In this document: positions 1 to 41,221 of the stretch, piece after piece | How the letters are laid out: each line of letters opens with the position of its first letter | Numbering within the stretch: the first letter of the stretch is position 1 | Source: Desulfobacterales bacterium | GTDB lineage: Bacteria; Desulfobacterota; Desulfobacteria; Desulfobacterales; JAAELO01 | Reading direction: 5' to 3' | DNA: 41,221 nucleotides | Assembly: GCA_024226555.1 (NCBI GenBank) | Contig: JAAELO010000754.1 | Span: forward strand, 1-41,221 | Made by a program: the position numbers and the translations under genes | The notes under the pieces: model-generated | The model's input: the letters and a program-made list of their open reading frames with translations, nothing else | Told to the model about the DNA's origin: nothing | The model's database searches: none

Positions 1-165
1 ACAGGAAGAGGTTGTACAGGAAGAGGTTGTACAGGAAGAGGTTGTACAGGAAGAGGTTGCACAGGAAGAAGTTGCACAGGAAGAGGTTGCACAGGAAGAG
101 GTTGCACAGGAAGAGGTTGTACAGGAAGAGGTTGTACAGGAAGAGGTTCTACAGGAAGACCTTTT
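1..165 (+). repeat. 15-bp in-frame tandem repeat (VNTR-like)
   Basis: Ten near-identical 15-bp units (acaggaagaggttgt and close variants) run head to tail from base 1 to 150. An eleventh unit keeps only its first nine bases. In the reading frame of the downstream CheW domain each unit encodes Gln-Glu-Glu-Val-Val or Gln-Glu-Glu-Val-Ala. The array is cut by the left window edge, so the true copy number is unknown. Because the unit is a multiple of three, copy-number change would lengthen or shorten an acidic linker without breaking the frame. Confidence 0.95.
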
Positions 166-598
166 AACTTGTGAAGGTAAATATCTTACATTCTCTCTGG
201 AAAATCAGGAGTATGGTATTGATATACTAAAGATAAAAGAGATAATTGGAATGATGGATATAAGTGTTCTTCCTCAAATGCCACATTTTATGAAAGGTGT
301 AATTAATTTAAGAGATAAAGTTATTCCTATAATGGACTTAAGGACAAGGTTTGGGATTATTGAGGTAGACTATACTGAAAGGACATGCATAATAATTCTT
401 GAAATTCTTATTGATAACTATGCAAAAAATATTGGTGTAATAGTTGATTCAGTTTGTGAAGTGTTACCTATAGACAACTCTGAATTGGAAAAAACACCCT
501 CATTTGGTCATGATATAGATACTAATTATATTCTTGCAATGGCAAAGAAACAGGATAGTGTAAAAACACTACTTAATATTGATGAAATAGTACATTGA
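2..598 (+). CDS. CheW-like chemotaxis coupling protein, 5' end missing
   Basis: The frame is open from base 2, through the tandem repeat, to the stop at 596-598, so the gene begins upstream of the window. The first 50 or so residues visible are the acidic QEEV repeat. The rest is a CheW-type domain: it starts near the segment TFSLENQEYGIDILKIKEII and has the family hallmark of a GVINLRDKVIPIMDLR-like strand pair about 45 residues later. CheW proteins bridge chemoreceptors and the CheA kinase in the cytoplasm. A start at the internal ATG at 251 would remove the first strands of the domain, so that start is rejected. The repetitive acidic N-terminal extension is unusual for CheW. It could be a flexible linker or part of a larger fusion lying outside the window. 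The family assignment is firm; the pathway it serves is unknown. Confidence 0.85.
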   Translation, partial: QEEVVQEEVVQEEVVQEEVAQEEVAQEEVAQEEVAQEEVVQEEVVQEEVLQEDLLTCEGKYLTFSLENQEYGIDILKIKEIIGMMDISVLPQMPHFMKGVINLRDKVIPIMDLRTRFGIIEVDYTERTCIIILEILIDNYAKNIGVIVDSVCEVLPIDNSELEKTPSFGHDIDTNYILAMAKKQDSVKTLLNIDEIVH

Positions 599-973
599 TT
601 TAAAAAAATATTGAATATAACCCTCCATATTTTTTTAAGGAAATCCTTTTACCGTTAAATCTGTATAGCAGGTTGCATCATACTGGGAAAAAGGAAAAAA
701 CTATCTCTTTTATGGGAACCTCTAAAATCAAAATAGCTTTATATGGGAATACAAAATGCCAGTAAAAAATGGACTATGCCCTAAGGCACTAAAAATTAAC
801 GTTATCTCAACTATCAATATTCTTTGAAGGCAGGATGGAGAAAGGATTGAAACTATAAATTAAAAAGCCTGCCATGAAATATATTCTTGACAGGCTTAAA
901 ATAATTTACTAGTAAAAATAGAAAATGACACATTTTAATGAACTACCGATAATAGGAACATGTCCTTGCTTTT
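599..973. other. Intergenic region between convergent genes
   Basis: No convincing gene is seen in these 375 bases. They hold a solitary left end of the dispersed inverted-repeat element (gggaacctctaa at 714-725) with no matching right end downstream, and a terminator-like hairpin at 865-897. The remainder is AT-rich with no recognisable RNA gene. Confidence 0.6.
865..897. terminator. Bidirectional terminator-like hairpin
   Basis: Bases 865-874 and 888-897 pair over ten positions with one mismatch (aagcctg opposite caggctt, then ca opposite tg). The plus strand has an A-run before it and AT-rich sequence after it. It lies between the convergent cheW-like gene and the aldo/keto reductase gene, so it could end both transcripts. 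Confidence 0.6.
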
Positions 974-1960
974 TTAGCAGTTTAAACCTTTCATACCTTC
1001 AACTGTATATCTTTCACCCATAACAGTTCCTTTAGAAATTATTGATTCTATTCTCTTAATCTCATTGTCTTCAAGATTCACAGTGGTTGAATTTATATTA
1101 TCTATTAGATAATTAATATTTCTGGTTCCCGGAATTGGAACAATATCATCCCCTTTAGAGAGAACCCACGCCAATGCAAGTTGAGAAAGTGTTATATTTT
1201 TTGAATCTGAAACCTCTTTAAGAGAATTGACAAGGGCCATATTTGCATTGTAACTTTCACCGGATGTTCGGGGTAAATTTTTTCGTAAATCATTGTCATT
1301 ATCCATGGACTCTTTTGTGAGTTTTCCTGTAAGCATGCCTCTTCCAAGAGGGCTGTATGGAACAAAACCAATCCCGTTTTTTCTGAGGATAGGTAGAAGT
1401 TGATCCTCAACCTCTCTGGTAAAAAGTGAATATTCTGACTGAATGCATGTTATGGGATGTACTGCATGCGCCTTCAAAACAGTTTCAACGGATGGTTCAG
1501 AAAGGCCAATGTAGTTTATTTTCCCTTCCTTCACAAGATCAGACATGGCTCCTATAGTATCCTCAATAGGAACTGTAATATCAATTCTGTGAACATAATA
1601 GAGACCTATTGTTTCAATATCTAATCTTTTAAGGCTTTTTTCAACTGCTTCCCTTACATATTCAGGTTTTCCACATATCTTCCTTTCATATGAACCAGGT
1701 TTTCGAACTATTCCAAATTTTGTCGCAATAAAAACATCTTTCCCCCACTCTTTAAGTACTTCAGAAATCAATATTTCGTTGTGTCCATCTCCATAAGTGT
1801 CAGCGGTATCGAGCATCGTAACACCATTTTCAAGGGCTCTTAATATAACTTCTTTTGATTTCCTGTCATCTGTTTCACCATAAAACTCACTCATACCCAT
1901 ACAGCCGAGTCCAACATTTGATACTTCAGGACCATTTTGTCCAAGAATTACATATTTCAT
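974..1960 (-). CDS. Aldo/keto reductase
   Basis: This 328-residue protein is a full-length member of the aldo/keto reductase superfamily, cytoplasmic NAD(P)H-dependent enzymes that interconvert carbonyls and alcohols. The catalytic tetrad is visible: Asp51 and Tyr56 in DTADTYGDG, Lys81 in the FIATKFG strand, and His124 in YYVHRID. The C-terminal cofactor-binding region contains the typical IPGTRN segment. The overall pattern (GLGCMGMS near the N-terminus, YSPLGRGMLTGK in the middle) is that of the AKR13-like, YajO/Tas-related group. The start at 1960 has an aggag-like sequence a few bases upstream (gataaat after aaggagataaatt on the minus strand). It is divergent from the AraC-family regulator at 2062, with 101 bases between starts, so that regulator is a plausible controller. 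The substrate cannot be inferred. Confidence 0.9.
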   Translation of the reverse strand: MKYVILGQNGPEVSNVGLGCMGMSEFYGETDDRKSKEVILRALENGVTMLDTADTYGDGHNEILISEVLKEWGKDVFIATKFGIVRKPGSYERKICGKPEYVREAVEKSLKRLDIETIGLYYVHRIDITVPIEDTIGAMSDLVKEGKINYIGLSEPSVETVLKAHAVHPITCIQSEYSLFTREVEDQLLPILRKNGIGFVPYSPLGRGMLTGKLTKESMDNDNDLRKNLPRTSGESYNANMALVNSLKEVSDSKNITLSQLALAWVLSKGDDIVPIPGTRNINYLIDNINSTTVNLEDNEIKRIESIISKGTVMGERYTVEGMKGLNC

Positions 1961-2061
1961 AATTTATCTCCTTTTATTTTTGCTCAGTTTTCTGTTTTAA
2001 AAAGAATGTAACGGAATTACTTTGTTCTTGCATCCGTACAAATGACATATTAGTATGAAAT

Positions 2062-2856
2062 ATGGACATAAAAGATAAATTTGTTGAATTAGCTGTAAAG
2101 TCGGAGCTTAATCCGGCTTTTATATTAGAGGGAGCACTTAAAGAATATTCAACTGAAGCTCTTCATTACCATTCATGTCATCAGTTTTTAAAAATTACTA
2201 CTGGTATAACATTACTTGTGGAGGAAAATAAAAAACAACCTCTATTTAGTAATATGACAGCTTTTATTCCAGCAAGTATTCTACATAGATCCACAGTAAT
2301 GGGGGGAAAAGTAAATTATAAATCACTCTATCTCGATGAAAATCTTTTTAATACGGAGGTAAATGAGATTGTTATTTTTGATATGAGCACACTTGGTGTT
2401 GCTCTTTTTGACAGGATAGATATCTCGCAAAAAATTGACAGCATAAGTTCTAAGTGTTTAGACCTATTTCTGGAACTGATTGAAGAAGAGATTCACTTAA
2501 AATCAAATCTCACTCGAATTCCCATACCTGAAAACCATGAAAATAAAAAAATCACAGATTATATTGAAAGCAATTTTGATAAGAAACTAACGTTGTCTGA
2601 ATTTACAGATGTACTCCACTATTCAGAAAGACATATATCAAGAATCTTTAAAGAGGATCTTAAAATATCAATATTTGAATATCTGAAACTATACCGGATT
2701 TTTAAGGCATCACTGAAACTCTGTGAGAACAGTTCTGAAACAATAACAGATATAGCATTTTCCTGCGGTTACGAATCTTTATCATCTTTTTATAAAGATT
2801 TTAGAGAGATCTTCTCATTAACACCTAAAGTTTTTAAACAAAATATGAAGAGATAA
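2062..2856 (+). CDS. AraC-family transcriptional regulator
   Basis: The 264-residue protein has a two-part AraC architecture. Residues 1 to about 140 resemble a small cupin-type sensor domain with a His-rich stretch (LHYHSCHQFLKI) like the inducer-binding region of the family. Residues from about 160 to the end form the double helix-turn-helix, including the conserved second-helix region DIAFSCGYESLSSFYKDFR and the closing TPKVFKQ. Such proteins bind direct repeats near promoters and respond to a small molecule. The gene is divergent from the aldo/keto reductase, the usual arrangement for a regulator and its target. The inducer is unknown. Confidence 0.88.
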   Translation: MDIKDKFVELAVKSELNPAFILEGALKEYSTEALHYHSCHQFLKITTGITLLVEENKKQPLFSNMTAFIPASILHRSTVMGGKVNYKSLYLDENLFNTEVNEIVIFDMSTLGVALFDRIDISQKIDSISSKCLDLFLELIEEEIHLKSNLTRIPIPENHENKKITDYIESNFDKKLTLSEFTDVLHYSERHISRIFKEDLKISIFEYLKLYRIFKASLKLCENSSETITDIAFSCGYESLSSFYKDFREIFSLTPKVFKQNMKR

Positions 2857-2877
2857 TTACAGTATTTTCAAATACCC

Positions 2878-3324
2878 TTACGATATTAAAATATTGTCTC
2901 CAACAGATACTTCTCCACCCTTAATTACTGTTCCAAAAATGCCCTCTTTTGGCATTATGCAATCACCAGCCTGATAATATATTGCACATCTGTTATGACA
3001 CTCTTTACCAATTTGCGTAATTTCTACAACAACAGAATCTCCAATATTTACCATTGTCCCAAGTGGCAATTCTTTCCATTCAATGCCTTTTGTGGCAAAG
3101 TTTTCTGCAAAATCCCCATAAGAAACATCCAGGCCTTCATCCTTGGCAATATTAATACTTTCAGATGACAAAAAACTAACCTGTCTTTTTGGAAAACCTG
3201 CATGTGCATCATCTTCTATTCCATGATTTTCAATAACCTTAACTGAATTGATTACTGTTTTGGGAACCCCTTTTTTTTCACTAACTGCTATAGACACAAT
3301 CTCACCTTTTTTATTATTTTTCAT
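2878..3324 (-). CDS. MOSC-domain protein
   Basis: This 148-residue protein is a stand-alone MOSC domain, the fold found at the C-terminus of molybdenum cofactor sulfurase and thought to carry sulfur for transfer to a metal site. It has the start pattern GEIVSIAVSEKKGVPK, the HAG segment (DDAHAGFPKRQVSFL) and the Cys-containing segment IGKECHNRCAIYYQAGDC, in which several cysteines could carry sulfane sulfur. Short MOSC proteins of this type are common in anaerobes near molybdopterin genes. Here it is the last gene of the methionine/sulfur operon: its ATG overlaps the metW stop by four bases (ATGA), so translation is probably coupled. A link between sulfur assimilation and molybdenum cofactor sulfuration is inference. 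Confidence 0.85.
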   Translation of the reverse strand: MKNNKKGEIVSIAVSEKKGVPKTVINSVKVIENHGIEDDAHAGFPKRQVSFLSSESINIAKDEGLDVSYGDFAENFATKGIEWKELPLGTMVNIGDSVVVEITQIGKECHNRCAIYYQAGDCIMPKEGIFGTVIKGGEVSVGDNILIS

Positions 3325-3926
3325 TTCTCCACCTTTTTAATCATGTAGACTCCGTACGTTGATCGGAGGTTGGGAAAAAAGTTAACCGTTTTCCCATACA
3401 TATCTTTACTATGAGTATTTATATTTATCTCCCTGCAAATTTCGAAACCCACATCGGTTGCAAATTTACGGAAGTCATTTAATGTTAGAACTCTGATGTT
3501 TGGGGTTGTATACCAGGTATAGGGCAAATGCTCTGTAATCGGAACATATCCACTAAAAAGAAGTTGCATTCTTATTTTCCAATGACCAAAATTCGGGAAA
3601 CTCACAATTGCTCTTTTTCCAATTCTAAGCATTGAAATCAAAAGATCATAGGGTTTATATACTTCCTGCATTGTTTGACTTAAAATAACACAATCAAATG
3701 CATCATCAGGATAACCATCAATCTCTTCATTAATATCTCCCTGAATTACGGAAAGTCCCTTTGATATACAAATAGAAGCCTGCTCTTCAGATTTTTCAAT
3801 ACCCCTTTCCAAAACATTTTTATTTGTTTTCAGGGAATATAATAGTTCACCATCTCCACACCCAAGTCCAAGTACTTTTGAATCAGGATTTATCCATGAT
3901 TCTATAATTTTCAGATCATATCGCAT
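3321..3926 (-). CDS. metW: MetW, methionine biosynthesis protein
   Basis: The 201-residue protein is a class I SAM-dependent methyltransferase-like protein of the MetW family. The glycine-rich SAM motif is near residues 19-28 (KVLGLGCGDGELL) and the family-specific segment FDCVILSQTMQEVYKP follows at about residues 76-91, then FPNFGHWKIRMQ. MetW is nearly always encoded next to MetX and is required with it for homoserine acylation in several bacteria. Here it overlaps the 3' end of metX by 11 bases, which strongly supports the name. The downstream MOSC gene overlaps its stop. Confidence 0.93.
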   Translation of the reverse strand: MRYDLKIIESWINPDSKVLGLGCGDGELLYSLKTNKNVLERGIEKSEEQASICISKGLSVIQGDINEEIDGYPDDAFDCVILSQTMQEVYKPYDLLISMLRIGKRAIVSFPNFGHWKIRMQLLFSGYVPITEHLPYTWYTTPNIRVLTLNDFRKFATDVGFEICREININTHSKDMYGKTVNFFPNLRSTYGVYMIKKVEK

Positions 3927-5064
3927 CTTTTTTTACCTTAGGTCTGGCTCTTAAAAAACCCGTTATCATATTTGTCAATTTTTCACTGGGTAGAAGAAAA
4001 GCATCATGTCCGCAATCTGCTTCAATCTCACAAAAACTTACATCAAGCCCGTTTTTTTTCAGCACTTTAACAATTGACCGTGATTGGTATGTTGGATAAA
4101 GCCAGTCAGAGGTGTAGGAAACAATAAGGAACTTTGTGCCGGACTCTTTTAAGATATCCAATGACTCAATCTCATTGGGTGAAGTCAGATCAAAATAATC
4201 AGCTGCTTTTGTAATGTATAAAAGAGAATTCGCATCAAACCTGTCAACAAACTTAGCTCCCTGATAATGCAGATAACTTTCAACCTGGAAGTCTACGTCA
4301 AGGTCAAATGACAGGTCTGTTTTCCCCTGCAATCTTCTTCCAAATTTCTGCCTCATGGATTCATCAGATAGATATGTTATATGACCAATCATTCTTGCAA
4401 TTGAAAGTCCGATGGATGGTTTTTGCCCATCATAGTAATGTCCATTGTTCCAGTTCGGATCATTTACAATTGACTGCCTTGCAACCTCATTAAAAGCTAT
4501 TGCTAACGCTGAATGCCTGAGAGTTGAAGCAAGAATAACTGCTGAACCAACCATATGTGGCAAAAATGAAGCCCATTTTAAAACCTGCATTCCGCCTAAT
4601 GAACCACCAATCACACACAATAGTTTTTCAATTTGAAGATGTTCTATTAGTTTTTTTTGTGCCTTAACAATGTCCTGAATTGTAACAACCGGAAAATCAA
4701 GTCCGTATGGCTTTCCATTTTTTGGATTGGTTGAAGAGGGTCCTGTTGAACCCATGCAGCCGGAAAGTATATTTGAACAAATCACAAAATATTTATTCGT
4801 ATCAATTCCTTTACCAGGTCCCACCATAGTTTCCCACCAACCTGGTTTTAAATCATCACTACTATAGTATCCTGCAACGTGTGAATCACCGGTAAGTGCA
4901 TGGCAAATCAAAATGGCATTGCTTTTATCTGTATTCAGTTTACCAAATGTTTCATAGGCAATTGTAACTGGTCCTATCTCTTCTCCACTTTCAAGACATA
5001 GTGGTTCTTCAAATGTAAATTTTTTTTTTTCTGTAAGACCAACTGAATTTTTAAATTTTGCCAT
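3916..5064 (-). CDS. metX: Homoserine O-acyltransferase (MetX)
   Basis: This 382-residue cytoplasmic alpha/beta-hydrolase transfers an acyl group (acetyl, or in some lineages succinyl) to homoserine, the first committed step of methionine synthesis. The nucleophile elbow GGSLGGMQ places the catalytic Ser at residue 155. Asp320 (in YTSDWLYP) and His353 (in CGHDAF) complete the triad. The oxyanion-hole region CHALTGDSH is at residues 54-62 and the length matches the family. It lies 16 bases downstream of metY and overlaps metW. Its acyl-donor specificity cannot be decided with certainty, although the metY partner favours acetyl. Confidence 0.95.
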   Translation of the reverse strand: MAKFKNSVGLTEKKKFTFEEPLCLESGEEIGPVTIAYETFGKLNTDKSNAILICHALTGDSHVAGYYSSDDLKPGWWETMVGPGKGIDTNKYFVICSNILSGCMGSTGPSSTNPKNGKPYGLDFPVVTIQDIVKAQKKLIEHLQIEKLLCVIGGSLGGMQVLKWASFLPHMVGSAVILASTLRHSALAIAFNEVARQSIVNDPNWNNGHYYDGQKPSIGLSIARMIGHITYLSDESMRQKFGRRLQGKTDLSFDLDVDFQVESYLHYQGAKFVDRFDANSLLYITKAADYFDLTSPNEIESLDILKESGTKFLIVSYTSDWLYPTYQSRSIVKVLKKNGLDVSFCEIEADCGHDAFLLPSEKLTNMITGFLRARPKVKKDAI

Positions 5065-5080
5065 ACTTTTTCCGTTCTAC

Positions 5081-6340
5081 TTAATCTGTTTTACTAATCG
5101 CACAACCAAGGTCATTTGTTATATCTTTAATATGCTCTATACCCACAGAAAGCCTTATTAAACCTGGTTTTATTCCTAATTGCAATTTTACTTCATCCGT
5201 AAAGGAAACGTATTGTGAAGACCATGGATGTATAATAAGTGTTTTGCAATCACCCAAATTTGCCAGGTGATATATTAGTTCAAGATTATTTATCATATCA
5301 AAGCATGTTTTTTGGTCTTTTAAACCAAAAGTCAACATCGCTCCAAAGCCCTTTCCGGAAAACTGTTTTTTACCTGATTCATGGGAGGGGTGATCTGATA
5401 GGCCCGGATAATTTACCCACTCAACTTCAGGTCTGTCTTTCAAATAGTTTGCCACACTCATAGCATTTTCAAGTTGCCTTTCCATTCGAAGAACAAAAGT
5501 TTCAAGCCCTGTCATGGTTAAATAGGAATGAAAAGGCGCCTGGGTTGTACCAAAGTTTATGTGGTGCTCTCTCCATATTTTATCAAGGAGAGCAAGATCT
5601 CCTTTTCTTTCAATGAATGGCTTAAAATCAGGGAATCTTTCCTGATTCCAGTCAAAGCTTCCGCTGTCAATGACTACTCCTCCTGGTGCGTTTCCATGGC
5701 CACTAAGGAATTTAGTGGTTGAATGAATTACAACATCTGCTCCAATTTCTATAGGTTTACAAAGATATGGTGTTGCTATGGTATTATCGACAATTAGAGG
5801 TAATCCATACCTGTGAGCAATCTCTGAAATCTTTTTAAGATCCGGAATATCCATACCTGGATTACCAATTGTTTCCATATATATAAAACGGGTTTTTGCT
5901 GTAATATTTTTTTCAAGTTCATCTAAATCATTTGTTGGTACTAACTTAGCATTTATATCATACTTCTTAAAAACTGATGTAAAGAGCAGGTAAGTTGACA
6001 TAAAAAGAGAATTTCCTGAAACGAATTCATCACCAGCTCTTAATAATGCCATACAGGTATTTGTAATTGCAGACATTCCGGAAGACATAACAACAGCCCC
6101 TTGACCGCCCTCAAGCATACATAATTTCTTTTCAAGAACTGTATTTGTGGGGTTTGAAAGTCTGGAATAGATAAAGTCTGCTTTTTTGCCAGAAAAAGTA
6201 TCACTCAGGTTTTCAGCAGTTTCATGAACATAGGATGCTGTTTGAAAAACCGGTGTTGTTGTTGCACCGTTCCATTTATGAGGTTCCTGAGCTGCATGGA
6301 TTACTTCAGTGGCAAATCTGTATCTTTTTTTATTTCCCAT
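5081..6340 (-). CDS. metY: O-acetylhomoserine sulfhydrylase (MetY type)
   Basis: The 419-residue protein belongs to the PLP-dependent Cys/Met metabolism family (cystathionine gamma-synthase fold). The PLP lysine is Lys210 in HSTTKFLSGHG. The YSR and NPT segments at residues 58-65 and the SSGMSAI phosphate-binding region near residue 86 are also present. The APGGVVIDSGSFDW-like insert after the lysine and the length above 400 are typical of MetY, which makes homocysteine from O-acetylhomoserine and sulfide, rather than of MetB or MetC. Direct sulfhydrylation suits a sulfide-producing cell. It is the first gene of metY-metX-metW-MOSC. A methionine gamma-lyase activity cannot be fully excluded. 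A palindrome 61 bases upstream may be its operator. Confidence 0.92.
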   Translation of the reverse strand: MGNKKRYRFATEVIHAAQEPHKWNGATTTPVFQTASYVHETAENLSDTFSGKKADFIYSRLSNPTNTVLEKKLCMLEGGQGAVVMSSGMSAITNTCMALLRAGDEFVSGNSLFMSTYLLFTSVFKKYDINAKLVPTNDLDELEKNITAKTRFIYMETIGNPGMDIPDLKKISEIAHRYGLPLIVDNTIATPYLCKPIEIGADVVIHSTTKFLSGHGNAPGGVVIDSGSFDWNQERFPDFKPFIERKGDLALLDKIWREHHINFGTTQAPFHSYLTMTGLETFVLRMERQLENAMSVANYLKDRPEVEWVNYPGLSDHPSHESGKKQFSGKGFGAMLTFGLKDQKTCFDMINNLELIYHLANLGDCKTLIIHPWSSQYVSFTDEVKLQLGIKPGLIRLSVGIEHIKDITNDLGCAISKTD

Positions 6341-6400
6341 GTAATTTCCCCTGTTTAGCTGGGTATTGTTTTAAAATAATCTAAGATATCACAAAATATC

Positions 6401-6421
6401 AAATACCACATTGTGGTATTT
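6401..6421. promoter_or_regulatory. Perfect 10-bp palindrome upstream of metY
   Basis: AAATACCACA, a single T, then TGTGGTATTT form an exact inverted repeat 61 bases before the metY start. With only one central base it cannot form a normal RNA hairpin loop, so it looks like the binding site of a dimeric repressor or activator. No regulator gene is adjacent. Control of methionine genes by a SAM- or SAH-responsive regulator is known in this phylum, but assigning this site to one is inference. Confidence 0.5.
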
Positions 6422-6503
6422 TAGACAAGTCGAAAAGAATCGGTTTTTAAGAAGGTTGTTATATCGTATTTTGTTTTTTTTAATAAATTCCGTTTAGTAT
6501 TAA

Positions 6504-6601
6504 AGGAACCTGTGATTTAATCAAAAAACTTTCAAATAAAAAGATTAATAAAAATAGTATTGACAGAGGACTATAGATAAAGGCATTATATAGAAGTTCC
6601 C
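6504..6601 (+). repeat. Degenerate copy of the dispersed TIR element
   Basis: The left end aggaacct and right end tagaagttccc match the ends of the dispersed element. TTAA is duplicated at 6500-6503 and 6602-6605, immediately outside. The 98-bp interior is diverged. The probable promoter of the receiver gene at 6638 lies inside this element. The copy is called from its ends and the target duplication, so it is less certain than the better-preserved copies. Confidence 0.55.
6560..6589 (+). promoter_or_regulatory. Possible sigma-70 promoter for the lone receiver gene
   Basis: A perfect -35 hexamer TTGACA (6560-6565) is followed after 18 bases by CATTAT (6584-6589), a fair -10. This would start transcription about 40 bases before the receiver gene at 6638. 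Both boxes lie within the degenerate inverted-repeat element at 6504-6601. Confidence 0.4.
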
Positions 6602-6637
6602 TTAAGAGTAATAAGAATTACAAGAATAGGTAAGATA

Positions 6638-7006
6638 ATGCCAAAAGTTTTAATTATTGATGATGAAAAACCAATCAGGCAAATGTTAAGAACCCTCTTT
6701 GAAAAAGAGTGTTTTACTGTTTTTGATGCTCCAAATGGAGACAAAGGTTTTAATCTTTTTAAGGAAAAACAACCTGATATCATTATTTTAGATATGCTTA
6801 TGCCTGAGAAAGATGGGGTTGAAGCATTGAATCTAATCAGAGGTATCTCAAAAGAAGTTAAGATTATTGCTATCTCAGGTGGGGGAGTCGTTAACCCTGA
6901 TGTATATTTAAATTTAGCAAAGAAATTAGGTTGTGATGAGACCTTCATGAAACCAGTTGAAAAGGATAAACTGTTAAAAGCTGTTAAATCGCTCTTGTTT
7001 AGTTAA
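6638..7006 (+). CDS. Single-domain response regulator (CheY-like)
   Basis: This 122-residue protein is a receiver domain only. The acidic pocket is Asp8-Asp9, the phosphoacceptor is Asp52 (IILDMLMP), the switch Ser is about residue 80 and the conserved Lys is residue 105 (FMKPVE). With no output domain it should act by phospho-dependent protein binding or as a phosphotransfer intermediate. It is the only plus-strand gene between the met operon and the Tmc regulatory block and is convergent with the hybrid kinase at 7128. The partner kinase could be one of the kinases in that block, but this is inference. Confidence 0.9.
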   Translation: MPKVLIIDDEKPIRQMLRTLFEKECFTVFDAPNGDKGFNLFKEKQPDIIILDMLMPEKDGVEALNLIRGISKEVKIIAISGGGVVNPDVYLNLAKKLGCDETFMKPVEKDKLLKAVKSLLFS

Positions 7007-7026
7007 CCTATTCTAAATATTTATCA

Positions 7027-7053
7027 GATTAAAAACATTTTGAATTTTTAATC
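7027..7053. terminator. Hairpin between convergent genes
   Basis: GATTAAAAA (7027-7035) and TTTTTAATC (7045-7053) are perfectly complementary around a 9-base loop. The hairpin lies 20 bases after the stop of the plus-strand receiver gene and 75 bases beyond the end of the minus-strand kinase gene. The A-rich left arm and T-rich right arm could serve as an intrinsic terminator in either direction. Confidence 0.45.
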
Positions 7054-7127
7054 AAATTAATAATATGTTTGTTAGTGATTGTGTTGTGATATTCTCTGAA
7101 TGAATAAATTGTAAATATAAGATAGAA

Positions 7128-8591
7128 CTATAGTGGAAGTGTGATTGTAAATTGAGTATAAAATCCCTCTTCTGAATCCACTTTAATTTTTCCTTTGTGC
7201 TGCTTTATGGATCTTAAAGCAACAAAGAGACCAAGACCGGTACCTTTGCTGCCTTTTTCTGAATAAAACAGATCAAATATTTTATCAATTTTATCTTCAG
7301 CAATTCCAGTTCCATTATCTTTTACGATAAAAAGAATTCTGTCCTTTTCATTTACAACAGTGAAATCTATTTTTTTATTTTTTTTCTTAGTTGAAAGGCA
7401 AGCATAAAATGCATTTTCAAGAATACTTGCAAAAGCAGCATTAATTGCTGTTTTATCAATTGTCATTTGAATATTTTCTGAAGGATAATTAATATTAAAT
7501 TCAATATCTTCCTGTTTAATTTTTGGCTCAATCGTAAATATCAGCTCTTCAATAAAATCGGAGATAGTTATCTTCTCCTTTTTTGGCTCTCTTTTTTTTG
7601 TATGGAAGAGGATGTCCAGAACCATATCCCTTGTTTTTGAGATCTTTTCCTTTACTATATCCCAGCCTTCATGAATGAGTGAATTGTCCTTTTTGGAAAG
7701 ACCTGACTCAATAAGATAGGAGCCCCCGTCCATGCCCGTTAATACTTGCTTGATGCTATGGGATATTGCTCCAATATGAAGCCCCAGGGAAGCCAAATGG
7801 TCCTGAAGTTCCATAATTTTAGTAATATCTGTAGACATCTCCATAACATTTACAATATTACCATCAGAATCTGTAATTGCTGAGGTTTGAATCAGAATAT
7901 TACGAATGGTTCCATCTTCAAGCTCTATATCCATTTCAGAAAAATGGGATTTGCCATCTTTAAAGGTTTTCTTTACAGGGCAATCCGGGCAATGAGATGT
8001 TCTTCCCTTGTATGCCTTAAAACATGTTGAGGGTCCTTTGTAATTAAAATGTTCTTTAAATATTTTATTTGTTTCAACAATATTCAGATCTTTATCCTGA
8101 ATGGTAATATAGCTTGGTGACTGATTAAATAGCTGAACATATCTTCTTTCAGATTCCTCTAATTTTCTGGTTTTCTCATTTACCAGATCTTCGAGGTTCC
8201 TGGTATACTTTAAGATATTTTTCTTTGTTTCAATTCTGTCCACAGCTCTTTTAAAAGCAATATCCAGAATATCATTATTGATTGGTTTTGTTATAAAATC
8301 CACGGCATCCAACTTTAAGCTTTCAATGGCTAATTTCAGGTCCCCATGACCTGTTATCATTATTACTTCAGTATCAGGACTTTTCTCTTTAATATATTTT
8401 AACAGGGATATACCATCCATCTTAGGCATTCTGATATCCGTAAGAACAATGTCAAAAAACTCTCTGGTTATTAAATCAGCAGCTTTTTTTCCATCATCTA
8501 TGGAAATAACATCGAAACCTGCATCCACAAGGTAAATTCCTAAAACTTTTCGGATGCCTGCTTCATCATCTACAAGCATAATTTTTGTCAT
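7128..8591 (-). CDS. Hybrid receiver-PAS-histidine kinase
   Basis: The 487-residue cytoplasmic protein has an N-terminal receiver (residues 1-120; Asp52 phosphoacceptor, Lys102), a short coiled coil (about 125-150), a PAS domain (about 150-265), a dimerisation helix with a probable phospho-His at 278 (AISHSIKQ), and a C-terminal ATPase domain (about 370-487; NGTGI and GSKGTGLGL boxes). The PAS domain carries Cys190, Cys201 and Cys204 in a C-x10-C-x2-CP arrangement, also seen in the kinase at 11669. This could form a disulfide or bind metal or Fe-S. There is no transmembrane segment. It is the last gene of the Tmc-associated block. Receiver-first kinases usually take signals from another kinase, so this one may relay within the block. 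Confidence 0.9.
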   Translation of the reverse strand: MTKIMLVDDEAGIRKVLGIYLVDAGFDVISIDDGKKAADLITREFFDIVLTDIRMPKMDGISLLKYIKEKSPDTEVIMITGHGDLKLAIESLKLDAVDFITKPINNDILDIAFKRAVDRIETKKNILKYTRNLEDLVNEKTRKLEESERRYVQLFNQSPSYITIQDKDLNIVETNKIFKEHFNYKGPSTCFKAYKGRTSHCPDCPVKKTFKDGKSHFSEMDIELEDGTIRNILIQTSAITDSDGNIVNVMEMSTDITKIMELQDHLASLGLHIGAISHSIKQVLTGMDGGSYLIESGLSKKDNSLIHEGWDIVKEKISKTRDMVLDILFHTKKREPKKEKITISDFIEELIFTIEPKIKQEDIEFNINYPSENIQMTIDKTAINAAFASILENAFYACLSTKKKNKKIDFTVVNEKDRILFIVKDNGTGIAEDKIDKIFDLFYSEKGSKGTGLGLFVALRSIKQHKGKIKVDSEEGFYTQFTITLPL

Positions 8592-8641
8592 AGATTATGT
8601 CCATGCAGTTATTGGTAACCACTAATATTAGAAGTTGCCTA

Positions 8642-9064
8642 TTATGAAATATTCTGGTTTATGGATCTTTTTACTACCTCTTTTAAATATTCGGGATCAG
8701 CATCTTTTGCAACAAAATATTCAGGTTCAGGTATAGTTTCATTTTTTTTTAAATGTTTCAAATTAAGCATTTTTATGTAGTGAAAAAAAGCACTTTTATC
8801 AACGCCTGAGAAGAAAACAACCGGGATATTCTTTAAATCAGGATTTGTCACAAGTTCTTTGTAAACAAGAGCCCCTCCCTTATCAGGCATCATCACATCC
8901 AGTATGATTCCTTTAGGTTTAATTTCACTAAGCTTCAGAAGTCCCTCATTACCATCTTTAGTAAGAACCGGATTTAACCCCATGGATTTAACTAAAGTCA
9001 TGAGGTAAAATCTCATCTGAACTTCATCTTCGATTATTAGAATCTCTTCCGTTTTTGTTACCAT
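8642..9064 (-). CDS. Response regulator, receiver-only with extended C-terminus
   Basis: The protein is about 140 residues long: a receiver with the acidic pair near residues 12-13 (IIEDE), the phosphoacceptor Asp56 (IILDVMMPDKGG) and a VAKDADPEYLKEV tail. The frame is open to an ATG at 9118, which would add 18 residues (MSGCQCEQTR...) and overlap the upstream UspA gene by 40 bases. I prefer the ATG at 9064, 14 bases after the UspA stop, because the receiver fold begins there, although no strong ribosome site is visible at either. The alpha4-beta5 region is longer than in CheY. A receiver of this kind next to a UspA gene is also found by the tmc genes of Desulfovibrio, as I recall it. Confidence 0.8.
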   Translation of the reverse strand: MVTKTEEILIIEDEVQMRFYLMTLVKSMGLNPVLTKDGNEGLLKLSEIKPKGIILDVMMPDKGGALVYKELVTNPDLKNIPVVFFSGVDKSAFFHYIKMLNLKHLKKNETIPEPEYFVAKDADPEYLKEVVKRSINQNIS

Positions 9065-9078
9065 ATGCTTTATTCTAT

Positions 9079-9993
9079 TTATAGTTTGTCTGGTCTGTTC
9101 ACACTGGCAACCGGACATGCTGACCTTAGTACAACCTGTTCAACAGTTGAACCAAAAAGCGCCTCATCAGGATCAACATTTCTTGTATGGTGAGCCATAA
9201 CGACCAGATCACCACTGGTTTCCCTTGCAAATTTCAGTAGTTCAACATAAGGAACACCTTCCCAGATTGCGATTTCATAGTTGTCAAAATCTCCCATTTG
9301 AGAGACATACTCTTTTTCCATTCTCTCTTTAGCAGTTTTTATCTGGTCTTCGATGGATTTTTGCCCGGGGGTTACTCCTGCCTGAGATGTATCGATATCA
9401 AGAGCATGGAAAAGATATAGCTTACAACCAATAAAATCAGACATCTTAAAAGCAAACTGAAATGCTGACATGGAAGCTTTTGAAAAATCAGTTCCAAAGA
9501 TAATTTTATTAAAATACCAGAAACAGGTCTCACATGGTCTGCTTATAATCAGAACAGGGCATTTGGCTTTTTGGGCAACCTTTTGCATATTGGTTCCCAC
9601 AATCCCTCTGAATCTTTGAGCGCCTGTCTCATCTTCTCTGGTATGTGCACCCATAATTATGCAATCCACACCCTCTTTTCTGGCATATCGTAAAATTTCT
9701 GTTCCCGGAATACCAGAAAGTACTTCAAAAGTTGGTTCTCCATGCTTCTCTATCTGTTTTTCATAGGTGTTTTTCATCTCATCTTTCACCCACTCAACAT
9801 ATTCCGGACCAACGTCATCTTTTTCACCAGTTACATAGTCTGTTACAGTAAAACTGCTCCCATGTGAAGGAACACCATAAACATGGAAAAGTACAAGCTC
9901 TGAGTCGTATTTTTGAGCAAGCTCAAACGCAATTTTAGCCGCTGCATCGCATGTTGGTGAAGCTGTTGTTGCAAATAAGATTTTTTTAAACAT
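9079..9993 (-). CDS. Tandem universal stress protein (double UspA)
   Basis: This 304-residue protein contains two UspA domains (about 1-150 and 160-304). Each begins with a KILFATTASP- or KIIFGTDFSK-like strand and ends in the ATP-binding loop pattern: GAHTRE with GTNMQKV in the first, and MAHHTRN with GSTVEQV in the second. Both domains keep the G-x2-G-x9-G-(S/T)-like elements only in part. It is a cytoplasmic nucleotide-binding stress or regulatory protein. It sits inside the Tmc block between a gene of unknown function (2 bases upstream) and a receiver gene, so it is probably co-transcribed with the redox complex. Its molecular role is unknown. Confidence 0.9.
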   Translation of the reverse strand: MFKKILFATTASPTCDAAAKIAFELAQKYDSELVLFHVYGVPSHGSSFTVTDYVTGEKDDVGPEYVEWVKDEMKNTYEKQIEKHGEPTFEVLSGIPGTEILRYARKEGVDCIIMGAHTREDETGAQRFRGIVGTNMQKVAQKAKCPVLIISRPCETCFWYFNKIIFGTDFSKASMSAFQFAFKMSDFIGCKLYLFHALDIDTSQAGVTPGQKSIEDQIKTAKERMEKEYVSQMGDFDNYEIAIWEGVPYVELLKFARETSGDLVVMAHHTRNVDPDEALFGSTVEQVVLRSACPVASVNRPDKL

Positions 9994-9995
9994 AG

Positions 9996-10523
9996 TTACC
10001 TCCTAATGGAACATTGTAACGGGTTAAAATTAAAGGAGAGTTGCCAGGCGATACCTTCCACAATCTCGAACAAGGTATAAAAGGTTTCGAAACTGAGAAC
10101 ATCTTCTTTATCCCCAAAAACTACATGATTTAAATCACCGAGCTTCAATTCACAGTTAAGTAACATCTCCAGATGGAAAAATTTAAGATCCTTAATCTCT
10201 TTATCTGTCACTCCTTTAAGAGAGTTATATATGTAAATACCGGACTTTCCGGGAAACCCCTTCATTTCGATAGTTTTATAAAAAAGAAGAGATTCTATCT
10301 CAGTCTTCATAGTGAGCCCTGTTTTATCGACTATTTCTATAAGAGACTCCAGCACTTCGCTTATTTCAATAAGTTCTTTATACACATTTATCATCTTAAA
10401 AAAAGAGAGAAGTTTATACCCCTTTTCGAGCTCAACATATTTCGAAAGACAACCAATGGGAGCCTTTATCTCTTTCCCATTACTCAGAATTCTTCCATCA
10501 GTTTTTAATAGAATATTGTCCAT
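9996..10523 (-). CDS. Conserved-looking protein of unknown function in the Tmc block
   Basis: I do not recognise a family. The 175-residue product is soluble, with no signal peptide or membrane segment. It begins with a short beta-like segment (LLKTDGRILSNGKEI), followed by alpha-helical stretches rich in Leu, Ile and Glu (YKELIEISEVLESLIEIV). The start at 10523 lies 7 bases after the preceding hybrid kinase gene stops, and the UspA gene begins 2 bases after its own stop, so it is embedded in the operon. Desulfovibrio tmc loci also carry a small hypothetical gene between the UspA and cytochrome genes, but I cannot test homology here. A role as a kinase or UspA partner would be a guess. Confidence 0.75.
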   Translation of the reverse strand: MDNILLKTDGRILSNGKEIKAPIGCLSKYVELEKGYKLLSFFKMINVYKELIEISEVLESLIEIVDKTGLTMKTEIESLLFYKTIEMKGFPGKSGIYIYNSLKGVTDKEIKDLKFFHLEMLLNCELKLGDLNHVVFGDKEDVLSFETFYTLFEIVEGIAWQLSFNFNPLQCSIRR

Positions 10524-10530
10524 TTTTTAC

Positions 10531-11685
10531 CTACTTTATTGAACCTCGAATTATTAGAGGTTCTATAGGAAGCTCAATTATAAACTCTGATCCCTTGTCT
10601 TTTTTACTTGTAAATCTAACTTTCCCACCATGCTCTTCAACTATCTTTCTTGTAGTCATAAGCCCAAATCCTGTTCCCTTTGATCCTTTAGTAGTAATAA
10701 ATTCATTGAATATCTGTCTCTTAATATTATCATTAACCCCAGTTCCATTATCTTTAACACTATATATAAGACATTCATGATCCCCTTTTACTACTATCTG
10801 AACCTCTTTTTCTTTTATGTTAACTTCTTCCAAAGAATCAAAGGCATTGGTTACAAAATTAAGAATACAGCTATGAATTGCGTCTGAATCCAGAGACTTT
10901 TTTTCATCAAATTCACAAGTTATAAGTTTCAACTTTATATTTTTTTCGTTTGCTTTATGGTTCATTAACAAAGCAACTTCTTCTGCTGGTTTATTGGGGT
11001 TAACTTCTTTCAGTGCAAGGCTCGATATTTTTGCGTAATTTAAAAGATCCAGTGATAGTTTGGTTATTTTATCGATATTTCCCTTCATCATCTCCCAACC
11101 TTGATTTAAATACTCCCTGTTTTCCTGCTTTATTCCCTGTTCAAGAACAAATGAACTACCTTTTAAGCCCCCGGATATATTTTTTATGGCATGTGACATA
11201 CCAGCAATGGTTTGGCCGATGGTTACAAGACTTTCAGACTCAACTATTTTTTTGTCTTTCTCTTCAATTATATTTTCAAGGTCAACCATATAATTTTTTA
11301 CTTTTTTACCTATGGAAAGTCTCTCACATGCTTTTTCAATTGAATTTTCAAGATCATCAATATCTATAGGTTTTGTTATAAAGTCAGCGGCTTCATATTG
11401 AAGACTTTTAACCGCAAGATCCATATCACCATGGCCTGTTATCATTATTACTTCTGTTTCAGAATTTTCATCTTTAATCTTCTTTAAAAGCTCAATGCCA
11501 TCAATACCGGGCATTTTGATATCTGTAATTACTATATGTGGATTAAGTTCTTTAAACAGGTTGAACCCTTTTTCTCCATCAGAAGCAATTGTTACATCAT
11601 AACCTGCTGAATCAAGGGTGATTTGCAATACTTTTCGGATACCCTCTTCATCATCAACCAGAAGTATTTTATTCATTTTTTCCAT
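10531..11685 (-). CDS. Hybrid receiver-histidine kinase
   Basis: The 384-residue protein has a receiver (residues 1-125; Asp55 phosphoacceptor in VITDIKMP, Lys105), a coiled-coil linker (130-155), a dimerisation helix with probable phospho-His165 (GMSHAIKNI), and an ATPase domain (about 250-375; NAFDSL N-box, DNGTG and GSKGTGFGL). It is closely similar in design to the kinase at 7128 but lacks the PAS domain. Its start overlaps the upstream sensor kinase gene by 17 bases and has an agagg sequence in front of it. The last residues (EPLIIRGSIK) are encoded by a 23-bp palindrome that matches the terminal repeat of the dispersed element, so its C-terminus was probably altered by an old insertion. 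Confidence 0.9.
   Translation of the reverse strand: MEKMNKILLVDDEEGIRKVLQITLDSAGYDVTIASDGEKGFNLFKELNPHIVITDIKMPGIDGIELLKKIKDENSETEVIMITGHGDMDLAVKSLQYEAADFITKPIDIDDLENSIEKACERLSIGKKVKNYMVDLENIIEEKDKKIVESESLVTIGQTIAGMSHAIKNISGGLKGSSFVLEQGIKQENREYLNQGWEMMKGNIDKITKLSLDLLNYAKISSLALKEVNPNKPAEEVALLMNHKANEKNIKLKLITCEFDEKKSLDSDAIHSCILNFVTNAFDSLEEVNIKEKEVQIVVKGDHECLIYSVKDNGTGVNDNIKRQIFNEFITTKGSKGTGFGLMTTRKIVEEHGGKVRFTSKKDKGSEFIIELPIEPLIIRGSIK
10541..10563. repeat. Miniature head-to-head remnant of the dispersed TIR element
   Basis: GAACCTC and GAGGTTC flank CGAATTATTA-type sequence, so the two outer ends of the element lie back to back in 23 bp. It falls inside the 3' end of the hybrid kinase gene and encodes residues EPLII near its C-terminus. 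The palindrome could also act as a weak hairpin in the message. No target duplication is visible. Confidence 0.5.
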
Positions 11686-13963
11686 TTAAAGCCTCTGGAG
11701 TTTTGAATGTGATCGTAAATGTGACTCCTGTTTCAGGGTTGTTTGTAACAGAGATATCTCCACCTGATTCCTTGATTATCCCATAACTAATTGAAAGCCC
11801 AAGCCCTGTTCCTTCTCCTATCTCTTTGGTTGTGAAAAACGGCTCAAAAATCTTATTTATATTTGATTCAGGAATACCAGAACCAGTATCAGATATCTTC
11901 ACCTGAACTTTTTCATCAATACATTTGGTTTCAATCATAATTTTTTTTAATTGAGGTTCGGAAATACCATTGTCAAATTTTTTAACTATTGCATCCCTTG
12001 CATTAATAAGAAGGTTGATGAATACCTGTTCAATCCTTAATGGGTCAACCTGTACATTTGGTATAGTGTTGGAAAGTTCCAGTTCGACTGTTATTTCCCT
12101 TAACTTAAGTTGTTGATTAAAGATCATCAGAGCCCTTTTAATAATATCATTAATATTGACACTCTCTTTTGAGAGTTCAGATTTCCTTCCAAAAAGTCTC
12201 ATATGGCTCGTTATTCTCGCCGCTCTATCCACGTGGCTTTCGATCTCTTCAGCCATTATTCTTAATATATCTTCTTCAATATTTTCTTTTGCTCTGATTT
12301 TTTTATTTATAAAACCCGATGCAGTTTTTATCACTGAGAGCGGTTGATTTAATTCATGAGCAACACCCGTTGCCATCTCTCCCAGTGTTGCCATTTTACC
12401 AGCCTGTATCAGTTGTTGTTCTGTTCTAACGGATCTGGTTATATCAACTACTGTAATCAAGAGTACTTTCTTTTCTGAAAAATCAGCAGGTCTTATCCAG
12501 ATATTTACATTAAGACTCTCTTTTTTTTTTGTTATGTTAACCAAACGCTCATGGAAGGGCTCTTTAATTTTTTCTATAAAGGTTTGAAAATCTTTTTCTT
12601 TCTCAAAAAAGATACCAAAGGGTCGACTCTCTAATTCATCCTTTTCATAACCGTATGTAGATATTGCACTATGATTGCAATTTATAATTTCAAAAGATTT
12701 CTCATCTATTATAAAAACAGGGTTTGGAATACTTTTAAAAATTGCCTGATATTTCTTTTCAGATTCACGGACAATCTCTTCTAATCTTATACGCCTTGAA
12801 ATATCTATACTCATCTCCATGGCAGCTATTACGTCACCATTTTCATCTCTCAGCGGCGCTGTTTTAACAAACCAGTGTGAAGAGGTTCCGTCTTTATTAA
12901 TTCTTGATTCTTCACTAAAGTGCGATTCTCCATCTATAAAAGTTCTTTCAACCGGACAATCCTCACATTTTTTATTAAGATTTTTATAAGCTGAGTAACA
13001 ATAATCCCCATATTGAGGATTAAATGTTCCTGCAAACTCTTTATTAAATTCTATCAGTTTATAATCTTTTGATTGAACAGTTATTCTACAGGGAACCTGA
13101 TTAAAAAGGTTTTGATACATATCTTTTTGCTTGTTCAGTTCATTTTGCTTTGCTTCAATTTTTGCTCCCATGTCGTGTATAGCGTAAGATAACTTTCCAA
13201 TCTCATCACTGTTTTTTATAGTTGTGCTATCATCTATATTAAATTCGCCTTTACCAATGAGATCTGTTTCAGTCATAAGTTTTTTTATAGGGTTAGTCAC
13301 AAGAAAGAATATACAGATACAAATAGTTATACAAAGTATAATAAAGAGATATACAGCTGTCAGTATTGAAGTGTTCTTTCTGTGTTTAATCTCTTTCTTC
13401 ACATCCTTTAATGAGACAACAACATCTAATGTTCCAAGTAGTTTACTACTCTTTGAATGATAGTGACATTGTGAAGTAGTACAATCAGGACCATTGAAAA
13501 TGGGGTTTATTATACCAAGAAAGTGTTCTCCATTAGCTTGTTTTATAATCCTTGTTCTATCACCTATATCGCTTTTTATTACCGGAACATCACTTTCATG
13601 ACATGTTTTGCAAGCGATATCTGTTTTCTTTGCAAAAGTGTCAAACTCAAGTGAGTTATTGGAAAATTTAACCTGTCCATGTGTGTTAAAAATTCTGATT
13701 TTCTCTATTTCATTGTATTCTGACATGCTTTTCAAAACATCACGCATATCCTTATTAGGATTGTGAAGCATTGCAAACCAGGTGAAGTTTAATACTGTAT
13801 TGCAAAATTTATCCACTGCATGGACATTCTTCTTCAAAAGTTCCTTTTCCTGAAATTGAATAGAGAAATGGGACCAGATAAAAAGACTGGCAAAGAGCAT
13901 GAATGCGACGCCAATAATTAGTTTCAGTGAAATATTCTCAATTTTTTTAAACCATTTCACCAT
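11669..13963 (-). CDS. Membrane sensor histidine kinase with heme-binding motifs in its periplasmic domain
   Basis: The order in this 764-residue protein is: membrane segment (about 13-31), periplasmic sensor (32-198), second membrane segment (199-223), HAMP (224-275), PAS 1 (about 280-395), PAS 2 (about 400-510), phosphoacceptor helix with His536 (GVAHELNQP) and ATPase domain (about 630-760; GEGTGLGL). The periplasmic domain has CKTCH at 118-122 and CTTSQCH at 161-167, that is CxxCH and Cx4CH c-type heme motifs. It should therefore sense redox state or a gas through covalent heme. PAS 1 carries Cys322, Cys333 and Cys336, the same spacing as in the kinase at 7128. It lies between a receiver gene and the hybrid kinase gene in the Tmc block, and presumably feeds those receivers. 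Confidence 0.9.
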   Translation of the reverse strand: MVKWFKKIENISLKLIIGVAFMLFASLFIWSHFSIQFQEKELLKKNVHAVDKFCNTVLNFTWFAMLHNPNKDMRDVLKSMSEYNEIEKIRIFNTHGQVKFSNNSLEFDTFAKKTDIACKTCHESDVPVIKSDIGDRTRIIKQANGEHFLGIINPIFNGPDCTTSQCHYHSKSSKLLGTLDVVVSLKDVKKEIKHRKNTSILTAVYLFIILCITICICIFFLVTNPIKKLMTETDLIGKGEFNIDDSTTIKNSDEIGKLSYAIHDMGAKIEAKQNELNKQKDMYQNLFNQVPCRITVQSKDYKLIEFNKEFAGTFNPQYGDYCYSAYKNLNKKCEDCPVERTFIDGESHFSEESRINKDGTSSHWFVKTAPLRDENGDVIAAMEMSIDISRRIRLEEIVRESEKKYQAIFKSIPNPVFIIDEKSFEIINCNHSAISTYGYEKDELESRPFGIFFEKEKDFQTFIEKIKEPFHERLVNITKKKESLNVNIWIRPADFSEKKVLLITVVDITRSVRTEQQLIQAGKMATLGEMATGVAHELNQPLSVIKTASGFINKKIRAKENIEEDILRIMAEEIESHVDRAARITSHMRLFGRKSELSKESVNINDIIKRALMIFNQQLKLREITVELELSNTIPNVQVDPLRIEQVFINLLINARDAIVKKFDNGISEPQLKKIMIETKCIDEKVQVKISDTGSGIPESNINKIFEPFFTTKEIGEGTGLGLSISYGIIKESGGDISVTNNPETGVTFTITFKTPEALNGKNE

Positions 13964-13965
13964 TT

Positions 13966-14322
13966 TTAAACCTTTTTTAATACTTTTTTAACTGCTTCCA
14001 TGAGTTCATCGCTATTAAATGGTTTCCCGAAAGATGCCACTGCTTTTGGAATAGAATACTTAATGTTTGGAAGACCGCTAATAACTATAACAGGTGTATT
14101 AAAAGCCTTTTTCTTGCTTATTTTTCTATAAAATCTTGGCCCCCACTCTTCAGGCATCTCAAGGTCAAGGGTTATAAGATCAGGCTTTTCTGCTTCAAAA
14201 ACAGATATCGCATCTTTTCCATCACTTGCGATACAGGTTTCATAACCATTATCCTTAAAAAGAGTATTAAGAAATTTTGTTATTGTAGGGTCATCATCAA
14301 CAATCATTATTTTTTTAGCCAT
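13966..14322 (-). CDS. Single-domain response regulator (DivK-like)
   Basis: This 118-residue receiver has the acidic cluster at residues 9-11, phosphoacceptor Asp53 (LITLDLEMP), switch Ser82 and conserved Lys100 (FGKPF). There is no output domain. The segment EMPEEWGPRFYRK after the phosphorylation site is distinctive. It is 2 bases upstream of the heme-motif sensor kinase gene and 39 bases downstream of tmcA, so it is probably the first phosphoacceptor for that kinase. A receiver annotated DivK beside the tmc genes of Desulfovibrio vulgaris is, as I recall, the equivalent. Confidence 0.9.
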   Translation of the reverse strand: MAKKIMIVDDDPTITKFLNTLFKDNGYETCIASDGKDAISVFEAEKPDLITLDLEMPEEWGPRFYRKISKKKAFNTPVIVISGLPNIKYSIPKAVASFGKPFNSDELMEAVKKVLKKV

Positions 14323-14361
14323 CTCGTATCTTCCTCACTTTATTTTTCAATGATCCTTAAG

Positions 14362-14730
14362 CTACTTTATGTGACATTCCCCACATAGAACAGGGCCTTT
14401 GCTTACTTTAAAATGACAACGTTTACACCTTTTATGAAATGCAGTTCTAATAGATATTATATTTTTTTCTGTTCTCTTGAGTGTGTGGCAGGATGAGCAA
14501 GAATCATCTTCTGAGGATTCTCCCTCAACTAGTTTTTTGTCTTCATATACGTGATGACAAATTGCACAATCTTCAAGTTCTGCTTTCTCATTATGATCAT
14601 CGTGATTAAAAAGTGCGGATGATCTTTGAGGGTTTTTAAATACAGACCTGTCTATTACACTTTGCTGATTTGACAGAACAATGGAGGATATTCCGAAGAT
14701 TATAATTATTATCAATAAATATCTTTTCAT
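14362..14730 (-). CDS. tmcA: TmcA, tetraheme cytochrome c3 (type II)
   Basis: The 122-residue precursor has an N-terminal signal peptide or anchor (basic MKR, then about 14 hydrophobic residues, with cleavage likely near residues 20-23). Four heme attachment sites follow: CAICH (55-59), CSSCH (78-82), CKRCH (102-106) and CGECH (116-120). The FNHDDHN segment before the first site should supply axial histidines. This matches the small periplasmic tetraheme cytochrome c3 family, and its position next to tmcB identifies the type II subunit of the Tmc complex. It receives electrons from periplasmic hydrogenase or formate dehydrogenase via type I cytochrome c3 and passes them to the membrane part. 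The stop lies 39 bases before the downstream receiver gene. Confidence 0.88.
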   Translation of the reverse strand: MKRYLLIIIIIFGISSIVLSNQQSVIDRSVFKNPQRSSALFNHDDHNEKAELEDCAICHHVYEDKKLVEGESSEDDSCSSCHTLKRTEKNIISIRTAFHKRCKRCHFKVSKGPVLCGECHIK

Positions 14731-14732
14731 TT

Positions 14733-16082
14733 TTATTCTCCGCCTTTATAAATTGTTTTATCCATGGCATTGAAAATAAGATCTCCGAAAAATTTAACTT
14801 CCATATCCTGATCATAGTAGTGTAAAATATCTTCAAGGCCACTATGACAGTTGTGACAAGGAGCGATAAGAACTTTTGCTCCTGTTCTTTTAATCTGATC
14901 CGCTTTTTCTCTGTTGTTGACCATCCTATTGATTTTCCAGGGAGGACCACAGTTAATAGCTCCACCTCCTGCTCCACAACAGTAGTTATGTTCTTTGTTT
15001 GGTGTCATTTCAATAAATGATTCGCAAAGCATATCAACAAGTTCCCTTGCTTTATCATGTAACCCTCTTCCTCTTGAAATATTACAGGGATCATGAAGTG
15101 TAACAGTTTCTTTGAATTTATCTTTTATCTTAATTCTTCCTGATGTGAGTAAATAGTGATAGAATTCTATAGCATGTATGACATCAACAGGAGGCATTGC
15201 CCAGCCCATCCATCTGTTCCCTACATCAAAAACTGACCTGAAGGCATGTCCACATTCACCCATCACAATTTTCTTAACATGAAGCTTTGTTGCAGCTTCA
15301 TAGTGAGCTTTGGCTATTCTTCCGGATATTTCATAATCACCTGTGAACATTGCCATATTGCTATTATCCCAGCCAGGAAAAGATGGCATTGTCCAGTTTA
15401 TGTCTGCTGCATGATGAATAACAGCTGATTGGTATATAAGGCCTGCCTGAAATTTTGGCTCAGGGGCAATAACTGAATACATGATATCAGCACCATCTTT
15501 ATCAAGCGGAATCCTGAGATTTTCAAACTCTTCTCTTGCGTCCTCCTCCTGCCATTGAAGCGTATCTATCCATTCATCCTCCTTAACCCACATCTGATTC
15601 ATTGTTGCGGCATGGGAGTTAACAGTATCCTGGATATAAAGGGGAGTAATTTCCAGTTTATGACAAATTCTTCTAACCAGCAAAATCATGTAGGCAATAT
15701 CTATTCCAAAAGGACAATACATAGAACATCTTTTACATACATTGCATTCAGTATGTGCGATTCTGACAATATTTCGTAAAGTATCTTTTGAAACCTTACC
15801 TTTTAATCTTATCATCTCATGTAGGGTTTGCTTTACCTTTCCGGCAGGTGAGAACTCGGGTGCTCTGTCATTTGACAGAAAGAAACTGCAGGCATCAGCA
15901 CACAAAGAGCACCTCATGCAGGTATCTATATACAATTTTAACCTTGCTCCAGTTTCATTTTTAAGTACCTGATTTATTACCAGTTCTATTTTTTCGGGTG
16001 TTAACCCCTTTAAACCCTTTTCCACACCCTCATCGATAACTTTGGTATCAGTTTCGCTATCCTTAGTTGAAGTTTCCTGCAT
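14733..16082 (-). CDS. tmcB: TmcB, HdrD-like iron-sulfur subunit of the Tmc complex
   Basis: This 449-residue cytoplasmic-side protein has two [4Fe-4S] ferredoxin motifs, at Cys55/58/61/65 (CMRCSLCADAC) and Cys113/116/119/123 (CNVCKRCSMYC). Two cysteine-rich regions of the heterodisulfide reductase type follow. The second keeps the full CCG pattern (HDPCN, NYCCGAGGG, APCHNCHSG); the first is degenerate. This is the design of HdrD and DsrK, which bind a noncubane [4Fe-4S] cluster used in thiol/disulfide chemistry. In Tmc the protein lies on the cytoplasmic face and links the quinone or heme b subunit to a soluble partner. It is 2 bases upstream of tmcA and 28 bases downstream of tmcC. A DsrK paralogue is the alternative, but the neighbours decide for TmcB. 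Confidence 0.9.
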   Translation of the reverse strand: MQETSTKDSETDTKVIDEGVEKGLKGLTPEKIELVINQVLKNETGARLKLYIDTCMRCSLCADACSFFLSNDRAPEFSPAGKVKQTLHEMIRLKGKVSKDTLRNIVRIAHTECNVCKRCSMYCPFGIDIAYMILLVRRICHKLEITPLYIQDTVNSHAATMNQMWVKEDEWIDTLQWQEEDAREEFENLRIPLDKDGADIMYSVIAPEPKFQAGLIYQSAVIHHAADINWTMPSFPGWDNSNMAMFTGDYEISGRIAKAHYEAATKLHVKKIVMGECGHAFRSVFDVGNRWMGWAMPPVDVIHAIEFYHYLLTSGRIKIKDKFKETVTLHDPCNISRGRGLHDKARELVDMLCESFIEMTPNKEHNYCCGAGGGAINCGPPWKINRMVNNREKADQIKRTGAKVLIAPCHNCHSGLEDILHYYDQDMEVKFFGDLIFNAMDKTIYKGGE

Positions 16083-16110
16083 GATTTTTACTCCTTAATT
16101 CTATATGCAT

Positions 16111-16776
16111 CTACCAGTCTTTTGCACCTCTAACATTACCGAATTCTGAACCTGTATAAGCCCTTATGATAGGTGCAATAAACATGTGAAAGAACCTGGT
16201 AAATGGGATCAATATAAGCATAATTTCACCTGATATTACATGTGCAATCATAATGATTTTATATGCAAATAATTGGTGATATGCCAGAAACCCTGTAATA
16301 AACGGAAGAGATGCAATTATTATAAAAACAAAATCTGAAGTTCTTGTTATGTATTTTACTTCCTTAACGACTACTCTTCTGGTAACGAAGAATAAAGTGC
16401 ATAAAATAACAATAATTGTTAAAATATCGGCAGATGTGTCATTTATAGAGATCCATGACCAGTTCAGATACTCCTCAAATAATGTGATATGGGACAAAAG
16501 AAAGATCGGAACAATAAATAACAATATATGAAATGTATATGAAATCGAGTAAAAAAAAGGCTTTTTTCTTGAGCTAACAGGTAAAAATGGTGTGAGCCAG
16601 GCCAAAATTGATCTTAAGCTGTATTTGAATGAGAGATAACTGAAGATAAAATTTTCTGTTTTATTAATATGGATAAATGTCCACAAAAGCCTTCCACAAG
16701 TACCAGCTATAAAAATTACAAAAGAGACAATAACCATTTCTCCCATGATAAAATCGATAAAAGTATGCATATTCAT
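16111..16776 (-). CDS. tmcC: TmcC, NarI-like cytochrome b membrane subunit
   Basis: The 221-residue protein has five or so hydrophobic segments, at roughly 11-35, 68-95, 108-130, 140-165 and 172-200. The pattern is that of the nitrate reductase gamma / DsrM family of diheme b cytochromes. Histidines within or near the membrane segments (YTFHILLF, SHITLF, IAHVISGEIM, FFHMF) are candidates for heme b ligands. It would carry electrons across the membrane between periplasmic TmcA and cytoplasmic TmcB, possibly through menaquinone. It lies between tmcD and tmcB in a tight cluster. The start at 16776 has a gga-rich sequence upstream (ggagagata on the minus strand). Confidence 0.87.
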   Translation of the reverse strand: MNMHTFIDFIMGEMVIVSFVIFIAGTCGRLLWTFIHINKTENFIFSYLSFKYSLRSILAWLTPFLPVSSRKKPFFYSISYTFHILLFIVPIFLLSHITLFEEYLNWSWISINDTSADILTIIVILCTLFFVTRRVVVKEVKYITRTSDFVFIIIASLPFITGFLAYHQLFAYKIIMIAHVISGEIMLILIPFTRFFHMFIAPIIRAYTGSEFGNVRGAKDW

Positions 16777-16787
16777 CCTATCTCTCC

Positions 16788-18029
16788 TTACAATAGTTGA
16801 TCCAGAGGCAGAATTTTTCTTTTATAAACTCCCATATCAAGAACTTTTAAAAGAATTTTGCTACTGTCAGAACTAATTTCAGGTTCAAAAATCATTTCAA
16901 ACCCCTCATTATGAACGTTACCATTTACTACCAGATAGTATTTTCCATCTTTCTCCATTCTTGTAGTTATGATCTCTTCATTATCGCTAATATGAGGTTT
17001 CCATAACTTGTCTGCCTTAAGCCCCCAGATTTTATTATTTACAGCTATATCCCAGTATTTATTGTTCTTAAAGAGAGCGATCAGAGTTTTACCGCTATCT
17101 GAATAAAACAGATCTGATATTATTTTATCGCATCTGAAATCCCATTTTATATCATTTTCAGACACACTCCATTTGCCATAGCTATCAGATATTGCAACTG
17201 ATATATTGTCTCCTGAAACAGCAAGATTCAAAAGTTGTAAATAATTGTTTTTCCATAACTGCTTGTCATCTTTATAAAGATACCATTTACCACCTTTTCT
17301 TACCGGAGCAATAACTTCGTTGTTATTCGTAAAAACAGGTTTCCATGAGCATTGAAAAGTATTATCCCAAATACTTTTATTTCTGCCTATTGAGTAATCT
17401 GTTCGATTTTTCCTAATTGAATAAGCGACTTCACTACCTGTGGAATTAAATGAGATGTCCCAGATGTTTGTGTGTTTCTCAGATGCCAATATGCCATTAA
17501 CAGATACAGAATATATTCCATTATTGTATCTTTCGATATCTGCCTGTGAAATAGGATCAACCTGAACAACAGCAGCTGAATCTCCATTTTCATTTAAAAC
17601 AGTGCCGGATATATTCTCAAAAAGATCACCCCAGGCGATACCATTAACTACCATTCCATATTTACCATCAACCTGAACAGATGCACCAACTCCTTTTGAA
17701 TTTACTTTAAGATCCCATATATAATCAAATTTCGACTCCCAGCTGTTTCCATCTATACAAACAGCCCACTCTTCATCGTTGGAAACCAGTGAAACCAACT
17801 TCTGGCTGGGAGTAAATTGGAGGGACCATGCTTTTTCAAAGGATTCATCCCATAACTCTCCATTAACACATATACCAAACTCTGCTTCACCAGTACTTAC
17901 AATCGAAGCAATATTCTCACCATCTTGACTAACCTTGATTTCCTCAATCCAGTTATAGTCATTTATCCATTTGTTAACCAGAATTTCCTTTTCAGAAGTT
18001 TCCCAATCCCACTTTTCAATATCTCTCAT
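16788..18029 (-). CDS. tmcD: TmcD, Trp-rich repeat protein of the Tmc complex
   Basis: The 413-residue soluble protein has no signal peptide. It consists of repeated units of about 40-50 residues in which a W-x(3-6)-F/Y segment precedes a beta-strand ending with GE-, GK- or GD-x-W/Y. Tryptophan is conspicuously frequent. The repeats suggest a beta-propeller-like fold. This is the character of TmcD, the fourth subunit of the Tmc complex, described as tryptophan-rich with an unknown role on the cytoplasmic side. Its start overlaps the preceding receiver gene's stop by one base, and tmcC follows 11 bases on. The identification rests on both composition and neighbours. Confidence 0.85.
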   Translation of the reverse strand: MRDIEKWDWETSEKEILVNKWINDYNWIEEIKVSQDGENIASIVSTGEAEFGICVNGELWDESFEKAWSLQFTPSQKLVSLVSNDEEWAVCIDGNSWESKFDYIWDLKVNSKGVGASVQVDGKYGMVVNGIAWGDLFENISGTVLNENGDSAAVVQVDPISQADIERYNNGIYSVSVNGILASEKHTNIWDISFNSTGSEVAYSIRKNRTDYSIGRNKSIWDNTFQCSWKPVFTNNNEVIAPVRKGGKWYLYKDDKQLWKNNYLQLLNLAVSGDNISVAISDSYGKWSVSENDIKWDFRCDKIISDLFYSDSGKTLIALFKNNKYWDIAVNNKIWGLKADKLWKPHISDNEEIITTRMEKDGKYYLVVNGNVHNEGFEMIFEPEISSDSSKILLKVLDMGVYKRKILPLDQLL

Positions 18030-18424
18030 TATTTTACTCCGTTTTCAGTACGGTTAAGATTTTTTTTATCTATCTTTGCAAGAATGGAATCCAGAGATGA
18101 GATACTGAGAGGTTTTTCAAGAAGAGCGTCTATCCCCGCATTTATTGATTCAATTCTTAAATCTTCACTTAAAATAGTAGTCATTAGAATTCTGGTTATT
18201 CCTGGAGACATTTCAGCAGCTTTTATTAAAAATTTTACTCCATCCATATCCGGCAGAAAGTAATCTGAGATAACAACATCAATTTTCTGGTATTCAAGAG
18301 CGTTGAGACCTTCATTGGCAGATTTAAATATAAGGAAACTGTCCTTTCCATTATTAAAGAAAGTGTTTAGTGATTCTCGAATATATTTATCACTGTCTAT
18401 AAGAAGTATCTGGTTTGGAATCAT
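18029..18424 (-). CDS. Single-domain response regulator, first gene of the Tmc block
   Basis: This 131-residue receiver has Asp10 in the acidic pocket (LLIDSDK), phosphoacceptor Asp54 (VVISDYFLPDMDG), Thr82/83 switch and Lys104 (LLEKPL). A polar C-terminal tail follows and there is no output domain. The gene begins the tmc block, and its last base overlaps the tmcD start. A good sigma-54 promoter lies 48 bases upstream. It is a likely target of one of the downstream kinases, but what it controls is unknown. Confidence 0.88.
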   Translation of the reverse strand: MIPNQILLIDSDKYIRESLNTFFNNGKDSFLIFKSANEGLNALEYQKIDVVISDYFLPDMDGVKFLIKAAEMSPGITRILMTTILSEDLRIESINAGIDALLEKPLSISSLDSILAKIDKKNLNRTENGVK

Positions 18425-18471
18425 TTTTATTTCCCTGATAAATTAATTTTATTTTACTTTATTAGATTAAG

Positions 18472-18488
18472 AGCACATCCCATGCCAG
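18472..18488 (-). promoter_or_regulatory. Sigma-54 promoter of the Tmc block
   Basis: Read on the minus strand the sequence is CTGGCATGGGATGTGCT. It has the invariant GG and GC of the -24/-12 elements separated by exactly 10 bases, and only the first T of the -12 TTGC is changed to G. It lies 48 bases upstream of the first gene of the receiver-tmcDCBA block, which would give a leader of about 35 bases. A sigma-54 activator is encoded at the far right of the window, although not next to the block. Sigma-54 use for a redox complex is biologically plausible. Confidence 0.65.
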
Positions 18489-18532
18489 GGACATGTAAAT
18501 ATTTCCAAATAGCTATATATAAACGTTTTATA

Positions 18533-18634
18533 GGGAATCAGGTTTTATGATGAGGTATGAAAAATAGAAGTTTTTCTAAAGAAAAGTAGAGAATTTTCTA
18601 ATTATTAGTAATTTTTCTAATATTAGAGATTCCC
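18533..18634. repeat. Possible degenerate copy of the dispersed TIR element
   Basis: The ends gggaatc (18533) and attagagattccc (to 18634) resemble the element's terminal repeats, and an aattattag segment lies inside. No target duplication is visible (TATA left, TTAC right) and the interior does not align well by eye. It may be a decayed copy or chance similarity in AT-rich DNA. Confidence 0.35.
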
Positions 18635-18707
18635 TTACATTGTTTAGAGTTTTTTTTAATGAATATTTAAAGGAAACCTCTAAAAAGCAAATTAGCGGAA
18701 ACAACGG

Positions 18708-18743
18708 AAAACCCTTTTTATATGTATCAATAAAAAGGGTTTT
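18708..18743 (-). terminator. Terminator of the chemoreceptor gene
   Basis: AAAACCCTTTTTA (18708-18720) and TAAAAAGGGTTTT (18731-18743) are perfectly complementary over 13 positions around a 10-base loop. The hairpin lies just beyond the 3' end of the minus-strand chemoreceptor gene, and the descending arm ends in a T-run on that strand. Confidence 0.75.
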
Positions 18744-18753
18744 GTTTTGATGT

Positions 18754-20454
18754 TTAATTAAGAGATTGATATTTAAATTTTTGTAACATTGAGTTTAATT
18801 GTTCTGATAAAGCAGAAAGGTCCACTGCAGAAAATTTCACATGCTTACTACTATCTGCCGTTTCAATTGATGCATTATTAACCTCTGTAATGTCATTAAA
18901 AATAATATCTGTTGAAATAGTTGTAGTTGATAGGTTTTCGTTGATTTTTTCCATTCCTCTTGTCATGGAACTAGCATTTTCAGCAATACCACGGGTGCTT
19001 TCTGTTTGTTCATTAACTGCACTTGAGATCGTTGCTACTGCATCGTTAACACCTTCAATGATAGAGGATATATGTTTGATTTTTGTAACAACTTCAATAG
19101 TTGATCCTTGCATACTGGTAATTTTTTTATCAATTTCAGACGTAGCATGGCTTGTTTGTTTAGCAAGATCTTTTATTTCATTTGCAACAACATTAAATCC
19201 TTTTCCGGCAGAACCAGCCCTTGCGGCTTCTATGGTTGCATTTAGAGCGAGAAGATTGGTTTGTTCAGAAATTTCCGCAATTGCCTCAGTTACATTACTG
19301 ATATCATTTGCTGCGCTTCCTAATTTTTCTATTGTACTAAGAGCTCCCTTTGCCTCACTAACGGCATCCTGAGCAATCAAATTTGCTTTCTCTGTATTTT
19401 TTGATATCTGACCAATAGAAAAAGCTATATCTTCAGCTTCCTGTGCAACACTACCAACACTTTGTAATGATTGTTCTGCTGCTTCTGTTATATCAATTAT
19501 CTTTTCATTCATTTCAACAGCAGAGGTTTTAACATTTACTATCTTATTTGTTGTTTGTTCAGCAGACGAGTTCATCTGTTCAGAAATTGCAGCGAGCTCA
19601 GTGGATGAAGAGGAAAGAGTTACCGCACCCTGCGCAATTTCCATGAACATTTGACAGATATTTTCTGCCATTTTGTTTAAAGCTTCTGCAAGAATACCAA
19701 TTTCATCATTTCTTTTAATTGTTAGTCTTTGTGTGAGGTCTCCAGCTGAAATCAATTGTGCAAATTGAAGACTTTTTTCGATTGGTTTTGTTATGAATTT
19801 TGTAATAAAAAAGGTTAAAAGCAATGAAATAAGAGTTGCAATTGAAATAAATATAAGTATGGCATTTCTAATACTTTCAACACTCTCATCAATATCATCA
19901 ATATAGATACCACTTGCAATAACCCAGTTCCATTTTTTAAATAACCTTGCATATGAAATTTTAGGGGATGGTTCTTTCTTTCCGGGTTTGGGCCATTTGT
20001 ACTCTATATAACCACCACCATAATCTCTTGAAGCTTTAAGTAAATCTTCAAAAATGTATACGTTATTCGAATCTTTAATATGGGCAATGCTTTTCCCATT
20101 AAGATTTGGTTTGAAAGGATGCATTAGCATATATGAATTATTCGCATCAAAAACAAAGAAATATTCATTATCTTTATATCGAATACTGTTTAAAAGATTT
20201 AAAGCTTTCTTTTTTGCCTCACTACTATCTATCAGGCCCTGATCAGAACTTCTCTCATAATTTTCAACCATTGAGAATGCGACATTAACAACATCTCTTG
20301 TTGCAATTATTTTCTCATTCCGGATATGTGTTTCAATCATTGGTAAAACATATGTTAAAAAACCAATTACTAATACCAATATAGTTATTACAGATATAGT
20401 TACAATTTTAGCGAACAGGCTCCAGTCTTTATATTTTAACATCTTTTTCTCCAT
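18754..20454 (-). CDS. Methyl-accepting chemotaxis protein with a Cache sensor
   Basis: The 566-residue protein has membrane segment 1 (about 14-38), a periplasmic single-Cache domain (about 40-190; DNEYFFVFDANNSYMLMHP and WNWVIASGIYIDDID are typical), membrane segment 2 (about 196-218), HAMP (219-270) and a cytoplasmic signalling domain. The hairpin tip EQTNLLALNATIEAARAG is near residues 392-410 and contacts CheA and CheW. No C-terminal CheR-docking pentapeptide is seen: the protein ends in KFKYQSLN. The ligand is unknown; single-Cache domains of this type often bind short carboxylates. It is monocistronic, with a strong terminator downstream. The cheW-like gene at the left edge is not adjacent and need not be its partner. 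Confidence 0.93.
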   Translation of the reverse strand: MEKKMLKYKDWSLFAKIVTISVITILVLVIGFLTYVLPMIETHIRNEKIIATRDVVNVAFSMVENYERSSDQGLIDSSEAKKKALNLLNSIRYKDNEYFFVFDANNSYMLMHPFKPNLNGKSIAHIKDSNNVYIFEDLLKASRDYGGGYIEYKWPKPGKKEPSPKISYARLFKKWNWVIASGIYIDDIDESVESIRNAILIFISIATLISLLLTFFITKFITKPIEKSLQFAQLISAGDLTQRLTIKRNDEIGILAEALNKMAENICQMFMEIAQGAVTLSSSSTELAAISEQMNSSAEQTTNKIVNVKTSAVEMNEKIIDITEAAEQSLQSVGSVAQEAEDIAFSIGQISKNTEKANLIAQDAVSEAKGALSTIEKLGSAANDISNVTEAIAEISEQTNLLALNATIEAARAGSAGKGFNVVANEIKDLAKQTSHATSEIDKKITSMQGSTIEVVTKIKHISSIIEGVNDAVATISSAVNEQTESTRGIAENASSMTRGMEKINENLSTTTISTDIIFNDITEVNNASIETADSSKHVKFSAVDLSALSEQLNSMLQKFKYQSLN

Positions 20455-20747
20455 TCTAATAAAATCAACAGAAATACAACCACCCAGATTCAGAAGACCA
20501 TCTCAAATGTGCATAAACACAACGAATAAAAGCTTTTTTAAGAGTGTAAATATTGATTAATAATGGTTAAGTCAAGGAGTTATTTCAGGTACTAAGTGAA
20601 ATGTAAGAAATATTAAAATAATGATGTAATAGGTACAAAATTCTTTCTATGAAATGAAAAAGACAAACAAATTTCGTAAATGAAGGGAGTTTAGATATAA
20701 TCCTGTTGATATATCAGGATTATATCCAAGTATAAAATAATGAAAAT
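20455..20747. other. Intergenic region before the chemoreceptor gene
   Basis: Apart from the hairpin at 20694-20726, nothing gene-like is seen. It must contain the chemoreceptor promoter on the minus strand, but no consensus -24/-12 or clear -35/-10 pair stands out. Confidence 0.5.
20694..20726 (-). terminator. Hairpin beyond the LOG-family gene
   Basis: GATATAATCCTG (20694-20705) and CAGGATTATATC (20715-20726) pair perfectly over 12 positions around a 9-base loop. It lies 22 bases past the stop of the minus-strand LOG gene. No T-run follows, so it may be a transcript-stabilising hairpin rather than a full intrinsic terminator. Confidence 0.5.
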
Positions 20748-21347
20748 CTAATTAATACTCACTGCTTTAAGTTCCTTAGCCCACTCCCCCTTATCTGGCG
20801 CAATGTGTTCGTAATTTTTCAATTTTTCCAGAAGCTGGGCAGGGTTACTGGCAATCTGTAAAATCCCTCTACAATCAGGATTTACAAAATTCTCAGAAAT
20901 CATATGATCTATAAAATCTACTAACTTATCATAATATCCATTAACATTAAGAAAGCCACAGGGTTTTTGATGGATATTTAATTGTGACCATGTAAGAACC
21001 TCAAACATTTCATCCATAGTACCAAAGCCACCTGGCATTGCTATAAAGCCATCTGCAAGATCTGCCATAATGGCTTTTCGCTCGTGCATAGTATCCACAA
21101 CTCTTAAATCTGATAGTTCTGTAAAAGCAACTTCCATCTTAAGTAGTTTATTTGTGATAACACCAATAACATCACCTTTATTTTCTACAACGGAATTTGC
21201 AAGCACTCCCATCATACCAACATTACCGCCACCATAAACAAGCTCAATATTATTTTGAGCTAATTCCATACCTAATTTTTTTGCCATTTCAACATATTCA
21301 GGATCAGAACCAGGACTTGATCCGCAAAATACACAAATTCGTTTCAT
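20748..21347 (-). CDS. LOG-family nucleoside 5'-monophosphate phosphoribohydrolase
   Basis: The 199-residue protein has a Rossmann-like fold with the family signature PGGFGTMDE at residues 105-113, preceded by the Arg-Lys pair at 90-91 (HERKAIM). An N-terminal GSSPGS loop and GGGNVGMMG at 40-48 are also present. LOG proteins hydrolyse cytokinin ribotides or purine monophosphates to the free base; in most bacteria they are general nucleotide 5'-monophosphate nucleosidases (TIGR00730/YvdD type). It appears to be a single-gene unit. It was long annotated as lysine decarboxylase, which is incorrect for this family. The natural substrate in this organism is unknown. Confidence 0.9.
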   Translation of the reverse strand: MKRICVFCGSSPGSDPEYVEMAKKLGMELAQNNIELVYGGGNVGMMGVLANSVVENKGDVIGVITNKLLKMEVAFTELSDLRVVDTMHERKAIMADLADGFIAMPGGFGTMDEMFEVLTWSQLNIHQKPCGFLNVNGYYDKLVDFIDHMISENFVNPDCRGILQIASNPAQLLEKLKNYEHIAPDKGEWAKELKAVSIN

Positions 21348-21455
21348 TTTATAAACTCCATTTTATTGATTTTCTAAATATTAATGCATTTGTATAAAAA
21401 AACAAGGCTTTAAAACTATCTGTTTTTAATTATTAGGTTAATATTTTTGACACTT

Positions 21456-21584
21456 GTGAACCTCTATAATTAGAATTTTTGATGAAAAACAAGGAATAAC
21501 AAAAAACAACGGGTTAATTTTACTCCAGTTTTATTTTTGTTATAACGATGTGTTTCGTAAAAAGATCAGTTATTAGAGATTCCC
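21456..21584 (+). repeat. Dispersed TIR element (MITE-like), 129 bp
   Basis: The left end is gtgaacctctataattag and the right end is agttattagagattccc. The characteristic interior follows (aacaacgggtt..., gttataacgatg). ACTT is duplicated exactly at 21452-21455 and 21585-21588. No coding capacity. Confidence 0.85.
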
Positions 21585-21780
21585 ACTTATCTAAAAATCT
21601 AAAAATTTGTAATTATTAAGAAATTACAATTACCAATAGTGAAGGGTATTTTAAATAAAAATTTGTAGGAACAATATCAGATATGAGCTTTTAAACTCAT
21701 GGAAAGCATTTTTAGATGACTCACAGATCTAAATAGAGCCAGCAATGGATCAAAAAATAAAAATCCAGAGTTAAGAGAGA

Positions 21781-21805
21781 AGAGGAGGACAAAAAATCCC
21801 CCTCT
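21781..21805 (-). terminator. Terminator-like hairpin after the isomerase-like gene
   Basis: agaggagga (21781-21789) pairs with tccccctct (21797-21805) with one mismatch around a 7-base A-rich loop, 17 bases past the stop of the minus-strand gene. The minus-strand downstream sequence is pyrimidine-rich but not a clean T-run. Confidence 0.45.
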
Positions 21806-21821
21806 ATATTTTCAAATGAGA

Positions 21822-22544
21822 CTAATCCTGTACGAAAAGATTAATAGGCTCAATATACTCTGGATCTTCAGTTTTCATTATTTCAGAAACATGTTTGTTT
21901 AGTCTTTGTTTGTGTTCACCAAAAATCCCACGCTTTTTTGTAAATGTTTTTGCATAGGCAATTGACTCTTTCATCAATGTATCTGAATCAGAGCAGGCTT
22001 TTAAAATTACATGATCTTCTGCAAGCTCTTTAGCTCCAGCACGTTTTCCGGTCAGTTTTAGCTCTTTGTATTTGTAGTATGGCATGGCAAGCTTACATAA
22101 TGCTACCATTCCTGGAAGGAAAGGTATACCAAGATCAACTTCAGGAAAACAGAAATAACCGCGATCTTCCCTCATAAATCTGAAATCACATGCGCATGAC
22201 AATATTGCGCCATTACCAAATGCATGTCCATTAATTGCTGCGATTGTAGGAACAGGCAGAAGAAGAAGTTTTTTAAAGTTCTCATTCATACCATACATGA
22301 ATTTTTTGATGCTTTCGTTGTCACTCTCTCCCATTCTTCCCATAACCCAGTTTATATCAACACCAAGGGAGAAGTTTTTTTCATTGCTTGAGGTAAGAAC
22401 AATTGCAGTAACTGTTTCATCAGCAATAACCTCATCAAGAGCTTTTCCAAGAGCATCAGCAAATTCAAGATTTTGCACATTATCAGCAGTGTTCATTTTA
22501 ACAATTGCTACAGTTTCATCTTTTTCCCAGATCACAACGGACAT
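21822..22544 (-). CDS. Enoyl-CoA hydratase/isomerase family protein, probably an isomerase
   Basis: The 240-residue crotonase-fold protein has the CoA and oxyanion segment FSLGVDINW near residues 57-65, AINGHAFGNGAILSCACDFRF near 103-123, and PEVDLGIPF near 134-142. Hydratases use two glutamates. Here the first position (in the GNGAILSCACD helix, normally containing Glu) is not acidic, while the Glu of PEVDLG is kept. That single-Glu arrangement is found in delta3,delta2-enoyl-CoA isomerases, so isomerisation of unsaturated fatty acyl-CoA is more likely than hydration. It shares strand with the CoA-transferase upstream but is separated from it by 265 bases with a hairpin. The start at 22544 is preceded by caggaggaaat, an excellent ribosome site. 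Confidence 0.85.
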   Translation of the reverse strand: MSVVIWEKDETVAIVKMNTADNVQNLEFADALGKALDEVIADETVTAIVLTSSNEKNFSLGVDINWVMGRMGESDNESIKKFMYGMNENFKKLLLLPVPTIAAINGHAFGNGAILSCACDFRFMREDRGYFCFPEVDLGIPFLPGMVALCKLAMPYYKYKELKLTGKRAGAKELAEDHVILKACSDSDTLMKESIAYAKTFTKKRGIFGEHKQRLNKHVSEIMKTEDPEYIEPINLFVQD

Positions 22545-22752
22545 TATTTCCTCCTGTTATTTATTCATAATATATTTCAATATTGCTTTATGATATTTTT
22601 AGATATCTCAATTCTTTATATAGAATATGCATTCTATTCCGCAAGTTTTTTATTTTATCCTATGGAATATTTATTTAATTATAAGGTCATTAAATTAAAG
22701 GGGGGACCCTTTTGCTAAACAATAAAGTCTATAATGAGTAACTCCTGGCATT

Positions 22753-22797
22753 TATTGAACAGGCCGTGAGTATTTTAAATTTTCTGACCTGTCCAAT
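22753..22797 (-). terminator. Hairpin after the CoA-transferase gene
   Basis: attgaacaggcc (22753-22764) pairs with gacctgtccaat (22786-22797) with two imperfect positions around a 21-base AT-rich loop, 13 bases beyond the stop of the minus-strand gene. Confidence 0.5.
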
Positions 22798-22809
22798 GGA
22801 ATTATCTTT

Positions 22810-24141
22810 CTACTTTTCCCAGATTTTCATCTCCTCAGCTTGTTTAATAAGTTCATCTCTGAAATCAGGATGAGCTATGCTGATAAGTGCTTCTGCCCGT
22901 TCAACGGTTGATTTTCCTTTAAGCATTACAATACCAAATTCTGTGGCAACATATTGAACAATAGATCGGGGTAGTGTTACAATTGAACCTGGTTTTAGTG
23001 TTGGAACAATTCTTGAGTGAATTTTGCCCTCTTTATCTTTGTATGTTGAGCTGATACCAATAATACCCTTGCCCCCTTTAGATGCGAATGCACCAAAGAT
23101 AAAGTCTAACTGGCCACCGGTACCTGAAATTTGACGAGTACCAGCAGATTCTGAGCAAACCTGAGAAAAAAGGTCAACTTCCATTGCATTGTTTACAGCA
23201 ACCACCTTTGGATTAAGTGCTATTATTCTGGGGTCATTGATGTAGTTGACAGGGTACGATGCACAGGTTGGATTGTTGTCCAGAAATTCATATAATTTAT
23301 TTGTTCCCAATGCAAATGTATAGGCCATCTTATATTTGTCAATTGCCTTTTTCGCACCTGTTACCTTACCTCCAGTATATAGATCGACATAGGAATCAAC
23401 TAACATTTCAGTATGAACACCTATATCTTTCAAATCACTTTCAGCAATGAGTTGTCCTATAACATTAGGAAGTCCTCCAATTCCAAGTTGTAAGCATGAA
23501 CCATCTTCGATCTCTTTCATTATATGATTTGCTATAGCCACGTCTGTTTTGGAAGCATCATTTACTGGAACTTCAGGAAGGGCTCTCATATTACCTTCAA
23601 CGATGTTACTTATTCGGGAAATGTGAATCGATTCCTGATTACCACCTAAGCAGTATGGAATATTTTCATTAACCTCAACAATGATTTTGTCTGCTTTGTC
23701 AATGACTGCAGATACGAGGGAATTTGAAATACCGAAGTTAAAGTAACCCCTTGCATCCATTTTCCCAACAGTAACAAAGGCTACATTATAATTTTTATAT
23801 TTTCTGATAATTCTTGGGCCCTGATGATAGGTCAAGGGTATATAGTTTGCAAGACTCTTCATGTGAAGGGCGCGGCTTATACCACCAAAATGCCAGTCAT
23901 TAAGTATAAAGTGCTTCTGTGTCGGGTCTGCTTCCACAATTTTGGGCATTCGGGTATAGCAAACACTTTCAACCGATACATTTTGAAGCTCATTCACTCT
24001 TTTTGCAAGCGCTTCATCAAGTACTTCGGGAAAAAGAACAAACTCACTATAGTAAATCCTGTCCCCTGATTTAACAGATGCAACCGCTTCATTAGCTGTG
24101 ACAAGCTTTTCTTTATATTCCCATTTTGCAATATCATTCAT
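22810..24141 (-). CDS. Acetyl-CoA hydrolase/transferase family CoA-transferase
   Basis: The 443-residue protein belongs to the family of 4-hydroxybutyrate and butyryl-CoA:acetate CoA-transferases. The catalytic Glu is Glu245 in GVHTEML. The GIGGLPN segment (221-227) and SGTGGQLDFI (near residues 340-349) of the CoA-binding half are intact, and the length is normal. Such enzymes move CoA between short-chain acids in the cytoplasm. In a sulfate reducer this would serve butyrate or other acid activation and release. The start at 24141 follows an aaggag-type site (minus-strand ataaaggagtt). A six-base inverted repeat (CTGAAC/GTTCAG, 24166-24183) lies in the leader, and a MITE copy begins 47 bases upstream. 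The exact acid pair is undetermined. Confidence 0.9.
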   Translation of the reverse strand: MNDIAKWEYKEKLVTANEAVASVKSGDRIYYSEFVLFPEVLDEALAKRVNELQNVSVESVCYTRMPKIVEADPTQKHFILNDWHFGGISRALHMKSLANYIPLTYHQGPRIIRKYKNYNVAFVTVGKMDARGYFNFGISNSLVSAVIDKADKIIVEVNENIPYCLGGNQESIHISRISNIVEGNMRALPEVPVNDASKTDVAIANHIMKEIEDGSCLQLGIGGLPNVIGQLIAESDLKDIGVHTEMLVDSYVDLYTGGKVTGAKKAIDKYKMAYTFALGTNKLYEFLDNNPTCASYPVNYINDPRIIALNPKVVAVNNAMEVDLFSQVCSESAGTRQISGTGGQLDFIFGAFASKGGKGIIGISSTYKDKEGKIHSRIVPTLKPGSIVTLPRSIVQYVATEFGIVMLKGKSTVERAEALISIAHPDFRDELIKQAEEMKIWEK

Positions 24142-24187
24142 TTACAATAACTCCTTTATATTAACCTGAACATCACCGTTCAGAATA

Positions 24188-24380
24188 GGGAACCTCTAAT
24201 AACTGTCTTTTGACCGAACTTATTTAAGTTGTTTTAAAAGAAAAAAACAAAACAACAGAGTATCATCAAAAAAAAACTGTTGTAAAACCGGCTCGTTATT
24301 TTTTCATGCAGAGATTTATAAAACTAAAAGCGTTTATAAACGCAGTATTTCAATCAAAAATTCTAATTATTAGAGGTTCC
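24188..24380 (-). repeat. Dispersed TIR element, long form, 193 bp, reverse orientation
   Basis: The outer ends gggaacctctaataa and taattattagaggttcc are inverted repeats. The interior on the minus strand carries the conserved aataacgagccgg block and the extra ctctgcat segment also seen in the copy at 30328. The flanks AATA and ATAG do not form a perfect 4-base duplication, perhaps because the last C is lost. No coding capacity. Confidence 0.8.
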
Positions 24381-24536
24381 ATAGATGTTAAATATCAAAA
24401 AATTTGGCATAATACAGATTCAAACAAGCTCTGTCAAATGAATCCAAAGGTAACCTTTGTGATCGGTGTTAATTAGAAATAACACAATTAATTTAGATAG
24501 TTATGTCGTTTGAGTAAACATTCAATTTTATTTTAC

Positions 24537-24674
24537 ATGGAATCATTGACGAAACCCTTAAATGGTCATGTCTTTAAAATAAAAAAACACGGAGGTAAAA
24601 TTATAAAAGAGTCTTTTGATTTTTTATATAGTGAGTCTTCAATAGACATAATAAAGACTATTGGGAACCTCTAA
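24537..24674 (+). pseudogene. Small open frame truncated by a dispersed element
   Basis: A 45-codon frame from ATG 24537 ends with ...TIGNL and a stop at 24672-24674, which is inside the left end of the element at 24663. It has no visible ribosome site. The composition (FDFLYSESSIDIIK) is protein-like. It may be the leftover 5' part of a gene interrupted by the insertion, or a chance frame; no homologue is recognised. Confidence 0.25.
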
Positions 24675-24789
24675 CAATTAATATTTTGATAAAATACAAG
24701 GCATTTCTGAAAATAACGAGCCGATTTTATTACAGTTTTTTTTAGAAATAACACAGTATTTTGCAAAAGAGGAGTTATTAGAGATTCCC
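24663..24789 (+). repeat. Dispersed TIR element (MITE-like), 127 bp
   Basis: The ends gggaacctctaacaatta and gagttattagagattccc are inverted repeats, with the conserved interior aataacgagccg. TATT is duplicated exactly at 24659-24662 and 24790-24793. No coding capacity. Confidence 0.88.
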
Positions 24790-24850
24790 TATTTACATAT
24801 AAATGTCTTATAATCTGGAAATCTTTTTATAACTCTTCAAGGAGGGCACC

Positions 24851-24979
24851 ATGTCCAAAAGGGATTCAATTCTATCAACTCATAGCAGTGAAAAAGAAAC
24901 AAATCAAAAATGGCTTGTTGATGAGATTGCATACGATTTCAAAAAATTGGATGATTGGGAAATACTACTAAAAATTTAG
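24851..24979 (+). CDS. Small protein of unknown function (42 residues)
   Basis: An ATG at 24851 follows a very strong ribosome site (caaggagggcacc, 24837-24850) at good spacing. The 42-residue product starts MSKRDSILSTHSSEKETNQK, continues with an acidic, Trp-containing stretch (DEIAYDFKKLDDW) and stops at 24977-24979. No family is recognised. The strong ribosome site argues that it is, or recently was, translated. The downstream region has short open frames in the other two phases (for example 24955-25146), so a frameshifted longer gene is possible. It lies 61 bases downstream of a MITE copy and 30 bases past the element's target duplication begins the leader region. Confidence 0.45.
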   Translation: MSKRDSILSTHSSEKETNQKWLVDEIAYDFKKLDDWEILLKI

Positions 24980-25176
24980 AACAACACAATTTTTTCTTTG
25001 TAGGAGGTGTTAGACATTATTTTTTCCAAACAAAGCAATTTAAGTATTATGAATATAATGACGGAATTTATGTTTTGGTTTCGGGGTTTTTTTGGAAATT
25101 CATTTGGGTGGGACAAGGATATAAATTCATTGCTTCTCATAAATAGTATGAGGACTTTTGTTGTGAATATAAAACA

Positions 25177-25208
25177 AATAAGGGTTCAATAGTTATTAAA
25201 CCCTTATT
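25177..25208. terminator. Bidirectional intrinsic terminator
   Basis: AATAAGGGTT (25177-25186) and AACCCTTATT (25199-25208) pair perfectly around a 12-base loop and are followed on the plus strand by a T-rich tract. It lies between the small plus-strand gene and the convergent KamA-type gene. A solitary right end of the dispersed element (tagaggttc, 25221-25229) sits just beyond. Confidence 0.65.
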
Positions 25209-25237
25209 GATTTTATTTTTTAGAGGTTCTTATATTG

Positions 25238-26506
25238 TTATCTTTGAAAGAAGAATTTTGATTCATCAAATGCTGGTTTTAGTTCATCAAACCAGACCGC
25301 TTTTTCGTCATATTGGGCTAAAAAAGGTTGTTTCACCCATTCGGAATTTCTTCCCTGAATAAAACTTAATGATATTGCTTTTTCATTTCCAATATCTATA
25401 ATCCCATCAATAACAATTTTACCAGGTGATGCAGACATACTAGGTCCTCTCACAGTTCTGGCAACACCACTAACTTTCATATATGCATTTTTGAAAATTT
25501 CATAGGCTCTGAGAAGAGGAATGGAAAAATATCGGTGGGAACCGGTATTCCTTGCAATAAACATGTAGTAAGGAATCATTCCTAAACGAACCTGTTCTTT
25601 CCACATCTCACTCCAGTTTTCTGAATAATCGTTAATATGTTTCATAACAGGAGACTGGGTTCTTATTATTGCCCCAGTATTTCTGATAGCTTTGACGGCA
25701 TCTTTAAAAGCATCAGTTTTCATCTCATTTTTGTGGCAGATGTGAGCCATAATAGAGAGGTGATAACCTGCATCAGTTACTCTTTTAAAGAGGTCAAGAA
25801 TTTCACTGCTATCAGAGTCAGTGAGATAACGATATGGCCAGAAAGTAAGAGTTTTTGTTCCGATTCGAATTGTTTTTACAGTTTTAATACCGGACTCAAG
25901 AATTGCATCTATAAAGACTCTGAGAGAGGATGCACGCATTATCATTGGGTCTCCACCTGTAATAAGTACATCCGTAATTTCTGGGTGTTCCCTAAGGTAT
26001 GCCACCATATGCTCTGAGTTTTTAAGGGCAAACTTTTCCTCTTTGACTCCAGAAAACTGAGACCATCTGAAACAAAAAGTACAGAAAGCATGGCATTGTT
26101 GACCTTTTGATGGAAAAACTAGCATTGTTTCAGAATATTTATGTTGAATTCCATTAATAATCTCACCATTAAGCATGGGAATATTTTTTTCAATTTGGTC
26201 AGCAGGGTTTGGATTTAATTTTGTTCTTATATCTGTGACTAAATTTCTAAGTTCGTTTTGACCAAAACAACTTTTAACTCTGATATAATCAATTGGATCA
26301 AGCATCTCTTTTCTTGGGAAAGTAAGAGTGAATATTGGGTCATCTTCAAAATTATCCCAATCAATAAGTTCTTCAACAACGTAATTATTACTTTTAAAAG
26401 GTAATACACTACCAACAGTCTGAATTGATTCTTTAATATCAATTGGGAGTTTCTTTAAGTTTTCAATTTTATTTATATTTTTCAATGAATAACTTTGATA
26501 TTGCAT
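25238..26506 (-). CDS. KamA-family radical SAM protein (lysine 2,3-aminomutase-like)
   Basis: The 422-residue protein has the radical SAM cluster motif CHAFCTFC at residues 138-145 and the GGDP SAM-binding segment (VLITGGDPMIM) about 35 residues later, as in lysine 2,3-aminomutase. The C-terminal SASPGKIVIDG segment resembles the region that holds the PLP lysine. It groups with KamA-like proteins, but the N-terminus and the substrate-binding region differ from classical clostridial enzymes, so it may act on another amino acid or be an EpmB-like or beta-lysine-for-osmolyte enzyme. No acetyltransferase ablB partner is adjacent; the nearest GNAT at 27024 is divergent. It appears monocistronic. 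Confidence 0.82.
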   Translation of the reverse strand: MQYQSYSLKNINKIENLKKLPIDIKESIQTVGSVLPFKSNNYVVEELIDWDNFEDDPIFTLTFPRKEMLDPIDYIRVKSCFGQNELRNLVTDIRTKLNPNPADQIEKNIPMLNGEIINGIQHKYSETMLVFPSKGQQCHAFCTFCFRWSQFSGVKEEKFALKNSEHMVAYLREHPEITDVLITGGDPMIMRASSLRVFIDAILESGIKTVKTIRIGTKTLTFWPYRYLTDSDSSEILDLFKRVTDAGYHLSIMAHICHKNEMKTDAFKDAVKAIRNTGAIIRTQSPVMKHINDYSENWSEMWKEQVRLGMIPYYMFIARNTGSHRYFSIPLLRAYEIFKNAYMKVSGVARTVRGPSMSASPGKIVIDGIIDIGNEKAISLSFIQGRNSEWVKQPFLAQYDEKAVWFDELKPAFDESKFFFQR

Positions 26507-27023
26507 CTTATTCTTTCTTTTGTCTAATTATTTTTATCTTTTGTAATTTTGTTAAATCTGAATTTAATGAAATGACAAAAAAAGCGCACTAATGTGGTGA
26601 TAAATGCCTTTGATAGGAACGAATCACCATACAAATATTTATATTTACTATACATCTTAATAAAAAGTGAGTTGATGAATATCAGCAGTTTAAATTTAAA
26701 TCAATATTAATTAAATTTTTAGTACATTACAACTTTGGAAATTAACCGATAAATTATAAATGAAATTAAATCAGTTAAAGGGCAATGTCTATAGCTGTGC
26801 CATAGTTAGTGCGCTGTTATAGAATTTATATTGTACAACAACTATGAACAGGATGTCTGTCAATAATCAAACGAAACCCCAATTAATAACCAAATGAATA
26901 TAAAATTTGCTGCTGAACATAAAAAAAAGATAATTCAGTAACTATTAACTGAATTAGAATTTAAAAGAATGTATAGGTTTTATTTATAACCCATGAGATA
27001 GAAACAATTAGGATTTAATAAAA
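26507..27023. other. AT-rich intergenic region with nested inverted repeats
   Basis: No gene is seen in these 517 bases between divergent genes. They contain an exact 10-bp inverted pair AGCGCACTAA (26583-26592) and TTAGTGCGCT (26806-26815), 213 bases apart. Smaller hairpins are TGGTGAT/ATCACCA (26595-26601, 26623-26629) and AATTCAGT/ACTGAATT (26932-26939, 26948-26955). Promoters for both flanking genes must lie here, but no clear consensus is visible. Confidence 0.55.
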
Positions 27024-27602
27024 ATGATAAATTATCAAAAAGGATTACCTGACAATCTGCATACATCGATATCAGAACTTTTGATCGAAGCTCTTGGTGA
27101 CAAACTTATTCCAATACTTGGTAACGGATCAAAAGCAAAGAATTTAATTGAATCATCCATAAATCCAGATAATTGTATTTCAGCTATTGAAAATGGAAAA
27201 TTAATAGGTTTTTTAGCTATACAAATTGATAATAAAAATTTCTTAGAACCTCAACTTAAAGACTTTATTTCAATCTATGGTATAGCTGGTATTATAAAAG
27301 CTTTTAAACTATTAATATTTGAATATTCTCCAGATAGCGGTGAAATTTATGTGGAATGTATAGCTGTTTTAAACTCTTTCAGGTCAAAAGGCATTGGAAG
27401 AAACCTTTTTAAAGAATTAATCAAAAGAGCTTTTGATAATAATCATCGAATTACTCTTGAAGTGATAAACTCAAATAAAGGAGCAATACACTTTTATAAA
27501 ACCATAGGGTTCAAAGTTATAAAGAACACGAAATTGTGGCCTTTTAATAAAATTGCAGGTTGGAATTTTAAGGAAGTAATTAAAATGGAAAAAATATTAT
27601 AA
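27024..27602 (+). CDS. GNAT-family N-acetyltransferase
   Basis: This 192-residue protein shows the GNAT fold. Residues 105-150 contain the acetyl-CoA pyrophosphate loop SKGIGRNLFKEL (the R/Q-x2-G-x-G/A pattern) and the following LEVINSNKGAIHFYKTIGFK, the typical motif B with a Tyr near the end. The N-terminal half is more variable and could bind the acceptor. Acceptor specificity is unknown. It is monocistronic and divergent from the KamA-type gene, so the known beta-lysine pathway (KamA-like plus acetyltransferase) is a conceivable but unproven link. Confidence 0.85.
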   Translation: MINYQKGLPDNLHTSISELLIEALGDKLIPILGNGSKAKNLIESSINPDNCISAIENGKLIGFLAIQIDNKNFLEPQLKDFISIYGIAGIIKAFKLLIFEYSPDSGEIYVECIAVLNSFRSKGIGRNLFKELIKRAFDNNHRITLEVINSNKGAIHFYKTIGFKVIKNTKLWPFNKIAGWNFKEVIKMEKIL

Positions 27603-27737
27603 AAAAAGAACAGGAGCCAGTCCATTTTGTGTTTATCAAACGTTTAACACCATCCAAAAAGAGTTTCTATTTTTATTTGTAATTTTAGTATTATTTTAGA
27701 ATGTAACTGATCTTTATTTTTAAATATTTTTGAGTTT

Positions 27738-27757
27738 TGTCTGTTTCTCAACAGACA
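27738..27757. other. Stable small hairpin
   Basis: TGTCTGTT (27738-27745) and AACAGACA (27750-27757) pair perfectly around a TCTC loop in the gap between the GNAT gene and the exported-protein gene. It lacks a T-tract in either direction, so it may be a leader or operator element. A TATAAT box follows at 27763-27768. Confidence 0.4.
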
Positions 27758-27868
27758 GTAGTGATATAATATCTTAATTTCCAACTCATCTATTGTGATT
27801 ATATAATTCTCTAATAACTTGAAAGAACCCAATAAAACAAAACCGTTTAATTTTTGAAAGGAGCCATA

Positions 27869-28306
27869 ATGAAAAAGATTATTATTACTATGTTTTTAAC
27901 AATTTTTCTTTGCGCATCAACGAATGCTGCTCGCATAAAGACAAAATCAAGTATTCGTATAAAAAGAAGCTCACGAGATAACCTCTTTACAAGTTCTACA
28001 AAAATATCAACAACTGGATTGACATATAGCACATCTGATAAATCAAAAAAGAAAAATAAAAAAGCACTACTAAACAGGTTCGTAGCTGATAATCTTAACG
28101 ATCTTTCAATTGACATAGCAAAAGGTTCTGGTGAATATGTAGAAGCCCTTGCTGAAATATTAGATGTTTCCGGGGAAAATAAAGAAAGTTTTTTTCAAAA
28201 TCTTAAAACTAATTTTGATATTATTTTTCCTATAGAAGAAACAGATCACAAATATGTAGTTGCAGAAATAGAGTCCATAGAGGGACATACATTAAAGGTA
28301 AAATGA
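27869..28306 (+). CDS. Exported DUF3015-like protein
   Basis: The chosen ATG at 27869 has an ideal ribosome site, aaaggag, five bases before it. The upstream in-frame TTG at 27854 would place that site inside the coding region and is rejected. The 145-residue product begins with a signal peptide (MKKIIITMFLTIFLCASTNA). A basic, Ser-rich linker follows, then a C-terminal domain with FVADNLNDLSIDIAKGSGEYVEALAEIL. That spacing of Asn, Asp-x-Ala and Gly-Glu resembles DUF3015, a family of small periplasmic proteins of unknown role. The assignment is by eye and moderate. It appears to be a single-gene unit. Confidence 0.65.
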   Translation: MKKIIITMFLTIFLCASTNAARIKTKSSIRIKRSSRDNLFTSSTKISTTGLTYSTSDKSKKKNKKALLNRFVADNLNDLSIDIAKGSGEYVEALAEILDVSGENKESFFQNLKTNFDIIFPIEETDHKYVVAEIESIEGHTLKVK

Positions 28307-28366
28307 AAAATACCAGTCTTACTGATCTAAAAAAACGTACCTTTATAAAATACTTTAATTTGCTGA

Positions 28367-29338
28367 TTATTTAGCATTTGCAAGCACAACTGCCCGAACA
28401 GGTGCTGGATATCCTTCAATAGTCTTATTGGGATCATCAGGGTCTATGAAATCTTCAAGGGACTCAGTATTGACCCACTTGGTTCTTCTCTGCTCTACAA
28501 GCGTTGTTGTTGTTACATCTATACACCGAATGTTTTCAAAACCTGTTCTTTGAAGCCATGTTGTAAGGCATTTGACTGTGGGGATAAAGAAAACGTTTCT
28601 CATTTTCGCATATCTGTCAACAGGGAAAAGAGCAGTATCATCATCTCCATCGATGATTAGTGTTTCCAGAACCAGTTCACCACCTTTTTTAAGGTTTTTA
28701 TGAATTGTAGAGAGAGTATCTATTGGTGATTTTCTATGATACAAAATTCCCATAAAAAATATGGTATCAAAATATTTTTTAAAAACAGGAAACTCTTCAA
28801 ATCTAGCAGGAATAAAAAAAGTCTTTTTTGATTTTATATATTTTTGAAGAACCTGATACTGGTAGTAGAATCTGTGGTATGGATCTATTCCAAGAACAAA
28901 CTCAGGATTCAATGATGTCATTTTAAACATGTAATATCCCGAACTACAACCTATATCCAAAACCCTTCTGTTTGAAAGATCGGATATATGATCAATTATC
29001 CTGTCCCATTTTAAGTCAGACCTCCATTCCGTATCCAAATCTATACCAAAAAAGTCAAAAGGTCCTTTTCTCCAGGGATTTAAATCAAGGAGTAGTTGAT
29101 TCATTTTTTTTAATTCATCTTCAGTTGAATCACCCTTTTCCCCAATTTTAACTTTACCGGTATCAAGAGAAATTGAAGTTGGTTTTATATCAGGAAAATC
29201 TGAGACAATTTTTTCAAGCTCTTTTATATGAGGCCTGTCATATTCTTGTTTAATCCTGTTAATTAGTGATGATAGTTCATCTTTAAATTGATCAAATCTA
29301 AACTCAGAATGTTTCTTAAGAAATTCTTCCATTACCAT
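28367..29338 (-). CDS. cmoB: CmoB, tRNA U34 carboxymethyltransferase
   Basis: The 323-residue length equals that of Escherichia coli CmoB. The SAM-binding loop DIGCSSGYYMFKM is near residues 126-138, followed by the FFMGILYHRKSPID segment and the C-terminal KWVNTESLEDFIDP typical of the family. It uses carboxy-S-adenosylmethionine made by CmoA to convert 5-hydroxyuridine at position 34 of several tRNAs to 5-oxyacetyluridine, widening wobble decoding. The start overlaps the cmoA stop by one base (TAATG), indicating translational coupling; an alternative ATG lies 6 bases further in. Confidence 0.95.
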   Translation of the reverse strand: MVMEEFLKKHSEFRFDQFKDELSSLINRIKQEYDRPHIKELEKIVSDFPDIKPTSISLDTGKVKIGEKGDSTEDELKKMNQLLLDLNPWRKGPFDFFGIDLDTEWRSDLKWDRIIDHISDLSNRRVLDIGCSSGYYMFKMTSLNPEFVLGIDPYHRFYYQYQVLQKYIKSKKTFFIPARFEEFPVFKKYFDTIFFMGILYHRKSPIDTLSTIHKNLKKGGELVLETLIIDGDDDTALFPVDRYAKMRNVFFIPTVKCLTTWLQRTGFENIRCIDVTTTTLVEQRRTKWVNTESLEDFIDPDDPNKTIEGYPAPVRAVVLANAK

Positions 29339-30063
29339 TATTTTATACCTATAAATGAAGCGAAGTTAAACCATTTGAGCCATATATCAGTTTCTTTAAA
29401 TCCTGAATTGTTTAATCTTTTTATGTGATCTTCCGGTGTTTCCGGAATTAAAACATTCTCTAAAGCATCTCTTTTCTGACTGATTTCAAGATTTGAGTAA
29501 CCATTCTCTTTTTTAAAAAGGTAATAAAAATTCTGCTGCAAATCAGTGATCGTTTTGTCTTTATGAACAGTTTTTTCAGTAAGTATTATAACACCACCAC
29601 TTAACATAGAGTCATAGATTCTTTTAACAAGTGAATCTCTGTCAGCTAAGGGTATAAATTGTAATGTAAGATTTATAATAACAACAGATGCGTTTTCAAA
29701 GGATATGTCTCTGATATCATCGCATAAGAAATTTATATTTTCACTTTTTGGCTTATTCGATAATCTTTTTTTATATTCATCTATCATTTCTTTAGAGTTA
29801 TCAACAGCAACCATATTAAATTTTTTTTTACCCATTTTATCAAGAAATGTTAAACCAACATTACCACTTGAACATCCTAAATCATATATTACAGATCCTT
29901 CCTGATAAAATTCAGCTGCTATCTCAGCTTGTCTTTTTATGGATTCCTGATAGAGAGGTACAGATCTATTGATCATATCATCAAAAACATCCACAACTTT
30001 ACTATTAAATTTAAACGGTTGTATTCTTTCAACTGTATCTTTGTATATATTATCTTTTTTCAT
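29338..30063 (-). CDS. cmoA: CmoA, carboxy-S-adenosyl-L-methionine synthase
   Basis: The 241-residue protein has the class I methyltransferase fold with DLGCSSGNVGLTFL near residues 60-73. The CmoA-type segments are NFLCDDIRD and LTLQFIPLADR, the latter with an RDSLVKRIYDSML helix after it. It makes carboxy-SAM from SAM and prephenate for CmoB, encoded immediately downstream. The pair forms a clear two-gene operon. Its N-terminus is plausible, with MKKDNIY preceded by an agagag ribosome-like site. Confidence 0.95.
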   Translation of the reverse strand: MKKDNIYKDTVERIQPFKFNSKVVDVFDDMINRSVPLYQESIKRQAEIAAEFYQEGSVIYDLGCSSGNVGLTFLDKMGKKKFNMVAVDNSKEMIDEYKKRLSNKPKSENINFLCDDIRDISFENASVVIINLTLQFIPLADRDSLVKRIYDSMLSGGVIILTEKTVHKDKTITDLQQNFYYLFKKENGYSNLEISQKRDALENVLIPETPEDHIKRLNNSGFKETDIWLKWFNFASFIGIK

Positions 30064-30542
30064 TATTGCTCTCTTTTCTTAATATTTGGGAATCATATGT
30101 CAAAACATCCCTGATTATGTCAAGATAATTTTACAACACTTTGAAAAACAACTAAAAAATTATTGTATCAGGTAGAATATATTGACCTTCATAAATATAT
30201 TGAGTATAATATCTTTTATCTATGTTTGTAAGACCTTAAATTCAAAAAATGACAGAAAGACACCAATCGCTTATTTTTCTTGAAAAGCGACTGAGCTTAA
30301 CAAACGGGTCTTTTTGATTATAATAATGGGAACCCTCTAATAATTAGAATTTTTGATGAAATACAAGTTTATAAAACTTTTAGTTTCATAATATCTCTGC
30401 ATGACAAAAAATAACGAGCTGGTTTTATAACAGTTATTATTGGTAATAACGAAGTATTTCGCAAAAAGTGTAGTTGTTAGAGGTACTCAATTGTGCCTTA
30501 TTTCCTATTAAATCTTTCCTTATAATTTAAGGAGATTTTAAA
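30064..30542. other. Intergenic region with a dispersed element
   Basis: Bases 30328-30488 are a copy of the dispersed element. The left part (30064-30327) carries no gene or clear structure. The leader of the TerB-like gene lies at 30489-30542. Confidence 0.55.
30328..30488 (+). repeat. Dispersed TIR element, intermediate form, 161 bp
   Basis: The left end is gggaaccctctaataattag and the right end is agttgttagaggtactc. The conserved interior aataacgagctgg and cgaagtatttcgc is present, with an additional internal segment (ttataaaactttt...tctctgcatg) shared with the reverse copy at 24188. The flanks TAAT and AATT are only a partial duplication. No coding capacity. Confidence 0.82.
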
Positions 30543-30959
30543 ATGATAGAAAACAGCCCCAAAGGTACACAAATTCTTTTTATGAAGCTACTAATACATC
30601 TGGCTGAAATTGATGGAAAAATATCAAAGGAGGAGGAGAAGATTGTTTCAAAATTCTCAAGAACTTTGAATATACCCTGGAAAGATCTTAATCATAAATG
30701 GGAGCTTCCCAAAATATTAAAGGGAATAACGGATAGTAATGGAAAAATCTATTTTATAGTTGAGCTTACAAGATTAGCTTATTCAGATGGAACTTACGAT
30801 AATCTGGAAAAGGATACTATTTTAAAAATCGCCGAAAAGATAGATATTTCTGAAGAGAAATCCCTTGAAATAGAAAATTGGGTTAAAAAAGAGTTCGCTT
30901 TAAAAAAAGAGTTCAGCGATCTATTAAAAAATGACATTTATGGAACCTCAAATAATTAG
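30543..30959 (+). CDS. TerB-like tellurite-resistance domain protein
   Basis: This 138-residue, all-helical soluble protein has the two TerB/DjlA-type acidic repeats: LAEIDGKISKEEEKIV near residues 17-32 and LAYSDGTYDNLEKDTI near 78-93. These bind metal in TerB and are typical of membrane-stress proteins. The start has an excellent ribosome site (aaggag, spacing 9). It opens a same-strand set with an SPFH protein and an AAA+/Lon protein, although a MITE copy sits between. Its last residues YGTSNN and its stop are read from the left terminal repeat of that element (30942-31128), so the natural C-terminus was probably different. Function is inferred from the domain only. Confidence 0.8.
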   Translation: MIENSPKGTQILFMKLLIHLAEIDGKISKEEEKIVSKFSRTLNIPWKDLNHKWELPKILKGITDSNGKIYFIVELTRLAYSDGTYDNLEKDTILKIAEKIDISEEKSLEIENWVKKEFALKKEFSDLLKNDIYGTSNN

Positions 30960-31128
30960 AATTTTGTTTGAAATTCAGATTACAAAAGTTTTTAGTTTTG
31001 TAAAATTTCTGGTGAGAAAAATGTAATGAGCTGATTTTATAACAGTTATATTTTTGAACAACGCTGTAGTTCGATCAAAAACAAACAAAACTAAAGCCTT
31101 TTGTTTTATAGTCAGTTATTAGGTTCCT
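30942..31128 (+). repeat. Dispersed TIR element, long form, 187 bp, overlapping the TerB-like gene
   Basis: The left end is ggaacctcaaataattag and the right end is agtcagttattaggttcc, with the shared interior (gtaatgagctgattttataacag). The left repeat supplies the last codons and the stop of the TerB-like gene. The flanks TTTA and TTAA form an imperfect duplication. It separates the TerB-like gene from the SPFH gene by about 230 bases. Confidence 0.8.
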
Positions 31129-31191
31129 TTAACAAAATCTTCCATTTTAAACATAAAAAAATATTAAATTATGTAATTGAGGAGTGAGCTT

Positions 31192-32187
31192 ATGTCTGAA
31201 GAAAGAGTACAACAAGCACTACAAAGAGGTTCAGTCCGCAGAGTAATGCACTGGCTTGTTCTGATAACAATATATGTGAGTCTTATCTACAGTGTAATTG
31301 CATTGATTTATGCCACCAAAACCATATACAAGGTTAAAAAGAATTATGCTGTGGTTTTAGAGAGATTTGGTGGAGAAAGAGAAGCTGTTACAGAGGTTGG
31401 ATGGCATGCAAGACTACCTTTTTTTACAAATATTGAGCAGGTTGTTCCTCTTATGAATCAGACTCTTTTTATTGGTGATAGCAAAATGCCAATGAGAATA
31501 ATTTCAAAAGAGAATGTTGCTCTTTGGACATCAGGTGTTCTCACATACCGAATTAACAATCTCAAGATATGGGCAATTGAAAATCTTGATCCACAAAATC
31601 TTTTGCAGGGGGATTTTGATGGGATCGTAAAAGATATACTTCAATCATATAAAGTAAATCATCTGATCAGTAGCAGGGAAAAGGTAAAAGAGGAGATATT
31701 TAAAGCGTTGAAGTCAAGACCCATAAATCTTGATGGCCCAACTCTTGAGGAAAAATATGGTCTTGAAGTAATCTCTTTTGTATTAAAAGAAACTCGTTTT
31801 GGTGACAAACTAATTGAAGCGACAGAAGAGAAAAAGAGGCGTGAACTTATAGCGGAAGCTGAAAATTATGCAGCGGACCAGGAAGCAAGCAGGATTGACA
31901 AACTCTACAAAGCTTATCTGAAAAACATTAAAGCTCTACAGGTTGGTCTCGGAGGAAAGGGAGATAATATGAATATGGCAATTCTCCAGTTTCTTGTCCA
32001 ACAAAAGTGGGCTTCTGCTTATGAAAAGAACCAGACAGGCCAGAACACTGTGGTTATACAAAACACATCAAAATCACCCAATCTAAATATAACTACTGGT
32101 TTTAGAAAAGCACGTACGAAAAAGGTAGCCGAGAAAAAAATTGAAAAAGCTAAAAAACCTGAGATTACTTATGCCATCGGAGAATAA
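31192..32187 (+). CDS. SPFH (band-7/stomatin-like) membrane protein
   Basis: ATG 31192 has gaggag seven bases upstream; the in-frame TTG at 31177 is ignored. The 331-residue product has a single N-terminal membrane segment (about 18-42) preceded by a basic region. An SPFH domain follows (about 45-225; KKNYAVVLERFGGEREAVTEVGWHARLPFF), then a charged, coiled-coil stretch (EEKKRRELIAEAENYAADQE) and a basic tail. SPFH proteins such as HflK and HflC form ring-like membrane scaffolds and modulate an associated AAA+ protease. Here the next gene, two bases after the stop, encodes such a protease with Lon catalytic residues. The pair is therefore probably a functional complex at the membrane. Confidence 0.88.
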   Translation: MSEERVQQALQRGSVRRVMHWLVLITIYVSLIYSVIALIYATKTIYKVKKNYAVVLERFGGEREAVTEVGWHARLPFFTNIEQVVPLMNQTLFIGDSKMPMRIISKENVALWTSGVLTYRINNLKIWAIENLDPQNLLQGDFDGIVKDILQSYKVNHLISSREKVKEEIFKALKSRPINLDGPTLEEKYGLEVISFVLKETRFGDKLIEATEEKKRRELIAEAENYAADQEASRIDKLYKAYLKNIKALQVGLGGKGDNMNMAILQFLVQQKWASAYEKNQTGQNTVVIQNTSKSPNLNITTGFRKARTKKVAEKKIEKAKKPEITYAIGE

Positions 32188-32189
32188 TT

Positions 32190-35100
32190 ATGGGAGTAAG
32201 ACTTACAAAAGAGATATCCTATATAAAATTATCTGAGAGAAGAATCAGGGAGATAGAAGCTCTTGTAAATGACTGGCCAAACGAAACAAAAGCATTTATG
32301 AGAGCGAGGCTCCACCAATATACGCCACCTTCTTTGATTTTCAGTTTTATAAAGAAAATATACAGGTTTATATTTAGAATTACTGGAAGAAAAAAATTTG
32401 CTATTTTAAGTAATCCGGATATCTTAACGAACTGGCAAAAAAGATTTGAACTTTCAGGGGAATCCAATCCTCAGGATGCCTGGAATAAAATACTTGAGAA
32501 AGAGATAACAAGAAAAGATTATAAGTACATTATGGCACTTCTTGATAAAGAGCTTATAGATGTGCATGTCCCTTTAGAACTTAAAGATCTTTTTAGAAAC
32601 ATATATAAAGCACATATCAGAAAGGAGTACCTTTCAGATAGTTCAGTTCCCAAAGCACCCTTACTACTAATCACCGGTACCAGTGGTAGTGGGAAAACAG
32701 CAACGATTGAACATACTATAGATACAATAATCTTTCAGAATGAATCCATTCTGGAAGTAGATCTTAAAAAGAAAAAAGAGGAGAGACTTGAAAAGGAATC
32801 ATTATGGAAATCTCTGGAAGAGGTCGACCCTGAACTTGCTGAAGAGATAAGAATTAGAAAAAAATTAAGATTTTATAAAATATTATCACATATACCAATT
32901 ATAAAATTTATTTTTAAAAAAATAATTGGTACAAATCTTTCTGAACTTGAAGAACAAGGTATTTATGTTGATTATTCAGTTGTTACTCCAAATGATTACC
33001 AGACAGCTTATGCCGGAGAACCTGGAAATTACCTGAAAAAAGCCATGGGGGATGTTAAAAGGACCTCAATCCGGCATCTTGAAGAAGCTCACAGTGCGTT
33101 TGGCAAAGCAGATTCAGGGGGCGATCAGGGTGGAGTTGCAAGGCAACAAAGAACACTTATAGATACTTCAAATCTAATACTTGATGAAGTCATTAATGGA
33201 AGGCGCGATTGTTTTATCGTTGCATCTACAGATCAACCTGAAAAATTTGACCCAGCAATATATAGAAGATTTGTTGAAAAAGGCTCGATAATAGATATAT
33301 CAAAATTCTGGAATAACCCTGATAATTTAAGAGAACTTGTAAGATTAGAGTTATCAAGAAATAACATTCATTCTGGAAAAAAGGAATACCTGTTATCAAA
33401 CTCTTTAAAATCCATACCAATTTCAACTATTGATGATTCTGTGCAAAAAATTATTATTATATTTAAAGAGAAGAATCTTAAAATAACACCATCATATGTA
33501 AGAAAACTTATTCAATCTATAATTGAGATAAAGAAAGATTTTAAAACCGAATATTTTGACGAATCTGATCTTATAAAAAGAGCTTTTGAACTTGTTGCGC
33601 AAAATGCATATGGGGAACTTTTCGGAAAAGTTGTCAACAAAATGGATAGGACTTCCAAATGGGAGGAATATATAGGCCTTGTTAAAAATAAACTTTCAGA
33701 GATGGCAAATAACTGTCTCTATTATGGTGTAAGTGAAGAGAAAGGGGTTGTTTTAAATGGTCCTCCAGGTAGTGGAAAAACATTTCTTGTAAGATCATGG
33801 TTAAGTGAGAACAGAGATGTGCATGATATATCTGCAAGTCCAAACGATCTTTTTGATTCATCAAATCCCTATGATGGGGCTCTGGCAAATCTTGAAAATA
33901 TTTATGATATTGCAAAAATGATTGCTCCATCTGTAGTTTTCTTTGATGAGGGAGATTCGTTAGCACCAAAAAGAAGTACAACTGGAGGTTCTCCCTCAGA
34001 TAAGCTTACAAATAAATTTTTGAGTCTAATTGATGGTGATGTTCCATTAAATAAGGTTTTCACGGTTCTTACAACAAACAGAATTGATATAATGGACCCA
34101 GCACTCATCAGGTCAAAAAGGCTAAAAGTTCTTGAAATATCAGGGCATCTCAGACAGGAAGATATTGCAGAAATAATTCGTCAACCACTGGAAAAAATAC
34201 CACTTGTTAATGGTTTAGATCTTAAAACAATTGTTGAGTCAGCAAACAGTATCTGTAACACTCCTGCGGATTATACAGCATTCATTGAAAAAGCGATGTC
34301 TTTGAGAACAACAGAATATGCTGTTGTGCAAAAACTCAAGATTATCGATAAATTAAATGATAGAGATAGGGATAGTTTTTTTAAGCTGAACTTTAAAACT
34401 CTACTTGGTATTCTTGAAGCATTAGATGCTCCACACTCACTACGATCTGCAGTCAAAAAAAACCATGGGGAATATATTAAAAATTTTGATAAAATTAAAC
34501 CATTATATGAAATGATCTGTTCATCTGATGATTATCCCCTTTCCCTTACACATCTTCATTCAGCAAGAGAGGAAATCTCAGAAAGTCCTGTAAATCAGGG
34601 GAAAATTCAATTAGATGAATATCTTGAAGCTGAACTAAGCCAGGAACCCCAAGTCGGTTTTATTATTGGTGTAGGAGCAAATGATGTTTCAGGAGTTCTT
34701 CTTCCAATTGCATCAAATCTAACTTATAAATTCAGCGATGAGAAAGTTATGGTAACTGGTGCTGTGTCGTCATCAACATCTGCCACTGCTCAAATGGAAC
34801 TTTCTGTTAAGATGACAAACCAGTCAGCACAGGAAGCACTGACATTGGTTAAAAACTATTTTCAATATCTGATGCCTGATTTAAGCGTCGCAAAAGTTCT
34901 TGGTAATTTTCTGGAGGGATACACTATACATCATCAGCTACTTTCCGCATCTTACAATGTTGGAGGTCCTTCAGCGGGCTATGCTCTTGCAATTAATACC
35001 CTTTCAGCTCTTCTTATGATCCCGGTATGTAACGATTTTGGTATTACTGGTGCTCCATGGACAAAGGGTGCAACAAAGGAAGATATTGGAGGTTCTGTTA

Positions 35101-35576
35101 TTATTGGTGGTCACAAAAAGAAAACAGAAACAGTTTTAAAATATCTGAAGAGAATGTATATGCCTGTAAAAAATTACTACGATTTTAGTGAGGAGCTTCT
35201 GGAAAGTTACTGGGCAAGAAACAAAGATGTTCTGGAGGTCAGAAGTTTTGGTCTTCTGATTCCTGAAGTTATTTCTATGAGTCCTGAACATCAAATAATA
35301 ATAAATGAAATTGTTAACCAGCGTATTAATTATAAACTAAATAAATATATTGGAGAGAAACAGATCGATAATATTGAAACAATTATCGATGAAAAACTGA
35401 AATTATTAAGGTTAAACGTTGAAACTGAAATAAAAAGAAGACTTTATGCCATATATGAATTTATATTAGATGATAATAGAGATCCATACACGCCACTGGT
35501 CTCTATTTTTAAAAATGTTCCAATTAAAGAAGACGTTTCCATGTCATATGTTCCTAAAGAGTTAAATGCTATATAG
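32190..35576 (+). CDS. Tandem AAA+ ATPase with C-terminal Lon-type protease domain
   Basis: A 1128-residue protein. AAA-1 has Walker A GTSGSGKT at 163-170, a degenerate Walker B (LEEAH, 297-301) and Arg residues in DPAIYRRF (354-361). Between the two Walker motifs there is an extra segment of about 80-110 residues including a hydrophobic stretch (ILSHIPIIKFIFKKII, 231-246); a membrane insert lies in the same place in archaeal LonB. AAA-2 has Walker A GPPGSGKT (524-531), Walker B VVFFDEGD (582-589) and sensor TTN (628-630). Residues about 820-1025 match a Lon (S16) domain: Ser928 in GGPSAGYALA and Lys976 in IIGGHKKK, 48 apart, form the catalytic dyad. Two AAA modules in front of a Lon domain is unusual. 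Two bases after the SPFH gene. Confidence 0.85.
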   Translation: MGVRLTKEISYIKLSERRIREIEALVNDWPNETKAFMRARLHQYTPPSLIFSFIKKIYRFIFRITGRKKFAILSNPDILTNWQKRFELSGESNPQDAWNKILEKEITRKDYKYIMALLDKELIDVHVPLELKDLFRNIYKAHIRKEYLSDSSVPKAPLLLITGTSGSGKTATIEHTIDTIIFQNESILEVDLKKKKEERLEKESLWKSLEEVDPELAEEIRIRKKLRFYKILSHIPIIKFIFKKIIGTNLSELEEQGIYVDYSVVTPNDYQTAYAGEPGNYLKKAMGDVKRTSIRHLEEAHSAFGKADSGGDQGGVARQQRTLIDTSNLILDEVINGRRDCFIVASTDQPEKFDPAIYRRFVEKGSIIDISKFWNNPDNLRELVRLELSRNNIHSGKKEYLLSNSLKSIPISTIDDSVQKIIIIFKEKNLKITPSYVRKLIQSIIEIKKDFKTEYFDESDLIKRAFELVAQNAYGELFGKVVNKMDRTSKWEEYIGLVKNKLSEMANNCLYYGVSEEKGVVLNGPPGSGKTFLVRSWLSENRDVHDISASPNDLFDSSNPYDGALANLENIYDIAKMIAPSVVFFDEGDSLAPKRSTTGGSPSDKLTNKFLSLIDGDVPLNKVFTVLTTNRIDIMDPALIRSKRLKVLEISGHLRQEDIAEIIRQPLEKIPLVNGLDLKTIVESANSICNTPADYTAFIEKAMSLRTTEYAVVQKLKIIDKLNDRDRDSFFKLNFKTLLGILEALDAPHSLRSAVKKNHGEYIKNFDKIKPLYEMICSSDDYPLSLTHLHSAREEISESPVNQGKIQLDEYLEAELSQEPQVGFIIGVGANDVSGVLLPIASNLTYKFSDEKVMVTGAVSSSTSATAQMELSVKMTNQSAQEALTLVKNYFQYLMPDLSVAKVLGNFLEGYTIHHQLLSASYNVGGPSAGYALAINTLSALLMIPVCNDFGITGAPWTKGATKEDIGGSVIIGGHKKKTETVLKYLKRMYMPVKNYYDFSEELLESYWARNKDVLEVRSFGLLIPEVISMSPEHQIIINEIVNQRINYKLNKYIGEKQIDNIETIIDEKLKLLRLNVETEIKRRLYAIYEFILDDNRDPYTPLVSIFKNVPIKEDVSMSYVPKELNAI

Positions 35577-35597
35577 GTATATTCTTGAAACCCCTCA

Positions 35598-35632
35598 ATG
35601 CCAGTTGTACCATATTTTGATATTACTGGCAT
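35598..35632. terminator. Weak hairpin beyond the AAA/Lon gene
   Basis: ATGCCAGT (35598-35605) and ACTGGCAT (35625-35632) pair perfectly around a 19-base AT-rich loop, 22 bases after the stop. No T-tract follows, so termination by it is uncertain. Confidence 0.35.
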
Positions 35633-35757
35633 AAACCTTGCAAAATTACATAACAAAATAGTTGATTAAGACAGTATTTAATAGACGTGTACGATGTGAA
35701 ATCAGTCTGTTATTAGTTTTAATTAATTTTATGACTATTTTAAATAATGCAATAAAT

Positions 35758-35785
35758 TTGACACTTAAAGGGGAATAATTGACAC
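35758..35785 (+). promoter_or_regulatory. Tandem TTGACAC repeat upstream of the acyl-CoA dehydrogenase gene
   Basis: ttgacac occurs at 35758-35764 and again at 35779-35785, each followed within a few bases by a ggggaa run, giving a 21-base direct spacing, two helical turns. The spacing suggests a binding site for a tandemly bound regulator or alternative -35 boxes for the gene at 35832. A small caggg/ccctg hairpin follows. Confidence 0.35.
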
Positions 35786-35831
35786 AGGGGAAAAATATCC
35801 CTGCAGAAGATTCCATATGAAAGGTTTATAA

Positions 35832-36914
35832 ATGTATACAGAGGAAAAATATTCTGAATTTGCAAAAGAGTATATAGCAGGTAGAAATCTCTGTACATCT
35901 CTTGATTTTCCATCTGATATATGGAAAATTATGGGTGAGAAGGATCTCCTTTCCTACTATATCCCCCATTCTGTTAATGGGGAAAGCCCAAACTGGAGAC
36001 ATTTAACAAGAGCTTGCTATGCGCTTGCAAAAAATGGCAATTGTCTTGGCATAGTCCTTTCATTTCTTGTACATGAAATAATTTCAGGGTTTGTTGTTGG
36101 TGGTTACGGTAATAAAAAACACCAGAAACTTTTAAAAGCCCTTTCGAAAGGAAGTATGATCTCCTTTGCTGTTTCCGAACTTAATGTGGGAGCACACCCA
36201 AAATTATTGACAACTACAGCAAAAAAAGATGGGGATCACTACATACTTAATGGTGAAAAAGCTTATTTGACGAATGGTCCAATAGCAGATCACTTTATTG
36301 TTATAGCGATAACTAATGAGTCAGACAGAAAAGAGTACTCCGCATTTCTTGTATCATCTGAAAATAAAGGACTTGAAAAAACAGAACCCATGATCGTTCC
36401 TTTCTTTAAGCCCGCGCCCCATGGTGGCATCAGGTTAAAAGACTGCAAAGTTAGAGAAGACAATATTATTGGGAATTTAGGAAAAGCCTGGGATGAAATT
36501 GTTATGCCATTCAATCTTATTGAGGATTCTGTAATGACAGGTCCTGTTGTAGGTGGAATTGAAAAACAACTCGATCTGATATCATCATATATAAATAAGA
36601 AAGATGTTACCAGGGACCAAATGTATCGCCTTGGTGAACTGAAATCCGTTCAGGAGACACTTCTGATTCTATCATCAGAGATGGCAAAACATGCTGCTGA
36701 TTATGGTTTTCAACAGGAACATATCTCTGTTTTACTTTTTTTCAGAAAGACTGCAACATTTTTTCAGAAAAAAGCAGCTGAATTGATTAAAGATATGAAT
36801 TTAAAAACATGCGATGTTTATAACAGTATAAAAAATGATCTAATTGGTTCAGCTAAAATTGCTGAAAATACTATTAAGTTAAAACAACAAAAATTAGGGG
36901 AAAGATTGATATGA
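35832..36914 (+). CDS. Acyl-CoA dehydrogenase-like flavoprotein
   Basis: The 360-residue protein has the middle-domain pattern of acyl-CoA dehydrogenases: SFAVSELNVGAHPKLLTTTAKK near 117-138, YILNGEKAYLTNGPIADHF at about 139-158, and a C-terminal helical region with DQMYRLGELKSVQETL. The family usually has about 380 residues. This one is short at the end and lacks the usual C-terminal YGG-type segment and an obvious catalytic Glu. It may use an alternative catalytic residue, or be a non-dehydrogenating member, as in some fatty acid, nitroalkane or secondary-metabolite roles. An exported-protein gene begins right after it. Confidence 0.75.
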   Translation: MYTEEKYSEFAKEYIAGRNLCTSLDFPSDIWKIMGEKDLLSYYIPHSVNGESPNWRHLTRACYALAKNGNCLGIVLSFLVHEIISGFVVGGYGNKKHQKLLKALSKGSMISFAVSELNVGAHPKLLTTTAKKDGDHYILNGEKAYLTNGPIADHFIVIAITNESDRKEYSAFLVSSENKGLEKTEPMIVPFFKPAPHGGIRLKDCKVREDNIIGNLGKAWDEIVMPFNLIEDSVMTGPVVGGIEKQLDLISSYINKKDVTRDQMYRLGELKSVQETLLILSSEMAKHAADYGFQQEHISVLLFFRKTATFFQKKAAELIKDMNLKTCDVYNSIKNDLIGSAKIAENTIKLKQQKLGERLI

Positions 36915-36949
36915 AATCTTTCTCATTAACAATATCAGAAGGGGGTTTT

Positions 36950-37354
36950 ATGAAAAAAACAATAATTATCACAGGATTGATAATTTTCATCTGTCAGGGG
37001 CTTTATGCTCAGGAATATGGAAGATCATACACATCTCCATATAACAGACCTAATGGCTACTCATCAAGTTGGGGACACCCGAAAGGTAATCCAACCTTTT
37101 CAACATATGGAAATCAGAACAGTTCAGAACAATTTAAGAAAAATGCTATGATCTATAATAAACTTATGATTCTTATGGTCCAGTATATTGAATCTGAAAT
37201 AGCAAAAGAGAAGGGTGAAAAAATATCACCTGACAAAGTTATGAGTAACGATGCTCAGGAGTATTTGCTTGGTATGCTTAACAGAATGGATCCATCTGAT
37301 GTGGAAATATTGATGAAGAAGGCAATTCAGGCGAAAGATATGTTTTTGAATTAA
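36950..37354 (+). CDS. Small exported protein of unknown function
   Basis: The ATG at 36950 is preceded by agaaggggg at good spacing, so it is preferred to the in-frame ATG at 36911, which overlaps the end of the preceding gene. The 134-residue product has a signal peptide ending near LYAQ. A Tyr, Ser, Asn and Gly-rich segment follows (about residues 20-60), then an amphipathic helical C-terminal part (KLMILMVQYIESEIAKEKGE). No family is recognised. It is probably periplasmic and co-transcribed with the acyl-CoA dehydrogenase-like gene and followed by another small exported gene. Confidence 0.7.
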   Translation: MKKTIIITGLIIFICQGLYAQEYGRSYTSPYNRPNGYSSSWGHPKGNPTFSTYGNQNSSEQFKKNAMIYNKLMILMVQYIESEIAKEKGEKISPDKVMSNDAQEYLLGMLNRMDPSDVEILMKKAIQAKDMFLN

Positions 37355-37402
37355 AAAAATGAAAATAATAATAATTAGTATTTATTAAAAAGGATGGGAA
37401 AA

Positions 37403-37867
37403 ATGAAAAAAGTTATCGTATCAATAGTTGTAATAATGGCTCTATTAGTTCCACAGATGGTTATTGCAAAAAAAACAAACCCTGCAATTTATGAACTTAA
37501 CGAAATAGCTGTTAAACTTTTTGAAATTAGCAGAGAAATTACTAAAAGTAATCGTTATATCGGTGAAAAGAATGCAACAGATATGGAAGAAGCAAGATCT
37601 ATTGCTAGTTTGCAGGGACATCTTAAAAATGCGTCTGCAATGTGTTATATGCAGCATCTAATGATTTTTAATGTAAATTCTATGAATGAAAACACAAAAA
37701 CTGGCCTTAATTATTCAGAAGCTGTACTTAGAGATTCTATTGTTAGGATAAGAGAATCAAGAGATGGAATAGCAAGTGAAACAGTTGTATTAATACTTGA
37801 TCAATCTATTGATAAACTTGAAGCTGCTCTTCAGCTAATGAGCAAATGCAGTAAAATTCTATCTTAA
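37403..37867 (+). CDS. Small exported helical protein of unknown function
   Basis: Two in-frame ATGs occur at 37394 and 37403. The second has the aagga site at proper spacing and starts the basic signal peptide MKKVIVSIVVIMALLVPQMVIA, so it is chosen. The mature part (about 130 residues) is helical with heptad-like hydrophobic spacing (LNEIAVKLFEISREI, AVLRDSIVRIRESRDG) and two cysteines (Cys in SAMCYMQ and in SKCSKIL). It was not assigned to a known family. Like its upstream neighbour it is predicted periplasmic. A perfect 28-bp palindrome, now split by a MITE, lies 32 bases beyond the stop. Confidence 0.72.
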   Translation: MKKVIVSIVVIMALLVPQMVIAKKTNPAIYELNEIAVKLFEISREITKSNRYIGEKNATDMEEARSIASLQGHLKNASAMCYMQHLMIFNVNSMNENTKTGLNYSEAVLRDSIVRIRESRDGIASETVVLILDQSIDKLEAALQLMSKCSKILS

Positions 37868-37898
37868 AAAACAGTCATTTTTCCTTATTTAAGAAATA

Positions 37899-38059
37899 AA
37901 ACAGCTGTATTTAAATACAGGGAACCTCTAATAATTAGGATTTTGATTGAAATACAAGGCATGAGAAAAAGTAACGAGCCGGTTTTACAACAGTTTTTTT
38001 TTGAAATAACGATGTAGTTCGATTAAAAGGTAGTTATTAGAGGTTCCCTACAGCTGTTT
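37899..38059. repeat. Perfect palindrome split by an element copy
   Basis: Removing the element (37920-38048) and one copy of its TACA duplication joins AAACAGCTGTATTTAAATACA (37899-37919) to GCTGTTT (38053-38059). The rejoined 28-bp sequence is an exact palindrome. It is probably the former terminator hairpin of the exported-protein gene. Confidence 0.75.
37920..38048 (+). repeat. Dispersed TIR element (MITE-like), 129 bp, best preserved
   Basis: The ends gggaacctctaataattag and gtagttattagaggttccc start imperfect inverted repeats that can be followed for about 36 bases on each side. The interior has gtaacgagccggttttacaacag. TACA is duplicated at 37916-37919 and 38049-38052. The insertion splits the perfect palindrome described separately. 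No coding capacity. Confidence 0.92.
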
Positions 38060-38478
38060 ATGACTCAATAATAACCTGTGTTGTATTTTATATAAGCTTT
38101 AATGAACTCTTCATTTATGAATCCGTGTTAACCATTCTTTATACAGCCTATCACATAAATATTCTTGAAAAATCAATTTGAACAAACCTAAAATATTGCA
38201 TAAAAATATTATAAAATAAATTAGTTCATAATTATATCAAAATTTTAATTCTAATATTTACAAAAAATAGTGAATAGATACCCAGTAATAATAAGAATAG
38301 TCCATCTCAAATTTTCCAATTATGAATGGTTTAAGCTTGATTTAAATGGACTAAGCGTTTATACTTTTAGATGTATCAAATAACTGGTGATACTTTTTAG
38401 GGCAATACCATTTCTAACAAAGTGGCAACAACCTGAAGCGTATCGTTCTTTTTAATTTTTTTCCGGAGGGTTGTCAAA

Positions 38479-38679
38479 ATGGCAAACGGTATTGTAAAGT
38501 GGTTTAATGAGCAAAAAGGGTTTGGATTTATTGAGCAGGAAAGCGGACCAGACGTTTTTGTTCACCATTCAGGTATAAATGCATCAGGTTTTAAAACTCT
38601 AAACGAAGGTGATAGAGTTACTTTTGATATTGAACAAGGTCAAAAAGGACCAGCTGCTGTTAATGTAACAGTTGAGTAA
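38479..38679 (+). CDS. Cold-shock protein (CspA family)
   Basis: The 66-residue protein is a single cold-shock domain. The RNP-1 motif KGFGFIE and RNP-2 motif VFVHHS are both intact, and the length is normal. It is a single-stranded nucleic acid-binding RNA chaperone. The ribosome site ccggagggttgtcaaa is strong. A clear intrinsic terminator follows, so it is monocistronic. The long upstream leader may provide the usual post-transcriptional control. Confidence 0.97.
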
Positions 38680-38693
38680 TATCTAAAAAATAT

Positions 38694-38726
38694 AAGGCAT
38701 TTGACATCCTGTGAAGTGCCTTTTTT
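38694..38726 (+). terminator. Intrinsic terminator of the cold-shock gene
   Basis: aaggcattt (38694-38702) pairs with aagtgcctt (38714-38722) over nine positions with one G-T wobble around an 11-base loop. A six-base T-run completes a standard rho-independent terminator 15 bases after the stop. Confidence 0.85.
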
Positions 38727-38840
38727 ATTGGTATATAAGAAACCAGCATTCTTCTCCAATCAATCCTCATATAAATTAAATTAAAAAAATATTATTATTT
38801 TCTGTTTAAATTTAACTGTTTTTTGTTACTCATTACTTAT

Positions 38841-38967
38841 GGGAATCTCTGATAACAGTCTTTTGAACGAACTACTGCGTTTAAAAAAAAGAACTGTAGT
38901 AAAATCAACCTGTTATTTTTTCCTCAGCCTTGTATTTCAATCAAAATCCTAATTATTAGAGGTTCCC
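38841..38967 (-). repeat. Dispersed TIR element (MITE-like), 127 bp, reverse orientation
   Basis: The ends gggaatctctgataacag and taattattagaggttccc are inverted repeats. TTAT is duplicated exactly at 38837-38840 and 38968-38971. Rejoining the flanks gives CTTATAT-GAA-ATATAAG, a perfect 7-bp inverted repeat. No coding capacity. Confidence 0.9.
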
Positions 38968-39046
38968 TTATATGAAATATAAGGTAGATATAAATATTTA
39001 TTTTAAATAATTTTTTCATAAAAACAAACTGAGGCTATAAACCCAA

Positions 39047-40159
39047 ATGACAGACATTAATTTTTTGAAAGAATGGAATAAAAATCTGAGCCTGAAAATA
39101 CTTCCTTTAAATAAAATATCATTTGAAGAGTTGTTTGCCCATTACAGTGAAGTTGGATTTTTGTACCCTGAAAAACTAAATAAGCTTCAACCTCATTTAG
39201 CTCTGATTAAAAAAAACTGGGAAAAAGGTTGGTCAGGCAGGAGCGATATTCTATGTACACTTATATACAGAGATGAGGCTCTTAATAAAAGGGGTACATT
39301 TTCTGCATGGAAAACCTCTGGTAACGGGTGGTTTTCTCAGCACCTGACTTCTCAAAATCACGCAGCAGGATTACTATCTCTATTATTTAATGCACAAAAT
39401 ATAAGTATAATCATGAAATATGGATCTGTACAACACTGGTCGAGTCCGACTAACGAATTTGCTATGAATAATTATGGAAATCTTAATACAATCGGTTCTG
39501 AACATGCAGAATCCAGTTTATTGAATTATCTGCAAATAGACCCATCAGAATTAAATCCTTCAACTAATTTGTTTACCATTCAAAAATGTACAAATAAAGA
39601 TCATTCTGTGGTTTGTAAGATAGCTGAATCTTTCAGAAGTAAAATATATTGTGAAGCAGAAGGTTTGGATCAATATGATATTGAGCTTTCTATGTTAGAT
39701 GCCCAGTATAAGAAATGTGGGCTCAGTCGAAAACGATATATTTGGATAGCCATAGAAAAGAGTACTTGTAAACCAAAAGGGATGATAATAGCTTATAGGG
39801 GCCCATTTGGGTTCAACTTCAGTTTTTTGGAAAACAAATGTGATCTAATGGTTGACCCTCACCTGACTCAAAATCAAAGGGAAGATATATGCAGATTGTT
39901 GGTTTACAATGCATCGCAGGTTTACTTTGATTGTAATACATCATTAAGATACCCACTAAAATATATGGTTGTATTGACCGATGATCAATCTTCAATTGCC
40001 TTGGAAGATATGGGAGCAGTTAAAACACGTCAGTATAACCAGAGTATCTGTTTGGAAAAGGGATTTAATAAAATGAATGAATATATGAAAAAAAAATTTT
40101 TACCAGTTATAAACTATCTTACTAAATATGAACTAACTAAAGGGAACTCTAATAATTAG
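39047..40159 (+). CDS. Protein of unknown function, possible acyltransferase fold
   Basis: I do not recognise a named family. The 370-residue soluble product has no signal or membrane segment. The N-terminal half contains a WSGRSDILCTLIYRDEAL stretch and repeated aromatic residues (WKTSGNGWFSQHLTSQNHAAG). The C-terminal half has alternating strands and helices with RDPL-like turns (VDPHLTQNQREDICRLL). The spacing of strands resembles two GNAT-like domains, but no pyrophosphate loop is seen, so the comparison is only impressionistic. Its last residues KGNSNN and stop come from the terminal repeat of the 48-bp element at 40142, so the natural end may have been replaced. It appears monocistronic, preceded by a MITE copy. 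Confidence 0.7.
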   Translation: MTDINFLKEWNKNLSLKILPLNKISFEELFAHYSEVGFLYPEKLNKLQPHLALIKKNWEKGWSGRSDILCTLIYRDEALNKRGTFSAWKTSGNGWFSQHLTSQNHAAGLLSLLFNAQNISIIMKYGSVQHWSSPTNEFAMNNYGNLNTIGSEHAESSLLNYLQIDPSELNPSTNLFTIQKCTNKDHSVVCKIAESFRSKIYCEAEGLDQYDIELSMLDAQYKKCGLSRKRYIWIAIEKSTCKPKGMIIAYRGPFGFNFSFLENKCDLMVDPHLTQNQREDICRLLVYNASQVYFDCNTSLRYPLKYMVVLTDDQSSIALEDMGAVKTRQYNQSICLEKGFNKMNEYMKKKFLPVINYLTKYELTKGNSNN

Positions 40160-40189
40160 GATTTTGGTTGAAATTTATTAGAAGTTCCC
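40142..40189 (+). repeat. Shortest form of the dispersed TIR element, 48 bp
   Basis: The left end gggaactctaataattag and the right end tattagaagttccc are nearly joined, with the interior deleted. TAAA is duplicated exactly at 40138-40141 and 40190-40193. The left end encodes the last residues and stop of the gene at 39047. The short inverted structure could fold into a hairpin and end its transcript. Confidence 0.85.
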
Positions 40190-40210
40190 TAAATGGGGAG
40201 TTTATCTTAG

Positions 40211-40261
40211 ATTTATGACGCTAATTACAATAAAAGAGGTTTATAAATCCCTGTCATAAAT
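40211..40261. other. Inverted repeat between convergent genes
   Basis: ATTTATGAC (40211-40219) and GTCATAAAT (40253-40261) are perfectly complementary but 33 bases apart. The pair lies between the convergent unknown gene and sigma-54 activator gene and may help terminate one of them. It is weak evidence on its own. Confidence 0.35.
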
Positions 40262-40285
40262 TATTTTAAACTTCATGCAGAACTC

Positions 40286-41221
40286 TTAAACACCATAACT
40301 ATTTAGCTTTTTATGCAGAGTTTTCCTTGTGATTCCTAGTCTTCTTGCTGTTTCACTTTTATTACCTTTTGCATTTTTCAGTGTTTGTAATATAGCTTCT
40401 TTTTCAACATCAAAAAGAGTTTGATCTCTGCGCTCAATTTGAGAGTCCATGCTGTTAGAGTTCTCCTCATTATCAACAGTAATAATTGACAGATCTTTTT
40501 CGCTTATAAAATCAGCCTGGGAAAGAACAACGCTTCTTTCAACAGTATTCATTAGTTCCCGTACATTTCCGGGCCAGTCATAGCCAACCAAAGTATCCAT
40601 AGCTTTTGGAGTAAAACCTTTAACATCCTTCTTATTCACTGATGCAAACTGATTTATAAAGTGGTGAGCTAAAAGGGGAATATCATCTCTTCGATGTTTT
40701 AATGACGGTATTTTAAGATCAACAACATTTAAGCGATAAAAAAGATCTTCACGAAACTCTTTCTTCTCAACAAGCTCTTTTAAATTTTTATTTGTGGCAG
40801 CAATAACGCGAACATTTATTTTGATAACTTTCTCACCACCAACTCTTGTCACTTCTCTTTCCTGAAGAACCCGAAGTAATTTAGCCTGCATATTTAGTGG
40901 CATTTCGCTAACCTCATCAAGAAAGATACTACCACTATCTGCCTGTACAAAACATCCATCTTTTTTTCTGTCAGCTCCTGTAAACGCACCTTTTTCATGG
41001 CCAAAAAGTTCTGACTCAAGAAGAGTATCAGAAAATGCTGCACAGTTTATCCTGATAAATGGTTTGTCTTTTCTTGGGCTGTTGTAGTGAGTAGCTCCTG
41101 CTACGAGCTCTTTTCCAGTACCAGAATCACCTATAATCAGAACTGTTGCTTCAGTTGGAGCAACCTTATAAACAGTTTCAAGAAGTTTTGTAATGGCAGC
41201 ACCTTTACCAATGATTTTGGA
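40286..41221 (-). CDS. Sigma-54-dependent activator (NtrC family), 5' end missing
   Basis: The open frame continues to the right edge of the window at base 41221, so the N-terminus (probably a receiver or sensor domain) is missing. The visible 311 residues contain the AAA+ domain: Walker A GDSGTGKE, the sigma-54-contacting GAFTGA loop (GHEKGAFTGA) and Walker B IFLDEVSE. These are followed by the sensor regions (RVIAATNKNL, RLNVVDLKIPSLKHR) and a C-terminal Fis-type helix-turn-helix (KSETARRLGITRKTLHKKL). It hydrolyses ATP to remodel sigma-54 polymerase at -24/-12 promoters. A good sigma-54 promoter exists at 18472, but no physical link is evident. A start at the internal Met at 40903 would leave out half the AAA domain and is rejected. 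Confidence 0.93.
   Translation of the reverse strand, partial: SKIIGKGAAITKLLETVYKVAPTEATVLIIGDSGTGKELVAGATHYNSPRKDKPFIRINCAAFSDTLLESELFGHEKGAFTGADRKKDGCFVQADSGSIFLDEVSEMPLNMQAKLLRVLQEREVTRVGGEKVIKINVRVIAATNKNLKELVEKKEFREDLFYRLNVVDLKIPSLKHRRDDIPLLAHHFINQFASVNKKDVKGFTPKAMDTLVGYDWPGNVRELMNTVERSVVLSQADFISEKDLSIITVDNEENSNSMDSQIERRDQTLFDVEKEAILQTLKNAKGNKSETARRLGITRKTLHKKLNSYGV

Follow-up and report, generated by a model that had tools for sequence, protein, structure and literature searches.

A conserved gene pair of an SPFH membrane protein and a predicted Cdc48-like, Lon-type tandem-AAA+ protease

Genes and domains at the locus

We analysed a window of 41,221 nucleotides (contig JAAELO010000754.1, positions 1–41,221), in which an SPFH/Band 7 gene is followed on the same strand, with 2 bases between its stop and the next start, by a gene for a 1128-residue protein. 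The initial annotation had described this pair as a single-span SPFH protein and a protein with two AAA+ modules, and open reading frames, Pfam matches and a residue tally bear this out. For the SPFH gene we preferred the ATG at 31192, which has gaggag upstream and agrees with relatives, over the TTG at 31177 of the mechanical open reading frame. The features are as follows.

30334–30461, + strand: MITE-like interspersed repeat, copy 1, upstream of TerB
30543–30959, + strand: TerB-family protein, a neighbour taken to lie outside the module (Pfam TerB, 39.5 bits; cut-off 24.4)
30946–31073, + strand: MITE-like interspersed repeat, copy 2, between TerB and the SPFH gene
31192–32187, + strand: SPFH/Band 7 membrane protein, 331 residues (Pfam Band_7, 74.9 bits; cut-off 23.6)
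31249–31320, + strand: the one predicted membrane-spanning helix of the SPFH protein, at about residues 20–43 and following a basic N-terminal tail (19-residue hydropathy 2.44; model helix 3–44)
31330–31887, + strand: SPFH/Band 7 domain and start of a long helix (PF01145 match)
32190–35576, + strand: tandem-AAA+ Lon-type protease, 1128 residues (open reading frame; AAA 96.2 bits, cut-off 21.2, in two stretches)
32190–32555, + strand: N-terminal, mostly helical domain, residues 1–122 (no Pfam family at E ≤ 1e-3; model pLDDT mostly 70–90)
32556–33629, + strand: AAA1, p97 D1-like fold, residues 123–480 (alignment to p97 N-D1, 4ko8, over 227 residues: Z 15.1, r.m.s.d. 3.5)
32676–32699, + strand: Walker A of AAA1, residues 163–170 (G163, G166, G168 and K169 in 35/35)
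32760–32960, + strand: helical insert of AAA1 lying between its Walker A and Walker B motifs, basic and amphipathic, residues 191–257, predicted non-transmembrane
33072–33092, + strand: Walker B region of AAA1, residues 295–301 (E298/E299 in 35/35)
33660–34343, + strand: AAA2, Cdc48/VCP-like, residues 491–718 (phmmer 1.3e-41 to the VCP-like ATPase 5vc7)
33759–33782, + strand: Walker A of AAA2, residues 524–531 (alignment tally)
33930–33956, + strand: Walker B of AAA2, residues 581–589 (alignment tally)
34545–35279, + strand: Lon (S16) peptidase domain, about residues 786–1030 (Lon_C over cut-off; LonB 1xhk profile match)
34971–34973, + strand: predicted catalytic Ser928 (GGPSAG; motif in 80/80 loci)
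35121–35123, + strand: predicted catalytic Lys978 (K in 35/35; motif in 78/80 loci)
35280–35513, + strand: C-terminal helical extension past Lon, residues 1031–1108 (model; mean pairwise identity 0.39)

The AAA+ part of the protease is p97/Cdc48-like, with its two modules in D1–D2 order, a feature that had gone unremarked in the initial annotation. AAA1 folds like p97 D1, and its sequence can be aligned to yeast Cdc48 D1 over the M-A-G-E stretch; AAA2 finds its match in a VCP-like ATPase. Unlike Cdc48/p97, the protein has a Lon peptidase fused behind D2, and it scores 89.7 bits against an NCBIfam CDC48 cut-off of 802.65. Thirteen Pfam families match the window protease at E ≤ 1e-3, all outside residues 1–122; no Cdc48 N-domain family is matched at that threshold, residues 1–122 being judged by Pfam only. 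In a tally of 35 sequences drawn from 80 listed relatives and the window (itself one of the 35), both sets of Walker A glycines and lysines, E298/E299, R359/R360, D586/E587, N630, R641 and R644 were invariant. AAA2 is the most conserved region, with a mean pairwise identity of 0.77 (Lon, 0.73). In the alignment its pore segment lacks the aromatic residue of p97 D2, so details of the motor may differ.

The peptidase region resembles Lon in its S16 domain, Ser–Lys dyad and LonA-type GPSA motif (motif definitions from the relevant part of PMC2605481). The match to S16 profiles that the initial annotation had anticipated was found in 33 of the 35 family members (E ≤ 1e-3); in the window protease Lon_C covers residues 810–1000 with 26.3 bits (cut-off 21.1), and LonB 1xhk matches the profile with an E value of 4.7e-6. 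The dyad first proposed, Ser928/Lys976, stands in its serine and not in its lysine: residue 976 is variable (18 K, 16 R and 1 T among 35 sequences), and Lys978 takes its place. K978 aligns with the LonB 1xhk lysine 4 residues after GG, presumably the catalytic lysine of that enzyme. Of the two loci without the Lys978 motif, one lies on a contig that stops earlier and the other has a G-to-R change beside a retained lysine. The dyad is thus assigned as Ser928/Lys978 and the domain as a divergent Lon (S16) peptidase. This assignment rests on sequence, because three stretches inside Lon (residues 800–876, 912–927 and 950–974) are poorly modelled in the full-length structure prediction (pLDDT 71, pTM 0.52). 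Unlike LonA and LonB, the protein has two AAA modules, no LON-domain family at E ≤ 1e-3 and no LonB-type span, and its NCBIfam scores fall far under the equivalog cut-offs (lon, 41.5 against 608.05; lon_rel, 31.2 against 516.6; spore_lonB, 42.0 against 723.3).

Conservation of the SPFH–protease pair

A scan yielded 153 protease relatives, and neighbour analyses used the 80 of these that were listed. Among these listed matches, identities ranged from 51 to 62%, titles were Desulfobacterota or unassigned, and named isolates include Desulfosarcina alkanivorans, Desulfobacter latus, Desulfocicer vacuolatum and Geothermobacter hydrogeniphilus. By BLAST, an SPFH gene was the next gene upstream on the same strand in all 74 loci with upstream sequence, as the initial annotation had expected of a working pair; greedy gene calling placed it at position −1 in 73. 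In 28 of these 74 loci the two genes abut or overlap and in 43 they lie within 60 bases. Adjacency of the two genes exceeds chance. In a sample of the order, the protease occurred in 20 of 96 genomes, 19 of which also had the SPFH gene, compared with none of the other 76; the lone exception has a locus that begins mid-gene at a contig end. In a phylum sample 13 of 394 genomes carried the protease, a patchy distribution. The divergence of the two proteins was correlated across 27 loci (Mantel r 0.86, a value reached in 0 of 5,000 permutations), a result also expected from shared vertical descent. Carriers include many sulfate- and metal-reducing bacteria, and the pair lies side by side wherever this could be checked.

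No other gene group held a fixed position in most loci of the 80 listed relatives, which rules out a third conserved partner gene. TerB had been proposed as a member of the set, and a single stress operon of TerB, SPFH and protease would fit their shared strand in the window. The proposal is scarcely credible given that TerB found no match in the loci of the 80 relatives (blastp, E ≤ 1e-4) or in 20 genome regions (E ≤ 1e-3), nor by phmmer at E ≤ 10 in either of these overlapping sets, and that the stretch from TerB to the pair is interrupted by a MITE-like repeat. These absences and the repeat rule TerB out as a component of the module: the pair is real and the triad is not. The initial annotation had also considered a stress role. 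Upstream of SPFH in 73 relatives (given strand; patterns with mismatches allowed, against mononucleotide shuffles), we found no CIRCE, sigma-54 or sigma-E sites, and sigma-32 sites were as frequent as in shuffled sequence (9 versus a mean of 9.3). Sigma-70-like sites were the sole class above shuffles (33 versus 4.8). With no heat-shock-type promoter signal, regulation does not support a stress role.

Membrane topology of the two proteins

All 28 aligned SPFH family members match Band_7. The SPFH model is poor (pLDDT 64, pTM 0.40) and comes nearest to PHB1/2, stomatin and HflK/C, weakly so at E values of 3e-3 to 4e-2, none reaching 1e-3. Against the NCBIfam HflK and HflC models the window SPFH protein gave no match at E ≤ 0.01, whereas the HflK and HflC of the same genome score 261 and 275 bits. 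HflC aligned unconvincingly with the SPFH family profile (probability 0.5), and BLASTP of HflK against the window protein gave an E value of 0.039 over 258 columns at 21%. The SPFH protein is ruled out as HflK or HflC, both of which are encoded elsewhere in the genome, as is FtsH.

In 61 of 74 SPFH proteins there is more positive charge before the span than after it (8 equal, 5 less), the bias of N-in proteins; the SPFH domain is therefore predicted to be periplasmic, and probably is. The window protein itself has the reversed bias, +2 before the span and +4 after, and the N-terminal tail is short and poorly conserved (identity 0.34). With an N-in orientation, the SPFH domain and the protease, which has no predicted span, would sit on opposite sides of the membrane, and contact would be made only via the N-terminal tail, a further adaptor or the membrane itself. 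The initial annotation did not take up this topology problem.

That annotation had also pointed to a hydrophobic helical segment between the Walker motifs of AAA1, the site of the membrane spans of archaeal LonB. The segment is indeed helical in the model, but residues 226–250 have a mean hydropathy of 0.03 and a mean net charge of +5.9 over 35 sequences, and this low hydropathy and basic charge rule out a LonB-like span there. The top 19-residue hydropathy window reaches at least the 1.6 mark in 21 of 35 proteases and lies within the folded Lon domain in 32. Outside Lon the mark is passed in a single protease (locus L111; residues 46–63 of the N-terminal domain, 1.65), so some family members may carry a membrane-touching N-terminal helix. 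By hydropathy, no clear transmembrane span can be assigned to the protease.

Function of the pair and its relation to known systems

FtsH works with HflK/C SPFH assemblies, according to the part of PMC12048511 that treats them. The pair described here is similar in linking an SPFH membrane protein, whose one span lies at the N-terminal end just ahead of the SPFH domain, to an AAA+ protease. Where HflK/HflC–FtsH has a zinc protease with two spans, the pair has a Lon-type Ser–Lys protease with a double set of AAA modules and without a clear span; it also has one SPFH protein instead of two, matching neither HflK nor HflC models. The M41 zinc peptidase is absent from the 13 Pfam families of the window protease (E ≤ 1e-3), and an M41 search of the same genome found one gene, on contig C627, showing FtsH to be a separate gene. 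The pair also recalls SPFH–NfeD operons (stomatin/flotillin), conserved SPFH operons with a membrane or protease partner, and differs from them in that its partner is other than NfeD. The pertinent section of a survey of 12 prokaryotic SPFH subfamilies (PMC2636767) ties these subfamilies to NfeD and FtsH rather than Lon. We found no account of the SPFH–protease pair in the open-licence PMC literature, in line with the initial annotation, which knew no name for the arrangement.

With the S16 match and the conserved SPFH neighbour both found, an HflKC–FtsH-like assembly with a Lon-type peptidase is the best inference. We lean, with some reserve, towards a two-gene unit in which an SPFH patch and a cytosolic Cdc48–Lon protease would act like HflKC–FtsH. 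The SPFH protein would insert in the cytoplasmic membrane by its one span and assemble into an oligomeric ring or dome, thereby organising a patch of membrane. Protease subunits would stack as the N-terminal domain, a p97 D1-like ring, a p97 D2-like ring and a Lon Ser–Lys ring, and the self-contained cytosolic protease would be recruited to the patch, where the double motor would unfold and extract membrane-associated or damaged proteins for cutting in the Lon chamber. The data show the domains, motifs, conserved dyad, adjacency and co-occurrence. Homology suggests the hexamer, the ring or dome, and the ATPase and peptidase activities; physical association, membrane substrates and a role in quality control are what we infer for the pair.

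A more elaborate version, which we entertain tentatively, is a membrane dislocase–protease in which the SPFH ring would fence a patch and hold a three-tier Cdc48–Lon machine, parallel to and independent of HflKC–FtsH. If so, a single polypeptide would extract, unfold and degrade, as p97 and the proteasome do in eukaryotes; were the SPFH domain cytosolic, its dome could enclose the protease in a sealed, membrane-only proteolytic compartment.

Other readings give the two genes a looser or different relation. The SPFH protein could serve a mainly soluble protease as adaptor, inhibitor or regulator, or the two could share only a pathway such as membrane stress and form no stable complex, the operon reflecting co-regulation alone. 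The absence of a clear span in the protease, the probably periplasmic SPFH domain and the description of HflKC as a negative regulator of FtsH (in the portion of PMC10434171 concerned) would all suit this reading, but the two genes adjoin in all 74 loci with upstream sequence, no other neighbour is fixed in most loci, and the genes co-occur in 19 of 20 versus 0 of 76 genomes. These facts suggest that neither protein works alone, and we regard the looser relation as rather unlikely. That the large protein is mainly a Cdc48-like unfoldase or disaggregase, its Lon domain being minor, structural or self-processing, is more doubtful still: AAA2 is better conserved than Lon and the nearest solved relatives are Cdc48/p97, yet the Ser928 motif occurs in every locus and Lys978 is retained wherever readable, which argues for selected peptidase activity.

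An anti-phage or other defence module would account for the patchy spread in the order and phylum samples, and PADLOC returns matches to AAA proteins (IetA, 3.9e-13; TRIP13, 1.5e-10; mad8, 2.1e-10). These matches span AAA parts only, however, and among 20 of the 23 recurring neighbour groups listed, typed by one member each, none was a known defence family. Plasmid (333 records) and phage (29 records) collections gave matches, none covering 80% of the query, and the best 20 of 333 and best 20 of 29 all fell within residues 262–804; viral contigs gave 57 pattern matches and no relative. We therefore consider a defence function highly improbable.

A membrane-tethered ATP-dependent protease that would work with an SPFH ring is our best reading. 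SPFH proteins recur beside proteases, as in HflKC/FtsH, prohibitins/m-AAA and stomatin-like/NfeD–ClpP-type pairs (PMC2636767, in its passages on these partners), and the role of the SPFH assembly for its protease is still argued (PMC12048511, in the part cited above). An SPFH protein with an unrelated peptidase would, if the reading is true, be an independent case of this partnership, one that would separate features of SPFH assemblies from features of FtsH. The p97-like double motor and Lon chamber in one chain would be a new architecture among ATP-dependent proteases, and the pair may provide its carriers with a second, FtsH-independent route for destroying damaged membrane-associated proteins.

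Conservation of the SPFH–protease pair

The SPFH/Band 7 gene ends two bases before the start of the protease gene on the same strand, the tight spacing on which the initial annotation had remarked. The following features were placed in the window.

30543–30959, + strand: TerB family gene (Pfam TerB 39.5 bits, cut-off 24.4)
31192–32187, + strand: SPFH/Band 7 gene (Pfam Band_7 74.9 bits, cut-off 23.6)
32190–35576, + strand: protease gene, 1128 amino acids (Pfam AAA 96.2 bits in two stretches, cut-off 21.2)
Protease residues 810–1000: Lon_C (Pfam 26.3 bits, cut-off 21.1)
30334–30461: MITE-like repeat copy 1, flanking TerB, 73% identical to copy 2 over 128 bases
30946–31073: MITE-like repeat copy 2, flanking TerB, 73% identical to copy 1 over 128 bases

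The mechanical SPFH reading frame opens at TTG 31177; ATG 31192 is the more probable start, because it is preceded by a gaggag site and agrees with the start in relatives.

Scanning the genome contigs of 84,980 species yielded 153 relatives of the protease, the best 80 of which (51–62% identical) were kept. The titles of these 80 carry names that we take to belong to Desulfobacterales, Desulfobulbales, Desulfarculaceae and Desulfuromonadales, or generic ones (Deltaproteobacteria, Proteobacteria). Wherever a locus extended more than 300 bases upstream (74 loci), the SPFH gene was the next gene in that direction, on the same strand; the remaining six start at or near a contig end. Spacing in the 74 ranged from −68 to +202 bases (28 abutting or overlapping, 43 within 60 bases and 3 further apart). 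In an overlapping genome set the two genes adjoined in 17 of 17 regions, with three more lacking room or holding only a fragment, and the conservation of the SPFH neighbour that the initial annotation had called for was thus seen at every testable locus.

Within the order, 96 genomes were surveyed, counting that of the window; 20 of them carry the protease gene, at times in pieces at contig ends. The SPFH subfamily (E ≤ 1e-25) occurred in 19, all among those 20; in the only protease genome without it, the contig begins inside the protease gene (G059). In a sample of the phylum, the protease occurred in 13 of 394 genomes at ≥90% completeness, with the lowest match at about 1500 bits and nothing weaker down to E 1e-60. 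Two of these 13 matches, from highly complete genomes of one family, each contain one TAA within the aligned stretch (L154, G202:C97; L155, G468:C1). One more of the 96 genomes of the order, 95% complete (G050), holds only an isolated 115-residue protease fragment, 65% identical (L062, G050:C87, 8392–8733), with no SPFH match in the surrounding 18 kb; the fragment is likely a relic of protease loss. SPFH and protease divergence were correlated over 27 loci (Mantel r 0.86; none of 5000 permutations as high, the best reaching 0.39), a pattern that partnership and shared descent would predict equally.

No third gene group held a fixed place in most of the 80 loci. The initial annotation had counted TerB in the set; this was rejected, as phmmer at E ≤ 10 found no TerB match in any of the 80 loci or of the 20 genome regions, and in the window TerB lies between the repeat copies. 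A search with copy 2 and its surroundings, in which 40 of 918 candidates were scored, gave at least 47 genomic matches, counting itself; copy 1 was absent among those 47. An 18-mer from the repeat core occurs 44 times in the genome at ≤1 mismatch, compared with 0 for a reversed control, and related 18-mers (2 mismatches) lie at window positions 24277, 24718 and 37976. The repeat, with dozens of copies and at least two length variants, looks like a MITE because nine aligned copies begin with GGGAACCTCTAATAA or near it and about five end with a near inverted counterpart.

Typing one member each of 20 of the 23 recurring neighbour groups listed returned amidohydrolase, CinA, hydrolases, PLP enzymes, FloA, NfeD, an Ada-like protein, a CbbQ-like ATPase, GGDEF-EAL, an ABC ATPase, a ParA-like ATPase, an acyl-CoA synthetase-like enzyme, methyltransferases including MetW, a binding protein, one group with a zinc ribbon scoring below threshold and one that matched no family; none of the 20 belonged to a known defence family. 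FloA, another SPFH protein, is encoded downstream of the pair in opposite orientation in 10 of 80 loci, and NfeD in 8 (for example, L098 13899–15365; the member typed is from Desulfobacula). In the phage and plasmid collections, matches never reached 80% coverage of the protease, and no relative turned up in viral contigs. Upstream of the SPFH gene, sigma-70-like sites occurred in 33 of 73 regions, above the 4.8 for shuffles, and no heat-shock signature was found in these 73.

Domains and catalytic residues of the protease

Motifs were tallied over 35 sequences (the window protease and 34 of the 80 kept relatives). Residues 1–122 are modelled as a mostly helical domain and match no Pfam family at E ≤ 1e-3. 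The two AAA+ modules noted earlier are borne out: G163/G166/G168/K169, E298/E299 and R359/R360 of AAA1 (residues 123–480) and K530, D586/E587, N630, R641 and R644 of AAA2 (491–718) are each present in 35 of 35. Simpler expressions over the 80 loci found Walker A in 79 for each module and Walker B in 80 (AAA1) and 76 (AAA2), the misses being one later-starting contig and single-residue variants (for example, FIDEGD, LFDEGD, FFDEGE and GKS). AAA2 is nearest in sequence to Cdc48/VCP (5vc7, 1.3e-41). AAA1 is difficult to assign by sequence, with Cdc48 only at E 0.003 and behind UvrA P-loop matches; its predicted fold resembles p97 D1 (4ko8; Z 15.1, rmsd 3.5, 227 residues). The modelled tandem matches Rix7 and p97; the rmsd of these matches is large, at about 7 to 17 angstrom, and the modelled domain packing is therefore unreliable. 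The AAA2 pore segment (window about 33837–33899, residues about 550–570) reads D-x-x-N-P-x-D/E-G, with P560, G563 and N567 invariant in the 35. In p97 D2 this segment is an aromatic loop, and the AAA2 version would be unusual for a translocating motor.

The protease scores below the cut-off of every named Lon or Cdc48 model tested, far below for the NCBIfam equivalogs spore LonB (42.0; cut-off 723.3) and lon (41.5; cut-off 608.05), and its Lon domain is divergent in sequence. The C-terminal region nevertheless bears out the proposed S16 assignment: Lon_C is above cut-off and present in 33 of 35 members at E ≤ 1e-3, and the family profile matches LonB 1xhk at 4.7e-6. Of the solved chains matched by this profile at E ≤ 1, 26 of 32 are Lon and the other six are unrelated, at 0.024 or worse. 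For the catalytic dyad, earlier given as Ser928/Lys976, the serine stands, its GGPSAG motif being kept in 80 of 80 loci. Lys976 was rejected: the position holds lysine in 18, arginine in 16 and threonine in 1 of the 35, whereas K978 is lysine in all 35 and aligns with the lysine four residues after GG in 1xhk. The lysine motif expression fails in two of the 80 loci, one where the contig ends first and one with GR for GG and the lysine kept. A helical extension follows (residues 1031–1108).

Membrane topology and relation to HflKC–FtsH

The AAA1 insert between the Walker motifs, likened at first to the membrane spans of LonB, is modelled as helical, and its hydrophobic part averages a hydropathy of 0.03 and a net charge of +5.9 over the 35 sequences, which speaks against a span. 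In 32 of 35 sequences the most hydrophobic window belongs to the Lon domain; elsewhere, only one sequence exceeds 1.6, within the N-terminal domain. Because the insert is not hydrophobic and the top windows lie mostly in the Lon domain, the protease is predicted to be cytosolic, with amphipathic helices perhaps touching the membrane. A single clear span is seen in the SPFH protein. Over 74 relatives, the 20-residue stretch ahead of the span is more positive than the 20-residue stretch behind it in 61, equally positive in 8 and less so in 5 (means +4.3 and +2.5), which favours a predicted N-in orientation with a periplasmic SPFH domain; the protein encoded in the window itself departs from this (+2 before, +4 after). 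HflK and HflC are likewise predicted to be periplasmic, and QmcA and YqiK cytoplasmic, in the topologies given in PMC10434171. This putative topology, set against a cytosolic protease, would be the main difficulty for any complex.

Separate HflK (261 bits) and HflC (275 bits) genes lie on a different contig of the genome, which also encodes a single FtsH. As the protease is distinct from FtsH, and neither the HflK nor the HflC model matches the SPFH protein, the pair is not a member of HflKC–FtsH, and the HflKC–FtsH-like assembly first proposed survives, at most, as a likeness in working. Two further Band 7 proteins are encoded in the genome, one outside the window but on its contig (G000:C753:92509–93072) and one at G000:C78:42153–42608, the latter with a weak FloT match (48.8 bits; cut-off 700). 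Lon_C is also found in three strong Lon genes and in three modest matches above cut-off (G000:C354:30028, C380:76664 and C456:128075). Frames of 507 and 462 residues among the latter would fit ComM and RadA in size, both of which have Lon-like domains.

An SPFH-partnered AAA+ protease is a known kind; the architecture of this pair was not found named, and no description of the pair was found in the open-licence PMC literature. A 2009 survey of prokaryotic SPFH operons ties SPFH genes to NfeD and FtsH (PMC2636767), and the Lon architectures set out in the relevant section of a 2008 serine protease survey do not include this one (PMC2605481). Two studies of 2024 touch on such genes: one, on PSP systems, reports Band 7 in the company of AAA+ partners and lacks the word Lon (PMC11237479), and the other, on ESCRT, connects SPFH genes with ESCRT loci of archaea and, in its passages on them, does not bring in Lon (PMC11188069).

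The analysis shows directly which domains and catalytic residues are present, and that the two genes are adjacent and co-occur; we infer the oligomeric state and activities from homologues. Association, substrates and role would follow from genetic linkage and from analogy with HflKC–FtsH as portrayed in PMC12048511. The most economical reading is that the protein would be a self-contained, three-tier, ATP-dependent protease, which may act at a membrane patch organized by its SPFH partner.
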